From NCBI GenBank assembly GCA_903828695.1, contig CAIKNE010000009.1:1-64000 (forward strand): a stretch of DNA of 64,000 nt, given 5' to 3'. The DNA is from an uncultured Burkholderiales bacterium. GTDB lineage: Bacteria > Pseudomonadota > Gammaproteobacteria > Burkholderiales > Burkholderiaceae_C. The position numbers and the translations under genes were made by a program. Below the pieces are notes generated by a model. The model made no database searches and was not told the origin of the DNA. It was given only the letters and a program-made list of their open reading frames with translations. The first letter of the stretch is position 1. The number at the start of each line of letters is the position of its first letter. Positions 1-64,000 of this stretch are shown in pieces.

Positions 1-1
1 C

Positions 2-124
2 AACACACAAATTGTGACCTTAGTGGACGGAAAAATTGTCTACCGATCAGCAGAACAGCTTAAAAAGGAGCGAGAGCTCAATTCTCACCCAACTGTTTCA
101 ATTATTAGGACGATGGAATCATAA
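2..124 (+). CDS. C-terminal fragment, possible ABC transporter ATP-binding protein (5' end outside window)
   Basis: An open frame enters from the left edge and stops with TAA at 122-124. The 40 visible residues include TLVDGKIVYRSAEQLKKER, the kind of strand and charged helix that follows the H-loop in LolD/MacB-type ATPases. This family assignment rests on a short motif only. The last codons (ATG GAA TCA TAA) lie inside a sequence that matches the anticodon arm of a tRNA, so the natural C-terminus may have been replaced by tRNA-derived sequence. No catalytic motif is visible because the N-terminal part lies outside the window. Confidence 0.4.
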   Translation, partial: NTQIVTLVDGKIVYRSAEQLKKERELNSHPTVSIIRTMES

Positions 125-162
125 TCCACAGGTCCGCGGTTCGAATCCGTGAAGCGCCACCA
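113..162 (+). pseudogene. tRNA 3'-half remnant, CAU anticodon (copy 1)
   Basis: From 113 the sequence folds as the 3' half of a tRNA: anticodon stem 113-117/125-129 (four of five pairs), loop 118-124 with T33 and anticodon CAT at 120-122, variable loop 130-134, T-stem cgcgg/ccgtg around loop TTCGAAT (135-151), acceptor 3' strand aagcgcc, discriminator A and encoded CCA (152-162). The matching acceptor 5' strand (ggcgctt) and a D-arm are absent upstream, where coding sequence lies instead. The CAU anticodon fits elongator tRNA-Met or tRNA-Ile2. Remnants of this kind are left where integrases use the 3' end of a tRNA gene as attachment site. Confidence 0.7.
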
Positions 163-222
163 AATATACTCCTCCGGATAATAGGCTCTTTCCACTGAAA
201 TGCTAATCCGATGAAAAAAGTC

Positions 223-280
223 AGGCTCTACCCAATTAACGGGTATGGGCATTTATTAAAGGCTCTACCCAATTAACGGG
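223..280. repeat. 21-bp direct repeat pair beside the tRNA remnants
   Basis: The 21-mer aggctctacccaattaacgg(g) occurs at 223-243 and again at 260-280, 37 bp apart start to start. Read on the minus strand it contains aattgggtagagcc, which resembles the D-loop and 3' D-stem of a tRNA. The second copy directly abuts the second tRNA 3'-half remnant. The D-arm resemblance is an inference from a short match and could be chance, but the duplication itself is exact. Confidence 0.6.
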
Positions 281-282
281 GG

Positions 283-332
283 ATGGAATCATAATCCACA
301 GGTCCGCGGTTCGAATTCGTGAAGCGTAACCA
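283..332 (+). pseudogene. tRNA 3'-half remnant, CAU anticodon (copy 2)
   Basis: This is a direct copy of the remnant at 113-162, displaced by exactly 170 bp and identical from the base before the anticodon stem through the T-loop. It then carries one change in the T-stem (ccgtg to tcgtg, position 317) and two in the acceptor strand (gcgcca to gcgtaa, positions 327-328). These changes break the folding, so this copy looks older or unselected compared with copy 1. No 5' half precedes it. Confidence 0.7.
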
Positions 333-383
333 AATTATTTTCTAGCTTGTTGAATAATTTAGATCAATTCCATTAGACCCCTT

Positions 384-1949
384 TCACCAGTTCCCACCTA
401 AAGCCACGATTAAGCTAATGTGTGCGGAGATTCTTCTATTTTGAAGCGTCATTAGAATTCGCTCATTGTTCAGCTGAGTTACTTGGTTCGTAACAACAGT
501 TAAATAATTCACAATACCGGCCTTATATTGATTCAGTGCAATCCTTGTAGCACGCCTAGCACTGTCCACAGCGTGTGTTTGCTTGTCAATTTCGGCCTCA
601 AGTAACTTTACGGCAACCAAATTGTCTTCTACATTTTGAAAAGCACTCAGAACCGTTTGCCTGTAACTGGCAACGCTTTGATCATAAGCTGCATTTGCCT
701 GCTGCTTTGCTGCTAGGCGAGCACCCCCATCGAAAACAGCTAGGGCTGCGCTTGGACCAATAGCCCAGACTTTATTTGGGGCACTAATCAAGTTGGGTAA
801 AACAGCACTTTGGTACCCACCGGATGCGGAAATGATGGGCGTCGGAAAGAATGCTGCCTGTGCAACCCCAATCTTTGCGTTTGCAGCGTTCATTAAGCGT
901 TCTGCGCTGGCGATATCTGGTCTTCTCTCAAGGAGATGGGCAGGTAACCCTGGGGGCACTGGCGCTAGATGATCTAATACATGAGCTACTGAACTTACGT
1001 AAGCATTGGTATCGTTTGAGAACTCTATTTTTTCAGGGGTTAGGGAAAACTTTGAAGGTGATTCACCGACCAAGACGGCAATAGCGTGCTCTAGTTGAGC
1101 GCGTGTCACGTTAATGTCAATCGCAAGTGCTTCAGTTGATTGGAGGAGTGTTTGAGCTTCGCTTAAATCAAGTTGCGAGGCGACTCCCATTTTGAATTGA
1201 TTTTCAGTAATCTTAAATGACTTTTTGTAGGCCTCAACCGTATCGTCATACATCTGTTTTTGAACATCTGTAATTCGCAATTGGAAGTAACTCTGTGCAA
1301 GGGTGGACCGCGTTGACAAAAGAGCGCCTTCTAGACTCGCCGCACTTGCCTGCGCGTTGGCTTTATTGGCTTCAACTGATCTACGTATTCCCCCCCATAA
1401 GTCGGGCTCCCAGCTGGCAGATAGACCGGCACTTTGGAATTTATTGGATACTGCCCCCCCCCTTCCTGAAGCGGCTTCTAAATTGAGATTAGGAAAAAGT
1501 CCTGCCTGCGCCGCATCCACCAACGCCCTAGCCTGGCGGTACTGAGCCTCGGCAGCAATAATGTTTTGGTTGTTAACGCTTACCTTTTGCATTAATCCGT
1601 TCAGTACAGGATCTTTATAAATCTCCCACCAAGCTCCTTTGGGTTGATTGTCTCTAGGTTCAGCGGATTTCCAGTTTTCAGTTTCCTTATAAGCCTCAGG
1701 TACTGGTGCACTAGGTTTGACGTAATCAGGACCGACCATGCAACCTGCTAATAACAATGCTGCCATTAAAGGCAACGCATTTGATCGAAGTATCAATTTA
1801 GATAACAAAACCTTACATTGACTCCCTTGACTCTGTGCAAACCATACAAGTGATAGATTGGGATGGGCATGATTAAACTTGGCATTCGATCGCAGCTTAA
1901 GCATCACGCTCGCGAGTAGCACTTTAACTTGGATAGTGACACTATTCAT
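384..1949 (-). CDS. RND efflux outer-membrane lipoprotein, NodT/OprM family
   Basis: This is the outer-membrane channel of a tripartite RND pump and the last gene of the mdtA-mdtB-mdtC operon. Two outer membrane efflux protein repeats fill the mature part, with the family motifs PDYVKP just after the lipobox and ERRPDIASAERLMNAANA in the middle. A lipobox LLAGC places the lipidated cysteine at residue 70. The ATG at 1949 overlaps the mdtC stop (ATGA) and has GGAG upstream, which suggests translational coupling. It leaves about 47 extra residues before a normal signal peptide; a TTG at 1808 would give a standard lipoprotein signal (MLSKLILRSNALPLMAALLL) instead. The extension carries a diverged copy of KVLLxxxLxLRSNA. 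A run of nine G on the coding strand lies at 1454-1462. Confidence 0.9.
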   Translation of the reverse strand: MNSVTIQVKVLLASVMLKLRSNAKFNHAHPNLSLVWFAQSQGSQCKVLLSKLILRSNALPLMAALLLAGCMVGPDYVKPSAPVPEAYKETENWKSAEPRDNQPKGAWWEIYKDPVLNGLMQKVSVNNQNIIAAEAQYRQARALVDAAQAGLFPNLNLEAASGRGGAVSNKFQSAGLSASWEPDLWGGIRRSVEANKANAQASAASLEGALLSTRSTLAQSYFQLRITDVQKQMYDDTVEAYKKSFKITENQFKMGVASQLDLSEAQTLLQSTEALAIDINVTRAQLEHAIAVLVGESPSKFSLTPEKIEFSNDTNAYVSSVAHVLDHLAPVPPGLPAHLLERRPDIASAERLMNAANAKIGVAQAAFFPTPIISASGGYQSAVLPNLISAPNKVWAIGPSAALAVFDGGARLAAKQQANAAYDQSVASYRQTVLSAFQNVEDNLVAVKLLEAEIDKQTHAVDSARRATRIALNQYKAGIVNYLTVVTNQVTQLNNERILMTLQNRRISAHISLIVALGGNW

Positions 1950-4900
1950 TTTCTTTTACTCCAAAGACGAAGTCTGTCCATATACAGATAGATCACAGGG
2001 GTGGTGTAAAGAGTTAAGATTTGACTGAGCACCAAACCACCCACGATCGAAAGCCCCAAGGGTCTTCTAAACTCTGCACCGTCACCCGCACCGAGAGCAA
2101 GGGGAACAGCACCCAAAATAGCAGCCACAGTGGTCATCAAAATGGGTCTAAATCTAAGCAAACAAGCTTTGTTCACGGCGTCAAGCGCACTTAATTTCTC
2201 ATCCCTTTGCGCAGTTATGGCGTAATCAATCATCATAATTGCATTTTTCTTGACAATCCCAATAAGCAAAATGACACCAATCATAGCAATCACATTAAAT
2301 TCGGTGTTAAAGAACATAAGTGCCAATAAAGCACCAATCCCCGCGGATGGAAGAGTCGATAAAATGGTGAGGGGGTGAATTAAACTCTCGTACAAGATAC
2401 CCAATACGATATAAACGGTTATCAATGCAGCCAGTATCAGCATAGGTTGACTCTTTAAGGAGTCCTGAAAGGCCAGTGCTGTCCCCTGAAACCCACCCCT
2501 TACTGTATCAGGGACATGTAAGCGCTCAAACATCGCTGTAATTGCATCGGACGCCGTACCAAGGGAGACGCCAGGAGGTAAGTTAAAGGAAATAGTGGTC
2601 GCTGCAAATTGTCCCTGGTGATTTACAACTAATGCAGTATTTGTCATCCTGAAATTTGCAAACGCACTGAGAGGCACCTTTGCATTTGGATTTTTGCCCA
2701 TGTTCAAAGTGGGGGACACGCTCGCTGAGGAAGCCGATTGAGCTGCGCCCACAGCGAACGAGGATGAGTTGGGTACAGACGTACTAAAGTACATTTGATT
2801 CAAAATTTCCGGACTTTGCCAGTACTTGGGTGCAACCTCCAGCACTACGTGGTATTGGTTGAGTGGATTAAATATTGTGGACACCTGAGTCTGGCCAAAA
2901 GCATAACCAAGGGTGCTGTCAATAATGCTCGGGGTCAAGCCGTACTTTGCAGCGGCTTCTCTGTTAATCGTAAGCGTAGTTTGTAGACCCTTGTCCTGTG
3001 CGTCAGTATTGACATCAATCAGTTCGGGAAGATCCATCATTGCAAAGCGGATCTTAGGGCCCCAGGCTCTCAGCTCATTCAAGTTATCACTGAGTAACGT
3101 GAATTGATACAACGCACTATTACCTCTACCTCCAATACGGATATCTTGAACAGGTTGAAGAAAAAGAGTTGCACCTGCTATTGAGCTAAGCTTTTTGCGC
3201 AAGCTCCCCACAACCTCATCCATCGGAGCGCGCTCGGCTATTGGTTTAAGGGATATAAAAACGTTACCCGTATTGCGCTGTCCGCCCCCTGTAAAACTAA
3301 TGACGTCTTTGACATTGGGGTCCTTCATGACAATCTCAGTCATCTTTGCCATTTTCAGTTGTAAAGCTTGAAAGGATATGTCTTGATCAGCCTGGATATT
3401 GCCAATCAACCTACCCGTATCTTGCTGAGGGAAAAACCCCTTTGGAATAATGACGTACAGGTAGACATTAAAGCAAATGGTACCCAAAAAAATGAGTAAC
3501 GTAATCCTTCTGTGACGCATTGCAACGCCCAAGGATCTTTTGTACTGATGTAAAAGTGCGTTGAATACCGAGTTTGTGAATTTGGAGAACCCCTTGATCG
3601 ACTCTTTTGAATGAGCCCTCAACATACGAGAACACAACATCGGCGTAGCGGTGAGGGATATTAGAAGCGATACACTAATCGCTACCGATAGTGTTATTGC
3701 AAACTCTCTAAACAGTCTGCCTACGATGCCACCCATTAACAATATGGGTATAAACACAGCAATCAGAGAAAGACTGATGGATAGAACAGTGAAACCTACC
3801 TCCTTAGCACCCTGAAGCGCTGCTTCAAAGGGTTTTTGTCCATTCTCCACTCGCCTTGAAATAGCTTCTAAAACAACAATAGCATCGTCTACTACAAATC
3901 CGGTCGCAATGGTGAGCGCCATGAGCGATAAATTGTTGAGTGAAAACTTAAAGAGATACATCACTCCAAAAGTTCCAATGAGGGATACGGGAACAGCAAT
4001 GCTTGGAATAAAAGTAGCCCTCGCATTACCTAAAAAGAGGAATACAACCAGAACAACCAAGGACGTAGAGATGAGCAAAGTTTTCTCAACCTCATGTAAA
4101 GAGGCTTTGATCGTTGGCGTGCGGTCGATGGGAAAACCAATATCAATCGCTGCAGGAATAGAGGCCCTCAGTATAGGCATCGTTTCTTTAACACGGTCGA
4201 CCGTTGCAATAATATTGGCCCCAGGTTGTCTAAACAGAACAATGAGTACTGCTGGCTTGGTGTTGGCAATACCTCCATTCCTGAGATCTTCAACAGAGTC
4301 CACTACCTCTGCAATATCGCTCAACCGAACCGCTGCTTTATTACGGTAAGCAATAATCACAGGCTGATAATCCTTAGCGCGTTTAGCTTGATCGTTTGTT
4401 AAGATCTGCCAACTCTTATCCCCACTATCAAATATGCCTTTAGGACGGTTGGCGTTTGCTGAGGCGATCGCAGCACTCACATCAGCGAATCCAATATTAT
4501 TTTGGGTCATGAGTTTGGGATCAACCTCTACCCGCACACCGGGTAGTGAGCTCCCACCAATGCTCACTTGTCCAATGCCCTTAACCTGGGCTAACTTTTG
4601 TGCCATGACAGTTGAGGCCACATCGTACAAGGCAGCCCTAGTCATAGTGTCCGATGTCAAACTCAGTATTAATATTGGAGCGTCAGCGGGGTTAACTTTT
4701 CTATAGGTAGGATTAATAGGCAGTCCGGTTGGTAAAAGCGCGTGTGCTGCATTGATAGCAGCTTGGACATCATTGGCAGCACCGTCGATGCTTCTGCTCA
4801 AATCAAACTGAATCACAATATTCGTATTACCCAGAGTACTCGTTGAGGTCATCTCTGTGATTCCAGCAATGCGCCCGAGCGCACGCTCTAGGGGAGTTGC

Positions 4901-5089
4901 CACTGTGGAGGCCATCGTCTCTGGACTTGCACCAGGCAAACCAGCCCTAACCTGAATGGTTGGAAACTCAACCTGAGGCAAGGGAGCCACAGGTAAAAGC
5001 AAAAACGCAAGTGCACCTGACAAAGCAATCGCAACAGTCATCAAAGTCGTTGCAATTGGCCGGTTAATAAAGGGCTTAGAAATACTCAT
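1946..5089 (-). CDS. mdtC: RND multidrug efflux transporter, MdtC-like inner-membrane subunit
   Basis: A 1047-residue AcrB/MdtC-type proton antiporter, full length for the family. The N-terminus SKPFINRPIATTLMTVAIAL is the first transmembrane helix. The central motif [20 protein letters not shown] holds the paired aspartates of TM4 that carry protons, and TM10 carries [14 protein letters not shown], typical of the MdtB/MdtC branch. Two large periplasmic loops give the porter and docking domains. It is separated from mdtB by 122 bp, wider than the other gaps of the operon, and overlaps the outer-membrane gene by 4 bp. In Escherichia coli MdtB and MdtC form a B2C heterotrimer that exports bile salts, novobiocin and similar compounds; substrates here are unknown. 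Confidence 0.93.
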   Translation of the reverse strand: MSISKPFINRPIATTLMTVAIALSGALAFLLLPVAPLPQVEFPTIQVRAGLPGASPETMASTVATPLERALGRIAGITEMTSTSTLGNTNIVIQFDLSRSIDGAANDVQAAINAAHALLPTGLPINPTYRKVNPADAPILILSLTSDTMTRAALYDVASTVMAQKLAQVKGIGQVSIGGSSLPGVRVEVDPKLMTQNNIGFADVSAAIASANANRPKGIFDSGDKSWQILTNDQAKRAKDYQPVIIAYRNKAAVRLSDIAEVVDSVEDLRNGGIANTKPAVLIVLFRQPGANIIATVDRVKETMPILRASIPAAIDIGFPIDRTPTIKASLHEVEKTLLISTSLVVLVVFLFLGNARATFIPSIAVPVSLIGTFGVMYLFKFSLNNLSLMALTIATGFVVDDAIVVLEAISRRVENGQKPFEAALQGAKEVGFTVLSISLSLIAVFIPILLMGGIVGRLFREFAITLSVAISVSLLISLTATPMLCSRMLRAHSKESIKGFSKFTNSVFNALLHQYKRSLGVAMRHRRITLLIFLGTICFNVYLYVIIPKGFFPQQDTGRLIGNIQADQDISFQALQLKMAKMTEIVMKDPNVKDVISFTGGGQRNTGNVFISLKPIAERAPMDEVVGSLRKKLSSIAGATLFLQPVQDIRIGGRGNSALYQFTLLSDNLNELRAWGPKIRFAMMDLPELIDVNTDAQDKGLQTTLTINREAAAKYGLTPSIIDSTLGYAFGQTQVSTIFNPLNQYHVVLEVAPKYWQSPEILNQMYFSTSVPNSSSFAVGAAQSASSASVSPTLNMGKNPNAKVPLSAFANFRMTNTALVVNHQGQFAATTISFNLPPGVSLGTASDAITAMFERLHVPDTVRGGFQGTALAFQDSLKSQPMLILAALITVYIVLGILYESLIHPLTILSTLPSAGIGALLALMFFNTEFNVIAMIGVILLIGIVKKNAIMMIDYAITAQRDEKLSALDAVNKACLLRFRPILMTTVAAILGAVPLALGAGDGAEFRRPLGLSIVGGLVLSQILTLYTTPVIYLYMDRLRLWSKRK

Positions 5090-5211
5090 AGTAAGGTGCT
5101 TCGTTTACAGAATCATTGAAGCACTGAACCTAGCATCTTTTCCGCTTAAAAAAGTTGCAAGGAGTTTGAATGGATTTGAAGGTTCAGTCCACAATAATGC
5201 GTATAAGCTGC

Positions 5212-8200
5212 TCAAGCTTGCCCACCTATTTCCCCTTCCTTGAAGCGTCTGGACAGACGATCAAAGGCAAGATAAATAATGGGAGTAGTGTAAAGAGTTA
5301 AGAGCTGACTCAAAAGTAGCCCACCTACCATCGTTATACCCAAGGGATGTCGAAGCTCTGAACCAACCCCAGTACCTAGCATAAGCGGCAGCGCGCCCAG
5401 GAGTGCAGCCATTGTTGTCATCAAAATTGGCCTAAGTCTGAGCATGCACGCCTCAAAAATGGCGTCTCTAGGAGACTTTTTCTCAATGCGCTCTGCGTCA
5501 AGCGCAAAGTCAATCATCATGATGGCGTTTTTCTTAACAATACCAATCAATAAAATGATTCCAATAATCCCGATGATTCCCAAATCATTCCCCGAGATGA
5601 TCAAAGCAAGTAAAGCTCCCACCCCTGCTGAGGGTAGCGTTGAGAGAATTGTCAGCGGATGGATATAGCTTTCGTAGAGCACGCCTAGGACGATGTACAT
5701 TGTCAACACCGCTGCGAGTATGAGCCACAAAGTATTGGTAAGTGAAGCGCTAAATGCCTGCGCTGCACCTTGGTACCTAGTCACAACGCTAGTAGGCACT
5801 CTAATATCTTCTTGAGCCGCGTTAATGGCCTTCACAGCGTCACCTAAGGAGTAGCCCTTTGCTAAATCAAAAGAGATGGATGACGATGGAAACTGGCCTT
5901 GATGGTTAACGCTCAGTAAGCCGTACTGCTCCTCAACATGAGCCAGTGCTTTCAGTTGCACTTGTTGACCGTTTGAAGAAGGCACATAAATATCATTCAA
6001 TACGTTTATACCGATCTCTTTACTCTTCTTAGCCTCTAGAACAACCCGGTATTGATTGGTTTGGGTAAAAATAGTTGAAATCAATCGCTGGCCGTAGGCG
6101 TTATAAAGCGCATTATCAATTGCCGCCACAGTTACACCTAAGCGCGCTGCATCGTCGCGGTGAATAACAACATACGCTTGCAAACCACGATTTTGATAAT
6201 CAGAGGTTACATTCAAGAGCTCTGGCAGAGTTGATAGTTTGTCAACAATCTGAGGCACCCACTCCTCCAGTTCACTAGCTATTGCACTCTCAACTGTAAA
6301 CTGATACTGCGTTCTGCTGATATGGTCCTCAATGGTTAAATCCTGAGAGGCTTGCAAGTACAGTTTGATGTTTGGAATCTGATCGACTTGGTCTTGAATT
6401 CTGTGAAGAATTTTTTGTATGTTGTCCCTTTGGTTGTGTGGCTTGAGGTTAATCAAGATCCGTCCGTTATTGAGGGTAGTGTTCACGCCGTCAACACCGA
6501 TAAAACTAGACAAACTCTCAACATCAGGATCCTGCAATATTACTTTTGCAAGGTCTTGTTGAAAGCCTGCCATCGCAGAGTAGGAAACACTTTGAGAGGC
6601 CTCTGTGATGCCTTGAATAACGCCGGTGTCTTGTGTTGGAAAAAATCCCTTAGGAATGAACACGTACAAACCCACAGTCATCAGTAAAGTGGCGAAAACA
6701 ACCGCCAAGACTTGTCTGGGCCTATCAAGGGCCCAACTGAGGGTCGTGCCGTAATGTTTGATCAACTGGCTGAACATCTGGGCTGTCTTTTTAGAAAATG
6801 CAGTCTGCTCAGCCTCGGGTATGTGCTTTAAAAGCTTGGAGGACATCATCGGAGTCAGTGTGAGCGAGACCACTGCGGAGATGATGATTGATACTGCCAG
6901 CGTGATTGCAAACTCTCTAAAGAGTCTTCCAACCACATCGCCCATAAAAATAAGTGGGATCAATACTGCAATCAAAGAAATAGTGAGGGAGATGATCGTA
7001 AAGCCAATTTGCTTGGAGCCCTTTAAGGCTGCCTCTAAAGCGCCTTCCCCCTCCTCAATGTAGCGCGAAATATTCTCAATCATCACAATCGCATCATCCA
7101 CCACAAATCCTGTTGCAATGGTAAGCGCCATGAGTGAGAGATTATTCAACGAAAAACCAGACAAGTACATAACCGCAAAAGTCCCGATCAGCGACAGCGG
7201 TACTGCAACCCCTGGAATAATGGTTGCATAGACATTGCCCAAAAATGCATAAATCACAAGAACCACTAAAACGACTGCAAAAAGGAGCTCAATTTCCACA
7301 TCCTCTACAGATGCACGGATCGTGGTAGTCCGGTCCGTTAGCAGTTTGACATCAACACTGGATGGCATCGTAGAGGAGATTATTGGCAAGAGCTTTTTAA
7401 TTCGGTTAACCACTTCAATCACATTGGCACCAGGCTGCCTTTGGATGTTGACGATCACCGCTGGTTCTCCGTTGCTCCAAGCACCCAATCTAACATTCTC
7501 GGGTGCATCCTCTACCGTAGCAACATCCGACAAATGAATGGGCGCGCCGTTTTTAAAAGCAATAATTTGCTTGCTGTATTCAGGTGCAGTCTTTAATTGA
7601 TCATTGGCATCAATGGTTGAAGCTCGCTCCGGACCGTCAAAACTTCCCTTTGATGAGTTGACGTTAGCGTTCGCAACTGCAGTGCGTACATCATCCAAAC
7701 TTAAACCGATATCTGCAAGTAACTTTGGATTCGCCTGAATTCTGATGGCAGGCCTTTGTCCACCAGACAAACTGACTAATCCAACCCCTGGGAGTTGGGA
7801 GATTTTCTGGGCCATCCTCGTATCAACCAAATCCTCAACTTTCGTTAAAGGTATGGTTTTGGAGCTGATGGCGAGCGTAATGACGGGTGCATCTGCGGGA
7901 TTGACTTTAGAGTAAATGGGTGGAGCAGGCAAATCGGAGGGCAAAAGGGAGCTTGCAGCGTTGATAGCTGCTTGCACCTCTTGCTCAGCCACGTCCAGGC
8001 TAATATCCAAACTAAACTGTAAAACGATAACGGACGCTCCACCAGAACTGGTTGAGGACATCTGGTTTAAGCCCGGCATCTGACCAAACTGCCGCTCCAA
8101 GGGAGCGGTAATGGAGGAGGTCATCACATCTGGGCTACCACCGGGGTACAGAGTTGCGACCTGAATAGTTGGGTAGTCCACCTCTGGCAAAGAGGAGACG

Positions 8201-8298
8201 GGTAACAACTTATAGGCGATGATCCCCGCCAACATAATCGCCACCATGAGTAGCGATGTCGCAACTGGGCGAAGTATGAATATGCGCGAGGGATTCAT
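5212..8298 (-). CDS. mdtB: RND multidrug efflux transporter, MdtB-like inner-membrane subunit
   Basis: A 1028-residue RND transporter, paralogous to the mdtC product downstream. It begins [20 protein letters not shown], the first membrane helix, and has the TM4 proton-relay aspartates in [20 protein letters not shown] and the TM10 segment [14 protein letters not shown]. The start ATG overlaps the mdtA stop by 4 bp (ATGA), so the adaptor and this subunit are translationally coupled. The pairing of two different RND subunits in tandem is the signature of MdtABC-type pumps rather than AcrAB-type homotrimeric ones. The naming of this copy as B and the next as C follows gene order, not a phylogeny. 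Confidence 0.93.
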
Positions 8299-9794
8299 GG
8301 CGCTTCTTTAGATACTTTGCTTTTGTCCCACTTTTCTGATTTATCTGCTTTGTCTGGTTTTTCAATCTTTGCCCCAGAACCGGAAGGGGCGGCTTCAGGT
8401 GCTGGCGCAGCGGAGTTGGAGGATGCTTTATCGCCTGCTTGGTTAGCACCCTTATCAGGGCTTTTATCAGCGGGGTCACCCGGCTTCTTGCCCCGACCAC
8501 CGCCAGGGCGAGCGGCCTCGCCGATCACGATATTTGCACCCTCGCGCAGCTTATCTAAACCATCAATAACAATTTTGTCTCCAGGATTTAGGCCCGACTC
8601 GACCAAAATTTTGTCCTCATCAGTAGGGCCAAGCTTGACCGGGACAACCGACACGGTCTTGCCGTCCTCATTGACTCTGTACACAAAGGTCCCAATAGTA
8701 CCCTTTTGCATCGCAGTTGCAGGCATATAGACCGCGTCTTTCCTGACGTCAAGAATAGACTTTACATTAACAAACTGATTGGCAAAAAGCGTACCCTTGG
8801 CGTTGGGAAAAAGTGCTCTTAGTTTGACAGTACCTGTTGTTAAATCTATGACGTTATCAATGCTATCCAATCGACCTTTGTCCAAAATTGCCTTGTTATC
8901 ACTGTCCCAAGCCTCGATTTCCACCGGTTTCGCGGGACTACCCCTCTCTTTTGAGCCGCCGTTATCACCTCCGAAGCTTTTGCCACCCGGACCGCCCCCA
9001 GCAACCCCGTTGAAATTGGTTGCATCCAAGGTAGGGTTTAGCTTTTTTAAGTAGGTGCTTAGCAAATTCTGTGGGACCGCAAAGATCACAGTTGTTGGGC
9101 TAACCTGAGTGATAACGAACAAGGGAGTTGAGTTATTGGCTTGAACCAAGTTACCCGGATCGACTTGGCGTAGACCAATGCGTCCCGAAATGGGGGCACT
9201 AATTCTGGCGTATTCCACCTGAAGTTTGGCCGCATCAACCAAGCCCTGATCGGTGAGCACACTCCCCCTGTATTGATCAGTCAGAGCTCTTTGCGTGTCA
9301 AAGACCTGAGCTGAAACAGATTCTTGCGCAATCAATGTTTCATAGCGTTTTAGATCCGTCTCAGCATTTCGCAGTAAGTTTTTATCGCGCTCCAATGCCC
9401 CCTGGGCTTGTTTTAAAGTCGCCTCATAAGATCTGGGGTCTATTTGCGCAAGTACTTGCCCAGCCTTAACTGACTCGCCTTCCTTAAAAAAGACACTGGT
9501 CAATACACCGCCAACTTGGGGATAAACCGTCACGCTGTTTCGTGGGATAACTGTTCCAAGAGCATTCAAGCTAACTGTGATATCGCCCTTTTTAACTTCT
9601 CCGACTACGACCGACACAGGGCGATTTTTGGAGCCCATGCGTTTGTCATTATCTGGCTCCCCTTTGGTTGAGAAATAAAACCAAGCACCTCCAGCAAGCC
9701 CTGCCAACACAAGAGTCCAAACAACTCGCTTGAAACCATTAGATTTGGTATTTAAACCTTTAACCGAGTCAAGCCCATTTCGAAAGAAAGCCAT
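8295..9794 (-). CDS. mdtA: RND efflux periplasmic adaptor, MdtA-like (HlyD/MFP family)
   Basis: First gene of the pump operon, linking the inner-membrane transporter to the outer-membrane channel. It has one N-terminal membrane anchor (residues about 23-43), a lipoyl half with [21 protein letters not shown], an alpha-helical hairpin, then the second lipoyl half with [20 protein letters not shown]. At 499 residues it is about 80 longer than E. coli MdtA. Two low-complexity parts explain this: a glycine-rich insert in the beta-barrel region (about residues 251-280) and a Lys/Asp/Pro/Ala-rich tail of about 75 residues at the C-terminus. AAGGG lies seven bases before the ATG. The upstream gap is shared with the divergent AAA ATPase gene. 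Confidence 0.92.
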
Positions 9795-10268
9795 TTTGCA
9801 ACCCTTGCGTAATCTTTGTGTTTCATGGAGGATTGGCTGTCTTAGACAACTTTGCCAACCTCAACTTTTCATTTTAAGTGAGTTTCCAAATGAATACCCC
9901 CCTCAACAGCACAGACAAGTACTGCCAACTATCAGTGCTCCCCTTCGCAAAATACAGTTCTTCTGATAAGTTTGCTTTTCTTTACACTTGATCTGCTCTG
10001 AATCGGCTGCTTTGACTTTATTCGATCCAAAAACCATTACAACTTCGCCATTTAAAACACAAAAAATGAGTCCATCAACTATGCTTTTTTTATTTTATAG
10101 ATTGAATCGCCAATTCAAAAAACCGCCCCGTTCAAGTGCATGAAGTCCCAATTCAATTAAAAAACTGGTAGTAACCCCACCGTGTGGCAAGGAATTGCAC
10201 TCTTGTTGGAGGCATGCTTTGTGCTTGATAATACTCACACAGATCCGTTCAACTTGGAGATTCAAACT
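9795..10268. other. 474-bp divergent intergenic region
   Basis: This stretch separates mdtA (minus) from the AAA ATPase (plus) and must hold both promoters. The only convincing promoter found is the plus-strand one at 10203-10232. The mdtA side has a ribosome binding site but no clear sigma-70 pair was found. No regulator gene or two-component system for the pump is adjacent. An open frame that would extend the ATPase upstream to 10182 crosses the predicted promoter and is not accepted as coding. Confidence 0.5.
10203..10232 (+). promoter_or_regulatory. Predicted sigma-70 promoter of the AAA ATPase gene
   Basis: A -35-like TTGTTG (10203-10208) and a -10 GATAAT (10227-10232, five of six consensus bases) are 18 bp apart. 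Transcription would start near 10239, about 30 bases before the ATG at 10269. A GGAG Shine-Dalgarno at 10256-10259 fits that leader. The placement supports 10269 over the upstream start. Confidence 0.5.
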
Positions 10269-11273
10269 ATGACTTCTCGTAACCCGGTCAATTCTCAAGT
10301 TTTACACCTTCCGATTGCAAACATGCATGCGGTCTACGATGCTGGGGAGGTGGAACGCAAACTCCATAAAATTCGGGGCAGTGGCCAAGAGCGCGAGCGA
10401 GAATCATTGTGTAATACCTACGAGCGAATGTTAGAGGCCGGCCCCGAGCGTTTCTCAATAAAGCCTTTTGGAGTTCCCGACATGGAGGATCTCTACGACT
10501 GGCTCCCCAACTTTGCGCCTGTTCTTGACGAAATCAAAAGACACTTGGCTTTGAGCCAAGACTCCCAGGACTGCTTGGAACTCACGCCCATGCTTTTATT
10601 AGGGCCCCCAGGCGTAGGGAAAACACACTTTGCAAAACAGATTGCAGACCTACTGGGTACAGGTATGAACCTCGTTCCAATGAGTTCAATGACGGCGGGT
10701 TGGTTACTCTCAGGCTCCTCCTCACAGTGGAGAGGTTCGCGTCCTGGCAAAGTGTTTGAAGCTTTGGTTGACGGCAAATATGCCAACCCAGTGATCGTAG
10801 TCGATGAGATTGACAAAGCCAGCGCTGATGCTCAGTACGATCCTTTGGGCGCACTTTACAGCTTATTGGAGCATGATACGGCGCAACATTTTGTTGACGA
10901 ATTCGCAGAAGTCCCCATCGATGCCAGTCAAGTGATATGGTTCACCACTGCAAATGATGAGGGCAATATCCCCGCCCCAATTTTGAACAGAATGAACGTC
11001 TTTGAGATTGAGGCCCCATCCTTGGACGCAGCCCGTAAAATTGCACTTCGAATGTACAAAAGCATCCTCTCTGAGCACGACTGGGGACAACGTTTTGACC
11101 CTCAACCAGGCGATGATGTGTTGGACAGCTTAACCAAAATGCCTCCACGGGAGATGAGAAGGGCTTGGATGACCGGACTTGGAAACGCACGACTCGCCAA
11201 GCGTTATCATGTGAGTACTGAGGACTTACCGAATGCCAACGGGAACAAGCATAAACTAGGGTTCTTGACCTAG
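10269..11273 (+). CDS. AAA+ ATPase, Lon-like ATPase domain without protease
   Basis: A 334-residue protein with a single AAA+ module. Walker A is GPPGVGKT (about residues 112-119), Walker B is VIVVDEID (175-182), sensor 1 is the Asn of TTAN (about 229) and an arginine finger fits ILNRM (about 241). The ATPase core resembles that of Lon protease, but there is no Lon N-domain and no Ser-Lys protease domain, so it probably remodels or unfolds a substrate rather than cutting it. The N-terminal 100 residues are charged and match nothing I recognise. The start at 10269 has GGAG nine bases upstream. It is followed by a good terminator, so it is likely a single-gene transcript. Its partner is unknown. 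Confidence 0.8.
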   Translation: MTSRNPVNSQVLHLPIANMHAVYDAGEVERKLHKIRGSGQERERESLCNTYERMLEAGPERFSIKPFGVPDMEDLYDWLPNFAPVLDEIKRHLALSQDSQDCLELTPMLLLGPPGVGKTHFAKQIADLLGTGMNLVPMSSMTAGWLLSGSSSQWRGSRPGKVFEALVDGKYANPVIVVDEIDKASADAQYDPLGALYSLLEHDTAQHFVDEFAEVPIDASQVIWFTTANDEGNIPAPILNRMNVFEIEAPSLDAARKIALRMYKSILSEHDWGQRFDPQPGDDVLDSLTKMPPREMRRAWMTGLGNARLAKRYHVSTEDLPNANGNKHKLGFLT

Positions 11274-11351
11274 AATCTGCATGGGGTTGTCGGCGTCAAA
11301 AATCTCGCATTGTGAGGTTCTCGCTCCTCCCCTCCCCTTCAATCAATGCAC

Positions 11352-11383
11352 ATACCTACCCTTCATGGGGGGTATCTTTTTTT
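11352..11383 (+). terminator. Rho-independent terminator after the AAA ATPase gene
   Basis: The arm ATACCTACCC (11352-11361) pairs with GGGGGGTAT (11367-11375) around the loop ttcat, with one bulged A and one G-T pair. The stem is followed by C and seven T (11377-11383). It lies 79 bp after the ATPase stop and 117 bp before the TPR gene, separating the two transcripts. Confidence 0.75.
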
Positions 11384-11499
11384 GGATAGTCCCAAGGTCC
11401 GTCAATTCAATGCTAAGCCCTGCTTGCGCTTACGAACCTTTGACATACGCACTGTATGCATCTCCAACCCTGAACACCGAAATTGCTCAATTGAGTTGA

Positions 11500-14169
11500 A
11501 TGCAAAAAAAACAAAATTACCGCCAGCAAAATGCTTATACGACCAAGGCAGCTGCGTCTCAAAATGCATTCCAATCTCAATTAGCTAAGGCTTACGCGCT
11601 GCATCAGCAAGGTCAACTTGACGCGGCAAAAATTGCCTATTTGGAGGCACTAAAGCTTAACCCTCAAAATTTTGATGCACTGCAATTAATCGGAACCCTA
11701 TGTGTTCATATGCGACAAAGTGCTGAGGCACTAGCCTATTTTGATAAGGCTATTGGATTGAACGCCAAAAATCCAAGCGTATTTAACAACCGAGGTATAG
11801 TGCTGATGGATCTAAAGAACCCAGCACTGGCAATTCAAAGTTATGAAATAGCCATCTCCCTAAAGCACGATTATCCAGAGGCACATGCAAACAAAGGCAA
11901 TGCATTACAGGCCACCAACCATTTGGCTCAGGCTATAGCGAGTTACAAATGGGCCATAGCACTGAGGCCGGAATTTGCAGACACCTATAACAACTGCGGA
12001 GTTGTCCTTCATAGGCTAGGGGACTATGAGCTTGCAATCAAAAGCTACACCTGTGCATTAAAAATAAATCCAAACTATGCACAGGCCTATTACAACGCAG
12101 CCAGAGTCTTCAAAGACCTAGGTGACTTAGCAACGACGCTCAGGTACTATAACAACGCGGTTCAACTTAACTCCAATTACCTTGACGCATACAACAACAA
12201 GGGGAATATTCTCTTAGAGTTAAAAGACTTCGAAGGAGCTATTGAGAGTTTTGATAAAGGCCTTGAAATAAACGCTAACGCACCCCAATTGCACAACAAC
12301 AAAGGTAATGTTTACCGAGAATTAAAACGCTTTGATGATGCCGTCCATTCATACGCCAGAGCAATTCAAATCTACCCAAAGTACGCCGACGCTCATAATA
12401 ATTTAGGCAATGTCTTCCAAGATTTAAAGCGCTTTAATGACGCACTGATTTGCTACGACCAAGCACTCGCTCAAAATCCTCATTTTGTAGACGCTTTAAA
12501 CAACAAGGGGGTTGTACTTAGAGAATTAAAACGACCCCAAGATGCAGTTTTTTGCTATAAAAAAGCACTCCTCATCAATCCTCAGTTTGCTCAAGGGTAC
12601 TTCAATTTAGGCAATGCGCTCAAGGAATTAGACAGCTCGTTGCTTGCGCAGATCAACTACCAGCGAGCGCTCGCCGTGGACCATAAGTATCAAAGCGCCA
12701 AGTGGGCAATTGCACTGCTGAATATACCAACATATATTAACTCTAACGAACAACTGGAGGCGTCTCGCGTTGCATTGAACCACGCCCTTATCACACTCGA
12801 AAAAGAATGTAGCGATACAGGCTTTTTAAATGCATACCAAAGCGTTGGCGTACATCAACCCTTTTACCTTGCATATCAAGAACGCAACAACAAAGAGTTA
12901 ATGATGCAATACGGGCAGATCTGCCATAAGGTGATGACGAACTGGGAAAGCAAATGGAGGGGCGAGCTACAAAATAATACTCAAAAAAACTCTCAAATTA
13001 ATCAACCAACCACTCATAACCCAGAGGCCTCCAGCGCTAACCCGCGTCCTAAAATAAAGCTCGGAATCATCAGCGATCAAATTCGGTATCACTCTGTCTG
13101 GAATGCCATTACAAAGGGATTGGTGGAGCATTTAAATCCTGAAAACTTTGAAATTCATATTTTCTACTTGGGAACTCTTAATGACGAGCAAACTGATTTT
13201 GCAAAATCAAAAGCAACATCCTTCACCCAAAATTTACCAACACTAAAGGACTGGGCTAATTCAGTTTTAACCAAACAATTAGATGCGCTGCTCTACCCTG
13301 AGATTGGCATGCACGCGCTGACCCTTCAGTTGGCTCACCTGAGGCTTGCCCCTTTGCAAATGGTGAGCTGGGGTCATCCACACACAACGGGGATAGAGAC
13401 GATTGACTACTTTATTTCCTCTGAGGACTTTGAGGACTCTCAATCGCAAAATGCCTATAGCGAGAAACTCTTTAATTTACCCTCCTTAGGATGCACTTAC
13501 GCAGAACTGCAAATTCAACCAGAAACGGTAGATCTTATTCATAAAGGAGTGGGAGATGACTCTGTCAAGCTGTTATGCCCAGGCGCTTTGTTTAAATATT
13601 CTCCCGAATATGATTGGACCTTTGCAGCAATAGCAAAGGCCCTTAAGGAGCAAACCCATACGGATACCTCGCGAGCTGTTAGATCCCCTAAATACCAGTT
13701 CCTATTTCTCTACCGAGACGCAGCTACCTGTGAGCTCTTTAAGCAGCGACTTGAAAAATCATTTGAATCCAATGAATTAGATATCAGTGAGTGGGTCGTT
13801 TTTTTGCCTTGGATGAACCCGCAGTCCTTTTACGCCCTTATGCATGCATGTGACCTGTTCTTGGATACGCTGGGCTTCTCAGGCTTCAATACAGCAATGC
13901 AAGCAGTTGAATGCGGACTGCCCATTGTTGCGAAAAGTGGTCGTTTTTTAAGGGGTCGATTCGCAAGTGCGATCTTAAACAAACTAGACCTCAAACAATG
14001 CATCGCCTCTTCAGACCAAGAATATGTTGATCAGGTTGTCAAACTTGCAAGCAACCCAGATATTCGTGCCACCGTTCGCTCGCAAGGGATGGCTCAGCGC
14101 CATATTCTGTTCAATGATTTAGAGCCGGTAAGAGCATTTGAAAAGTTTTTAGCTTCCAAATGTCATTAG
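11500..14169 (+). CDS. TPR protein with GT41 (O-GlcNAc transferase / SPINDLY-like) C-terminal domain
   Basis: An 889-residue cytoplasmic protein without signal peptide. Eleven 34-residue tetratricopeptide repeats run from about residue 22 to 396, several with the NNKGNxxxELKxFxxA pattern. A less ordered part follows, then a GT41 domain from about residue 505: KIKLGIISDQIRYHSVWNA, LAPLQMVSWGHPHTTGIETI, and near the end DLFLDTLGFSGFNTAMQAVE and VAKSGRFLRGRFASAIL. This is the architecture of O-GlcNAc transferase and bacterial HMW1C-like or SPINDLY-like glycosyltransferases, which use nucleotide sugars to glycosylate proteins. The acceptor is not evident, and no flagellin, pilin or adhesin gene is adjacent. 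The start ATG directly follows a TGA and has a poor ribosome binding site, so a later start is possible. Confidence 0.85.
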   Translation: MQKKQNYRQQNAYTTKAAASQNAFQSQLAKAYALHQQGQLDAAKIAYLEALKLNPQNFDALQLIGTLCVHMRQSAEALAYFDKAIGLNAKNPSVFNNRGIVLMDLKNPALAIQSYEIAISLKHDYPEAHANKGNALQATNHLAQAIASYKWAIALRPEFADTYNNCGVVLHRLGDYELAIKSYTCALKINPNYAQAYYNAARVFKDLGDLATTLRYYNNAVQLNSNYLDAYNNKGNILLELKDFEGAIESFDKGLEINANAPQLHNNKGNVYRELKRFDDAVHSYARAIQIYPKYADAHNNLGNVFQDLKRFNDALICYDQALAQNPHFVDALNNKGVVLRELKRPQDAVFCYKKALLINPQFAQGYFNLGNALKELDSSLLAQINYQRALAVDHKYQSAKWAIALLNIPTYINSNEQLEASRVALNHALITLEKECSDTGFLNAYQSVGVHQPFYLAYQERNNKELMMQYGQICHKVMTNWESKWRGELQNNTQKNSQINQPTTHNPEASSANPRPKIKLGIISDQIRYHSVWNAITKGLVEHLNPENFEIHIFYLGTLNDEQTDFAKSKATSFTQNLPTLKDWANSVLTKQLDALLYPEIGMHALTLQLAHLRLAPLQMVSWGHPHTTGIETIDYFISSEDFEDSQSQNAYSEKLFNLPSLGCTYAELQIQPETVDLIHKGVGDDSVKLLCPGALFKYSPEYDWTFAAIAKALKEQTHTDTSRAVRSPKYQFLFLYRDAATCELFKQRLEKSFESNELDISEWVVFLPWMNPQSFYALMHACDLFLDTLGFSGFNTAMQAVECGLPIVAKSGRFLRGRFASAILNKLDLKQCIASSDQEYVDQVVKLASNPDIRATVRSQGMAQRHILFNDLEPVRAFEKFLASKCH

Positions 14170-14200
14170 CGTGCATTCGTTAACACCTCAGATACGCGAC

Positions 14201-14224
14201 AAAAAAGCGCGATTGGCCTCGCGC
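14201..14224 (-). terminator. Terminator facing the minus strand, no known gene upstream of it
   Basis: GCGCGA (14207-14212) and TCGCGC (14219-14224) form a perfect six-pair GC-rich stem around ttggcc. Read on the minus strand the hairpin is followed by six T (complement of 14201-14206), the classic intrinsic terminator layout. On the plus strand it is preceded by A's and has no T tract. The next gene to the right, ychF, is on the plus strand, so this terminator has no annotated transcript to end. Confidence 0.6.
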
Positions 14225-14407
14225 CCTACCCCTCATTAGTCACGTTACAGATGGTGATTTTGGACTGTTTAGCTTGAATTACTCACAAAAAACAAGACCA
14301 AAGCGACATTTGCTTGTTTTTGTAGCCAAGGGGCTAATCTTTCCACGATAATCTAGGGTTACAGTCAAAAAGACTAGTCTTTCTTTATACGTCTTAATGG
14401 ATTTTTT
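14225..14407. other. Gap before ychF with hairpins; candidate minus-strand small RNA
   Basis: Besides the promoter for ychF this 183-bp stretch holds an AT-rich inverted repeat (AAAAACAAG at 14288-14296 with CTTGTTTTT at 14313-14321, 16-base loop) and a 14-bp palindrome at 14369-14382. Together with the minus-facing terminator at 14201-14224 the arrangement could encode a short structured minus-strand RNA. No strong minus-strand promoter was found, so this remains a possibility only. Confidence 0.3.
14369..14382. promoter_or_regulatory. 14-bp perfect palindrome upstream of ychF
   Basis: AAAGACTAGTCTTT is its own reverse complement and lies 25 bp before the ychF start codon, in the likely leader or promoter. 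It could be an operator or a small RNA hairpin. No regulator can be matched to it. Confidence 0.35.
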
Positions 14408-15502
14408 ATGAGTTTACAGTGCGGCATCGTCGGTTTACCCAATGTGGGCAAATCCACCCTTTTTAATGCGCTCACCAAAGCGGGTATTGCAGCTGAGAAT
14501 TATCCGTTTTGCACAATTGAACCCAATGTGGGCGTGGTCGAAGTTCCTGACTCACGCTTGAAAGACTTATCCGAGATTGTCAAACCTGAGCGCGTTGTCC
14601 CTGCTATCGTAGAGTTTGTGGACATTGCGGGTCTGGTCGCGGGAGCCAGTCAAGGCGAGGGACTCGGAAACCAGTTCTTAGCACACATCCGTGAAACAGA
14701 TGCCATTGTTAACGTTGTTCGCTGTTTTGAAGATGACAACATTATCCACGTTGCCGGGAAAATCGACCCCATTTCGGATTTAGAGGTTATTCAAACTGAG
14801 TTATGTTTAGCAGATTTGGGAACCGTTGAGAAATCAATTGCTCGTTACACCAAAGCCGCCAAATCCGGCACTGACAAAGAAGCGATCAAACTCGTACCGC
14901 TTCTCACCTCCTGCCAAACAGCATTAAATCAAGGCCAACCCGTTCGCACATTGCCGTTTTCTGCTGACGAGTGGGCCATGCTAAAACCGTTTTGCTTGAT
15001 CACAGCCAAACCGGCCATGTTTGTTGGTAATGTGAGCGAAGACGGTTTTGAAAATAATGACTACTTAAAGCGACTTCAAGCACTCGCCGAATCACAAAAA
15101 GCACCCATGGTTGCAATCTGCGCAAAAATGGAGGCTGACATGAGCGATATGGATGATGCGGAGAAAGAACTCTTTTTATCTGAAATGGGACAAAGCGAGC
15201 CTGGACTGAACCGGCTCATTCGAGCAGCCTATGAGTTGCTTGGGCTACAAACTTATTTCACCGCTGGGGTCAAAGAGGTTCGCGCATGGACCATACACAA
15301 AGGCGACACAGGCCCCAAAGCAGCAGGGGTAATTCATACGGACTTTGAAAAAGGCTTTATTCGCGCTCAAACCATTGCATTCTCGGACTTCATTACTTTC
15401 AAAGGTGAGCAAGGTGCTAAAGACGCTGGGAAAATGAGAGCTGAGGGTAAGGAGTATGTAGTTCAAGACGGGGACGTCATGAATTTCTTATTCAGTCCTT
15501 GA
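14408..15502 (+). CDS. ychF: Redox-responsive ATPase YchF (Obg-like ATPase)
   Basis: A 364-residue member of the OLA1/YchF branch of TRAFAC P-loop proteins, which hydrolyses ATP rather than GTP and associates with ribosomes. The P-loop is [15 protein letters not shown] near the N-terminus, followed by the switch region [17 protein letters not shown] and [20 protein letters not shown]. The usual G-protein NKxD is replaced by NxxE (GNVSEDG), the change that gives ATP specificity. A C-terminal TGS domain closes the protein ([20 protein letters not shown]). Length and motifs match orthologues throughout. The gene stands alone between two gaps. Confidence 0.97.
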
Positions 15503-15837
15503 TTTTTAGGACAATGCATAAATGCCTCTGAGCGTTGCGATTGAAGGATTGGCGGATCGATGCCAGCGAGACCTTAAACTGCCACTACAGCATTAGACCT
15601 TCCACGTCAACAGCATTGATGGATCAAACTGTGTTGAATTATTTTTCATCCTTCATTTAAGTAAATTGCTCCATTAATCCTTAAGTAACAACTTTTTGAA
15701 CTAACGAATCCTTCCTCTGTATATATTGGAATTCTCAGTAGTTTTGAATATCTTTTTATCCTAGGTCTCTACTATTTAGGCTGTGTACTCGCTACAATCG
15801 TGCCTACTTTTTAAGCAATTCATCTACGCCTACTTTA
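15503..15837. other. 335-bp intergenic region upstream of dusB
   Basis: No gene was found here. A -10-like TACAAT at 15793-15798 lies about 40 bp before the dusB start, but no good -35 is at the right distance. A 9-bp direct repeat gcctacttt occurs at 15802-15810 and 15827-15835, just before the ATG. The stretch is AT-rich in its right half, as expected for a promoter region of the dusB-fis operon. Confidence 0.4.
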
Positions 15838-16869
15838 ATGCAACTGGGTCATCGTCTTACTGAAAACAATATATTTGTTGCCCCCATGGCGGGAGTAACG
15901 GATCGCCCTTTTAGGACCCTTTGCAAAAAACTGGGTGCAGGCTACGCCGTCAGTGAGATGGTCACCTCTAGACCCGACTTAATCCATAGCGCTAAGACAC
16001 AAAGGCGTTTGAATCATGAGGGCGAATCAGGCCTCATTGCTGTTCAAATTGCTGGCACAGAACCAGAGGCAATGGCTGAAGCTGCTTTATTTAACATCCA
16101 GCGCGGCGCCCAAGTCATAGATATCAATATGGGTTGCCCAGCCAAGAAGGTCTGTAACAAATGGGCAGGTTCGGCGTTGATGCAAGACGAGAGCCTTGCA
16201 GCAAAAATAATTGAAGCAGTTGTTGAGGCATGCGCCACTCAAAACGTACCTGTCACACTCAAAATGCGCACGGGGTGGAGTGAGGAGGTCAAAAATGCAA
16301 GTCGGATCGCGCTCCTTGCTCAAAACATCGGTGTTCAAATGATCACGATACACGGCAGAACCCGTGAGCTTGGCTATAAGGGTTTTGCAGAATACGACAC
16401 GATCAAACATGTTAAATCCATTTTAAAAATACCGGTTGTAGCCAATGGTGACATAGACACACCGCAGAAAGCCGCGCTCGTGCTCGCCGAAACCGGAGCT
16501 GATGCGGTAATGATTGGGCGCGCAGCTATGGGTAGACCTTGGATATTTAGAGAAATCACGCATTTCCTAGAAACGGGAAGACTACTCGCTTCCCCGCTTA
16601 TCGCAGAAGTTAAGGCCTTGATGCTTGAACATTTAGAAGATCACTACAGCTTATACGGTCCGGTGCTTGGCGTTCGCAGTGCCCGCAAGCATATTGGGTG
16701 GTATGTCAAAGGCCTGCCAGGTTATGAGTCCTTTAAAGACTCAATGAATTTGCTACAAGCAACGCAAGAGCAACTTGTCTCTGTGGGCAATTACTTTGAC
16801 AGACTCGCTGAGCGATCTGACAGACTGCCCGTAGCAACATTTGATATTTCAGAGAAAGTATATGAGTAA
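15838..16869 (+). CDS. dusB: tRNA-dihydrouridine synthase B
   Basis: A 343-residue FMN enzyme that reduces uridine to dihydrouridine in the D-loop of tRNAs using NADPH. The N-terminal FMN-binding motif VAPMAGVTDRPFRTLCKKLG and the active-site segment INMGCPAKKVCNKWAGSALM with the catalytic cysteine are present, followed by the TIM-barrel motifs ITIHGRTRELGYKG and VVANGDIDTP and then ADAVMIGRAAMGRPWIF. Its C-terminal codons overlap fis by 8 bp, the conserved dusB-fis arrangement of proteobacteria. In enteric bacteria this pair is growth-rate regulated through the dusB promoter. Confidence 0.96.
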   Translation: MQLGHRLTENNIFVAPMAGVTDRPFRTLCKKLGAGYAVSEMVTSRPDLIHSAKTQRRLNHEGESGLIAVQIAGTEPEAMAEAALFNIQRGAQVIDINMGCPAKKVCNKWAGSALMQDESLAAKIIEAVVEACATQNVPVTLKMRTGWSEEVKNASRIALLAQNIGVQMITIHGRTRELGYKGFAEYDTIKHVKSILKIPVVANGDIDTPQKAALVLAETGADAVMIGRAAMGRPWIFREITHFLETGRLLASPLIAEVKALMLEHLEDHYSLYGPVLGVRSARKHIGWYVKGLPGYESFKDSMNLLQATQEQLVSVGNYFDRLAERSDRLPVATFDISEKVYE

Positions 16870-17095
16870 AAAACAAATTGAAGACGCAATCAAACACAGT
16901 CTTGAGTCCTATTTCAAAGACCTCAGAGGCTCAGAGCCCGATAACTTACACGACATGATTATTAAGATTGTTGAAAAACCGCTCCTAGAAGTTGTTCTAA
17001 AGCATGCTGATAACAATCAATCAAAAGCTTCACAGTGGTTAGGACTGAACAGAAACACACTTCGAAAGAAACTAACTGATCACAAAATGCTTTGA
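16862..17095 (+). CDS. fis: DNA-binding protein Fis
   Basis: A 77-residue Fis-family protein. The C-terminal helix-turn-helix is NQSKASQWLGLNRNTLRKKL, matching the Fis/NtrC C-terminal domain. The ATG at 16862 sits inside the last codons of dusB, so translation is coupled. An upstream in-frame start would lie deeper in dusB and is less likely. Fis is a nucleoid protein that bends DNA and tunes rRNA and growth-phase genes. The length is that of the short betaproteobacterial form rather than the 98 residues of E. coli. Confidence 0.93.
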   Translation: MSKKQIEDAIKHSLESYFKDLRGSEPDNLHDMIIKIVEKPLLEVVLKHADNNQSKASQWLGLNRNTLRKKLTDHKML

Positions 17096-17132
17096 TTTTT
17101 TATTAAATTTCTTATTGACCTTCGACATTGAA

Positions 17133-17155
17133 TTTTGAGCTTTAAGCGCTCAAAA
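17133..17155. other. Inverted repeat between fis and purH
   Basis: TTTTGAGC (17133-17140) and GCTCAAAA (17148-17155) form an eight-pair stem around tttaagc. It lies 20 bp before the purH start and has no T tract after it on the plus strand, so it is more likely a leader hairpin or operator than a terminator. Confidence 0.35.
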
Positions 17156-17174
17156 AATACACGGAAAGATTCTC

Positions 17175-18779
17175 ATGAACGCCTTAATTTCAGTCTCAGA
17201 CAAGACCGGTATCGTAGATTTCGCAAAAGCACTGCATCAACTGGGGGTCAAGCTCATATCAACAGGCGGCACTGCAAAACTATTAAGCAGCGAAGGACTC
17301 CCCGTACAAGAAGTTGCTGAGCTAACCGGATTCCCAGAAATGCTTGATGGAAGGGTCAAAACACTGCACCCAGGAGTTCACGCGGGCTTACTCGCCAGGC
17401 GAGATGACGCAGATCACATGCAAGCCCTTAAAGACCACAACATCGACACAGTTGATCTTTTGGTGGTCAATTTGTACCCCTTTGAGGCCACTGTAGCCAA
17501 AGCCGATTGCTCGCTAGAGGATGCCATTGAAAATATTGACATCGGTGGTCCGGCCATGGTTCGTAGCGCAGCCAAGAATTGGCAAGATGTGGGGGTGATT
17601 ACGGACGCATCTCAGTACTCACTGGTACTCAATGAGCTTCAAACGCTCAAAAAGCTCACGCCTCAAACACGCTTCAATTTAAGCGTTGCTGCATTTAACC
17701 GTATTAGCAATTACGACGCAAGCATTAGCAACTATTTATCAGCCCGCCAAGAAAGCGGGGCTCTGTCTCAGTTCCCGGGGCAACTCAACGGACGTTTCAC
17801 CAAAATACAAGACCTTCGTTACGGCGAAAACCCTCACCAAAACGCTGCTTTATACAAAGACCTAGACGCAGGAGCAGGCACTTTGGTGAGTGCACAACAA
17901 CTGCAAGGGAAAGAGCTCTCATTCAATAATTTAGCCGATGCAGATGCCGCCTGGGAATGCGTGAAAAGTTTCTCCGAAGTTGCATGTGTTATTGTCAAGC
18001 ACGCTAACCCCTGCGGCGTGGCTACAGGTGTAAAGGCTTTGGATGCTTACACAAGAGCGTTTAGCACGGACCCGACTTCCGCATTTGGAGGCATCATTGC
18101 ATTTAATTGTCCACTTGATGCAACGACTGCCAGTGCCATATCAGAGAAATTTGTAGAAGTTCTAATTGCCACGGATTACAGTGCTGAGTCACTCCAAGTA
18201 CTTGCCAAAAAACCAAACGTTCGAGTTCTAAAAATAGCACTTCCCAACACCGCTCACGGTTTAACGCCAAACGCCCAAACACTCCAGTCCCAGTCTTTTG
18301 CACTGGGTACTCAAGGACTTGACATAAAACGTATTGGAGGCGGTCTGTTGGTGCAAACTGCAGATACACATCTCTTAAGCTTAGATGACCTAAGAGTGGT
18401 TACAAAGGTCAAGCCCACCCCTTCACAGATTCAAGATATGCTTTTTGCATGGAAAGTGGCCAAATTCGTCAAGAGCAATGCCATTGTGTTCTGTGCTAAC
18501 TCAATGACCTTGGGAGTGGGTGCGGGGCAGATGAGTAGACTAGATTCTGCACGGATTGCAAGCATTAAGGCTGAGCACGCGGGCCTATCGCTAAAGGGAT
18601 CGGTCGTTGCAAGTGATGCCTTCTTCCCCTTTAGAGACGGATTAGATGTTGTCGTGAAGGCTGGTGCTACCTGCGTTATTCAGCCAGGAGGCTCTATGCG
18701 AGATCAAGAGGTTATTGACGCCGCTGATGAGCAAGGCGTTGCTATGGCCTATACAGGGGTTAGACACTTTAGGCACTAA
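17175..18779 (+). CDS. purH: Bifunctional AICAR transformylase / IMP cyclohydrolase
   Basis: A 534-residue enzyme for the last two steps of purine synthesis, turning AICAR into FAICAR and then IMP. The N-terminal IMP cyclohydrolase domain begins [20 protein letters not shown] and includes the MGS-like fold with [11 protein letters not shown]. The C-terminal transformylase carries [11 protein letters not shown] with the catalytic Lys-His pair, FGGIIAFN, and ends with the conserved [11 protein letters not shown]. Length matches orthologues. It lies 79 bp after fis and may be read from the same transcript or from its own promoter; GGAAAG precedes the ATG. Confidence 0.97.
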
Positions 18780-18850
18780 CAAAACTGATGACCCGGGGAT
18801 ATAGAGATCCCTTGGTCTCAGATGAATTGACTTGACTGAGAAGTGGCGAA

Positions 18851-20149
18851 TTACTTTAATTTGCTCATCACCTCGCGGGCAATGGCAATAGTTTGTTCGA
18901 TATCCTCATTCGTATGTGCAGCGCTTACGAAACCTGCCTCGTAAAGGGCTGGGGCAATGTAAACCCCTTTATCCAATAAACCGTGAAAGAGCTGGTTAAA
19001 TTTTGGACCATCGCTCTTCATCACTTGCCCGTAATTACTGGGTAGCTCAGGGAGAAGGAAAAATCCAAACATCGCACCCTGACAGTCAGCGGCAAAATCA
19101 ACCCCCGTTTCTTTGGCAACATGCGTGAGTCCGTCCACTAGCGAGCGAGTCTTTTGACTGATGGACTCCCAAAATTTTGGGCGTTGAATTTCTTTTAACG
19201 TCGCCAGGCCACAAGCCGTTGCAACAGGGTTACCACTTAAAGTTCCAGCCTGATAAACAGGTCCCAGCGGAGCAAGTTGCTCCATGACTGCACGCGATCC
19301 ACCAAACGCAGCCAAAGGCATGCCCCCGCCGATCACCTTACCCATAACTGTTATGTCGGGTTTAAAGCCTGGAATTTGTGCTGCATAGACACTTTGAGCA
19401 CCACCCAGTGCAACCCTAAATCCCGTCATCACCTCATCAAAGACCAGTAACGCGCCGTACTGCGTGCACAGCTCTCTACAACGCTTCATGAACTCAACGC
19501 TAGCTCTGACAAAATTCATATTACCTGCTATGGGCTCGATCATCACGCAGGCGAGTTCCTTGCCGTGCAAGGCAAACGCTTCCTCAAGCTGAGCTACGTT
19601 GTTGTACTCAAGCACGAGCGTGTGCTGAACCACCTCTGCAGGGACACCTGCACTAGTAGGATTCCCAAAGGTCGCCAAACCCGAACCCGCTTTAACTAAA
19701 AGTGCGTCGGCGTGTCCGTGGTAGCACCCTTCAAACTTGATAATCTTATTGCGCCCTGTAGCACCCCTTGCCAAACGCAGCGCACTCATCCCGGCCTCGG
19801 TGCCTGAGCTGACCAGGCGGACCATCTCCATAGAGGGCATTAATTTTAGAATCTCCTCGACCAACTCCACCTCACGCACAGTGGGGGCACCAAAGGAGAA
19901 GCCGTCCTTGAGGGCCTCTTGCACAGCGTGCACAACCACAGGGTTACCGTGTCCTAAGATCATGGGACCCCACGAACCTATGTAGTCAATGAATCTCTGA
20001 TCGTTTTCATCCCAGAAATAAGCCCCCTGCGCTCGGCGCACAAAACGGGGTGTACCCCCAACAGCTCGGAAGGCTCTAACGGGAGAGTTGACTCCGCCAG
20101 GAATGACACGGCGAGCCCTGTCGAAATAGGTTTGATTCAAATCGGTCAT
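18851..20149 (-). CDS. hemL: Glutamate-1-semialdehyde 2,1-aminomutase
   Basis: A 432-residue PLP enzyme converting glutamate-1-semialdehyde to 5-aminolevulinate, the committed C5 step of haem synthesis. It carries [18 protein letters not shown] at the N-terminus, the cofactor region [17 protein letters not shown], and the PLP lysine in [18 protein letters not shown] choose the ATG at 20149; a TTG six codons earlier is also in frame but has no ribosome binding site. It ends 71 bp from the convergent purH stop. The thiD gene upstream on the same strand may be co-transcribed. Confidence 0.96.
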
Positions 20150-20264
20150 AGTGGTTTGCGCAAGCAATAGTTGGTGTGAGTTTTAGTGTCAGTGTTTGAG
20201 GAAACGCAATCGTCTTAATCAGGCCAAGGAAATCCCAACAAGATCATGAAAAGATAAGTTAGAG

Positions 20265-21218
20265 CTAATGTCGGGTTGTGATTTTAGGCAATCCGAAATC
20301 ATCCATCTGATCTAAGGGACTCTCCGACTCAACAACAGCAGCAGCATCATCTTCCTCACTCATACTTTGAGTCCAAAAAAGACGGTCCGGTAAAACCTGT
20401 CCCATACCTGGTTGATAACCCGCAAGTAAACAGCCATCCAAATAATTAAGCGCCTCTTTGGTTGCGACCTCTAGATCGCAACCAACAGCGATAAGGGATG
20501 CGATTACGGCACTCAAAGTATCCCCAGTCCCCGTGAAAACTGCATCTTGGCGCTCGAACTTCTCTGTTAACAAAACGTTATAAGGGGTACACAGTACATT
20601 CTCAAAAGTCTGTGTAGTCGGAGTCAGCCCCGTCACGAGCGTATAGGGAACACCCAGTTCACCGGCGGCTTTTGCCAACTCACGCGGAGTAGGGGCCCTC
20701 GTGTTGCTCCAGTCGGGCAACAACCAGCGGGACAAGGTACTGTAGTTACCCATCAGCAGCGTAGTCTGGGGGAGCACCAGATCTTTAAATGCCTCTAGGT
20801 AGTTCTCTATTTCCTCGTCCTCCCACCAAGACAGATCTGGCATGTAGGCGATGACGGGAAGATCCGCGTAATCAGCTGTCACCTCTGCGACGACGCTTAA
20901 AGCTTCCGGGCTTCCGCAAAAGCCAACTTTAAAAACCTGAACCGTCACGTCCTCTAATACAGCACGCGCTTGTTCACTAACGCCTTCTGGGTCGATACAA
21001 AAGTGGCTGCGAATTTCAGCGGTATCTCTTACATAACACCCCGTTACGACCGGCAAAGTGTGCGCACCTACGGAGTTGCAGGACAAAATATCTGCAGTTA
21101 TTCCGCCCCCCCCACTGGGGTCATTGGAGTTAAAGGTCAACACACAAGGATAGGATGCATCAACATCGGTGTCGGCATCCTCTGGGTCTGGTGTTGGGGG
21201 GTGGGTGTAGTTACTCAT
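20265..21218 (-). CDS. thiD: Hydroxymethylpyrimidine/phosphomethylpyrimidine kinase
   Basis: A ribokinase-fold enzyme of about 317 residues that phosphorylates HMP and HMP-P for thiamine synthesis. The N-terminal substrate loop NDPSGGGGITADILSCNSVG and the C-terminal anion-hole region FTGTGDTLSAVIASLIAVG with the catalytic aspartate are clear. It is longer than E. coli ThiD because of an acidic N-terminal leader (DPEDADTDVDAS) and an acidic tail. The ATG at 21218 is preferred to an in-frame TTG at 21233. The gene neighbours hemL and a divergent rubredoxin, a common betaproteobacterial arrangement. The glycine loop is encoded by a run of eight C on the plus strand near 21110. Confidence 0.9.
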   Translation of the reverse strand: MSNYTHPPTPDPEDADTDVDASYPCVLTFNSNDPSGGGGITADILSCNSVGAHTLPVVTGCYVRDTAEIRSHFCIDPEGVSEQARAVLEDVTVQVFKVGFCGSPEALSVVAEVTADYADLPVIAYMPDLSWWEDEEIENYLEAFKDLVLPQTTLLMGNYSTLSRWLLPDWSNTRAPTPRELAKAAGELGVPYTLVTGLTPTTQTFENVLCTPYNVLLTEKFERQDAVFTGTGDTLSAVIASLIAVGCDLEVATKEALNYLDGCLLAGYQPGMGQVLPDRLFWTQSMSEEDDAAAVVESESPLDQMDDFGLPKITTRH

Positions 21219-21291
21219 AATAAATCGATACAATGGGCATTCATTTTGGGCCCTTACCAGGGAATTGTGCCGTATTTTTGGGAAGAATATC

Positions 21292-21459
21292 TTGACTACA
21301 ACTTGGATGTGTTTAATTTGTGGGTGGATTTACGATGAAACTGTTGGCGCCCCTGAGCACGGGATAGCAGCAGGTACGCCATGGGCACAGGTTCCCATGA
21401 ACTGGACATGCCCAGAGTGCGGTGCGCGTAAGGAAGACTTTGAGATGGTCGAAATTTAA
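21292..21459 (+). CDS. Rubredoxin
   Basis: A 55-residue iron protein with both CxxCG knuckles, CLICGW and CPECGA, that bind one iron atom for electron transfer. The usual core WMCLICGWIYDE and PMNWTCPECGARKEDFEMV is complete. The start is set as TTG at 21292, with GGAAG seven bases upstream, giving the normal rubredoxin length; a TTG at 21265 would add nine residues of no known role. It is divergent from thiD with only 73 bp between the starts. Rubredoxins in this setting are of the alkane-hydroxylase-partner type by sequence, but no such oxygenase is adjacent. Confidence 0.92.
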   Translation: MTTTWMCLICGWIYDETVGAPEHGIAAGTPWAQVPMNWTCPECGARKEDFEMVEI

Positions 21460-21680
21460 ATCTTTCCCACTTTGAATTGCCTTTATTGACTATAAATCTC
21501 ACTTTCCTTAGACCGCCCCGCTGATATTCGGGCTTTGCTCTCTTGAAATCTAAGACGGCGAAGCTCTAGGTTGATCAACACAGTAGATTTTTGGCGAATA
21601 CTCTTTTTACTTTGTGTTTTCAATCAGTCAAACCTCATTAATTTTCATTTTTTTAAATTGCTTTTTCTATAAGGACACTT

Positions 21681-22268
21681 ATGCGCATCGATCAAACAGC
21701 ACTTGACCAACTCTTCTTAAACGCTCGTTCCTCTAATGGATTCATTGACAAACCTGTTTCTGAGTCGCTTTTAAAGGAAATTTACGACTTGGCCAAATTT
21801 GGTCCAACCTCCATGAACACGCAGCCAGCGCGTTTCATCATGCTTACCTCTGCAGCGGCTAAAGAAAGAGTCATGCCGGCCATGCTCCCAGGTAACGTTG
21901 ATAAAACCAAGTCTGCCCCCGTCATCGTCATCGTTGCTTCGGACGCTCATTTTTATGAGCATCTGCCAAAGACCTTCCCCAACAAACCAGATGCAAAAGA
22001 GATGTTTGCTGCAAACGCTGGCTTAGCCCAAGCCACTGCAACACGTAACACAACTCTGGGCGGTGCGTATTTCATGATTGCGGCTCGCGCTCATGGCCTG
22101 GACTGCGGACCCATGAGTGGTTTTGATGCTGCAAAAGTTAACGCTGAATTCTTCCCCGACGGCCAATGCAAGGTCGATTTCTTGTTAAATCTGGGCTATG
22201 CAGACTCTTCCAAAATTTTCCCACGCAATCCACGTCTGAGTTTCGAAGAAGCTTGCAAAGTACTCTAA
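21681..22268 (+). CDS. Nitroreductase-family protein, malonic semialdehyde reductase (RutE/YdfG-like)
   Basis: A 195-residue FMN-dependent nitroreductase-fold protein of the RutE/HadB branch. Its N-terminus has the flavin contacts LFLNARSSNGFIDKPVSE and LAKFGPTSMNTQPARFIML. RutE-type proteins reduce malonic semialdehyde to 3-hydroxypropionate, removing a toxic product of pyrimidine breakdown. No other rut gene is nearby, so the true substrate may be another aldehyde or quinone. A clear AAGGAC ribosome binding site precedes the ATG. An imperfect hairpin follows at 22296. Confidence 0.85.
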   Translation: MRIDQTALDQLFLNARSSNGFIDKPVSESLLKEIYDLAKFGPTSMNTQPARFIMLTSAAAKERVMPAMLPGNVDKTKSAPVIVIVASDAHFYEHLPKTFPNKPDAKEMFAANAGLAQATATRNTTLGGAYFMIAARAHGLDCGPMSGFDAAKVNAEFFPDGQCKVDFLLNLGYADSSKIFPRNPRLSFEEACKVL

Positions 22269-22295
22269 TGAGTGCGAGCGCTGATCAAACCTCAA

Positions 22296-22319
22296 ACAGG
22301 GCTATTGAGCCCTGTACTT
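22296..22319 (+). terminator. Terminator-like hairpin after the nitroreductase gene
   Basis: ACAGGGCT (22296-22303) and AGCCCTGT (22308-22315) form a perfect eight-pair stem with loop attg. The following bases acttt give only a weak T tract, so termination may be partial. The stem core AGCCCTG/CAGGGCT recurs in the hairpin at 38333. Confidence 0.5.
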
Positions 22320-22373
22320 TCGCTGTATCTTGCTCCTATTCATTCGTCAATCACCTTGGTTCCTTAGCGCTTT

Positions 22374-22847
22374 ATGAAAACATTTACAACCGTTGATGAG
22401 CTCATTGCCTGTGTTGGACAAGAAGTATCTACGAGTGATTGGATCAAGATAGACCAAGAAAAAATAAACCAGTTTGCCACTGCAACTGGGGATCATCAGT
22501 GGATTCATACGGATCCCATCCAAGCAAGTCAAGGCCCCTTTAAAACCACTATTGCCCATGGATTTCTAACGCTCTCGCTGATTCCTGAGATGCTTAGAAC
22601 TGCACTGTGTTTTCCGCCCTCCAGCATGGCTATCAATTACGGATTGAACAAGGTACGGTTTACCAACCCAGTGCCTGTGAACTCTCAACTTAGAGGACAT
22701 TTTTATTTACTCGAGGTTGAATCCTTAAAGGATCCGCAGTCGCAAGTGGTTAACGGATTTCAGATGATTTGGAAAATTACCATCGAGCAAGATGGTGCAT
22801 CCAAACCCGTTTGCATAGCAGAGTCAGTGGTGCGAAGATATCATTAG
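22374..22847 (+). CDS. MaoC-family (R)-specific enoyl-CoA hydratase-like protein
   Basis: A 157-residue single hot-dog protein of the MaoC/NodN type. The hydratase motif is visible as FATATGDHQWIHTDPIQA with the Asp-His pair, followed by TIAHGFLTLSLIPEML. Proteins of this type hydrate 2-enoyl-CoA to (R)-3-hydroxyacyl-CoA or related substrates. It lies 105 bp after the nitroreductase gene. Given the weight of acyl-CoA genes in the window a role in that metabolism is likely, but the substrate is not known. Confidence 0.85.
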   Translation: MKTFTTVDELIACVGQEVSTSDWIKIDQEKINQFATATGDHQWIHTDPIQASQGPFKTTIAHGFLTLSLIPEMLRTALCFPPSSMAINYGLNKVRFTNPVPVNSQLRGHFYLLEVESLKDPQSQVVNGFQMIWKITIEQDGASKPVCIAESVVRRYH

Positions 22848-22909
22848 ACACCTCACTCATGACTTCACAACTCTAGCAATCTGTTATTGACTTTTGGGCT
22901 ACCCGATAT

Positions 22910-23380
22910 CTAGACGGATTGTGCAAAGTCATTTTGCCGCCAGGCCTCATAGGCAACAATAGCAACTGAATTAGATAGATTCAGACTGCGCTGTCCACTG
23001 AGCATGGGTAACAAGAGCCTTTGCGACTCGGGGAAACTCTCCCTAATGGGCACAGGAAGCCCTTTGGTCTCAGATCCAAAAAAGAGCCAGTCTGCAGGCT
23101 TAAACTGCTGAGTGAATACATTTTGTGTCCCCTTTGTGGTCAGCGCAAAGCAGCGCTTCAAATCGGGGGCAGCAGTGTCCAAGAATGCTTGCCAACTTGC
23201 GTATTTTTTGACCTGCGCGTACTCATGATAATCTAGGCCGGCGCGACGCATCAAAGGATCCGTCATATGAAAACCAAGTGGCTCTATTAAATGAAGACTG
23301 CAGCCCGTGTTTGCGCAAAGTCTAATCACGTTCCCTGTGTTGGGGGGTATCTCAGGGTGAACTAAAACAATATTAAACAT
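22910..23380 (-). CDS. trmL: tRNA (cytidine/uridine-34-2'-O)-methyltransferase
   Basis: A 156-residue SPOUT methyltransferase. It begins MFNIVLVHPEIPPNTGNVIR and carries the three knotted motifs: ANTGCSLHLIEPLGF, LFFGSETKGLP and LSGQRSLNLSNSVAIVAYEA. TrmL methylates the wobble ribose of tRNA-Leu species using S-adenosylmethionine. Length matches E. coli (157). It converges on the MaoC gene and is divergent from the BioC-like gene with 217 bp between. Confidence 0.95.
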   Translation of the reverse strand: MFNIVLVHPEIPPNTGNVIRLCANTGCSLHLIEPLGFHMTDPLMRRAGLDYHEYAQVKKYASWQAFLDTAAPDLKRCFALTTKGTQNVFTQQFKPADWLFFGSETKGLPVPIRESFPESQRLLLPMLSGQRSLNLSNSVAIVAYEAWRQNDFAQSV

Positions 23381-23597
23381 GTGAGGATGAATTTGGTTGC
23401 TGTGCGCGGGGTGAAAAACACTGTTTATACATAGGTCTTTGATGCCCAGTTCAATTAACCTAGCTCACCCCCTTAGAATTGGACCGTTCATTATCGCCTT
23501 TGGATACGCTACTCTTAGTCAGAACTTTGCCGCGCCCCACTTTAAGTGGTGCATTCATTGACTTTAAATATGTATAAATGAGCTCTAAACAGTACGA

Positions 23598-24548
23598 ATG
23601 AATACGAGTGCCCCACCTACCCTAGACCCCGTTGCCGCGCTGCGCTTTAGAGAACTACAAAGTGCGGACAAACCTTCCTGGCTTCACAACGAGGTAGCTC
23701 GGCGCATGGAGCAACGATTAGACTGGTTTAAGGATAAACCCCAGAACTGGATAGACTGGGAACCCATTAACGGCGGGCTCGCTACTCACAAGAGCCTTCT
23801 TGCTCGGTATCCCGGCATCCACTCAACCGTCGTCGAGTTCAACCCTAGACGATTAGTGGAGGCTCAAAAGCAGTTATCACCCCACTGGTTGGCTCGCTTC
23901 TTACCGATCGTCAAAAACTCTCAACTCTTTAAGCGTGGCAAGCAAACTTTCTCCCTTTTGCAAGCACCTGATAAAACCCAAGCAGATTTGGTGTGGGCCA
24001 ATATGCTTTTGCACCTAGCGCCTAATCCGAGCGAGCTCATAAGAGCTTGGCATCGATCACTAAGGGTCGGTGGGTGGGTGATGTTTAGCTGCCTTGGGCC
24101 TGATACCAGCAGTCAACTTAGAGACATCTACGCAAAACTGGGATGGCCTTTACCGGCGCACGAATTCACGGATATGCATGACTGGGGAGACATGCTGGTG
24201 GAAGCGGGATTTGCAGATCCCGTCATGGATATGGAGCGTATTACGCTCACCTACTCCTCCCCTGAGTCACTGATTCAAGACTTAAGAGCTCTTGGGCGTA
24301 ATTTCAATCGCACCCGGTTTAACGCTCTGAGGGGTAGAAAATGGTTGCACGACTTTAAATCTAACTTAAGCGCAGTGGGGAGGGCTGAAAATAATGCCTC
24401 CAGGCCTGAAGAAGCATTAAAAATACCGCTGACTTTTGAGATCATTTATGGCCACGCATTCAAAGTAGCCCCAAAGATTAGAGTATCAGAGTCCTCGGCC
24501 TTCTCGGCTGAGGATATGAGAGCCATGCTCCGATCAAGCAAGAATTAA
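23598..24548 (+). CDS. SAM-dependent methyltransferase, BioC-like
   Basis: A 316-residue protein with a class I methyltransferase domain. Seen are PSWLHNEVARRMEQRLDWFK at the start, TVVEFNPRRL as the acidic SAM-binding strand, and LVWANMLLHLAPNP then RSLRVGGWVMFSCLGPDTSS as later core motifs. This pattern is that of BioC, which methylates malonyl-ACP to begin the pimeloyl part of biotin synthesis. The SAM glycine-rich loop is atypical (EPINGGLATHK in place of DLGCGTG). No other bio gene is adjacent, so the BioC role is inferred. The stop is 8 bp from the convergent dxs stop. Confidence 0.72.
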   Translation: MNTSAPPTLDPVAALRFRELQSADKPSWLHNEVARRMEQRLDWFKDKPQNWIDWEPINGGLATHKSLLARYPGIHSTVVEFNPRRLVEAQKQLSPHWLARFLPIVKNSQLFKRGKQTFSLLQAPDKTQADLVWANMLLHLAPNPSELIRAWHRSLRVGGWVMFSCLGPDTSSQLRDIYAKLGWPLPAHEFTDMHDWGDMLVEAGFADPVMDMERITLTYSSPESLIQDLRALGRNFNRTRFNALRGRKWLHDFKSNLSAVGRAENNASRPEEALKIPLTFEIIYGHAFKVAPKIRVSESSAFSAEDMRAMLRSSKN

Positions 24549-24556
24549 AGAGAGGA

Positions 24557-26416
24557 TTAACTCAAAAACCGGTTTCGAATGGACGCCTCAATACCCTTTG
24601 CATCCAGGCCGAGTTGTGAAAGTATCTTGACTGGATCCCCGTGAACCGTAAATTCATCAGGAATTCCCAGTCTTAGTACGGGCAAAGTTATTCCAGCATC
24701 TTGAAGTGCCTCTAAAACAGCACTTCCGGCCCCGCCCATCAGTACACCCTCCTCTACGGTTACGATGGCACTGTGTTGGCTTGCTAGCTCGATGAGCAGT
24801 TCTTTATCAAGAGGTTTTGCCCATCTCATGTTGGCAACAGTTGCATCAAGCCTTTCTGCAACTTCAAGACAAGGGTACAAAAGAGTTCCAAAAGCAAGTA
24901 TGGCAATGCTTGGTGTGTCGCCTGCACTCCTTAGGCTGCGCCGACGCACCTCCCCTCGTCCGTAGGGCAGTGTTTGCTCAATACTTCCAGTCTTCGTTCC
25001 TACCCCAGAGCCTCTGGGGTAACGTACCGCTACACAGTGATCTTGTGCAAAGGCTGTCGATAAAAGTGAGTAACACTCGGCCTCATCGGCTGGACAAGCA
25101 ACACTCACATTAGCAACACATCGTAAAAAGGCTATGTCGTATATGCCTGCATGTGTTGCCCCGTCGGCACCAACAATGCCGGCTCGGTCAAGTGCAAGAA
25201 CAAGAGGCAAGTTTTGCAAAGCAGCGTCATGAATGAGTTGATCGTAAGCTCTTTGCAAGAATGTTGAATAGATGGCGACTACGGGCTTCATGCCCTCACA
25301 CGCCAAGCCTGCAGCAAAGGTGAGTGCGTGCTGCTCAGCGATGCCAACATCAAAATACCGAGTAGGGAACCTTTGTTCAAACTCCACCATGCCCGATCCC
25401 TCGCGCATGGCAGGGGTAATTCCCATGAGCCTTTTGTCGTGAGCAGCCATATCGCAAAGCCAAGAGCCAAACACTTGACTAAAGGTTTGCTTAGGCGTTG
25501 CGCTCGGGGGTGTAATACCCACCTTGGGATCAAACTTTCCAGGGCCGTGATACATCACAGGATCAGACTCTGCAAGCTTGTAGCCTTGTCCCTTTTTGGT
25601 GACGACATGGAGGAACTGGGGCCCTTTCAAGCCTTTAATATTCTCAAGTGTGGGAATCAATGAATCCAAATCATGACCATCGATTGGGCCAATGTAATTA
25701 AACCCGAATTTTTCAAACAACGTAGCTGGAACTACAAAGCCTTTGGCTTGCTCCTCAAAGCGTTTGGCGAGCTCAAATAAAGGGGGGGCACCTTTCAAAA
25801 TTTGCTTACCCGCTTCTTTTGCACTTGCGTAAAAGCGACCGCTCATGAGTTGCGCCAAATACCTGTTCAACGCCCCAACGGGTGGACTGATCGACATATC
25901 GTTGTCGTTCAATATGACCAAAATATTGCAATCAGCAACACCTGCGTTGTTGAGTGCCTCAAACGCCATACCTGCCGTCATTGCACCGTCACCGATGATG
26001 GCTACGCAGTTTCTGTGCTCACCTTTTTCTTTCGCAGCGATCGCCATGCCAAGAGCTGCTGAGATACTGGTGGAGGAGTGCGCGGTACCGAATGCATCGT
26101 AAATACTCTCACTGCGCATTGGAAATCCACTGATACCGCCGAGTTGGCGAAGAGTGGACATGGTGTCTCGTCGCCCTGTCAAAATTTTATGTGGATAAGT
26201 TTGGTGTCCTACATCCCAGACTAAGCGGTCCTCTGGTGTATTGAACACATAATGCAGCGCAATAGATAACTCAACAGTGCCTAGATTGGAGCTTAGATGG
26301 CCACCCGTTTTAGATACGCTGTTGATCAAGTACTCCCTCAACTCGTTGGCCAAAGGCTTGAGCTGGTCTTTGGAGAGCAACCTGAGATCTGAAGGGGATT
26401 GGATTTGATCTAACAT
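24557..26416 (-). CDS. dxs: 1-deoxy-D-xylulose-5-phosphate synthase
   Basis: A 619-residue thiamine-diphosphate enzyme that joins pyruvate and glyceraldehyde-3-phosphate, the first step of the MEP isoprenoid route. It has [20 protein letters not shown], the ThDP motif [18 protein letters not shown] ending in [14 protein letters not shown], and the transketolase pyrimidine domain with [18 protein letters not shown] containing the catalytic glutamate. The C-terminal transketolase domain is complete. It is the last gene of xseB-ispA-dxs and starts 9 bp after ispA. Confidence 0.97.
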
Positions 26417-26425
26417 TTTAAAAAT

Positions 26426-27367
26426 CTAATATCTTCGATTAACAATTTTCAAAGCAATCGCAACAAGCGCATCACTACTGGATAAATCGCTATCGAACAA
26501 AGCTTGGTTAGCTTGGACCAATAACACATCGGCCTTATGTTTGGCAGCGTCCAAGCCCATCAAAGAGACATAGGTTGGTTTGTCGGTGTTTGCATCTTTG
26601 CCCGCCGTTTTACCTAAAACCGCAGAGTCCGCGGTCACATCCAATATATCGTCTACAACTTGAAATGCAAGTCCCAGCGCACTTCCAAATATTTTCAGCT
26701 TTTCCAGGGCGTGTTCTGAAACACCTGCACACAACGCCCCAGCTATAACACTTGCCTCCAGCAGCGCTCCCGTTTTAAGGTTGTGCATGTGACTCAACTC
26801 AGCCTCGTTTAAGCGCTTACCCACACTGGCTAAATCAATTGCTTGCCCACCAGCCATTCCGTTATGCCCTGCCGCCCTTGCAATCAATGCACAGAGTTTG
26901 AGCTGCAAATCAGCGGGAATTAAAGTGTTTTCAGGCGTCAGCACCTCAAAAGCCAAAGCTTGAAGGGTGTCTCCCGTCAAAAGTGCGGTTGCTTCGCCGA
27001 ACTGAACATGAACGGTTGGCTTGCCGCGTCTGAGGACATCGTTGTCCATACAGGGCATGTCATCATGGACCAGTGAGTAGGCGTGAATAAGCTCAATGGC
27101 ACAAGCCACCCGCAGCGCAGCTTCTCTGCGCCACCCTCTCTCATTCAAATCTTGATCACGAATACCAGCATCAAATGCACCCAGCACAAGCAAAGATCGT
27201 AAGCGCTTACCACCCCCAAGAACCGCATACTTCATGGGTTCCGATAAATTAGCGGGCGCATCAACGGGTATCCACTGATTTAAAGCGGCCTCAATTTCGG
27301 ACAACCCTAGGGCGCTCCAAGTCTCCAGATCAAAAGACTGAGTAAGGTTCAAGGTGCGACTTTCCAA
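26426..27367 (-). CDS. ispA: Farnesyl (geranyl) diphosphate synthase
   Basis: A 313-residue prenyltransferase that condenses IPP with DMAPP and GPP. The first aspartate-rich motif is [20 protein letters not shown] with the CxxxC-less bacterial DDxxxxD pattern, the second is [20 protein letters not shown], and [15 protein letters not shown] binds substrate. The start is a TTG at 27367 inside the end of xseB, giving a 19-bp overlap; the nearest internal ATG would remove conserved N-terminal sequence. Its products feed ubiquinone and undecaprenyl synthesis. Confidence 0.95.
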
Positions 27368-27603
27368 GGTTTTAACTCTCCGTCTTCAAGCAATTTGATC
27401 TGATCCTCAACGGCGCTCAGTTGTTCCCGGCAGAATTTAAGCAATAATGCGCCCCTTTTGTAGGAGGTGAGTAACTTCTCTAAGGGCAACTGCCCCGACT
27501 CCATTTGAGATACCAACTCCTCGATTTCGCCAAGCGCACTCTCATAGCTCTGCGGTGCGGGTGCTTCTCCTGTAGGGGTTGGAACGGAAGGGGCCTTTGG
27601 CAT
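27349..27603 (-). CDS. xseB: Exodeoxyribonuclease VII small subunit
   Basis: An 84-residue subunit with the family core [20 protein letters not shown] and [19 protein letters not shown], then [15 protein letters not shown]. It assembles with XseA to degrade single-stranded DNA. An N-terminal Pro/Ala-rich leader of about 18 residues precedes the two-helix core. It is the first gene of the xseB-ispA-dxs operon, an order shared across many proteobacteria, with a 161-bp divergent gap to the Rieske gene. Confidence 0.93.
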
Positions 27604-27764
27604 GCTATTTGTACTCGAGTGTTGGTAGAAAGTCTCAATTGTAGGACGATGAATGCACCCAAATAGTAGTACCCAGGGTAGAATCGGGGTTTTCTGCCAG
27701 AAATAACTGGTTTTCCCTATAACTTCTATTACTTCCCTGTGGGGAGTCTTTAGGTCAGGTCAAA

Positions 27765-28916
27765 ATGTCTGATTTAAGTCTTCAACTGCAGCAGGCGTTT
27801 AGTCAACTTCCTGTCTCTAGCTACTCCGATGAAGCGCTGTTTAAGCGTGAAATCGATACTTTGTTCGCCAAAGGGCCTAACTACGTCGGTCACCGCTTAT
27901 CTGTGCCCGAATTAGGGGACTACCATGCGATACAGCAAGAGCGGGAGGGCCGGGTGCTGATACGCACCGAAAACGGGATTGAGTTACTCTCCAACGTTTG
28001 CCGACACCGGCAAGCCGTGATTCTTAGGGGCCGGGGAAACCTGCGCCACACACCCAACGGTTCCAGCCCGAATGGTGCTAGTTCCAACATTGTTTGTCCC
28101 TTGCACCGCTGGACCTATGCAACAAATGGTGAATTAATAGGTGCCCCTCACTTTGCTCAGGATCCTTGCTTGAATCTGAGTCGCTACAAACTACAAGAGT
28201 GGAATGGCCTACTCTTTGAGGACAATGGGCGCGATATTGCCAATGACCTCAGAGCTTTGACGCCCCTGTCAAGCCTTGACTTTACCGGATACGCACTAGA
28301 CCATGTTGAGTTGCATACTTGTAACTACAACTGGAAAACATTTATCGAAGTCTACCTTGAAGACTATCACGTTGGCCCCTTTCACCCCGGACTTGGGAAC
28401 TTTGTAACGTGCGATGACCTGCGCTGGCAATTTGGAGATCAGTTCTCCGTTCAAACTGTAGGTATTGCTAACAGACTGGGGAAAGCGGGATCGCCTGTTT
28501 ACCAGCGTTGGCAAGAAGCACTCTTGAAATACAGAGACCATAAGGTGCCCGAGCACGGCGCTATTTGGCTGACCTACTACCCTCACATCATGGTGGAGTG
28601 GTATCCGCACGTTCTCACGGTTTCAACACTTCACCCCATAAGCGCCACACAAACTTTGAACCGTGTGGAGTTTTACTACCCAGAAGAAATTGTTGCATTT
28701 GAGCGTGAGTTCGTTGAAGCTCAAAGGGCCGCCTACATGGAAACCTGCATAGAAGACGACGAAATCGCAGAACGCATGGACGCAGGACGACTCGCTTTAT
28801 TACAACGCGGGGATAACGAGGTCGGCCCCTATCAAAGCCCCATGGAAGACGGCATGCAACAGTTTCACGAGTGGTATCGCAGGAGTATGGCGGACCCTAT
28901 AAATTCTGAAGAGTAA
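27765..28916 (+). CDS. Rieske-type aromatic ring-hydroxylating oxygenase, alpha subunit
   Basis: A 383-residue terminal oxygenase subunit. The Rieske [2Fe-2S] ligands are in NVCRHRQA and VCPLHRWTY. The catalytic domain has FIEVYLEDYHVGPFHPGL, holding the two histidines and the acidic bridge of the mononuclear iron site. The spacer between the two Rieske knuckles is 29 residues and contains NGSSPNGASSN, about 12 longer than usual. The gene is divergent from xseB, as seen in many betaproteobacteria, and is followed by a rhodanese. No reductase, ferredoxin or beta subunit gene is adjacent, so electrons must come from elsewhere. The substrate is unknown; AGGTCA serves as ribosome binding site. 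Confidence 0.88.
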   Translation: MSDLSLQLQQAFSQLPVSSYSDEALFKREIDTLFAKGPNYVGHRLSVPELGDYHAIQQEREGRVLIRTENGIELLSNVCRHRQAVILRGRGNLRHTPNGSSPNGASSNIVCPLHRWTYATNGELIGAPHFAQDPCLNLSRYKLQEWNGLLFEDNGRDIANDLRALTPLSSLDFTGYALDHVELHTCNYNWKTFIEVYLEDYHVGPFHPGLGNFVTCDDLRWQFGDQFSVQTVGIANRLGKAGSPVYQRWQEALLKYRDHKVPEHGAIWLTYYPHIMVEWYPHVLTVSTLHPISATQTLNRVEFYYPEEIVAFEREFVEAQRAAYMETCIEDDEIAERMDAGRLALLQRGDNEVGPYQSPMEDGMQQFHEWYRRSMADPINSEE

Positions 28917-28970
28917 CCGGGTTACTTTCTCTGCGGTTCAATCAAACGTTATTTTCTTCTGGGGTCTGTC

Positions 28971-29849
28971 TTGGTCTATCAAACAATCATTTCTGCAGCC
29001 GAATTAAAGACGCTTCTAAGCGAACAGCTCAAGCATTCAAACGTTGTCATCTTTGACTGCAGCTTTGATCTGGGAGACCCATCAAAAGGTTTGACCCAGT
29101 ATAAAGACAACCGCATCGCTGGGGCTTTATATGCAAGTCTTGATACCGACTTGTCCGCGCACAACCCAAGCGACGCCGTTAATGGGGGTCGACACCCCTT
29201 ACCCAAGAGAGAGCTTTTTGCAGCTTGGCTCACCCGCATGGGCGTTGACAACTCGACTCAAGTCATCGTGTACGACAGACAAGGCGTGAACTTTTGCGGT
29301 CGACTTTGGTGGATGCTCAAGTGGTGCGGACACGCTGGTGTTGCTATCTTAGACGGTGGCCTCAAAGCATGGACCGATGCAGGCGGAGCAACCGCAAGTG
29401 GCGAACTACGCGAAACAATTCCTCAGAGTGAAAACTCATTTAAACTGAACAATCCTTTGGTTCAAATGCTAGAAATTGATGCCTTAAAGGGAGCATTAGC
29501 GCAACCTACTCCACCCACTTTAATAGATGCTCGGGCTACCCCTCGCTTCAAAGGGGAAGTGGAGCCACTAGACCCGGTTGCTGGTCATATTCCCGGCGCA
29601 CTCAACAGGCCCTTCAACAACAACCTTGATCCACAGGGTTTCTTTAAAACCAAAGATGCGCTCAGGAAAGAGTTCGATGCACTGCTGAGCAACGTGGATA
29701 CAAGCAGTGTCATACACCAGTGCGGCAGCGGCGTTAGTGCTGTGCCCAATTTGGTGGCAATGGTTATTGCAGGCTTTGGTTATACAACCCTTTATCCGGG
29801 GAGTTGGAGTGAGTGGTCAAGAGTTCCCGGCGCACCCGTAGAGCGCTAA
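28971..29849 (+). CDS. Thiosulfate/3-mercaptopyruvate sulfurtransferase (two-domain rhodanese)
   Basis: A 292-residue protein of two rhodanese domains. The N-terminal, inactive domain has FDCSFDLGDPSKGLTQY and VIVYDRQGVNFCGRLWWMLK. The C-terminal one has LIDARATPRFKGEVEP and the active-site loop HQCGSGVSAVPN with the catalytic cysteine. The CGSGVS loop is of the SseA, mercaptopyruvate-preferring type. The only plausible start is TTG at 28971, with GGGG ten bases upstream. It follows the Rieske gene by 54 bp on the same strand and may be co-transcribed. Confidence 0.92.
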   Translation: MVYQTIISAAELKTLLSEQLKHSNVVIFDCSFDLGDPSKGLTQYKDNRIAGALYASLDTDLSAHNPSDAVNGGRHPLPKRELFAAWLTRMGVDNSTQVIVYDRQGVNFCGRLWWMLKWCGHAGVAILDGGLKAWTDAGGATASGELRETIPQSENSFKLNNPLVQMLEIDALKGALAQPTPPTLIDARATPRFKGEVEPLDPVAGHIPGALNRPFNNNLDPQGFFKTKDALRKEFDALLSNVDTSSVIHQCGSGVSAVPNLVAMVIAGFGYTTLYPGSWSEWSRVPGAPVER

Positions 29850-29969
29850 GTAAAACTCACGCTTAAATATAGACGTAAATTTAAAGATTCATCTTTAACG
29901 ATCCATCCAACGATCGTACAGATGTCGACCCCCTTATTAACAATAATTACCAAGTTGCTCTCGTAAATC

Positions 29970-30602
29970 ATGACTTATAGTGTCAAGGAAATTTTTTATA
30001 CGCTTCAGGGTGAAGGCCTGCGTGCAGGGCGTGCGTCCGTCTTTTGTAGGTTTGCGGGCTGCAACCTCTGGTCGGGTCGAGAGGAGGATAGAGACAGCGC
30101 AATTTGCCAGTTCTGTGATACTGATTTTGTAGGAACAGACGGCACATTGGGCGGTAAGTTTAACCAGGCCACTGAGCTCGCGTCGCTCATTGCTTCCTTG
30201 TGGCCAACTGGGAAAGGCCATCGGTATGTTGTCTTAACAGGCGGGGAGCCCCTACTCCAAGTGGATGAATCGCTTGTTAAAGCGTTACACGACCTCAACT
30301 TTGAGATTGCCGTTGAAACCAATGGTACTGTCATGGCGCCTGAGGGGATTGACTGGATCTGCGTGAGTCCAAAAGCAGGCGCCGAATGGATTCAAAGAAG
30401 TGGACATGAATTGAAACTTGTGTACCCCCAGGCCTTACTTATGCCAAGCATGATTAAGCAAAGTGGTTTTGAGCACTACCTTCTCCAGCCCATGGACGGT
30501 CCCAATCAAAGAGAACATACAGTAAAAGCCGTAGAGTACTGTCAGCACAATCCGCATTGGAGACTGTCAGTTCAAACTCATAAAATTTTGGAGATCCGTT
30601 AG
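29970..30602 (+). CDS. queE: 7-carboxy-7-deazaguanine synthase
   Basis: A 210-residue radical SAM enzyme that contracts carboxytetrahydropterin to 7-carboxy-7-deazaguanine in queuosine synthesis. The cluster motif is a CX14CX2C: the first cysteine in FAGCNLWSGREED and the other two in AICQFCDTDFVG, the QueE variation on the usual CX3CX2C. The SAM-binding VVLTGGEPLLQVD and AVETNGTVMAPEGIDWICVS follow. Its stop overlaps the queD start by one base (TAGTG). Confidence 0.96.
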   Translation: MTYSVKEIFYTLQGEGLRAGRASVFCRFAGCNLWSGREEDRDSAICQFCDTDFVGTDGTLGGKFNQATELASLIASLWPTGKGHRYVVLTGGEPLLQVDESLVKALHDLNFEIAVETNGTVMAPEGIDWICVSPKAGAEWIQRSGHELKLVYPQALLMPSMIKQSGFEHYLLQPMDGPNQREHTVKAVEYCQHNPHWRLSVQTHKILEIR

Positions 30603-30982
30603 TGCCTGAACACAAACAACAATTTGAACTCTCGCAAAGGTTTTATTTTGAAGCAGCTCATACTTTAAACCGCAAAATTGAAACTGAAGGCAGCCTCAGA
30701 ATACATGGCCATACCTACGAAGCCGAGGTGGCTTTAATGGGCACACCCGATTCAAAAACAGGCATGTTGATTGATTTAGGACTTCTCAGACAAGAGATCG
30801 AGCGTGTTAGGGGTTTGTTGGATCATCGTTTTTTAGACGAAGTACAGGAAATAGGTCCGGTTACCTTAGAGAACCTATGTGCATTCATTAAAAAACAATT
30901 AATAATCAAGATCCCTCACCTCTCAAGCGTAACTGTCGAGCGAAAGGCTAGTGGAGATAAATGTGTCTTGAAATGGGCATAG
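30602..30982 (+). CDS. queD: 6-carboxy-5,6,7,8-tetrahydropterin synthase (QueD)
   Basis: A 126-residue tunnelling-fold protein supplying the QueE substrate. The zinc histidines are in FEAAHTLNRK and IHGHTYEAEV, and the catalytic Asp-His pair in LLDHRFLDEV; the pterin-anchoring glutamate fits SVTVERKASGD. In E. coli QueD the HGH motif is preceded by the nucleophilic cysteine (CGRLHGH), whereas here the segment reads GSLRIHGH with serine. A later cysteine (GDKC) is not at that position. The start is GTG, sharing a base with the queE stop. Operon context makes the queuosine role likely despite the missing cysteine. Confidence 0.9.
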   Translation: MPEHKQQFELSQRFYFEAAHTLNRKIETEGSLRIHGHTYEAEVALMGTPDSKTGMLIDLGLLRQEIERVRGLLDHRFLDEVQEIGPVTLENLCAFIKKQLIIKIPHLSSVTVERKASGDKCVLKWA

Positions 30983-31047
30983 CAAATACGATACTCCTCA
31001 ACCGTTCGGCGACAAGCATCAAATACTATTCCTTGGCTAGAAAAAAC

Positions 31048-32766
31048 TTAATCCGCCAAACCCAACTCTAGATATTTACTGACGAGCGTGGAACGCTCGC
31101 TAAGCGCGCCTGCAACTAAGCCAAGGCCTTGACTCACAGCAGAGAGTGAATCCAAGTGTTTGATGGGGACAGAGAAGATTGCGTTTTTTTGCAGCTCTAA
31201 GATGAGTTGCTTGGAGCGCGACATCCCACCCGTCAAGTAAATAGTTTCAGGTCGTTTACCGACTTTAACAATTGCTTCTTCGACAACCTTCAAAATGGAT
31301 GAAATAGGGCTCTTCAGGCTAGCCGCAAAGGCTTCATCTCTAGTTTGAATCGCCAAATCTTCCTCAATAAAGTCTAAATGATTTTTGAATAGTTCTTGTT
31401 GGGAAAGTCCGATCTTAAGTCGTTCGGCCTCAATGATTAGTTTGTGCTGATACTGATTTTCCTGAACCGTCAGCAGTCTTCTCAACTTATCCGGCTCAGC
31501 AGCACCTTTGATGAGCTGATGCAACTCATAACCTGATTTTGAAAATCTGATCTGCGCCTGTAAATCCCTAGTTGCAATAGAGTCTCTGATGATTGCACTG
31601 GGTATTGGCAAGCCATTAACGCCCAAGGTCTCGCGACCAAAATAGGGCATGAATATATTCCACGCGAGCGTTTCATCAAAGTCGGTCCCGCCAATTCTTG
31701 ATCCAGTGCTTCTTAGAACATGATATTCATTAGACTTTTCATCGTAATTTAAAAAAGAGCAATCAGTCGTTCCACCACCAATATCAACAATCAAGGTACT
31801 CTTCGTATGCTGCGATTGCTCATCTATGGTGAGTGTTGCGGCTACGGGTTCAATGAAAAACTTAACATCCTTAAAGTCCGCTCTTTGCGCTGCTTGTCGC
31901 ATCAGTCCAAGCGCTTGCTCATTTCCGAGCTCGCCCCTAGAACCGTGATAGTTGACGGGACGTCCTATCACCACGCCTTCAAATTTTTTATTAAAAAATA
32001 TCTCTGATTTTTCTTTAATGTGACTCAATATTTTTGCAATAATACCAACGAAGAATTCTTGATGGTCGGCTCTAATATCAGCGCCCAAGAATGATTTTGG
32101 CGACCTTAAATAAAAACCACTCAAAGGGTCTTCAGCATACGCGTTGATGGCTTTTAGTCCGAATAAAAAATCCTTATTCCTCTTTAATGCATCAAAGAAG
32201 GTCTGGTCTAAATACTGTTTATTGAGATCTTCAGAGATTTCTCGTTGCATTGAACTTCGCACAGACCGTCTGATCGACTCCTCAGAGGCTGCTATGCGCA
32301 TTAACCGGATTTGCTCGGTCTCATAATGAATCCGGTTATGCTGAAACTCTTTTAATAATTGCTGATACTCAACTTCATCCTTCGCGTATTGCTGTTGCAA
32401 GCGCTCAAACCCTTGTAATTCCTCTTGATAGGATGCCCCCTGATCCTGAACATCTTGCTCCAATGGCCTTACAGGATCTACAGGCGGCTTGGGTTTGTTT
32501 CTCGCATCGAATTGAAGCAATATCTCTAAAAGCTCAGCCTCATCTGAGGCCCTCCTACGTCGCTCCTCAGCCATGGCCTCTTTAACGCGTTGATCCAGTT
32601 CGTCCTCATCAACTTCAAGGTTCGTTGACATTGCTCGATTGACAAATAACACAGTTGGCAATAATATTGATTCACCTTCGAGCGGGACAAAAGCTATCTC
32701 ACCACTGGCTGCAGGGGCACAAGCAACGCAATTGGATGTGCCGAAATCTAATCCTAAATAGTTCAT
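31048..32766 (-). CDS. Hsp70-family chaperone-like protein, YegD type, with coiled-coil insert
   Basis: A 572-residue actin-like ATPase of the YegD branch. The phosphate-1 loop is YLGLDFGTSNCVACAP, then PKSFLGADIR, VVIGRPVNYHG, IEPVAATLTIDEQ, the phosphate-2 loop LIVDIGGGTTDCSFLNYD, RIGGTDFDE, and the adenosine motif IYLTGGMSRSKQL. E. coli YegD has about 450 residues. The extra length is an insert at about residues 50-180 rich in Glu, Gln, Arg and Leu (for example EELQGFERLQQQYAKDEVEY), predicted as a long coiled coil within lobe I. There is no substrate-binding beta-domain like DnaK. Function of the family is unresolved. It is 114 bp from the acyl-CoA dehydrogenase upstream on the same strand and converges on queD. 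Confidence 0.87.
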   Translation of the reverse strand: MNYLGLDFGTSNCVACAPAASGEIAFVPLEGESILLPTVLFVNRAMSTNLEVDEDELDQRVKEAMAEERRRRASDEAELLEILLQFDARNKPKPPVDPVRPLEQDVQDQGASYQEELQGFERLQQQYAKDEVEYQQLLKEFQHNRIHYETEQIRLMRIAASEESIRRSVRSSMQREISEDLNKQYLDQTFFDALKRNKDFLFGLKAINAYAEDPLSGFYLRSPKSFLGADIRADHQEFFVGIIAKILSHIKEKSEIFFNKKFEGVVIGRPVNYHGSRGELGNEQALGLMRQAAQRADFKDVKFFIEPVAATLTIDEQSQHTKSTLIVDIGGGTTDCSFLNYDEKSNEYHVLRSTGSRIGGTDFDETLAWNIFMPYFGRETLGVNGLPIPSAIIRDSIATRDLQAQIRFSKSGYELHQLIKGAAEPDKLRRLLTVQENQYQHKLIIEAERLKIGLSQQELFKNHLDFIEEDLAIQTRDEAFAASLKSPISSILKVVEEAIVKVGKRPETIYLTGGMSRSKQLILELQKNAIFSVPIKHLDSLSAVSQGLGLVAGALSERSTLVSKYLELGLAD

Positions 32767-32880
32767 GCCCTATTTTACGTCGAGGACACGCAGCGCGTGA
32801 AAGCTATCCATGCTTTTGATTGAAACGTGTCATCGAAGTTTGCACTAAGCAACTCATCAAAGCAAAGCATTCAATATGCT

Positions 32881-34014
32881 TTACTGAGCAAGCGACCTAC
32901 CAATCACCAATCTTTGGATATCGCTTGCACCCTCATAAATTTGGCAAACACGAACATCGCGGTATATTCGCTCCACAGGAAAGTCACTCACGTAGCCATA
33001 TCCACCGTGAATTTGAATTGCGTCTGTACAAACTTTTTCCGCCACTTCTGAGGCAAATAGTTTAGCCATTGATGCCTCAGTTAAACAAGGCTTCCCGGCG
33101 TCTTTTAACATCGCTGCCCTCCACACCATCAACCTTGCAGCGTCGAGTTGAGTCGCCATATCTGCTAGGCGAAAATTAACCGCTTGATGCTCGATGATCG
33201 GGACTCCAAAGGTAACCCTATCTTTGGCGTACTTGATGGAGGCGTCCAATGCTGCCCGCGCCATCCCAACCGCTTGCGCGGCAATTCCGATACGACCGGC
33301 CTCTAAATTGGAGAGTGCAATTTTGTAACCCTCTCCCTCCTGACCCACCAAACAAGTTACAGGGATTCGGCAGTTCTCAAACAAGATCTGTGCAGTGTCT
33401 GAGGCGCGCTGCCCCATTTTTTCTTCAATTCGTGCAACGATATAACCCGCAGTGTTTGTCGGAACCAAAAAACAAGAGATACCCCTCTTTCCCGCACTCT
33501 TATCTGTTACTGCAAGAACAATTGCAACATCTGCATATTTCCCCGAGGTAATGAACTGCTTTACGCCGTTTAAAACATAATGATCTCCGTCACGGTCCGC
33601 ACGTGTCGTAATAGCAGAAGCGTCAGAGCCCGTATGGGGCTCAGTCAGACAAAAGCAGCCTAACTTCTCCCCTTTGGCCAATGGTCTTAACCACTCCTCC
33701 TTTTGAATCTGGCTACCGTATCGAAGTGTGATTCCGCAGGGCAAGGAATTTTGAACGCTCACGATCGTTGAAGTCGCACCGTCCCCAGCCGCTATCTCCT
33801 CCAAACTCAAAACCAAGGACATGTAATCCATTCCAGCCCCGCCCCACTCCTCGGGCACCACCATCCCCATCGCACCCAACTCGCCCAACTCCTGAATGGC
33901 TTGTTTGGGAAAGGTATGATTTCTATCCCACTCAGATGCAAAAGGTACGAGCCGGTCTTGTGCAAAACTGCGCATTGCATCACGAATCATCTCTTGTTCG
34001 CTGGTTAATATCAT
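32881..34014 (-). CDS. Acyl-CoA dehydrogenase, short/branched-chain type
   Basis: A 377-residue FAD flavoprotein oxidising acyl-CoA to 2-enoyl-CoA, passing electrons to ETF. It shows the FAD segment CFCLTEPHTGSDAS, FITSGKYADVAIV, the dimer motif [20 protein letters not shown] and, near the C-terminus, GGYGYVSDFPVERIYRD and CQIYEGASDIQRL, whose glutamate is the catalytic base in SCAD-type enzymes. The ATG at 34014 is chosen: AGGA lies upstream and it is 8 bp after the thiolase stop, whereas a longer frame would run into thiolase. With the adjacent SDR and thiolase it suits 2-methylbutyryl-CoA oxidation in isoleucine breakdown, an inference from context. Confidence 0.93.
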   Translation of the reverse strand: MILTSEQEMIRDAMRSFAQDRLVPFASEWDRNHTFPKQAIQELGELGAMGMVVPEEWGGAGMDYMSLVLSLEEIAAGDGATSTIVSVQNSLPCGITLRYGSQIQKEEWLRPLAKGEKLGCFCLTEPHTGSDASAITTRADRDGDHYVLNGVKQFITSGKYADVAIVLAVTDKSAGKRGISCFLVPTNTAGYIVARIEEKMGQRASDTAQILFENCRIPVTCLVGQEGEGYKIALSNLEAGRIGIAAQAVGMARAALDASIKYAKDRVTFGVPIIEHQAVNFRLADMATQLDAARLMVWRAAMLKDAGKPCLTEASMAKLFASEVAEKVCTDAIQIHGGYGYVSDFPVERIYRDVRVCQIYEGASDIQRLVIGRSLAQ

Positions 34015-34022
34015 TTTGCGTC

Positions 34023-35219
34023 CTAAGAATACATCTCGAGTGCTACAGCTGTCGCCTCGCCTCCACCAATACAAAGGGTGGCAACACCGCGCTTCAATGC
34101 TTTTTTCTTGAGTGCTCCTAGAAGGGTCACCATAATTCGGGCACCCGAGGCGCCTATCGGATGCCCAAGCGCGCAAGCGCCTCCGTGAATATTGACCTTT
34201 TCTGCAGGCAATTGCAGCTCATGCATCGCAGCCATTGCTACCACCGCAAAAGCTTCATTGATCTCGTACAGATCCACACTGTCTGTGCTCCAACCGATCT
34301 TTGCCATCAACTTTTGAATAGCACCTATGGGCGCAGTTGGAAAGAGTGCTGGTGTAAACGCATGATTCACGTGACCCACCATTTTGGCGATAGGCTTGAG
34401 CCCTAGTTTATGAGCCTGCGACTCCTTCATCAGTACTAAAGCGGCTGCTCCGTCTGAGATAGAGGAGGAGTTGGCGGCTGTAACTGACCCGTCTTTTTTG
34501 AATGCAGGCTTGAGCGTTGGTATCTTCTCGATATTGACCGCAAAGGGGCCTTCATCTTTATCAATAACTACGTCCCCCTTTTTACCGCTGACCGTCACAG
34601 GGACTATTTCCCAATTAAAACTTCCGTTATTACTGGCCTCTTGTGCACGCTGGGTCGATCGCACAGCGTAATCATCTTGCGCTTCACGTGTGAACTTGTA
34701 GCTGCTTGCACAGTCCTCTGCAAAGGTGCCCATCAAGCGTCCACGACTTTCTTTTGAATAGGCGTCTTCTAGTCCGTCAAGGAACATATGATCTAAGAGT
34801 TGACCATGTCCTAACCTGTACCCGCCCCTCGCTTTGGGCAGTAGGTAAGGTGAATTTGTCATCGACTCCATTCCACCCACAACTGCAATTGAAGTGGATC
34901 CCGCAACAATCGCATCATGACCCATCATTGTTGCTTTCATGCCTGAACCGCACACCTTGCTAATCGTCGTACATGCTGCGCTCAAGGGCAAATGAGCCAA
35001 AAGTGCGGCTTGTCGTGTGGGCGCCTGCCCCTGACCAGCAGGGAGCACACAACCCATTAGCACTTCCTCGATCAAGACGGGGTCTAAGCCCGCCCGCTGA
35101 ACGGCTGCATGGATTGCACTTGAGCCAAGCATAGGGGCCGTTTGATTTGCAAATACGCCCTGAAAACCACCCATGGGAGTTCGTACAGCGGAGACGATAA
35201 CAACTGGATCATGTGACAT
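34023..35219 (-). CDS. Acetyl-CoA C-acyltransferase (thiolase)
   Basis: A 398-residue thiolase that splits 3-ketoacyl-CoA with CoA. The three catalytic elements are present: the nucleophile in TISKVCGSGMKATMMGHDAI, the histidine in GGACALGHPIGASGARI, and the second cysteine in ATLCIGGGEATAVALE. It begins MSHDPVVIVSAVRTPMGGFQ, typical of the degradative group. It stands between an SDR dehydrogenase and an acyl-CoA dehydrogenase, so cleavage of 2-methylacetoacetyl-CoA to acetyl- and propionyl-CoA is a reasonable role. Confidence 0.95.
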   Translation of the reverse strand: MSHDPVVIVSAVRTPMGGFQGVFANQTAPMLGSSAIHAAVQRAGLDPVLIEEVLMGCVLPAGQGQAPTRQAALLAHLPLSAACTTISKVCGSGMKATMMGHDAIVAGSTSIAVVGGMESMTNSPYLLPKARGGYRLGHGQLLDHMFLDGLEDAYSKESRGRLMGTFAEDCASSYKFTREAQDDYAVRSTQRAQEASNNGSFNWEIVPVTVSGKKGDVVIDKDEGPFAVNIEKIPTLKPAFKKDGSVTAANSSSISDGAAALVLMKESQAHKLGLKPIAKMVGHVNHAFTPALFPTAPIGAIQKLMAKIGWSTDSVDLYEINEAFAVVAMAAMHELQLPAEKVNIHGGACALGHPIGASGARIMVTLLGALKKKALKRGVATLCIGGGEATAVALEMYS

Positions 35220-35266
35220 AAGACTATTTTTTAGTATTGTTGGTTTATTTTGTTTGTAGATGATGA

Positions 35267-36031
35267 TTATTTAGGTGCCAAACGAATGGACCCGTCCAAG
35301 CGAATAACTTCGCCGTTAAGATATTGATTACCCAAGATGTGACATACGAGGGAAGCGTACTCTGCAGGCTTACCCAAACGAGCAGGATAGGGCACCGTTT
35401 TACCAAGTGCATCTTGAATGTCTTGGGGCATGCTGAGGAGCATTGGAGTTTCCATAATTCCGGGCGCAATAGCCATGACGCGAATACCTGATCGAGCAAG
35501 CTCTCGCGCGATGGGCAAGGTCATGGCGACGATCCCCCCTTTAGAGGCAGCGTAGGCTGCTTGTCCAAGCTGTCCATCGTAAGCGGCAACTGACGCAGTG
35601 CTGATTAACACGCCCCGCTCACCCGTTTCATCAGGATCGCAGGCCCCCATGATTTCGGCTGCGAGCCTAATCATATTAAAGCTACCAATTAAATTAATCC
35701 CAATGGTGCGCGTAAAGGACTCTAATTTGTGAGCGCCTTCTCTACCAACCACTTTTTCCGCAGTTGCAATACCAGCGCAGTTGATCAAACCGCGAAGCAC
35801 TCCCATGGATTTAGCTACCTCAAATGCATTTTTTGCGCTGACCTCATCTGTGACGTCTGCAGCTACAAATTGACAGTGAACACCTAACTCCACGGCAACA
35901 GCATTACCTGCAGTCGCATTCACATCAACGAGAACAACTTTGCCTCCTTGATCGATAAGCATTTTTGCAGTTGCGGCCCCAAGCCCTGAACCGCCACCTG
36001 TTACCACGAATACATTGTCTTTAATTTGCAT
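35267..36031 (-). CDS. SDR 3-hydroxyacyl-CoA dehydrogenase (HSD17B10-like)
   Basis: A 254-residue short-chain dehydrogenase. NAD binding is shown by FVVTGGGSGLGAATAKML and the acidic VLVDVN after strand 2, with NCAGIATAEKVVG next. The catalytic serine is in LISTASVAAYDG and the YxxxK pair in AAYAASKGGIVAMTLPIAR. The sequence resembles mammalian type II 3-hydroxyacyl-CoA dehydrogenase, which oxidises 2-methyl-3-hydroxybutyryl-CoA in isoleucine breakdown. Its position between acyl-CoA dehydrogenase (18 bp upstream) and thiolase supports that step here. Confidence 0.92.
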   Translation of the reverse strand: MQIKDNVFVVTGGGSGLGAATAKMLIDQGGKVVLVDVNATAGNAVAVELGVHCQFVAADVTDEVSAKNAFEVAKSMGVLRGLINCAGIATAEKVVGREGAHKLESFTRTIGINLIGSFNMIRLAAEIMGACDPDETGERGVLISTASVAAYDGQLGQAAYAASKGGIVAMTLPIARELARSGIRVMAIAPGIMETPMLLSMPQDIQDALGKTVPYPARLGKPAEYASLVCHILGNQYLNGEVIRLDGSIRLAPK

Positions 36032-36048
36032 AAAAAATCCTCTAATAA

Positions 36049-37200
36049 CTAGAAATCTAATTCTTTCAAAGCACGTGCAATCACCAACCTTTGAACTTCG
36101 CTCGTCCCCTCATAAATTTGAGTGATCCGTGCATCTCTATAAAAACGCTCTACTGGATAGTCCTCTAAATAGCCGTAACCGCCGTAAATTTGTATGGCCT
36201 TGGAACAAACAGCCTCTGCCATCTCAGATGCAAAGAGCTTGGCCTGAGAGGCCTCTGATAGACAAGGCTCACTTCGCTCGCGCATACTCGCAGCTTGAAG
36301 TATCAATAAGCGGGCTGCATTGATTTGGGTCTGCATATCGGCCAAGAGATTTGCAATGCTTTGGTGCTCAATGATAGGTACTCCAAACTGAATGCGCTCG
36401 CGAGCGTAGTCGAGGGCAGCCTCAAAGGCAGCTCTCGCAATCCCAAGCGCCTGAGCTGCAATACCGATACGTCCTCCCTCAAGGTTGGACAAAGCAATTG
36501 CCAGACCCTTACCTCTTGGCCCCAATAAATTAGCCTCTGGGATTTCACAATTCTCTAAGGTAATAGCGCAGGTATCGGAGCCGCGTATGCCTAGTTTTTT
36601 TTCTACTCTGTTCACTATAAATCCAGGCGTATGGGTTGGCACTAAAAAGGCTGAAATCCCTCTTTTACCAAGCTCTGGATCAGTGACCGCAAAAACGATT
36701 GCAAGACTGGCGCGTTTGCCATTGCTCACAAATTGCTTGGCACCGTTTAAGACCCACTTTCCGTCCTTTAAGACGGCCTTGGTTTTTAAATTATTGGCCT
36801 CAGATCCTGCCTGGGGTTCAGTTAAACAAAAGCAACCAATAGCGCGCCCACTTGCAAGTTGCGTTAACCAGGTTTGCTTTTGTTCATCACTTCCGTATTT
36901 CAAAATAGGTCCACACCCAACCGAGTTGTGAATGCTCATAATGGCACCCACCGAACCGTCGCCCACCGAGATCTCCTCTACAGCAAGGGCGTAGGAGACA
37001 TAATCAACATTTGCACCGCCCCACTGCTCAGGCACATTCATCCCTAACAAACCCAACTCGCCCATTTGAGTGATCACCGCCTCATCTATCCACCCCTCTT
37101 TATCCCAGCGTTCGCTGTGCGGTCTTAATTCTTTTCTGGCAAAGTCCTTTGCCATGTCGCGAATCATTTTCTGTTCATCAGAGAATTGTAAAAATGTCAT
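36049..37200 (-). CDS. Acyl-CoA dehydrogenase, short/branched-chain type
   Basis: A 383-residue acyl-CoA dehydrogenase paralogous to the one at 32881. Motifs include [60 protein letters not shown], and [20 protein letters not shown] then [18 protein letters not shown] with the SCAD-type catalytic glutamate. Two such enzymes in one gene run suggest separate substrates, for example isobutyryl-CoA and 2-methylbutyryl-CoA; which is which cannot be told from sequence alone. A 133-bp gap precedes it, so it may have its own promoter. Confidence 0.93.
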
Positions 37201-37333
37201 GGTTAAATCAAAGTGTCCAGGGATTTAAGACTTAAGGGGTAGTTTAAGAGTGAATCAAATTCAATAAACTCAATTATTTTTTGACCCATTCGATACGCCC
37301 CCTGCGAATGACTAAAATTTAATTTGCAGCAGA

Positions 37334-38230
37334 TTATTTTTTTCGAAACAAGTTGATGATGGCTGAGAAATCTAGCCCACCGTGTCCTTGCAAACTAAAA
37401 GTCTGATACATCTGTTGAGCAAGACTTCCAAGCGGTATGGGTTGCTTGGCCGATTTAGCAGCTTCTGCAGCGAGACCCAAGTCTTTGAGCATTAAGTCAG
37501 CGCCAAACCCACCCGTATAACCACGACTTGATGGAACGTTTTCCAAAACGCCTGGATAAGGGTTATAGGTATCCGAGCTCCAACACCGTCCACTGGAGGT
37601 GTTGATAATGCCCGCTAATATCTTGGGATCCATACCTAATGAAACGCCCAACGACATCGCCTCAGCAGTGCCAATCATGGAGATGCCTAAAAGCATGTTG
37701 TTGGCAACTTTCGCAACCTGTCCATTGCCACTTGCTCCGCAATAGACAATGTTTTTGCCCATTTTCGTGAAGACATCCTTCCATTGATGAAAGTCCGACT
37801 CAGCGCCTCCAACCATAAATGTGAGCGTTCCAGCCTCAGCACCTCCAGTTCCCCCGGATACCGGCGCATCTAACATCACGTTTCCTTGTGCAGCGGCTAA
37901 AGATGCGACCTCCCTGGCCGTCTGCGGATCTATCGTAGAACTGTCTATCAAAACGGTTTTAGGAGTTATGCTTGCCAACAAACCCTCACCCCCAAGGTAC
38001 ACTGATTTGACGTGCTGAGCAGCGGGCAACATGGTGATAATTAAATCCAATCCACCTTGCGCTAGCAACTTAGGAGAGGGAGCGGCAGAAACTTTGCCAG
38101 GATATTGCTGCAATAACTTATGAACGCTGGCCTGAACAAGATCAAAAATAACGAGCTCGTGACCCGCTTTTAATAAGTTACTCGCCATAGGTGAGCCCAT
38201 ATTACCTAAACCAATAAAACCGATTTTCAT
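37334..38230 (-). CDS. mmsB: 3-hydroxyisobutyrate dehydrogenase
   Basis: A 298-residue beta-hydroxyacid dehydrogenase oxidising 3-hydroxyisobutyrate to methylmalonate semialdehyde in valine breakdown. The Rossmann motif is IGFIGLGNMGSPMASNLLKA, the substrate motif DAPVSGGTGGAEAGTLTFMV, and the catalytic lysine lies in GQVAKVANNMLLGISM. The ATG at 38230 has AGGAG six bases upstream, better than the in-frame GTG at 38248. The methylmalonate-semialdehyde dehydrogenase (mmsA) that usually accompanies it is not in the window, nor is 3-hydroxyisobutyryl-CoA hydrolase. Confidence 0.93.
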   Translation of the reverse strand: MKIGFIGLGNMGSPMASNLLKAGHELVIFDLVQASVHKLLQQYPGKVSAAPSPKLLAQGGLDLIITMLPAAQHVKSVYLGGEGLLASITPKTVLIDSSTIDPQTAREVASLAAAQGNVMLDAPVSGGTGGAEAGTLTFMVGGAESDFHQWKDVFTKMGKNIVYCGASGNGQVAKVANNMLLGISMIGTAEAMSLGVSLGMDPKILAGIINTSSGRCWSSDTYNPYPGVLENVPSSRGYTGGFGADLMLKDLGLAAEAAKSAKQPIPLGSLAQQMYQTFSLQGHGGLDFSAIINLFRKK

Positions 38231-38332
38231 AACTTCTCCTGTAAGCACCTGCTAGATATCGTGGATGTGCATGCAGGCCAAGCATAAGCCCCTCACAACT
38301 CAATTGCTGTCATCTAATAGACAATGTAGGGG

Positions 38333-38357
38333 AAGCCCTGATGTTTCAGGGCTTTTT
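38333..38357 (+). terminator. Intrinsic terminator hairpin, T tract on the plus strand
   Basis: AAGCCCTGA (38333-38341) and TCAGGGCTT (38346-38354) form a perfect nine-pair stem around tgtt, with T's continuing to 38357. All neighbouring genes are on the minus strand, where the hairpin is preceded by A's and followed by no T tract. It may still end enoyl-CoA hydratase transcripts through structure, or it may stop antisense transcription. It separates the hydratase from mmsB. Confidence 0.6.
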
Positions 38358-38371
38358 GGACAAATGGGCTC

Positions 38372-39148
38372 TTACTTATTGATAAAAGCGGGCTTGCGTT
38401 TCTCAGTAAACGCGTTCATACCCTCTTTTTGGTCCTCTGTCCCAAAGGTGGAGTGGAATAAGCGGCGCTCAAAATGGATCCCCTCCGTTAAGGAGACTTC
38501 GTAAGCCCTGTTGACCGAATCTTTGGCCATCATGGTGATGGGAGAGGACATGGACGCGATCTTTTGAGCCGTTGCCAATGCGTCCACTATTAATTGATCG
38601 GCAGGGACGACGCGACTGACCAAGCCACTTCGCTCCGCTTCCTCAGCGTCCATCATTCGTCCAGTTAGCACCATCTCCATAGCCTTGGATTTGCCCACAA
38701 AGCGCGTCAGGCGTTGGGTTCCACCGGCACCGGGAATGGTTCCGATCGTAATTTCTGGTTGACCAAATTTAGCCGTATCCGCAGCAATAATAATGTCACA
38801 CATCATGGCCAATTCACACCCCCCGCCCAACGCATAACCGGCAACTGCTGCGATGGTTGGCTTTCTAAATTTAGTGATTCTTTCCCAAGTAGCGGTAATG
38901 AAGTCTGATTTATAGACATCCATGTACGACCAGTCCTTCATCACTTTAATATCCGCCCCTGCTGCGAAAGCCTTCTCACTGCCCGTCAGCACAACGACAG
39001 CAACATTCTCATCAAGCTCTAAGCTCTCGAGTGCGTGCGCTAACTCCCGGGTCAGATCGGGACTGAGCGCATTAAGCGCTTTGGGTCGGTTCAGGGTAAT
39101 GAGTGTTACTTTGCCGTGTGATTCAAGCAAAATATTTTCATAAGTCAT
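38372..39148 (-). CDS. Enoyl-CoA hydratase (crotonase)
   Basis: A 258-residue crotonase, the standard length. The oxyanion hole and first catalytic glutamate are in [20 protein letters not shown], the second glutamate in [33 protein letters not shown] and [11 protein letters not shown] complete the family pattern. The closest match by motif is the ECHS1/FadB1x type that hydrates short 2-enoyl-CoA including methacrylyl- and tiglyl-CoA. The ATG at 39148 has AAGGAA upstream and is preferred to an in-frame TTG at 39175. Confidence 0.94.
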
Positions 39149-39184
39149 GTTCAATTCCTTTTTGTATGATTTCAAAATAATAAG

Positions 39185-40261
39185 CTAACTAAACCGAACT
39201 GGGCTTTGGATCCAAGACCTTCCGTCACCGTCGTCTTTGATCATCCCGCGCTCTATAAATAAAGGATGTTGCATCGTCTCCTCTAGTGACAGCACTGGGG
39301 TGAAACAGCAATCAATACCGGTGAATTTTGTCTCCCAAAATTCACGCGTTTTGGATCCAATTAACTGCTGAACCGCTTCGTGCAGCGCTTGCGCATCCTC
39401 ACCTCCAATGACCTGTCCAAGAGACCAGTGCTTCTTGGACCACTCAGCTCGTTCAAGGGTCTCACAAAAGACCTCCCAAAACTTCAGCTCCAACGCTCCC
39501 AACGCAAACCAAGCCCCATCTTGTGATTGGTACAGGTTATAACAAGGGACACCGCCGTTCAACAAGTCCTCGCACGGCCCCAGTGCATGACCCAGATTAT
39601 GGACTGCTACCTGGGCTGTAACGTTGTGCGCTAACACCCCATCAGTCATCGATATGTCCACGATAGAGCCCTCCCCACTTCGCTGAGCTCTCCATAAGGC
39701 TGCCAAACAACCCATAGCCGCTGACACTGATCCGCCTAGAACATCTGCGATTTGAATATTAGGAAGGATGGGTCTTCCCTCTCGGTCTCTGAGTTGATCG
39801 AGTACCCCGGTGAGTGCCAAAGAATTAATATCATGACAAGCAAGGTTCTGCCAAGTACCACTCATCCCGTAACCCGTGATCGCACAGTAAACGAGCGAGG
39901 GATTAATCTTTAACAAAGCCTCAGGTCCCAAACCCAACCTATCCATAACGCCTGGGCGAAAACTCTCAATGACCAAATCTGCAGTTGCAACGAGCTGCAA
40001 AAAGGAGCTCTTATCCTCAGCGTTTTTTAAGTCTAAAAACACCACCTCTTTGTTAGCGTTGAAGGCTCTGTAAAAAACACTTGGTGTATTGCTCTCTTGC
40101 TCGTCCTTGGTTTGAAAAAAAAGACGTGCATAATCGCCAGCCCCCTTATCCTCGATCTTAATGACCCGGGCACCCATGCTGGCTAGATGCCAGGTACAAA
40201 CTGGACCGGGCAACAGACGCGTTAAGTCAATGATTTTGAGACCTGCGAGCGGCTTATTCAT
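39185..40261 (-). CDS. CaiB/BaiF family CoA-transferase
   Basis: A 358-residue family III CoA-transferase or alpha-methylacyl-CoA racemase. Seen are LKIIDLTRLLPGPVCTWHLA, MGARVIKIEDKGAGDYAR, NANKEVVFLDLKN and LVYCAITGYGMSG, followed by CHDINSLALTG where racemases keep a catalytic His and family III transferases an Asp. The length suits the racemase group. In a branched-chain cluster a 2-methylacyl-CoA racemase is plausible, but a CoA transfer between acids fits equally. It follows the Crp/Fnr gene by 15 bp and precedes the hydratase by 36 bp. Confidence 0.85.
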   Translation of the reverse strand: MNKPLAGLKIIDLTRLLPGPVCTWHLASMGARVIKIEDKGAGDYARLFFQTKDEQESNTPSVFYRAFNANKEVVFLDLKNAEDKSSFLQLVATADLVIESFRPGVMDRLGLGPEALLKINPSLVYCAITGYGMSGTWQNLACHDINSLALTGVLDQLRDREGRPILPNIQIADVLGGSVSAAMGCLAALWRAQRSGEGSIVDISMTDGVLAHNVTAQVAVHNLGHALGPCEDLLNGGVPCYNLYQSQDGAWFALGALELKFWEVFCETLERAEWSKKHWSLGQVIGGEDAQALHEAVQQLIGSKTREFWETKFTGIDCCFTPVLSLEETMQHPLFIERGMIKDDGDGRSWIQSPVRFS

Positions 40262-40276
40262 CGTTTTGGGTTGTGA

Positions 40277-40960
40277 TTACTTATCGGCGTCGGGAGACGT
40301 AAAGGTACTTAATTTACTTAAATCCAGTATATGAATTTCGCCGTAATGAACTTTTATTAAACCACACTCCTCCAATACCTTGAGCGCGCTGTTGACTCGC
40401 TGCCTTGATAAACCGGCTAATTGAGCGACCTCTTCTTGGGAAATCTTGATCATCAAAGCTTGTCCTGTGTACCAATCGGTGAACATAGCAGCCAAGGACC
40501 TAGCGACTCTGGCATCTACGTCCAGCAATCTCTCATTCTCCATGGCTCCGATAAATTGTCCCAACCTGTTGTTGAGTTGAGAGATTAAAAATCGGTTGAA
40601 AAAAATACTATGGTCAAGCAGCCATAAAAAAGTCGCCTTGGGCATCAAAGCCAACTGAGATTTACGCAGCGTGACCACATCATATCGCCTAGGCTCAATC
40701 TTTAGTAAGGAGCCCTCGCCAAACCAGGACCCAGGCGCCAACCCCAGCAAAGTAGTGGACTTACCGTTTGCAGCCACATTATTGATTTTTACAACCCCGC
40801 TGATCACGCCAAACCAGTGGTTAGCGACCTCCCCCCTGCGACAGACAAACCCGTCTGAGGGGATGACCCTGGTCTGCATGTCCCTGCGCACTTTATCTTG
40901 TTCATCCGCATTTAAACCGGTCATCCAAGGACTATTTTGAAATAAAACTTCGAGAGACAT
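40277..40960 (-). CDS. Crp/Fnr-family transcriptional regulator
   Basis: A 227-residue regulator with an N-terminal cyclic-nucleotide-binding-like beta-roll (VCRRGEVANHWFGVISGVVK, SWFGEGSLL) and a C-terminal winged helix with ISQEEVAQLAGLSRQRVNSA as recognition element. The cysteine cluster of Fnr is absent, so it does not look like an oxygen sensor, and the cAMP-contact residues of Crp are not clearly kept. The ATG at 40960 is chosen; a GTG four codons earlier is possible. It is divergent from the CoA ligase-liv operon with 56 bp between starts and heads the minus-strand branched-chain genes, so it probably controls one or both. Confidence 0.9.
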   Translation of the reverse strand: MSLEVLFQNSPWMTGLNADEQDKVRRDMQTRVIPSDGFVCRRGEVANHWFGVISGVVKINNVAANGKSTTLLGLAPGSWFGEGSLLKIEPRRYDVVTLRKSQLALMPKATFLWLLDHSIFFNRFLISQLNNRLGQFIGAMENERLLDVDARVARSLAAMFTDWYTGQALMIKISQEEVAQLAGLSRQRVNSALKVLEECGLIKVHYGEIHILDLSKLSTFTSPDADK

Positions 40961-40976
40961 CAGGGCTTCCACTAGT

Positions 40977-40994
40977 TTGTCGGTTGAATGACAA
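40977..40994. promoter_or_regulatory. Candidate Crp/Fnr-family operator
   Basis: TTGTC (40977-40981) and GACAA (40990-40994) are exact inverted repeats with an 8-bp spacer, so the inner TGTC-N8-GACA spans 16 bp, the geometry of Crp-class sites (TGTGA-N6-TCACA). It lies in the 56-bp gap between the divergent Crp/Fnr gene and the CoA ligase. An overlapping shorter repeat (GGTTG at 40982-40986, CAACC at 40992-40996) is also present. Confidence 0.5.
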
Positions 40995-41016
40995 CCATTT
41001 TACGTTCGAGAGGATT

Positions 41017-43008
41017 ATGATTAATTCAGTTCAACCATGTTACCAAACATACCCGTTCAAGCCACCTATGAATACCTCTGTAAACATGCTCACTTTCCCA
41101 AGATTACTGCTTGAGCATGCCAAGACCATCCCTAAAAGGCCGGCCTATAGGGAGAAGTACCTAGGGATTTGGCAGGTAACGAGTTGGGAGAGCAATTTAG
41201 AACAAATCAAGCAACTCGCTTGTGGACTGGCCTCGGCCGGCTTTAAGCGCGGAATGAATTTGGCCGTCATTGGCGATAACCGCCCCCAACTCTACCAAGC
41301 CATGGTCGCGGCTCAGTGCTTGGGGGGAGTACCCGTTCCGCTTTATCAAGACGCAGTTGCAGCGGAAATGGTTCACGTCCTGAACGATGCATCTATATCC
41401 TTTGCCATTGTTGAAGACCAAGAACAAGTTGATAAGTTACTGGAAATCAAAGATCAAGTACCCCATTTAAAAGTTATTATTTATGAAGATCCGAAGGGTT
41501 TGAAGGACTACGTTCAAAGCTTCCTTCATTCGTATAAACAGATCCAAACTGCGGGTGAGATTTTCCTTGAGGAACATCCCGAGTTTTTTATCACAGAGTT
41601 AGAAGTTGGCAAGGCTGATGATCTGTCCGTTATCTTATACACCTCAGGTACAACTGGCAAACCCAAAGGCGTAGCCCACACACACCAAAACTTTATCCGG
41701 GCAGGACAAAACAGCTCCAAGTTTGACCACTTAAACTATAAGGACGACATCTTGGCTTACCTCCCCATGGCTTGGGTGGGGGATCATTTGTTTTCCTTTG
41801 CCCAGGCCATGGTGACGGGTCTAACGGTTAACTGCCCAGAATCAAAAGAAACCGTTATGGCAGATATGCGTGAGATAGGGCCTAGCTATTATTTTGCTCC
41901 GCCCCGTATATTTGAGAGCCTGCTCACGCAAGTGACCATTCGCATGGAAGATGCTGGGGCACTCAAACGTAAACTTTTCGAGCTTGCAATGAATGTTGCC
42001 AAGCGCGTGGGCAGTGATATCTTGGATGGGCATGAAGTCAGTTTGTTAGATAGAGTAAGTTATTCATTTTTTAATCTTACGATTTATGCCCCCCTGCGAA
42101 ATGCGCTCGGGATGAGCAAGATTAGGGTGGCTTACACGGCAGGCGAGGCTATTGGACCCGATTTATTTCGTTTCTACAGATCTATTGGAGTCAACCTTAA
42201 ACAGTTCTACGGTCAAACGGAGACCTGTGCGTACGTTTGTCTGCAGCCCGATGGCCAAGTGAAATATGACTCTGTCGGTATAGCAGCACCTGGTATAGAG
42301 ATCAAATTAGCACCCTCAGGTGAGGTGTTGGTGAAGGGCGTGAGCGTGATGCAAGGCTACTTTCAAAAGCCAGAAGCTACCGCGGAGTCCATGGATTTTG
42401 AGGGCTACTTTCACACTGGAGATGCCGGCATTATTGACAAAGATGGCCACCTTCGGATCATTGATAGAGCCAAAGATGTTGGCAAGATGGCAAACGGAAA
42501 ACTCTTTGCTCCCAAATATATTGAAAACAAATTAAAGTTCTTCCCCTTTATCAAGGAGGCAGTGGTGTTTGGGGATGGCAAAGATGCCATCATGACATTT
42601 ATCAACATCGATTTTGATGCTATCGCTAACTGGGCTGAGCGAAGGCATATTGCTTTTGCCGGCTATATAGACTTGGCCTCTAAAGTTGAGGTTTACAAGA
42701 TGATCGGTGAGTGCATCCATAAAGTAAATATTGATCTAGCTGCTGATGAAATGCTTAGTCACGCTCAGATCGCAAGATTCTTGGTACTTCATAAAGAGTT
42801 AGATCCAGATGATGATGAACTGACAAGAACCAGAAAGGTGCGTCGCGGTTTTATCGCAGAAAAGTATGCACCGCTATTAGACGCACTGTACGCAGGACTT
42901 AGCGAACAATACATTGAAACAAAAGTGAAATTCGAGGACGGTCGAGACGGTAGCATCAGCGCCACCGTTCAAATTCATGACGCCACTACAGTGAAGGGGG
43001 GCGTATGA
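41017..43008 (+). CDS. Long-chain-type acyl-CoA synthetase (AMP-forming)
   Basis: A 663-residue adenylate-forming enzyme activating a carboxylate to its CoA ester. The P-loop is VILYTSGTTGKPKGVAHTHQ, the A5 motif LKQFYGQTETCAYVC, A7 GYFHTGDAGIIDKDGHLRII, and A8 DRAKDVGKMANGKLFAPKYI. Size and motifs place it with FadD15/long-chain synthetases rather than acetyl-CoA synthetase. The ATG at 41017 has GAGAGG just upstream; an in-frame TTG at 40984 would overlap the operator. The stop overlaps livG by 4 bp, making it the first gene of the importer operon. In this setting the ligase probably traps the imported acid. Confidence 0.9.
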   Translation: MINSVQPCYQTYPFKPPMNTSVNMLTFPRLLLEHAKTIPKRPAYREKYLGIWQVTSWESNLEQIKQLACGLASAGFKRGMNLAVIGDNRPQLYQAMVAAQCLGGVPVPLYQDAVAAEMVHVLNDASISFAIVEDQEQVDKLLEIKDQVPHLKVIIYEDPKGLKDYVQSFLHSYKQIQTAGEIFLEEHPEFFITELEVGKADDLSVILYTSGTTGKPKGVAHTHQNFIRAGQNSSKFDHLNYKDDILAYLPMAWVGDHLFSFAQAMVTGLTVNCPESKETVMADMREIGPSYYFAPPRIFESLLTQVTIRMEDAGALKRKLFELAMNVAKRVGSDILDGHEVSLLDRVSYSFFNLTIYAPLRNALGMSKIRVAYTAGEAIGPDLFRFYRSIGVNLKQFYGQTETCAYVCLQPDGQVKYDSVGIAAPGIEIKLAPSGEVLVKGVSVMQGYFQKPEATAESMDFEGYFHTGDAGIIDKDGHLRIIDRAKDVGKMANGKLFAPKYIENKLKFFPFIKEAVVFGDGKDAIMTFINIDFDAIANWAERRHIAFAGYIDLASKVEVYKMIGECIHKVNIDLAADEMLSHAQIARFLVLHKELDPDDDELTRTRKVRRGFIAEKYAPLLDALYAGLSEQYIETKVKFEDGRDGSISATVQIHDATTVKGGV

Positions 43009-43802
43009 GCACCAACTCAGTCCAGCTCACAGAGCCAAATACGGTCTTAAGATTAGAGAGTATTTCCCTCTCCTTTGGAGGGGTCAAGGCGCTTACAGAT
43101 ATTTCATTCGATGTGCATGAGCATGAGATTCGCTCCATCATTGGTCCCAATGGTGCCGGCAAAAGCTCTATGCTCAATGTGATCAACGGTGTTTACCACC
43201 CGCAAGCTGGAAATATTTATTTCCGCGGAGAAATGCGCAAACGCATGGACACATCCGAGGCTGCTCGTCAAGGCATTGCCAGAACTTTCCAAAATATCGC
43301 ACTCTTCAAAGGTATGACAGTGCTCGACAACATCATGACGGGTAGAAATACGCACATGAAGAGTGGCTTCATCAGTAACGCCCTGTGGATGGGTAAGGCA
43401 AGAAATGAAGAGGAGCTGAACCGCCATAAGGTAGAAGAGGTCATAGATTTTTTAGAAATTCAACATATTCGCAAAACACCGGTGGGCAAACTCCCCTACG
43501 GACTCCAAAAAAGGGTGGAGCTTGCTAGAGCTTTAGCCGCAGAGCCGTCCCTGCTCTTACTCGATGAGCCTATGGCTGGAATGAATGTTGAAGAAAAACA
43601 GGATATGTGCCGCTTCATTCTTGAGGTGAATCAACAATACGGAGTCACCATTGTCTTAATCGAGCATGATATGGGAGTGGTCATGGATATATCGGACAGA
43701 GTGGTAGTTCTTGATTACGGTAAAAAGATTGGTGATGGATTACCAAATGAGGTCAAAAATAATCCAGAAGTCATTAGCGCCTACCTAGGCACTGGCCACT
43801 AA
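43005..43802 (+). CDS. livG: Branched-chain-type ABC transporter ATP-binding protein LivG
   Basis: A 265-residue ATPase with Walker A GPNGAGKSSMLNVINGVY, signature LPYGLQKRVELARALAAEP, Walker B LLLLDEPMAGMN and H-loop LIEHDMGVVMDIS. The EPMAGMN after Walker B is typical of LivG. It is translationally coupled to the CoA ligase (ATGA) and followed by the two permeases. The substrate of this importer may be branched-chain amino acids or a carboxylic acid; the flanking CoA ligases favour the latter. Confidence 0.95.
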   Translation: MSTNSVQLTEPNTVLRLESISLSFGGVKALTDISFDVHEHEIRSIIGPNGAGKSSMLNVINGVYHPQAGNIYFRGEMRKRMDTSEAARQGIARTFQNIALFKGMTVLDNIMTGRNTHMKSGFISNALWMGKARNEEELNRHKVEEVIDFLEIQHIRKTPVGKLPYGLQKRVELARALAAEPSLLLLDEPMAGMNVEEKQDMCRFILEVNQQYGVTIVLIEHDMGVVMDISDRVVVLDYGKKIGDGLPNEVKNNPEVISAYLGTGH

Positions 43803-43825
43803 AAGCCATCAACAGGAAATCAGTA

Positions 43826-44740
43826 ATGCAGTTCTTTATAGAAATCGTGATCAACGGAATCCTCTCTGGATTGATGTACTCACTGGTAGCGCTTGGATTT
43901 GTTCTCATTTTCAAGGCCTCAGGGGTACTTAACTTTGCCCAAGGGGCTATGGTCTATTCCTCTGCACTCGCAGTGGTCGGTTTTATTGACCAAGGTCTAC
44001 CCATGTGGCTTGCGATTCTTGGAGCCTTCGCGTTCATGGTGATCATTGGTATTTGCACAGAAAAGTTTGTGCTCAGTAAGTTGGTTAACCAACCCCCCAT
44101 TACCTTATTTATGGCAACCATTGGACTCAGCTTCTTCTTAGACGGTCTCTCACCCATTCTATTTGGCACTGAGGTACGGCCCATCAATTTGGGGATCGTA
44201 GATGAGCCTATCCAATCCGTCATGGACTTGACAGGAATTGGCATCTCTAAACTCGATTTATTTTCATCTGGAATCATTATTGTTTTGGTCATTTTGCTAG
44301 CACTTCTGTTTCAATTCACAAAAGTAGGACGAGCACTTCGTGCCGTAGCAGATGACCATCAAGCAGCTTTATCGCTGGGCATTCCATTGGAAAATATTTG
44401 GGCAATTGTTTGGGGAATTGCTGGATTTGTAGCCTTGGTGGCGGGTTTGCTCTGGGGGTCAAGGAACGGTGTTCAGTATGCACTCTCGCTCACCGCCCTT
44501 AAAGCTTTACCCGTTTTGATATTAGGCGGATTCACCTCTGTACCCGGTGCTATTGTTGGAGGAGTCATTATTGGGGTCTCAGAGGGTTTAGCCGAAATTT
44601 ATATTCCGCCCGTTCTACAAGACGCGTTTGGTGGAAACTTCGGGGGGATCGAAAGCTGGTTTCCCTATATATTCGCCCTCCTATTCTTACTCGTAAGACG
44701 AGAAGGCTTATTTGGCGAAAAACATATTGACCGCGTCTAA
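43826..44740 (+). CDS. livH: Branched-chain-type ABC transporter permease LivH
   Basis: A 304-residue inner-membrane protein with about eight hydrophobic segments. It begins FFIEIVINGILSGLMYSLVA and includes FKASGVLNFAQGAMVYSSAL, both typical of LivH, and the cytoplasmic coupling motif TKVGRALRAVADDHQAALSL. It forms the channel with LivM. A charged tail follows the last helix. The gene starts 23 bp after livG. Confidence 0.94.
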   Translation: MQFFIEIVINGILSGLMYSLVALGFVLIFKASGVLNFAQGAMVYSSALAVVGFIDQGLPMWLAILGAFAFMVIIGICTEKFVLSKLVNQPPITLFMATIGLSFFLDGLSPILFGTEVRPINLGIVDEPIQSVMDLTGIGISKLDLFSSGIIIVLVILLALLFQFTKVGRALRAVADDHQAALSLGIPLENIWAIVWGIAGFVALVAGLLWGSRNGVQYALSLTALKALPVLILGGFTSVPGAIVGGVIIGVSEGLAEIYIPPVLQDAFGGNFGGIESWFPYIFALLFLLVRREGLFGEKHIDRV

Positions 44741-44749
44741 GGAATAACA

Positions 44750-45826
44750 ATGCTCTACCGTGAAGCCGGTCAATTTAAGACCACCTACAAAGCTGATAGT
44801 CAGATTTTTCCGATTCTTCAAGATCGAATTGGGATGATGATTTTGCTCGTTATCGCAGCCGTGTGTGTACCGCTTTTGGCCAGTGAATACTGGATCAATG
44901 CAATTTTGATTCCGTTTCTCATCTTCTCACTTGCCACTCTGGGGCTTAATTTCCTAACCGGCTACGCCGGTCAACTCTCGCTTGGATCTGCAGCGTTTAT
45001 GGCTGTAGGAGCTTATGCGACCTATAACTTTCAACTCCGCATCGAGGGTATCCCTTTCATTCTCTCGTTCATATTAGGCGGTCTAAGTGCTGCAATGGTT
45101 GGGATCTTGTTTGGACTCCCGTCCCTGCGTATAAAGGGCTTTTACTTAGCTGTGGCCTCCTTGGCCGCCCAGTTCTTCGTGGTTTGGTGCCTAACAAAGT
45201 TTCCTTGGTTCTCAAACAACAGCTCCTCTGGTGTCATCAGTGCACAAACCCCCCGCCTATTTGGATTTGCATTTGATACGCCGGTGACCAAGTATTTGTT
45301 GGTACTATTTATTGTTGCTGGCTTGGCATTGGTTGGAAAAAACTTAGTGCGCTCCTCTACAGGACGCGCTTGGATGGCGGTCAGGGACATGGACGTTGCA
45401 GCAGAAGTGATTGGCATACCCCTCATGAAAACCAAACTCATGGCCTTTGCCATTAGCTCCTTTTACTGCGGAATTGCAGGCGCTTTATATGCTTACTGCT
45501 ATTTAGGTAGCGTCGAGCCCGATGGGTTTTCACTTGATTTATCGTTCAAAATTTTGTTCATGGTGATTATTGGTGGAGTAGGTAGTATTTTGGGGAATTT
45601 CTTGGGCGCTGCTTTTATCTTGTTATTACCGATTTTGCTGGACATCACTCTTCCCTTTATTTCGCAATTGCTGCATCTACACATTAGCAACTCCGCTGTC
45701 TCGCATATTCAATTAATGGTATTTGGTTCATTAATTATTTTCTTTTTGATTGTTGAACCGCATGGGTTGGCCAGACTTTGGCAAATTTGCAAAGAAAAGC
45801 TAAGACTTTGGCCCTTTCCGTACTAA
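44750..45826 (+). CDS. livM: Branched-chain-type ABC transporter permease LivM
   Basis: A 358-residue permease. Hydrophobic segments run through the protein, with the LivM motifs LGLNFLTGYAGQLSLGSAAF near residue 70 and the coupling helix STGRAWMAVRDMDVAAEVIG. The C-terminal half has FMVIIGGVGSILGNFLGAAF. It starts 9 bp after livH. The length is near that of short LivM proteins lacking the long N-terminal extension of E. coli. Confidence 0.94.
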   Translation: MLYREAGQFKTTYKADSQIFPILQDRIGMMILLVIAAVCVPLLASEYWINAILIPFLIFSLATLGLNFLTGYAGQLSLGSAAFMAVGAYATYNFQLRIEGIPFILSFILGGLSAAMVGILFGLPSLRIKGFYLAVASLAAQFFVVWCLTKFPWFSNNSSSGVISAQTPRLFGFAFDTPVTKYLLVLFIVAGLALVGKNLVRSSTGRAWMAVRDMDVAAEVIGIPLMKTKLMAFAISSFYCGIAGALYAYCYLGSVEPDGFSLDLSFKILFMVIIGGVGSILGNFLGAAFILLLPILLDITLPFISQLLHLHISNSAVSHIQLMVFGSLIIFFLIVEPHGLARLWQICKEKLRLWPFPY

Positions 45827-45870
45827 GCACACATTTTTTACTAGAAGTGATAAACCAAGGAGATAAAACT

Positions 45871-47199
45871 ATGAAACCTATCCAAACCTCAGTCTTTGGG
45901 GCAATCTTGCTCGCGCTGGCATCGCTATGCAGTGTTTACCCACTGCAAGCACAAGCAGAGGATCAATTTGTTTCAATCCCAAGTTTCCGTATTGGACCTT
46001 ACGGGCAAAATGGTCAATCGTTTTACGGTGGCTTTATCGATTACTTGAGCTATTTGAACTTAAAGACTGGAGGCGTCAACGGCGTCAAATTTGCATGGGA
46101 AGAATGTGAAACGGAATACAACAACGCCAAAGGTGTTGAATGCTACGAGCGACTAAAAGGTAACTCTGGTACTTCTAAAGGCACCGCTATCCACGTCATG
46201 TCAACTGGCATTTCTTATTCCATTTTGGATAAAACGCAAACCGATAAAGTCCCCTTGATCATGATGGGCTATGGCCGAACAGATGCCGTCGATGGTTCTG
46301 TGTTCCCGTACGCATTTCCGTTGGTGACGACCTATCAGATGCAGGCCTCTGCTATTGTTAAATTCTTAGCTCAAAATAACGGTGGCTCCTTAGCGGGTAA
46401 GAAAATTGTTTATCTCTACCATGACTCAGCATACGGTAAAGAACCCATCGTGGCTCTAGAAGCAGAAAGCAAGATCAATCAGTTCAAGTTAACGGAAATA
46501 CCTGTTGCGCATCCTGGTAACGAACAAGGGACGCAGTGGTTGAAAATTCGTGAAGAAAATCCGGATTATGTGATTTTCTGGGGCTGGGGGGTTATGAACC
46601 AAACAGCGCTTAAAGCGGCTCAAAAGGTTGGGTTTCCGCGCGAAAAGATTATTGGCTCTTGGTGGGCGGGGTCTGAGGAGGATGTCGGTCCAGCAGGGGA
46701 TGCAGCTAAAGGATATATGAGCGCCACGTGGAATGTGGCTGGAAAAAATGTACCCATCATTGCAGACATCGACAAAGTCGTTTACGGAGCTGGCAAAGGC
46801 AATATTTCCGATAGAGCCAAAATTGGCACCATTCTTTATAACCGCGGTGTTTCAGCAGCCATCGTCACGGTTGAAGCTGTGCGTCTGGCACAAAACAAGT
46901 ACGGCAAGGGCAAGGTTGTGACGGGTGAGCAAATGCGCTGGGCCTTCGAGAACCTCAACATCAACAATGCACAGTTGGCTAGCCTAGGTGCTACCGGTCT
47001 TTTGCCCGAGATTAAAACATCTTGTGAAAACCATGAGGGTTCCGGAAAAATTAAGATTCAGCAATGGGACGGCTCCAAATGGGTACTTGTGTCCGACTGG
47101 ATTGAAGGTAATAAAAACCTCATCCATCCGCTTTTTAAGGCTTCTGCAAAAGAATATGCTAAAGAGAAAAACATAACACCCGCCTGCCTCAAGAGCTAA
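45871..47199 (+). CDS. Periplasmic substrate-binding protein of the liv-type ABC importer
   Basis: A 442-residue type I periplasmic binding protein. A Sec signal peptide MKPIQTSVFGAILLALASL ends near AQA-ED. The mature part begins FVSIPSFRIGPYGQNGQSFY and contains KIVYLYHDSAYGKEPIVALE, a Rossmann-like lobe. At 442 residues it is longer than LivJ (367), and it belongs to the group found with CoA ligases in betaproteobacteria rather than to classical LivJ/LivK. The ATG at 45871 has AAGGAG upstream; an upstream in-frame start would overlap livM and lack a signal peptide. Confidence 0.92.
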   Translation: MKPIQTSVFGAILLALASLCSVYPLQAQAEDQFVSIPSFRIGPYGQNGQSFYGGFIDYLSYLNLKTGGVNGVKFAWEECETEYNNAKGVECYERLKGNSGTSKGTAIHVMSTGISYSILDKTQTDKVPLIMMGYGRTDAVDGSVFPYAFPLVTTYQMQASAIVKFLAQNNGGSLAGKKIVYLYHDSAYGKEPIVALEAESKINQFKLTEIPVAHPGNEQGTQWLKIREENPDYVIFWGWGVMNQTALKAAQKVGFPREKIIGSWWAGSEEDVGPAGDAAKGYMSATWNVAGKNVPIIADIDKVVYGAGKGNISDRAKIGTILYNRGVSAAIVTVEAVRLAQNKYGKGKVVTGEQMRWAFENLNINNAQLASLGATGLLPEIKTSCENHEGSGKIKIQQWDGSKWVLVSDWIEGNKNLIHPLFKASAKEYAKEKNITPACLKS

Positions 47200-47216
47200 T
47201 TCAATTAGGTACGTAT

Positions 47217-48029
47217 ATGACTCCCTTACTTTCCGTCAACAATATTGAAGTTATTTACGACCATGTCATCTTGGTCTTAAAAGGTGTTTCACTTCAAGTA
47301 CCTAAGGGTAAGGTAGTTGCTTTACTCGGAGCAAACGGTGCTGGTAAGTCAACCACCCTCAAAGCAATTTCCAATATATTGGCCGCGGAGAGAGGGGACG
47401 TCACCAAAGGGAGTATTGACTATAAGAACGAGCGAGTCGATAAGCTCTCACCCAATCAGTTGGTAAAGCGCGGCGTGATTCAGGTCATGGAAGGACGACA
47501 CTGCTTTGCACACCTCTCCATTGAGGATAATTTACTGACGGGTGCTTATACGCGGGACATCAGTAATGCGCAGGTCAAGCAAGAGCTCGAGAAAATTTAC
47601 GACTATTTCCCCAGACTAAAAGTACGCAGAAAATCTCAGGCCGCCTACACCTCTGGCGGCGAGCAACAGATGTGTGCAATTGGGCGGGCCATGATGGCCA
47701 AACCAGAGATGGTGCTTTTGGACGAACCTTCAATGGGACTAGCGCCTCAAATCGTAGAGGAAGTCTTTGAGATCGTTAAAGACCTTAACAAACGAGAAAA
47801 CGTGAGCTTCCTTCTCGCAGAGCAAAACACCATGGTTGCTCTGAGATACAGCGATTACGGCTATATCTTGGAGAACGGCCGGGTCGTTATGGACGGCGCT
47901 GCAGAGGAGCTCAGAAACAACGAAGACGTCAAAGAATTCTATTTGGGTGTAGCTGCAAATGACGATGAAGAGCGCACATCATTTAAAGAAGTTAAATCCT
48001 ACCGTCGACGCAAGCGTTGGCTCTCATAA
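47217..48029 (+). CDS. livF: Branched-chain-type ABC transporter ATP-binding protein LivF
   Basis: A 270-residue ATPase with Walker A GANGAGKSTTLKAISN, Q-loop region VIQVMEGRHCFAHLSIEDNL, signature YTSGGEQQMCAIGRAMMAKP, Walker B MVLLDEPSMGLAPQIVEE and the H-loop replaced by LLAEQNTMVALRY as usual in LivF. The last 25 residues are basic and Arg-rich (YRRRKRW). It starts 17 bp after the binding-protein gene. Confidence 0.95.
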   Translation: MTPLLSVNNIEVIYDHVILVLKGVSLQVPKGKVVALLGANGAGKSTTLKAISNILAAERGDVTKGSIDYKNERVDKLSPNQLVKRGVIQVMEGRHCFAHLSIEDNLLTGAYTRDISNAQVKQELEKIYDYFPRLKVRRKSQAAYTSGGEQQMCAIGRAMMAKPEMVLLDEPSMGLAPQIVEEVFEIVKDLNKRENVSFLLAEQNTMVALRYSDYGYILENGRVVMDGAAEELRNNEDVKEFYLGVAANDDEERTSFKEVKSYRRRKRWLS

Positions 48030-48038
48030 TTCTTAACC

Positions 48039-49301
48039 ATGACCTTAGACACACTCGAAACTCGCTCACAACTTGAGAGAGAAAAAGATCTGTTGCACAA
48101 ATTACCTAGCCAGATTCAACATGCTAAAGAGCATACTGAATATTTTGGGCGAATTTTCTCAGGCATTGATCCGGCAAAAATTACCTCCAGGGATTCCTTG
48201 GCTAGTCTCCCAGTCACCCGAAAATCCGAACTCAGTCAAGCGCAAAAGTGTTCGCCCCCCTTTGGCGGCATGAACGCAACTGCGCTCGGTAAGCTCAAAC
48301 GTATTTTTCAATCCCCCGGTCCCATTCATGAACCCCAAGGATCAGAGTTAGACGGATTCCGCTTAGCCAGGTCACTTCGAGCGGCTGGATTCACTAGAGG
48401 TGACTTGGTACACAACACCTTCTCGTATCACTTTACACCAGGTGCTTGGATGCTGGAGGGCGGTGCACACGCTCTTGGTTGTTGTGTATTCCCAGCAGGC
48501 GTTGGTCAAACAGAGCTTCAAGCCCAAACTATCGCACACTTAAAACCCAATGCCTATACAGGTACGCCGTCCTTTTTAAAGATTATCCTTGAGAAATCAG
48601 ATGAACTTGGACTCGATTCAAGCAGCATCAAAAAAGCAGTTGTATCCGGTGAAGCACTGCCGCCAAGCCTTAGGCAATGGTTCAAGGCGAGAGGGATTGT
48701 GGTTGTCTCAGCCTACGCAACAGCTGATGTGGGGTTGATAGCCTATGAATCTCCCGCGCTCGGGGTGGGGATGATTATTGATGAAGAAATAATCTTAGAA
48801 ATCGTTGAGCCCAACGGTACAAAGCCTATGCCTTTGGGTGAAACAGGCGAAGTAGTCATCACCGTTTTTGACAAAGACTATCCCTTAATCAGGTTTGGAA
48901 CAGGGGATCTATCTGCCGTAGACCCAGCCTCATTAACGACTCCCTCCCCCTGCGGTAGAACAAACCTTCGTATCAAGGGTTGGCTGGGTAGAGCAGATCA
49001 AACGACCAAAATCAAAGGTATGTTTGTACACCCCGGTCAGGTACAGGAAATCGTGAGAAAGCACCCCCAAATTGAGCGCGCGCGAGTGGTAGTCAGTGGA
49101 AATATTGGCAACGAAGAAATGTCGGTGCTTTGTGAATTGAAGGTAAACACGGACACCGTGTCGGATTTAACAGCGCTGAACGCCGCCATTGTCCAGTCGA
49201 CAAGGGATATTACAAAACTAAGAGCAACGGTGCGTTTCACCGATCAAAATGCACTCCCAGTGGACGGCAAAGTCATCGAGGATGCACGAACTTACATCTG
49301 A
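48039..49301 (+). CDS. Phenylacetate-CoA ligase-like AMP-dependent ligase (PaaK family)
   Basis: A 420-residue PaaK-type adenylate-forming protein. Seen are RIFQSPGPIHEPQGSELDGF as the phosphate-binding region, SAYATADVGLIAYES near the A5 position, DYPLIRFGTGDLSAVDP and the C-terminal WLGRADQTTKIKGMFVHPGQ. The P-loop differs from the SGTTG consensus, and the family as a whole is weaker there. It ends the importer operon, so the imported compound may be an aryl or short acid that is activated here. The exact acid is unknown. Confidence 0.85.
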   Translation: MTLDTLETRSQLEREKDLLHKLPSQIQHAKEHTEYFGRIFSGIDPAKITSRDSLASLPVTRKSELSQAQKCSPPFGGMNATALGKLKRIFQSPGPIHEPQGSELDGFRLARSLRAAGFTRGDLVHNTFSYHFTPGAWMLEGGAHALGCCVFPAGVGQTELQAQTIAHLKPNAYTGTPSFLKIILEKSDELGLDSSSIKKAVVSGEALPPSLRQWFKARGIVVVSAYATADVGLIAYESPALGVGMIIDEEIILEIVEPNGTKPMPLGETGEVVITVFDKDYPLIRFGTGDLSAVDPASLTTPSPCGRTNLRIKGWLGRADQTTKIKGMFVHPGQVQEIVRKHPQIERARVVVSGNIGNEEMSVLCELKVNTDTVSDLTALNAAIVQSTRDITKLRATVRFTDQNALPVDGKVIEDARTYI

Positions 49302-49326
49302 AAATACAGAGTCCCAAAGTTTTAGA

Positions 49327-51342
49327 TCAATCGCTATTTGCAAAAATAATTAATTGGTCCCCCTCGCTCACCTGATCACCTTGGGCGTAATTAATATCGG
49401 CAATAACACCCTCTAAGGGCGCCGTAATGGTGTGCTCCATTTTCATGGCTTCAACAACTATTAATGGGTCACCGACTCTCACTCGGTCACCAGCTTTGAC
49501 TTTCACGGCGACCACTTTTCCGGGCATTGGCGCCGTGAGCTTTCCAGCACCTCCCTCTTCTGTGTGAACGACTGCTAGGGGATTTTGGTAGTGCCATTTT
49601 TGTTGGCGTCCATCTCGAAATAAGTGAAGGTTGGAGGGGTTGTTTGATTCCGTGAATACACGTGCAGGAAAGATTTTGTTATCCAACGCAATTCTGAAGT
49701 TTTCACACTCATGTGTGTAACTAAAAATCCTTCCCTCCCCGTCGTGCGCGAGGGTATCGTTCGCGTAATCTAAATCGATGTCAAATGTCCGCTGGGTGTT
49801 GTCCAGCACAAAGGTGAACCTGCGCCTGCTAGACCCATTCATTCTCCAGCCGTCTTGTTTGTGCCACGGCGAATCTATTTCCAAAGCCTTCGAGTTTATT
49901 GTTTTTGATTCTTCCGCTAGCTGAGCGGCAACCAAGAATGCAAGACTCTCAAAATCTAGTTCTAAATCCTTTTGTAAAAGCTCCTCCTCGTACCTGGGTA
50001 TTAAGCCCGTATCCAAGTTGGGTTCGCAAAAGGCGGAGTTCTTAACCAAGCGCCCCAAAAAAGCTACGTTTGTAGCGACGCCAACGATGTTGACTGCCGC
50101 TAATGCCGCGGACATCTTGGCAAGTGCAGTCGCTCGGTCTTCCCCCCACACAATTAATTTAGCGATCATGGGGTCGTAATAAGGGCTGATCACATCGCCC
50201 TCACGCACTCCTGTATCCACTCTTACGGAGCCAGCCACCTCTTGCGGCAACTTCATTGTGTACAACTTACCCGTTGAGGGGAGAAACTGGTTTTCAGGAT
50301 TTTCAGCGTAAATGCGCGCTTCTAGCGCATGCCCCTCGACTCGGAGTTCATCTTGCAAAAGCGGTAGCGCTTGACCTGCAGCCACCCTCAATTGCCACTC
50401 TACTAAGTCCTGACCCGTAACCATCTCAGTGACGGGATGCTCAACTTGAAGACGGGTATTCATCTCCATAAAATAAAACTGAACTGCTTGACCCGACTCA
50501 TCCGTTTCTGCGATGAACTCAACAGTTCCCGCGCCTTCGTAATGCACGGCCATAGCTGCATTAACTGCGGCAGTCCCCATGGCACGTTTGAGCGCGGCGT
50601 CCACACAGGGTGCGGGTGCCTCCTCCAAAACCTTTTGATGACGCCGCTGTACAGAGCAATCTCTATCAAAGAGGTAGACGCAGTTGCCCTGTTTATCGGC
50701 AAATACTTGAACCTCAATATGCCTGGGACGCGATAAATATCTCTCCACCAGTACCTTGTCGTCGCCAAAGCTACTCATGGCTTCGCGCTTGCAAGAGTCT
50801 AGTGCCGCATTAAACGAGGCGCTTTCGGTCACGATGCGCATGCCCTTTCCGCCCCCCCCCGCAGAAGCTTTAAGTAACACGGGATATCCGATTTGATCGG
50901 CTTTAGTGTGGAGGAAACTAGCATCCTGCTCTTGTCCGTGATATCCGGGTACCAAGGGCACCTGAGCCTTTTCCATCAATGACTTGGCAGCCGATTTGGA
51001 GCCCATCGCTTTGATGGCCTGTGCAGGTGGACCAATGAATACCAATCCCGCTTGAACACAGGCTAGTGCGAAGTCTGCGTTTTCTGATAAAAAACCATAC
51101 CCTGGGTGTATGGCCTGGGCACCATAAGACAAAGCTTTTTCAATGATCAGACTTCCTAAGAGATAGCTCTCCTTAGGGGCTGAATTACCAATATAAACGG
51201 CTTCATCACAAACCTGAACATGAAGTGCGTCTTTATCAGCATCTGAATAAATTGCAACTGTTTTAATGCCTAACCTACGACAGGTTTTCGCAACTCGACA
51301 AGCAATTTCGCCCCGGTTGGCTATTAGTATTTTGGTGAACAA
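49327..51342 (-). CDS. liuD: Methylcrotonyl-CoA carboxylase biotin-containing alpha subunit
   Basis: A 671-residue subunit carrying biotin carboxylase and biotin carrier domains. The N-terminus ILIANRGEIACRVAKTCRRL, the ATP-grasp glycine loop KASAGGGGKGMRIV, and EMNTRLQVEHPVTEMVTGQD are complete; the biotin lysine lies in VVEAMKMEHTITAP near the C-terminus. Its place directly behind liuA-liuB-liuC identifies it as the leucine-pathway enzyme rather than propionyl-CoA carboxylase. The start is TTG at 51342, joined to the liuC stop (TAATTG) with no gap. The glycine loop is encoded by nine consecutive G on the coding strand (50852-50860). Confidence 0.93.
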   Translation of the reverse strand: MFTKILIANRGEIACRVAKTCRRLGIKTVAIYSDADKDALHVQVCDEAVYIGNSAPKESYLLGSLIIEKALSYGAQAIHPGYGFLSENADFALACVQAGLVFIGPPAQAIKAMGSKSAAKSLMEKAQVPLVPGYHGQEQDASFLHTKADQIGYPVLLKASAGGGGKGMRIVTESASFNAALDSCKREAMSSFGDDKVLVERYLSRPRHIEVQVFADKQGNCVYLFDRDCSVQRRHQKVLEEAPAPCVDAALKRAMGTAAVNAAMAVHYEGAGTVEFIAETDESGQAVQFYFMEMNTRLQVEHPVTEMVTGQDLVEWQLRVAAGQALPLLQDELRVEGHALEARIYAENPENQFLPSTGKLYTMKLPQEVAGSVRVDTGVREGDVISPYYDPMIAKLIVWGEDRATALAKMSAALAAVNIVGVATNVAFLGRLVKNSAFCEPNLDTGLIPRYEEELLQKDLELDFESLAFLVAAQLAEESKTINSKALEIDSPWHKQDGWRMNGSSRRRFTFVLDNTQRTFDIDLDYANDTLAHDGEGRIFSYTHECENFRIALDNKIFPARVFTESNNPSNLHLFRDGRQQKWHYQNPLAVVHTEEGGAGKLTAPMPGKVVAVKVKAGDRVRVGDPLIVVEAMKMEHTITAPLEGVIADINYAQGDQVSEGDQLIIFANSD

Positions 51343-52137
51343 TTAGTTTTTCTCCAGAAACGATTTCATTCGAGCTTGTGCCTCAGCAGTGCCCCTGATA
51401 TCAGCAATGCGCTTGACTGATTCAGCCCTTAACTTTGCATCAATGGGTTGATTGGCAAAATCTTGTACGAGCCGCTTGCACTCTTTGACTGCGTGTGCGC
51501 CGTTTTGGAGTAAGGAGCGACAGGTGCGCTCTAGATGCTGATCTAATTCAGCGGGTGGACATAAAAGGTGTACAAATCCAATTCTGTGGGCCTCTGCTGC
51601 CGAGAGTCTCTCCGATGTAATGAAGTAACGTCTAGATGCTTGCTCGCCCATTGCCTTTATAACGTAGGGACTGATCGTTGCGGGCAAGAGACCCAGCCTC
51701 GCCTCTGAGAGACAAAAATGTGCATTCTCACTTGCAATAACAATATCACATACAGCGGCTAAACCCACGCCGCCCCCGTACGCATCTCCTTGAACGCGTG
51801 CAATGACCGGTAAAGGACAGAGGTAAATCGTACTGAGCATCTTCGCCAATAAAGCGGCGTCAGCCGTATTTTCTTCATAGCTGAACGAGGCCATAGCCTT
51901 CATCCAACTCAGGTCAGCGCCAGCGCAAAAACCAAGTCCATTGGCAGCCAAAACAATGACTCGGACATCACTCCTAGAACCTAGATCTTCAAACACACTG
52001 GTTAATTCTGAAATGAGCTGCGCGTTGAATGAATTTCTAAGTGCAGGTCGATTCAACGTTACAGTGGCAACGCAGTGCTCAACATGGAGCATCAAGCACG
52101 TGTATTCACAGCTTAGATTTGAAGTGCTTGGGTTCAT
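51343..52137 (-). CDS. liuC: Methylglutaconyl-CoA hydratase (LiuC)
   Basis: A 264-residue crotonase hydrating 3-methylglutaconyl-CoA to HMG-CoA in leucine breakdown. It carries NRPALRNSFNAQLISELTSV, LGFCAGADLSWMKAMASF, GDAYGGGVGLAAVCDIVIAS and FCLSEARLGLLPATISPYVI; the ISPYV segment and the glycine-valine after the oxyanion hole are typical of LiuC. Only the second catalytic glutamate (in LSEARLG) is kept, as usual for this subgroup. GAGGAAAAA precedes the ATG. It lies between liuB and liuD. Confidence 0.92.
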   Translation of the reverse strand: MNPSTSNLSCEYTCLMLHVEHCVATVTLNRPALRNSFNAQLISELTSVFEDLGSRSDVRVIVLAANGLGFCAGADLSWMKAMASFSYEENTADAALLAKMLSTIYLCPLPVIARVQGDAYGGGVGLAAVCDIVIASENAHFCLSEARLGLLPATISPYVIKAMGEQASRRYFITSERLSAAEAHRIGFVHLLCPPAELDQHLERTCRSLLQNGAHAVKECKRLVQDFANQPIDAKLRAESVKRIADIRGTAEAQARMKSFLEKN

Positions 52138-52152
52138 TTTTTCCTCACTGAG

Positions 52153-53775
52153 TTACATTCTGAAAAGACCAAATTTCGTATCAGCAATGGGCGCGTTAAA
52201 ACTAGCTGAGATCGCCAAACCCAGTATTCGTCTTGTGTCTTTTGGATCAATCACGCCGTCATCCCACAGCCTAGCGCTTGCATAATAGGGGTGACCCTGC
52301 GTTTCGTATTGCTGCCTAAGCGGTGCTTTAAAGGCTTCCTCTTCCTGTGCGCTCCAGGTGCCACCCTTTGCCTCTATACCGTCTCTGCGAACAGTTGCAA
52401 GAACACTTGCTGCTTGTTCGCCCCCCATGACAGAGATCCTGGCATTGGGCCACATCCAAAGCATTCTGGGACTATAAGCTCTGCCGCACATGCCGTAGTT
52501 TCCTGCCCCAAACGAACCACCAATAATCACTGTGAATTTGGGGACTTGCGCAGTGGCCACAGCAGTCACCATCTTCGCCCCATTTCTTGCGATTCCTTCA
52601 TTCTCATACTTTCGACCAACCATAAATCCCGTTATGTTTTGAAGAAAGACGAGAGGGATTTTTCTCTGACAGCACAGCTCAATAAAGTGTGCCCCTTTTA
52701 ATGCGCTTTCCGAGAATAAGATCCCGTTGTTGGCGATGATGCCCACCGGGTAGCCGTCTATGTGTGCAAATCCTGTAACCAGTGTCACGCCAAAGCGAGC
52801 TTTAAATTCATCAAACTCAGATCCATCCACCACTCGGGCGATGACCTCGCGAACATCATATGGCTTTCTCGTATCAGCGGGTATAACCCCGTAAAGTTCT
52901 TGTGCAGAATACAAGGGTTGAACGCAGGCTCTGCGCAACAGGGGGGACGGTTTCCTGCGGTTTAAATTACCAACGATACTGCGCGCTATGGCGAGTGCGT
53001 GAGCGTCATTTTGGGCAAAATGATCAGCAACTCCTGAGAGTCTAGTGTGAACATCTGCGCCCCCCAAATCCTCTGCGCTCACGAGCTCTCCCGTAGCAGC
53101 CTTCACCAAAGGCGGACCTGCCAAGAAGATCGTGCCCTGCTCCTTAACGATAATGCTCTCATCGCTCATCGCGGGAACATAGGCACCGCCCGCAGTGCAA
53201 GAACCCATCACGACTGCAATCTGCGGTATGCCTTTAGAGGACATATTGGCTTGGTTAAAGAAGATGCGTCCAAAGTGATCGCGATCAGCAAATACCTCAT
53301 CTTGGTTAGGAAGGTTAGCTCCCCCCGAGTCCACGAGATACACACAGGGCAAATTATTTTGTTCTGCTATCTCTTGAGCGCGAAGATGCTTTTTCACGGT
53401 CATCGGAAAATAGGTCCCCCCCTTGACAGTTGCGTCATTACAGATGATCACACACTCCTGGCCAGAGATGCAACCCATCCCCGTAATGAGTCCCGCTCCA
53501 GGAGCTGCATCTGCTCCTGATGTCTCTGGATACATTGCGAATGCAGCCAACTGAGAAAATTCCAAAAATGGTGTGCCAGGATCTAACAAGAGTTGCACTC
53601 TATCGCGGGGGAGCAACTTGGCTCGGTCCGTATGTTTTTTTCTAGCGCTCTCACCCCCCCCCATCTCTATACGGCTCACTCTGAGTTTCAGATCTGCTAC
53701 AGCCGATTGCATCACCTGAGTGTTAGCGATAAATTCAGAGTTACGGGTATTTAATTTTGTCTCAAGCTTGGGCAT
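52153..53775 (-). CDS. liuB: Methylcrotonyl-CoA carboxylase carboxyltransferase beta subunit
   Basis: A 540-residue carboxyltransferase subunit, near the usual 535. It carries [58 protein letters not shown], and [20 protein letters not shown] followed by [12 protein letters not shown], all typical of MCC beta. The ATG at 53775 starts the conserved [15 protein letters not shown]; longer in-frame starts would enter liuA. A run of nine G encodes part of MGGGES (53654-53662). It acts with liuD to carboxylate 3-methylcrotonyl-CoA. Confidence 0.94.
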
Positions 53776-53794
53776 AGCTATGTCTTTCTCTGAG

Positions 53795-54976
53795 TTAAAC
53801 CGTTTCAGCAAATAATTCCCGCCCGATGAGCATTCGTCGAATCTCGGAGGTCCCTGCGCCGATCTCATACAACTTTGCGTCCCGCCACAAACGTCCCACT
53901 GGATACTCATTCACATAACCATTACCACCAAAGATTTGAATGGCTTCGCCAGCCATCCACGTCGCCCGCTCAGCCGTATACAGAATCACCCCTGCTGCAT
54001 CTTTTCGAACCTGGCGAGCGTGCTGCGGTCCTAGCGCGTCCAAATGTTTCCCGACCGCATAGCAATAAGCTCTGCAGGCTTGCAGTGTGGTGTACATATC
54101 GGCTACCTTGCCTTGAATCAACTGAAATTCTCCAATAGATTGTCCAAACTGCTTGCGCTCATGAATGTAAGGAACAACCGCATCCACACAGGCCTGCATG
54201 ATGCCAAGTGGACCCGCAGCAAGCACTGCTCGTTCGTAATCCAAACCACTCATTAAGACCTTCACCCCCCCGTTGAGATGACCGAGTATGTTGTCGACTG
54301 GAACCCTAACATTCTCAAACACCAACTCGCCTGTGTGCGACCCCCTCATACCCAATTTATCAAGTTTTTGCGCAACCGAGAAACCAGGCATCCCTTTTTC
54401 AACAATAAACGCCGTAATGCCCTTCGCACCCGCAAGCGGATCTGTTTTTGCATAGACTACCAACACATCACAATCGGGACCATTGGTAATCCACATTTTG
54501 GTTCCATTGAGGATGTAATGACCGTCGCGCTCAACAGCGCCTAGCTTCATACTAACGACATCAGATCCTGCATTAGGTTCACTCATGGCCAACGCGCCTA
54601 TAAAGTCCCCTGAGACTAGTTTAGGCAAATATTTTTTCTTCTGCTTTGATGTACCGTTGCGGTGTATTTGGTTGACACATAAGTTTGAATGTGCGCCGTA
54701 AGATAGCCCAACTGACGCTGAGGCACGTGAGATCTCCTCCAATGCGACCATATGAGCCAGATAACCCATATTGGCGCCCCCGTACTCCTCGGCTACGGTA
54801 ATCCCGAGAACCCCAAGGTCTCCCATTTTCTTCCACTGTTCCATGGGGAATTGATCCGTTTTGTCTATCTCAGCGGCTCGAGGTGCGATTTCTGTTTGAG
54901 CATAAACACGGACCGCGTCGCGCAAGGCATCTATGTCCTCGCCCAAATAAAAATTGACTCCAGGTATATCTCTCAT
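53795..54976 (-). CDS. liuA: Isovaleryl-CoA dehydrogenase
   Basis: A 393-residue acyl-CoA dehydrogenase specific for isovaleryl-CoA. The FAD segment is [20 protein letters not shown], the dimer motif [20 protein letters not shown]. The catalytic glutamate of this subfamily is in [20 protein letters not shown], on helix G, while the SCAD position reads [14 protein letters not shown] without the usual glutamate. This switch separates isovaleryl-CoA dehydrogenases from other members. It follows the thioesterase gene and precedes liuB by 19 bp. Confidence 0.95.
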
Positions 54977-54985
54977 CGCTACTCC

Positions 54986-55426
54986 CTATTTATGACTCAG
55001 ATTTTTGACAACACACATCGTCATCAGCATCGTTGCGCACAACTTTCGCTGACCCTCTTTTTCAACAAACACATCTCCCTGACAAACAATCAAGGTCCGA
55101 CCAGCCTTTAAAACTCTGCCCACAGCGATCAAGCGTTCCCCGTCAGCAGGGGATAGAAAATTTATTTTGTACTCTGCTGTTAAGGATGCTTCACCGTCTT
55201 GTAGTTGTGAGATAGCCGCGTACCCACACGCCGAGTCTGCCAATGCCCCAATCCCACCGCCATGGAAAAATTTATGCTGCTGCGAGACAGCATCTGAATA
55301 TGGCATTGAAATCTCAATGTGTCCGTGATCAACTCTTTCTAACGTTGCGTTAAAGGTTTTCATTAACCCTTGATTAGAAAAACTATTGACCAGCTCCGCT
55401 TTTCTGTCCGGTAAGAGTTCGCGCAT
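54986..55426 (-). CDS. PaaI-family thioesterase (hot-dog fold)
   Basis: A 146-residue hot-dog protein. The core HKFFHGGGIGALADSACGYA has the HGG motif and catalytic acid of the PaaI/YbgC type, then EYKINFLSPADGERL and CQGDVFVEKEGQRKLCATML. Such enzymes release free acid from CoA esters and may protect the CoA pool. It is the first gene of the liu operon, directly behind the predicted LiuR operator; the ATG at 55426 has AAGGG upstream and a GTG one codon earlier is also in frame. Confidence 0.88.
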   Translation of the reverse strand: MRELLPDRKAELVNSFSNQGLMKTFNATLERVDHGHIEISMPYSDAVSQQHKFFHGGGIGALADSACGYAAISQLQDGEASLTAEYKINFLSPADGERLIAVGRVLKAGRTLIVCQGDVFVEKEGQRKLCATMLMTMCVVKNLSHK

Positions 55427-55455
55427 CACACCCTTTCAATTGAATTGTGTGACGT

Positions 55456-55486
55456 AATTTACTTGACGTTAACGTAAAGGTCAAGT
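55456..55486 (-). promoter_or_regulatory. liu operon promoter with LiuR-type operator
   Basis: On the minus strand a -35 TTGACC (complement of 55479-55484) and a -10 TAAATT (55456-55461) are 17 bp apart, with a start near 55449 and a leader of about 22 bases to the thioesterase ATG. A palindrome ACTTGAC-N12-GTCAAGT (55461-55486) covers the -35 and the spacer, and its centre reads TTAACGTAAA. The position between the promoter elements is typical of MerR-family operators, and the liuR gene lies next upstream. Confidence 0.72.
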
Positions 55487-55576
55487 AGTAAAAACCCATC
55501 AAATAAAATTAATGTTCAATAAAATCAATACTTTACCAATACAACAAGAAATTGACGATGATAAAAAAACTGATAT

Positions 55577-56011
55577 TTAGCTTTTTTTCGGTCTCAATTT
55601 TGGTTTTTTTGCAGAAAGTAGCGTTTTACACTGCTCTTCGTGAAAGGTGAGCTCTTTCAACTGATCGCTTAAATCCTCCATCTGTTGCTCTAAGGTTTGG
55701 CGGTGCTTGGCCAATACTTGAATAAACCGCTCCAATTGCAAAGCACTTCCGCCTGGTTTGTTATAAAGGTTGATATCTAATATCTCCTTTATCTCAGCGA
55801 GTGAGAAACCAAGTCGCTTACCCCGCAGAGTCAACCTGAGACGGGTGCGATCACCTGCTGAGTACACGCGTATTTGAGAATTTTTTCCACCCCTTTGCGG
55901 GGACAAAAGTCCCTGATCCTCATAAAACCTAATTGCACGGTGAGTGACGTCAAACTCATCGGCTAGGTCAGCAATTGAGAAAAGAGATTTTTTTACGGGT
56001 TTGACGGGCAT
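55577..56011 (-). CDS. liuR: MerR-family regulator LiuR
   Basis: A 144-residue MerR regulator. The N-terminal winged helix is FSIADLADEFDVTHRAIRFY followed by EDQGLLSPQRGG, then the dimerisation coiled coil with LAKHRQTLEQQMEDLSDQLK and a basic lysine-rich tail. Length and position upstream of the isovalerate genes match LiuR, which controls branched-chain amino acid and fatty acid breakdown in beta- and gammaproteobacteria. It is on the same strand as the operon, with the operator in the 150 bp between. Confidence 0.9.
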   Translation of the reverse strand: MPVKPVKKSLFSIADLADEFDVTHRAIRFYEDQGLLSPQRGGKNSQIRVYSAGDRTRLRLTLRGKRLGFSLAEIKEILDINLYNKPGGSALQLERFIQVLAKHRQTLEQQMEDLSDQLKELTFHEEQCKTLLSAKKPKLRPKKS

Positions 56012-56062
56012 TGTTTTTAAAAGACGAGCTCACAGCATGGATCAAAAGGTTGCTGCTCTTGT

Positions 56063-56938
56063 TCACCAAGCGTGTAATTCATTGTTTGGAAATTGCCCGC
56101 TTTGAACAGCTGCGACATAGGCCTCAAAGGCTTGTTGGATACCGCTGGTCTCAGCTAGAAAATTACGCACGAATTTAGGCGCTCTGTTCATATTAGCACC
56201 CAACATGTCATGCATCACTAAAACTTGCCCCGAAGTTGCGTTACCCGCGCCTATACCAATGGTCGGGCAAGTTTTTAAGTCTTGGGTAATAAGCTTTGCC
56301 AAATCTGTTGGGACCATCTCCAAGACCAACATACTGGCCCCGGCCTGTGCAAGGGCATTAGCCTGTTGGCGCACTATGCCCCCCTTGTCCCCTCGGCCTT
56401 GAACTCGGTACCCTCCCAGTGCATGAATAGTTTGGGGAGTTAGCCCTAAATGCGCACAGACGGGAATTCCTCTTTCAACTAAAAAAGCGACCACCTCTGC
56501 AGTCCAGCCACCCCCCTCAAGCTTCACCATATTCGCACCCGCTTTGAGCAATTCAACCGCACTGCGCAGAGCTTGCTCCCTAGACTCTTGATAACTCCCA
56601 AAGGGTAAGTCACCAATCAACCATGCAGCCCCTTGCACGCGTTGTAACCCTTTGTGGACGCTCTCAACGTGATAGCACATCGTCTCCAAACTGACCCCTA
56701 ATGTGTTGGGCAGTCCCTGGGAGACCATTCCAAGTGAATCACCCACCAAAAGGGAGTGCACCCCAGCCGCGTCGGCCAGTGCCCCAAAGGTTGCGTCGTA
56801 GGCGGTTAGCATGGCGATTTTCTCGCCCCTGGCGTGCATTGCCAATAGTTCAGGCAAATTCAATTGCTTTCTTATGGGACGCCCTGCAGAGGCATTTAAT
56901 GTTTCATAGGGTGTACTCGGCGAATTACCTAAAGACAT
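56063..56938 (-). CDS. panB: 3-methyl-2-oxobutanoate hydroxymethyltransferase
   Basis: A 291-residue TIM-barrel enzyme making ketopantoate from 2-oxoisovalerate for pantothenate and CoA. The metal motif [17 protein letters not shown], substrate segment [20 protein letters not shown], catalytic [12 protein letters not shown] and [20 protein letters not shown] are complete. It stands alone without panC. Its substrate is the ketoacid of valine, so its position beside a branched-chain degradation island is notable, though panB is often found separate. An N-terminal extension of about 25 residues precedes the core. Confidence 0.95.
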
Positions 56939-57109
56939 ACCACCATCCCAGCTATCAATATGGAATGGGCATCATATCCCATCCGAATGGGGCCACAAAA
57001 CATGGGGGAATTCAATCCAGATTCAAGCACTTGATTAAATCTGATGGTATGATTCTCAACGAATTTAATTAAATTAATCTGGAAAATCCCTTAATCTGGA
57101 GCCTTCGAA

Positions 57110-58252
57110 ATGAATTTCGGACTTACAAGTGAGCAACTAGCTATCCGTGATCACGTCAAGACATTACTGGATGATGTCTGCAACATGGAATATGTCGCAC
57201 GTTGCGATGAGAAAGCGAAGCCCCCCGTAGAGGCATTTCAAGCCCTCGCCAAACACGGTTGGCTTGGCCTCATTGCACCCGAAGAATACGGTGGCGCAAA
57301 TGGTTCTGCTACAGATTTGGCTGTCCTTTTAGAGGAAACAGGAAACCACTTTGAGGAACTGGGTCTTTGGTTATTTAGAACCTATACCTTTGGTTGCTAC
57401 GCCATACTGAAAAATGGTACTGAAGCTCAGAAACAGTTTTTCGTACCCAAAACAATCAGCGGTGAATTTAGCTATGCCTTCGCGCTCACAGAACCTGACT
57501 CAGGCTCTGACGCGGCGTCCCTTCGCACTCGCGCTGATCCTGATGGTGACCACTACATCATTAATGGTCGCAAACAGTTCATCTCTGGCTTTGATATCTC
57601 CGACTATGCCCTAGTTGCACTGCGCACCAACCATTTGGTCAAAAAACAACTGGGCATCAGCACTTTTTTAGTAGACACCAAATTACCCGGAATTGAAGTT
57701 CGCCGCATTCCCACACTCGGTCAACACTCCATCGGCACGACAGAGGTTACCTTCACCAACGTTCGGGTTCCCGCAACCGCTTTGCTGGGGGAGCTCGACA
57801 AGGGATGGTCGATCTGCGAGGACACGCTGCGCTACGAACGGTTGTGTCTTTCTGCAGCGCGAATTGGTGCCGCACGAAACGCATTTGACTTTGCCCTTGA
57901 TTACGCTAAAAACCGCATCCAGTTTGGTAAACCCATCAGTAGCTTTCAAGTCATTCAGCATAAATTTGCTGATATGAAAGTGCTGCTGGACACGGCCCAA
58001 ACCATGCTCCACCGCTATGCCTGGTTGATGGATAACGGTCAAGCTGAGAAGGCCGACACAGCTGTGCTCAAATACTTAGTAGGCGAGAGCTATAAGTCGA
58101 TCTCTGATACCTGCCTTCAAATACTGGGAGGATACGGTTATTGCATGGAGTATCCCATGCAACGCTTCTTTAGAGACTCAAGATTGGCCACAATTGGAGG
58201 GGGCACCTCCGAGATTCAAAAAACCATTATTGCGTCAACACTGGGGATTTAA
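57110..58252 (+). CDS. Acyl-CoA dehydrogenase (second cluster)
   Basis: A 380-residue acyl-CoA dehydrogenase. Motifs are AFALTEPDSGSDAASLRTRA, FISGFDISDYALV, NRIQFGKPISSFQVIQHKFA and GGYGYCMEYPMQRFFRDSRL followed by LATIGGGTSEIQKTII. The SCAD-type glutamate is absent at the GGGTSE position, while RYERLCLSAARIG may hold the alternative helix-G glutamate seen in isovaleryl- and some long-chain enzymes. GGAG precedes the ATG. It overlaps by 26 bp the convergent crotonase. Substrate unknown. Confidence 0.9.
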   Translation: MNFGLTSEQLAIRDHVKTLLDDVCNMEYVARCDEKAKPPVEAFQALAKHGWLGLIAPEEYGGANGSATDLAVLLEETGNHFEELGLWLFRTYTFGCYAILKNGTEAQKQFFVPKTISGEFSYAFALTEPDSGSDAASLRTRADPDGDHYIINGRKQFISGFDISDYALVALRTNHLVKKQLGISTFLVDTKLPGIEVRRIPTLGQHSIGTTEVTFTNVRVPATALLGELDKGWSICEDTLRYERLCLSAARIGAARNAFDFALDYAKNRIQFGKPISSFQVIQHKFADMKVLLDTAQTMLHRYAWLMDNGQAEKADTAVLKYLVGESYKSISDTCLQILGGYGYCMEYPMQRFFRDSRLATIGGGTSEIQKTIIASTLGI

Positions 58253-58853
58253 GTTCCAAATACTTATTGACCAACTCAAGGGCGGGGGTCATAGGCTCTT
58301 CGTCCACGACGCGCGTCACAAGCCCCCAGCTGTGGGCTTGATGTGCGTCGATCAATCGTCCACTCAAAGCCATATAAGACAACGCTCGCTGGGTGGCCAT
58401 TAATTGCACAGACTTCACTATTTGACCACCAGGCACGAAACCAAAATTGATTTCGGGCAAGCCGAATTGAGCATTTTTGCTAGCAAAAACCACATCCGAG
58501 CACTGCAAGATAGGCAAGGCTCCCCCTAAACAGTATCCTTCGACTGCGGTGACGATAAATTGCGGCATTTGCCTGAGCAAGTGACAGCGCCAGTGTTCTG
58601 TGGCTTTGCGAGCTTTTTGGATCAGCTCGGGTGAACGGGTTGAGCTGTCAAAAAAATCTTTCATGTCCATCCCGGCCGAGAAATGCCCGCCGATGCCGTG
58701 AAACACAAGGATTCGAATATCTTCACGAAAGCGCGTTTCAAGCAAAATTTGCTCGAGTGCAAGAGTCAACTCAACGCCAATGGCATTGCGCTTTTCGCCT
58801 CTATCAAGGCCAATCATTCTTGCCCCAGGAATGCGATCATCAATTTTTATCAT
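58227..58853 (-). CDS. Enoyl-CoA hydratase/isomerase family protein, short C-terminus
   Basis: A 208-residue crotonase. It carries GHFSAGMDMKDFFDS, EGYCLGGALPILQCSDVVFA and FGLPEINFGFVPGGQIVKSV, with one glutamate in the second catalytic position and none in the first. It ends about 50 residues before the usual crotonase C-terminus, so the last helices that build the trimer are missing. The stop lies inside the convergent acyl-CoA dehydrogenase gene. It starts 3 bp after another crotonase on the same strand and may work together with it. The subgroup resembles hydratase/lyases for aromatic acyl-CoA, but this is tentative. Confidence 0.75.
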   Translation of the reverse strand: MIKIDDRIPGARMIGLDRGEKRNAIGVELTLALEQILLETRFREDIRILVFHGIGGHFSAGMDMKDFFDSSTRSPELIQKARKATEHWRCHLLRQMPQFIVTAVEGYCLGGALPILQCSDVVFASKNAQFGLPEINFGFVPGGQIVKSVQLMATQRALSYMALSGRLIDAHQAHSWGLVTRVVDEEPMTPALELVNKYLELKSPVLTQ

Positions 58854-58856
58854 TCT

Positions 58857-59699
58857 TTAACGCCCCAAGCCGGGCTTGCTTTTCCCAGCCAAAAAGCTGG
58901 CCACAGCACTCGCACGGGTTGCACTACCCTCGCTCACAGCTTGCAACGCCTTTAACTCTGCAAACTTTGCTGCAGTGAAATTTACGCTCGCATCCCAACT
59001 CATTGAACCAACGTGGGCTAAAGTATCTTTAGTGAATTTCACCGCTAACGGATCTTTCTCGGACAAAGTTTTGGCCAGCGATTGCACTGCCTCCACAATC
59101 TCTTGTGCTGAGGAGCTAAAAGTCACCAACCCACTTTGCTCAGCTGCGTTTCCATCAAAATATTGCTCACAAATCGAGTAGTAGGACCTTGCACGTGCAC
59201 TCATACAACTGGGTCCGTCTGCACCGCCTGGAATGAGGGCCAGTAACCCTAGTTCGTCTTGTGCAAAGAAGAATTGTGAATCATCCTGCGCATAAATAAT
59301 ATCGCAGCCCTCTATCAACCTAATACCTACACCGCTACATCTCCCGCGCACTAAAGCGATGACTGGCTTAGATAACAATTTGAGTGTGCGGGTCCGCAGT
59401 TGTTGGACCAACTCCATTGCATTTTTAATACGTGCACGCTCCTCCATCGAATCGCCTGTCTCAGCGCGTGCAACCAGGCCAGCACAAAAATCCGGTCCAC
59501 TCCCCTGTACGATCAACACGCGAACAGCCTCGTCGGCGTCGGCCTTTTGAAATAATGCAAATAAGTCGTGAATGACTCTTAAATCCCAGAAGAAGGAGGC
59601 GTCCTTTTGACCAATCGATACCGTTAGGACACCTTGTTCTAGTTGAGTCTGAATGGAGCATTCACCCTCGGCATTTGCATATTGGACAGAGTTAGACAA
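58857..59699 (-). CDS. Enoyl-CoA hydratase/isomerase family protein, divergent
   Basis: A 280-residue crotonase-fold protein. It has SGPDFCAGLVARAET in place of the usual AGAD loop, VRGRCSGVGIRLIEGCDIIY at the oxyanion hole and FFAQDELGLLALIPGGADG at the second active site. The glycine triplet and first catalytic glutamate are missing, so hydratase activity in the classical sense is doubtful. The start appears to be TTG at 59699 with GGGAG seven bases before. It begins 52 bp after the TetR gene and is probably in one transcript with it and the next crotonase. Confidence 0.75.
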   Translation of the reverse strand: MSNSVQYANAEGECSIQTQLEQGVLTVSIGQKDASFFWDLRVIHDLFALFQKADADEAVRVLIVQGSGPDFCAGLVARAETGDSMEERARIKNAMELVQQLRTRTLKLLSKPVIALVRGRCSGVGIRLIEGCDIIYAQDDSQFFFAQDELGLLALIPGGADGPSCMSARARSYYSICEQYFDGNAAEQSGLVTFSSSAQEIVEAVQSLAKTLSEKDPLAVKFTKDTLAHVGSMSWDASVNFTAAKFAELKALQAVSEGSATRASAVASFLAGKSKPGLGR

Positions 59700-59751
59700 A
59701 CAGTGCTCCCAGTTTTAAAAGTCGCGTTATTGAAAGTTACAGCCCAAAAGC

Positions 59752-60399
59752 TCAAGGCGCCCGAAATCCAGCTGCTGCAAAGCGAATCAACTGCTCAAGA
59801 GCAGTGGGTCCATCGCTACTGTCTACGGCCTTCTCGGTCAGCGACTCAATGCGCCCGGGCATAGCCATCGTGTAGACCATGGAGCCCAATAAAAAATGAA
59901 ATCGCCAGTGCAACTCCGCTGGCGCGAGACCAGGAAGTGCCTTAGTCAGTGCATCTAAGGCGAGGCGACTGGAGTCATTGAATGTTTTATCAAGCACTCG
60001 ACGACGAATCTCCTCTCGCTCAAAAGACAACCTTGCCCTCAAGAGCGTAAACGCAGCACCTTGCTTGGTGTTCAAGGACTCAAAAGCAGGCTGTAAAAAG
60101 GCTCTTAAAACATCCTCCAGCTCAGGTATGCCTTGTCGGTTGAGTTTTACCTGTGACAACAAGGCCATCCGATTGTCTGCAATGGGCTGTGCCCGGAGTT
60201 CAAATATTTTTTCTAGGACAGCGATCTTGGATCCAAAATGATAGTGTAAGGAGGCACTATTAACACCGGAGCTTGAGGTGATCTCCCGCAAACTCACACC
60301 GTCTACTCCGCGCTCACTGAATAATTTTTCAGCTGCCTGCAGGATCCTCTCAGGTGTACTTAGTGTTTTGGGCTGCCGTACGCGGGCGGTTTTGACCAT
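59752..60399 (-). CDS. TetR-family transcriptional regulator
   Basis: A 215-residue regulator. The N-terminal helix-turn-helix is GVDGVSLREITSSSGVNSAS followed by LHYHFGSKIAVLEKIF, the standard TetR pattern. The C-terminal ligand domain begins at about residue 70 and its final part has the Pro-rich LPGLAPAELHWRFHFLLGSM often seen in AcrR-like C-terminal domains. It is divergent from the crotonase at 60585, with the promoter and inverted repeat of 60493-60539 between, and heads the minus-strand crotonase pair. An acyl-CoA or its acid is the likely inducer. Confidence 0.9.
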   Translation of the reverse strand: MVKTARVRQPKTLSTPERILQAAEKLFSERGVDGVSLREITSSSGVNSASLHYHFGSKIAVLEKIFELRAQPIADNRMALLSQVKLNRQGIPELEDVLRAFLQPAFESLNTKQGAAFTLLRARLSFEREEIRRRVLDKTFNDSSRLALDALTKALPGLAPAELHWRFHFLLGSMVYTMAMPGRIESLTEKAVDSSDGPTALEQLIRFAAAGFRAP

Positions 60400-60492
60400 G
60401 GCGAATCACTTATTAATGACAACATTTGACAGTTTAGTCCAAAATTAATTTCGGGCAGAGTCCTTGCCAATACATATCCAGAAAAACCACTG

Positions 60493-60539
60493 TTGACCAA
60501 ATTTAAATCATATGCTTTAATCGATTGTAACAAAACAAT
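60493..60539 (+). promoter_or_regulatory. Promoter and inverted repeat between tetR and crotonase
   Basis: A -35 TTGACC (60493-60498) and -10 TTTAAT (60516-60521) are 17 bp apart on the plus strand, with a start near 60528. An inverted repeat ATTGT-N6-ACAAT (60524-60539) covers the start site, as expected for a repressor operator. An ATTTAAAT palindrome also lies in the spacer (60501-60508). The adjacent TetR protein is the natural candidate to bind here. Confidence 0.6.
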
Positions 60540-60584
60540 TTACACTTATATATTTAACATTTAGCCTTTTCTTCGAAAAAACCT

Positions 60585-61382
60585 ATGATGCCCGAATCAC
60601 CCCACCCAACCGTACTATTAGAAAAACGTGGTTCAGTTGCAATCGTAACGCTCAACAGGCCAGAGGTGATGAATGCGATTAACCTCCAAATGCGAAATGA
60701 CTTGCATGCGCTGATGAGCGAGTTGCGAAGAGATAGCGCAGTCGCCGTCGTTGTCCTCACCGGCTCGGGTGACAAAGCCTTTAGCTCCGGGATGGATCTG
60801 AAGGAGTTTGCTGAGCAACTCAAGAGCGTACCTTTGAGTGAGCTGCGCAGATACAGATGGGAAAAGGGCGAAGGTTTAGCTGATTTTGATAAACCCATCA
60901 TTGCTGCCGTGAACGGACTAGCCATTGGCGGGGGCATTGAGCTTTGTTTGCAGTGCGATATTTGCTTTGCAAGTGATACCGCTAGCTTTACATTTGCAGA
61001 GGTCAGCCGTGGCTTATTGCCCGGCAACGGTGGTACCCAGCGTCTAGCTCGCCGGATTGGCCGTGCTCATGCGCTTGAGATGATCTTATCTGCTCGCAAA
61101 ATCTTGGCCCATGAAGCACTCGAAATGGGACTAATTGACCACCTCGTTCATGCATCAGAGTTGATGGACCGTGCCCTATTGCTTGCGGATCAAATAGCCG
61201 CCAACGCGCCAGTTGCAGTTCGCTCAGCCAAACAAGCCGTTGTTCGCGGCTTGGACCTCTCATTGCAAGAGGGTCTCAATTTAGAGAGGGATTTAGCCAC
61301 CTTTTTATATACCACCGAGGACTCAAGAGAGGGACCGCGCGCCTTCATTGAAAAACGCTCTCCTCAGTGGCAAAACCGTTGA
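60585..61382 (+). CDS. Enoyl-CoA hydratase (crotonase)
   Basis: A 265-residue crotonase with all features of an active hydratase: AFSSGMDLKEFAEQ, NGLAIGGGIELCLQCDICFA with the first catalytic glutamate and FTFAEVSRGLLPGNGGTQRL with the second. It begins MMPESPHPTVLLEKRGSVAI; either of two adjacent ATG codons (60585 or 60588) may start it. It is the first gene of a plus-strand run with the CitE-like lyase and the acyl-CoA synthetase, presumably controlled by the divergent TetR. Confidence 0.92.
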   Translation: MMPESPHPTVLLEKRGSVAIVTLNRPEVMNAINLQMRNDLHALMSELRRDSAVAVVVLTGSGDKAFSSGMDLKEFAEQLKSVPLSELRRYRWEKGEGLADFDKPIIAAVNGLAIGGGIELCLQCDICFASDTASFTFAEVSRGLLPGNGGTQRLARRIGRAHALEMILSARKILAHEALEMGLIDHLVHASELMDRALLLADQIAANAPVAVRSAKQAVVRGLDLSLQEGLNLERDLATFLYTTEDSREGPRAFIEKRSPQWQNR

Positions 61383-61413
61383 AATTTGATTGAGACCTGA
61401 TTGAGATTTGCAT

Positions 61414-62289
61414 ATGTATAAAACTTTGATGTTCGCACCTGGTTCACGTTCCGAATTACTCAAAAAATCACAACTTGGCGACGCAGACGCTCTCATTTTT
61501 GACTTAGAAGATTCTGTAGCTCTTAACGCCAAAGACGCAGCCCGTGAGAACGTTCGTGAAACACTCTCACAAGGCTGCTTGAAGCCATTCTTTTTAAGAA
61601 TCAACAATCCACGAGCTGGGGATTACTTAGCTGATCTTCGCGCCGTTGAGCAGGCCACCTCTCAGCAAAACCTCATGGGAGTCATTCTCCCTAAAGCAGA
61701 GGTTGTGAAAGATATTGAGCTCTTGGATGAAGCCTTGAAAGTCGTTGAATCAAAATGCAACATAACGCTCGGCAGTTTAAAAATACTGCCTTTGATCGAG
61801 ACGTGTATGGGACTTCGAAATACATTTGATGTAGCCTCAGCAAGTCCCCGCATCTGCGGCGTCTCATTAGCCAGTGCCGAGCAAGGAGACTTTATGTTAG
61901 ACCTGGGCGGTCAGTGGACACCCCAAAGTCTTGCGCTGTCCTATCCTCGAAGCAAAATGGTTATCGACGCCCGGGCTGCTGGAGTGCAGTGGATAGTTGA
62001 CGGTGTCTTTATGAATTTGAATGATCTTGATGCGTTAAGAGTTGAGTGCAAAATTGCACGTGAACTTGGATTCGTTGGAAAAATGGCCATACACCCAACA
62101 CAACTTCCCATCATGCACGAGGTGTTTACGCCTTCTCAAGCAGAAATCGAATATGCACAGGGGCTGTTGGAAGCGTTTGCGCAGGCAGAATCGCGCGGAT
62201 TAGGCGCTGTACGGTATCAAAATATGATGATCGACTATGCAAATGTTCGTCTTGCTCAACGCACGCTCTCACTCGCAGGCAAAAATTGA
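61414..62289 (+). CDS. HpcH/HpaI aldolase / citrate-lyase beta (CitE)-like protein
   Basis: A 291-residue TIM-barrel lyase of the CitE group. Seen are LMFAPGSRSELLKKS at the start, ADALIFDLEDSVALNAKDAA, FFLRINNPRAG, MGVILPKAEVVK, LPLIETCMG and VSLASAEQGDFMLDLGGQWT with the glutamate and aspartate that bind Mg2+. Stand-alone CitE-like enzymes cleave or hydrolyse malyl-CoA, citramalyl-CoA or related beta-hydroxyacyl-CoA thioesters. With a hydratase before it and a CoA ligase after it a sequence of activation, hydration and aldol cleavage is plausible. The ATG at 61414 is preferred to TTG at 61408. Confidence 0.88.
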   Translation: MYKTLMFAPGSRSELLKKSQLGDADALIFDLEDSVALNAKDAARENVRETLSQGCLKPFFLRINNPRAGDYLADLRAVEQATSQQNLMGVILPKAEVVKDIELLDEALKVVESKCNITLGSLKILPLIETCMGLRNTFDVASASPRICGVSLASAEQGDFMLDLGGQWTPQSLALSYPRSKMVIDARAAGVQWIVDGVFMNLNDLDALRVECKIARELGFVGKMAIHPTQLPIMHEVFTPSQAEIEYAQGLLEAFAQAESRGLGAVRYQNMMIDYANVRLAQRTLSLAGKN

Positions 62290-62312
62290 ATTCAAACTTG
62301 CAACCCCTCTTA

Positions 62313-64000
62313 ATGCCCCAACCCATGAAGGCGATCAACACACCATGCACAGAGTTTATGAGGGACGCATACGCGCCCTTGCGAAACCTGCAGGATATTG
62401 AAACGGTTGAAAAAATTCCGTTAGAAGAACGCATCACGCGTTGGGACTTTGCACAAAACCTGTTAGACGGTTGCCGTTTTAACCCAAAACACCCCGCCAT
62501 TATTGCTACACACAGAGGGGATATTGACGGACCCATACACACTTGGACATTTTTCGAGCTTGAACGACGCTCTGTGCAGTTTGCCAACTTACTACACTCC
62601 CTAGGTATCCAATCAGAAGACGTGGTTGCGGTTGTAAGCCCCACTGTTCCTTCGTTATTTTCCACGTTGATTGGGGCCCTATTAAGTGCCCGCCCTTTTC
62701 CAATCAATTGGATGCTCGACTCAAATGCTTTGGCTGATCTGCTTGTACAAGCGAATGTGAGAGTAATTGTTTCGCTGGGTCCTACGCCAGGATTTGAGAT
62801 TTGGGAAAATGTTTGTGCAGCAGTAGACAAAATCACCCAAGAATACGGTACTTCAATTAAGGTATTTACGCTACACGACCCCTTTGAGAGCAAGCATACA
62901 AGTGATCTACTAAGCTGTGCAGACAACCAACCTAGCGATTCCCTCACGTTTGAGCGTCCCTATGCAACTCGCGACCAAATTGCTTGCTATGTTCACTCAG
63001 GAGGCACTACAGGCCATCCCAAAATAGTTAAAGTCAAGCACGGGGGAATGGTTTACCGCCAATGGGCAGCAAACCTGGGTCTAGCGTTTACTTCCCGCGA
63101 TGTTGTTTTATCGGATACGCCCCTTTTTCACATTGGTGGTTTACTGGTTCGGGGGTTGGTTAGCACCGCTGATGGACACAGCACCGTTATCCCAAGTCTT
63201 TTTGGAGCGCGCGATAAGTCCTACATCGCTAATTACTGGCGCTACATTGAACGCTTTGGGATAACTCAAATTTCAGGGGTACCTACAACCTTATCGGTAC
63301 TCGCCAAAACACCACCCACCCACGAAGTGATCTCCTCACTTCGCCCATTCTTTGCAACCGGCTCAACCGCCATCGCACCAGCCGTGCAAGCCCGTATCGT
63401 AGAGATCACAGGATCTAGAGCTTTGCAAAGCTACGGCATGACTGAGAATACAAGCCACGCAACGCTTGATCCAAGAGACGGGCCCTACCGAGAGGGTTGC
63501 TCTGGAATTCGAGTCCCTTATACAAACATCCTTATTGTCAAAATGTCAGAGGACGGACAGGCCATACAACGTTACTGCGAACTAGGTGAGGTTGGCATGG
63601 TCATCGTCAAGGGTCCCGGAGTATCCGCTGGATATTTAGATCCCGAGCACAACAAGGGCGTGTTCCTTGCTGACGGCTCTTTAGTGACGGGTGACTTAGG
63701 GTGTTTGGATAGCGATGGATTCATTCGAATCAGCGGTCGACAAAAAGACATCATTATTCGAAGTGGTCACAACATTGAACCACGCTTGATTGAGGACGCA
63801 TTGCTAAGGTGTCCAGGCGTAGCGCTCGCTGCTGCAGTGGGGAAACCCGACGCCCATGCAGGTGAATTACCCATTGCCTACGTTCAGCTCCATCCTGGAG
63901 CGAACGTTAGCGAGCAAGAACTCATGGAATTAGCGTCAACACATATTCCAGAGCGACCCGCAATCCCCAAAGAAATTATTTTCTTAGATCACATTCCACT
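62313..64000 (+). CDS. Acyl-CoA synthetase, AMP-dependent (3' end beyond window)
   Basis: The frame from the ATG at 62313 stays open to the window end (562 codons). It contains LLHSLGIQSEDVVAVVSPTV, the P-loop CYVHSGGTTGHPKIVKVKHG, the A5 region LQSYGMTENTSHATLD, SLVTGDLGCLDSDGFIRISG and the hinge GRQKDIIIRSGHNIEPRLIE, followed by the start of the small C-terminal domain. The P-loop has SGGTTG rather than SGTTG, as in fatty-acid and aromatic-acid ligases. It lies 23 bp after the CitE-like gene and has no clear ribosome binding site at 62313; the ATG at 62325 is an alternative. The opposite strand also has a long open frame, rejected as a shadow. Confidence 0.88.
   Translation, partial: MPQPMKAINTPCTEFMRDAYAPLRNLQDIETVEKIPLEERITRWDFAQNLLDGCRFNPKHPAIIATHRGDIDGPIHTWTFFELERRSVQFANLLHSLGIQSEDVVAVVSPTVPSLFSTLIGALLSARPFPINWMLDSNALADLLVQANVRVIVSLGPTPGFEIWENVCAAVDKITQEYGTSIKVFTLHDPFESKHTSDLLSCADNQPSDSLTFERPYATRDQIACYVHSGGTTGHPKIVKVKHGGMVYRQWAANLGLAFTSRDVVLSDTPLFHIGGLLVRGLVSTADGHSTVIPSLFGARDKSYIANYWRYIERFGITQISGVPTTLSVLAKTPPTHEVISSLRPFFATGSTAIAPAVQARIVEITGSRALQSYGMTENTSHATLDPRDGPYREGCSGIRVPYTNILIVKMSEDGQAIQRYCELGEVGMVIVKGPGVSAGYLDPEHNKGVFLADGSLVTGDLGCLDSDGFIRISGRQKDIIIRSGHNIEPRLIEDALLRCPGVALAAAVGKPDAHAGELPIAYVQLHPGANVSEQELMELASTHIPERPAIPKEIIFLDHIP

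Follow-up and report, generated by a model that had tools for sequence, protein, structure and literature searches.

The window (the whole stretch of 64,000 nucleotides analysed here) starts at base 1 of contig C9 of a draft genome (G000), which comprises 3.02 Mb in 161 contigs and is 98% complete. Close to this edge, it carries a direct repeat of 54 nt (112–165 and 282–335, 94% identity, spacing of 170). When the 77-nt tRNA-Met(CAT) gene taken from the sister genome G045 was used as the reference for both copies, copy 1 (112–162, plus strand) matched tRNA nt 27–77, CCA included, at 51/51 positions. Copy 2 (282–332, plus strand) matched the same part at 48/51, with substitutions at nt 62, 72, and 73, i.e., in the T stem and the acceptor stem. 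The best other ungapped match, sought in the window from 341 on, reached 29/51 on the plus strand and 26/51 on the minus strand, and the maximum in 100 mononucleotide shuffles was 31/51. These counts bear out the sequence-only reading of this DNA, which had claimed two direct 51-bp tRNA 3′ halves 170 bp apart, with a CAU anticodon and an encoded CCA. ARAGORN called no tRNA over the window, and the Rfam tRNA model reached 21.6 bits at 94–151, under the gathering score of 29. The further claim that a 5′ half was lacking held for the window and failed for the genome, in which nt 1–39 of the tRNA are present on contig C27.

Sequence comparison identified positions 2–124 (plus strand) as the 3′ end of the second gene of a cassette, coding for the last 40 residues of a 75-aa partner of a zeta-type toxin; its TAA stop (122–124) falls within the anticodon loop of the tRNA half. 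Copy 1 was recognized as the right end of this toxin cassette by comparison with the G045 locus L067. The adjoining 163–223 (plus strand) aligned with the left end of a second toxin cassette, of which the leader and the first toxin codons (ATG at 211) remain. Window 105–223 was 96.6% identical to positions 20–138 of the cassette reference, and a search of window 1–400 in 41 genomes showed that 105–223 runs on beyond the tRNA half in relatives; the same 400 bp had no match in phage and plasmid records. Next on the plus strand, an 81-bp dispersed repeat is present in two truncated copies, at 224–260 (95% over repeat positions 1–38) and 261–286 (100% over positions 1–26), and the last five bases of the second one, GATGG, are also the first five of copy 2. 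The 21-bp repeat noticed earlier between the tRNA copies is real (223–243 and 260–280 are identical); its interpretation as a D-arm was discarded, as the 21 bp are the start of the dispersed repeat. Six matches of the dispersed repeat were found in the genome, two of them in the window and the others at C152:61–141, C88:36893–36973, C25:2291–2368, and C6:15721–15792. Three of these four outside copies lie approximately 25–136 bp downstream of tRNA genes (Cys, His, and Pro); the locus of the fourth lacks a tRNA.

Copy 2 stands before an RND-efflux-like operon, as in relatives, and is probably the old, displaced chromosomal 3′ half. The operon (384–9794, minus strand; ORFs 384–1949, 1946–5089, 5212–8298, and 8295–9794), labeled from the look of its proteins, is the right flank of the tRNA-Met site. 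The succession of a cassette end (2–124), a cassette start (163–223), and repeat copies (224–286) led us to read copies 1 and 2 as the right ends of two cassettes, the second being internally deleted. Hence, both origins suggested earlier fit: the 120 bp between the copies open with the first 61 bp of a cassette, in line with an element decayed to about 100 bp, and copy 1 doubles as the right end of a different cassette, in line with a tandem recombination scar.

Complete, partial, and repeat-free forms of the site were found in the genus. G045 and G019 both have an intact tRNA-Met with a module of about 0.8 kb (a zeta-toxin-like gene and the 75-aa partner gene) behind it and, next, a repeat of the tRNA 3′ part. 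The last 45 bp of this repeat equal the tRNA sequence in G045 and show 91% identity to it in G019, where the toxin gene is frameshifted. The G045 toxin (L067) starts 48 bp past the tRNA and scored 43.3 bits against PF06414 (zeta toxin), above the cut-off of 22.3. A like module is located between tRNA-Asn and its half in G008. Cassette starts follow an intact tRNA in G012 and G005, a cassette end with the half precedes the same RND-like operon in G086, and a bare half precedes it in G043. In G050, the partner end and a half precede another unit, which carries an AHSA1-domain gene (84.3 bits), and after it comes a tRNA-Met at 95% identity. G080 carries an intact tRNA-Met ahead of the RND-like operon and no second half; judged from gene order, it may be an empty site, its left side and intergenic stretch differing from those of the window. 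At G005:C9 (L184), the cassette match covers 183 bp including the tRNA and then gives way to a 576-aa ORF, which, from its look, we take to be perhaps a transposase. On the reverse strand of G086:C46 (L220, 3162–3701), a toxin ORF whose first part is unlike the usual P-loop start adjoins a 60-aa ORF on the other strand that is related to the C27 integrase, an arrangement that probably arose by a deletion joining an element and a cassette.

As in cassette islands, the tRNA is conserved, the cassettes end in a direct repeat of its 3′ part, and they vary among relatives. The complete, partial, and repeat-free sister sites support the earlier suggestion of an integrase-type scar at a tRNA 3′ end, the action of an integrase itself being what we infer. 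Altogether, 44 places with tRNA-Met or its parts were compared (40 stretches chosen for comparison, three earlier ones, and the window), and a pair of halves 170 bp apart occurred at none of the others, so the two copies are not a spacer fixed across relatives. Direct repeats resembling attL/attR were seen at the target gene in G045, G019, G008, Polynucleobacter parvulilacunae, P. brandtiae, and a P. meluiroseus MAG. As a control, the loci of 30 distinct tRNAs of G000 (up to 1.5 kb on each side) were inspected, and no second 3′ half was found in any. The partner gene was detected at 16 places in 61 genomes, the window included. A tRNA half lies downstream in five of them, overlapping the partner end in four and lying about 320 bp further in one; three of the 16 have a weak (78%), opposite-strand, or upstream tRNA piece, and eight have none. 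The cassette is near-identical between genomes that are otherwise diverged: window 1–111, the last 111 bp before the half, is 100% identical in G086 (111/111 bp), and the RND-like genes of the two genomes show 71% (1246 bp) and 76% (1441 bp) identity.

Contig C27 carries, in order, a TetR-like gene, a small gene (both named by look), tRNA nt 1–39, and a 443-aa tyrosine-recombinase-like ORF. The left-flank genes of C27 recur in three other places compared (the same place on two G012 contigs and one of G043), and the cluster of the first ORF of the window's operon lies to the right of tRNA-Met or its 3′ half in four (G080:C87, G043:C53, G019:C10, and G086:C46); in G019, another ORF of 667 aa stands between the tRNA-Met part and the operon. 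Most of the other places compared have different flanks on both sides of tRNA-Met. No contig among them carries the exact C27 left flank together with the RND-like operon; one G019 contig has a homologue of a C27 gene (62% over 322 aa) to the left of tRNA-Met and the window's operon to the right. Because of the matching halves and the G019 contig with both sides, C27 and the window are read as what would be two sides of one locus. The break after nt 39 occurs also in G042 and G050, with an intact tRNA-Met elsewhere in G042, and a diverged 5′ half is present in G086.

A group I intron splitting the C27 tRNA was considered and rejected, as Rfam gave none in L110 at gathering scores. Such an intron (RF00028, 56.7 bits) was observed in a different CAT tRNA, at G086:C23 (L166:1073–1290), upstream of an integrase homologue, and in G049:C2 (L176) this other CAT tRNA has a 211-bp gap, under the Rfam cut-off, and an extra 5′ half.

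A split tRNA-Met would mean the loss of an essential gene unless a second copy exists, and no intact tRNA-Met was found in the G000 assembly, nor in that of G086. The sequence-only reading had held that such an absence would count against it; the absence is literal in the draft assembly, but the 5′ half is present and the sequence is broken into 161 contigs. In the Rfam search of the assembly, in which 150 of 177 candidates were scored, at least 32 tRNAs exceeded the cut-off. Among 30 typed tRNAs, there was no Asn, no Phe, and only one CAT type, which, from its features, is presumably initiator-like. Since Met, Asn, and Phe tRNAs all occur beside integrases in the genus, their joint absence suggests that arrays were not assembled properly, and not that essential genes were lost. 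The assembly also lacks the remainder of the toxin gene that begins in the window, having only a 62% homologue on C70. Contigs ending within about 25 bp of tRNA-Met were also noted at G005:C9, G010:C46, G083:C13, G024:C240, G001:C67, and G014:C39; contig ends at this gene in several drafts are a sign of variable or repeated sequence.

An integrase inside the element, the mark of a classic tRNA island, is present in the C27 element and absent from the toxin cassettes examined. The same-strand ORFs between the tRNA and the half code for the toxin, the partner, and, in the Lys cassettes, a VbhA-like protein, with no genes for integration or transfer. Of the earlier idea of an integrase element at the repeats, the part that stood is the integrase-like gene, located on the C27 side only; the repeats themselves hold an integrase-less toxin cassette. 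The 443-aa ORF of C27 scored 21.6 bits against PF00589 (below the cut-off of 27.1) and 16.5 bits against TIGR02249 (integrase_gron, cut-off 265), and so does not qualify as an IntI-type enzyme. Its homologues (E ≤ 1e-30) were found in 23 of 84 genomes of the genus, none in G045 with its intact cassette; G019 has one partial homologue. The 30 integrase loci of the genus comprised 15 with an intact tRNA (Lys, Cys, Asn, or Leu), four with a bare 3′ half, four with a 5′ piece, two with other pieces, and five with none. A helper integrase at the same tRNA in hosts outside the genus was sought and rejected: ten homologues were found in four of eight genomes, at loci without tRNA-Lys, tRNA-Arg, or tRNA-Met, and ARAGORN found there only tRNA-Phe, in two.

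Several bare halves start at nt 32–33, within the anticodon loop, with non-tRNA sequence to the left (Met in G010, G072, and G002; Asn in G062 and G008; Lys in G061). Williams reportedly described in 2002 a class of integrases that cross over in the tRNA anticodon loop, and bare halves starting there are what would be expected of such enzymes. The repeats of the cassettes start at nt 24 (Arg), nt 27 (Met), and about nt 40 (Lys), so no single fixed crossover point is shown. In G008, 27/33 bp are shared between the right end of the toxin/Asn cassette and that of a further element at a tRNA-Asn half (1000 shuffles reached at most 20), and this further element stops just before an integrase-bearing element at the tRNA-Asn half. 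Inspected by eye, the right end of the toxin/Met cassette lacks the motif common to the tRNA-Asn ends. In G062 (C7, 299304–439267), three related integrases, apparently of tandem islands, are spread over 140 kb, the first after an intact tRNA-Asn and the last after a bare tRNA-Asn 3′ half.

The module was also found outside the genus. Among 80 named loci, the best 80 of 539 retrieved with the toxin alignment, eight had a tRNA piece downstream of the toxin on the same strand, and five of the eight had an intact tRNA upstream too; bare halves were sought with a tRNA pool drawn from relatives of the window, so that halves of other tRNAs may be missed. Lys pieces (nt 40–76 or 43–76) occurred in P. 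parvulilacunae, P. brandtiae, P. sphagniphilus, Polynucleobacter MWH-Berg-3C6, and a Gallionella MAG, and a betaproteobacterial MAG (L233, one of the five with an intact upstream tRNA) had only Lys nt 31–53. The module follows tRNA-Lys in P. parvulilacunae and P. brandtiae and tRNA-Met in an Alcaligenaceae MAG, in which the tRNA-Met piece is 89% identical. The P. meluiroseus MAG carries a tRNA-Arg cassette with a second Arg half 1.2 kb on, and the last codons and the stop of its partner gene lie inside the tRNA half; in the Lys form of P. parvulilacunae, the partner stop comes just before the half. The toxin starts 62 bp past the tRNA in the Arg case and roughly 170–330 bp past it in the Asn and Lys cassettes and in the Met cassette of the Alcaligenaceae MAG. 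In the Polynucleobacter Lys cassettes (L226:4789–4986 and L239:3102–3299), a third gene upstream of the zeta-type toxin codes for a homologue of the VbhA antitoxin (31.8 and 35.3 bits against PF18495, cut-off 25.9).

A tree was built of 48 toxins, i.e., 41 of the 80 named ones (best 80 of 539) and seven of the genus. Ten toxins in it are tRNA-flanked, and four label changes, at least three of them by supported branches, account for their distribution; label-shuffled trees needed 9.2 changes on average, and 0/500 were as low as four. In one supported clade, eight of nine rows are flanked (by Met, Lys, or Arg tRNA); for the ninth, the contig breaks off 102 bp past the toxin match. The G045 row sits on a long branch, and its placement is less sure. 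Rows L243 and L071 coincide at zero branch length, and the genus is likely one of Limnohabitans-like betaproteobacteria. The toxin alignment found no relative in viral_contigs. Toxin searches gave two distant relatives (26–27%) in phage records, 20 plasmid records (37–61% identity among the 12 matches listed), and P-loop matches only in the PDB, the longest to Pnkp1. The partner had no sequence relative in the PDB (best E 0.12), Met-type and Asn-type partners had no match in Pfam, NCBIfam, and PADLOC at the limits used, and a single-sequence structure model of the partner reached a mean pLDDT of 68.

Altogether, we consider it likely that the repeats are recombination scars at a tRNA-Met attachment site, left by toxin cassettes and an integrase-bearing element that inserted in or after the anticodon region. 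The unit would consist of a zeta-type toxin gene, its partner gene, and a tRNA 3′ half, each inserted cassette leaving a copy of the half at its own right end. The order would run from the chromosome through tRNA nt 1–39 on C27 and the integrase-bearing element into the assembly gap, within which the arrangement of elements is reconstructed tentatively. On the right, a toxin cassette ending in copy 1 would be followed by an internally deleted second cassette, copy 2, and the RND-like operon, with later deletions producing the 120-bp remnant. The cassettes were most likely moved in trans by a tyrosine integrase, which resident or passing elements would supply. Several results speak against this scenario: the cassettes examined have no integrase ORF, G045 lacks a homologue of the C27 integrase (E ≤ 1e-30), eight of the 16 partner-gene places are without a tRNA piece, the Asn motif is missing at the toxin/Met right end, the flanks of tRNA-Met differ widely, and the assembly lacks both the remaining toxin gene and an intact tRNA-Met. 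The toxin and the partner may form an addiction pair. A wider model is more speculative, and we think it somewhat doubtful: these would be minimal selfish cassettes, mainly of freshwater betaproteobacteria, moved by integrases in trans, switching between tRNAs, stacking in an integron-like manner, and sometimes splitting the tRNA gene, with the half doubling as recombination site and, for the Met and Arg types, as stop codon of the partner gene.

The strongest alternative treats the cassette as cargo at the right end of a large integrase island from C27, the short cassettes being CIME-like deletion products, carried along either through homologous exchange or by a subsequent island. The integrase-like gene at the 5′ half on C27 agrees with it, as do the G086 toxin ORF lacking a normal start beside the integrase-related ORF and the definition of CIMEs given in the relevant part of PMC5704250. 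Compact cassettes recur at four tRNAs in several genera, however, and many similar deletions would be needed, which leaves this explanation possible, if less probable than cassettes moved by integrases in trans. Recombination between homologous tRNA halves of 50 bp, by unequal crossing-over or DNA uptake and without any site-specific enzyme, could add, remove, and shorten cassettes; it would account for the lack of integrase genes in the cassettes examined, for a tRNA-Asn repeat that extends beyond CCA through a terminator-like stretch, and for the fusion of copy 2 to the dispersed repeat at GATGG, which looks like illegitimate recombination. We judge it improbable as the sole process because it leaves unexplained both the presence at Met, Lys, and Arg tRNAs of related cassettes whose halves fit the respective host gene and the start of several bare Met, Asn, and Lys halves at nt 32–33. 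Mis-joined reads as the source of the repeats or of the C27 split are very unlikely: the draft state of the assembly, the ends of both C27 and the window's contig at this point, and the lack of an intact tRNA-Met would fit such an artefact, but the same 5′ break in the separate assemblies of G042 and G050, the diverged 5′ half of G086, the match of the window's cassette end to G045 and G086, and the three differences between copies 1 and 2 argue against it.

Cassette islands linked to tRNA genes are known. Additive flexible genomic islands of Ca. Methylopumilus, 330 bp to 42 kb long, have recurring 20-bp tRNA-Lys repeats (PMC10872708), cassette ends of Ca. Actinomarinales bear tRNA-fragment repeats (PMC7771536), and a 52-nt tRNA-Leu repeat marks an island end in Alteromonas australica (PMC4119200). 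As described in those passages, cassettes are added at a tRNA and carry direct repeats of part of it, as here. The word "toxin" does not occur in the Ca. Methylopumilus paper (PMC10872708), and toxin–antitoxin systems are reported absent in the relevant part of the Ca. Actinomarinales paper (PMC7771536), whereas here the cassette consists of a lone toxin/partner module, found repeatedly at Met, Asn, Lys, and Arg tRNAs. Among the titles and abstract openings of the papers listed, no zeta-toxin cassette bounded by tRNA halves was found.

CIMEs, according to the relevant section of PMC5704250, lack integration and transfer genes, have attachment sites at both ends, and are stacked in tandem at one target gene, much like the integrase-less units described here, which are bounded by attachment-site-like repeats and stacked at one gene. 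The same section defines them as decayed ICEs or IMEs, whereas the present units are about 0.8–1.25 kb long with two or three small genes. The units may or may not descend from such larger elements: within the genus, the tRNAs concerned are also targets of related integrases, and right-end similarity was seen only at tRNA-Asn. Integron arrays without an integrase (CALINs) are described as movable in trans (PMC11389934) and resemble our arrays in their short tandem gene cassettes with a recombination site at each end; unlike in integrons, the repeated site is half a tRNA, and the integrase of G000 fails the integron-integrase model.

Tycheposons of Prochlorococcus (4–200 kb), reported at tRNA-Met in Methylophilaceae in the relevant passage of PMC10872708, share with this locus the tRNA-Met border and a tyrosine recombinase, but no such cargo element was seen on the window side. 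The disrupted tRNA gene in a Caldiarchaeum population, as outlined in PMC3293823, likewise left a 5′ fragment next to a recombinase gene; that case is archaeal, intron-linked, and concerns tRNA-Thr. Cassette scars such as those described here show one route by which half-tRNA debris arises in genomes. Excision, a helper integrase, and addiction could be tested directly in so small a two-gene cassette, which is complete, truncated, or absent at one tRNA and has been found at four tRNAs across several genera. Hence, the class is already known from CIMEs and additive tRNA cassette islands, and what is new is a recurrent toxin-only cassette that carries no integrase.
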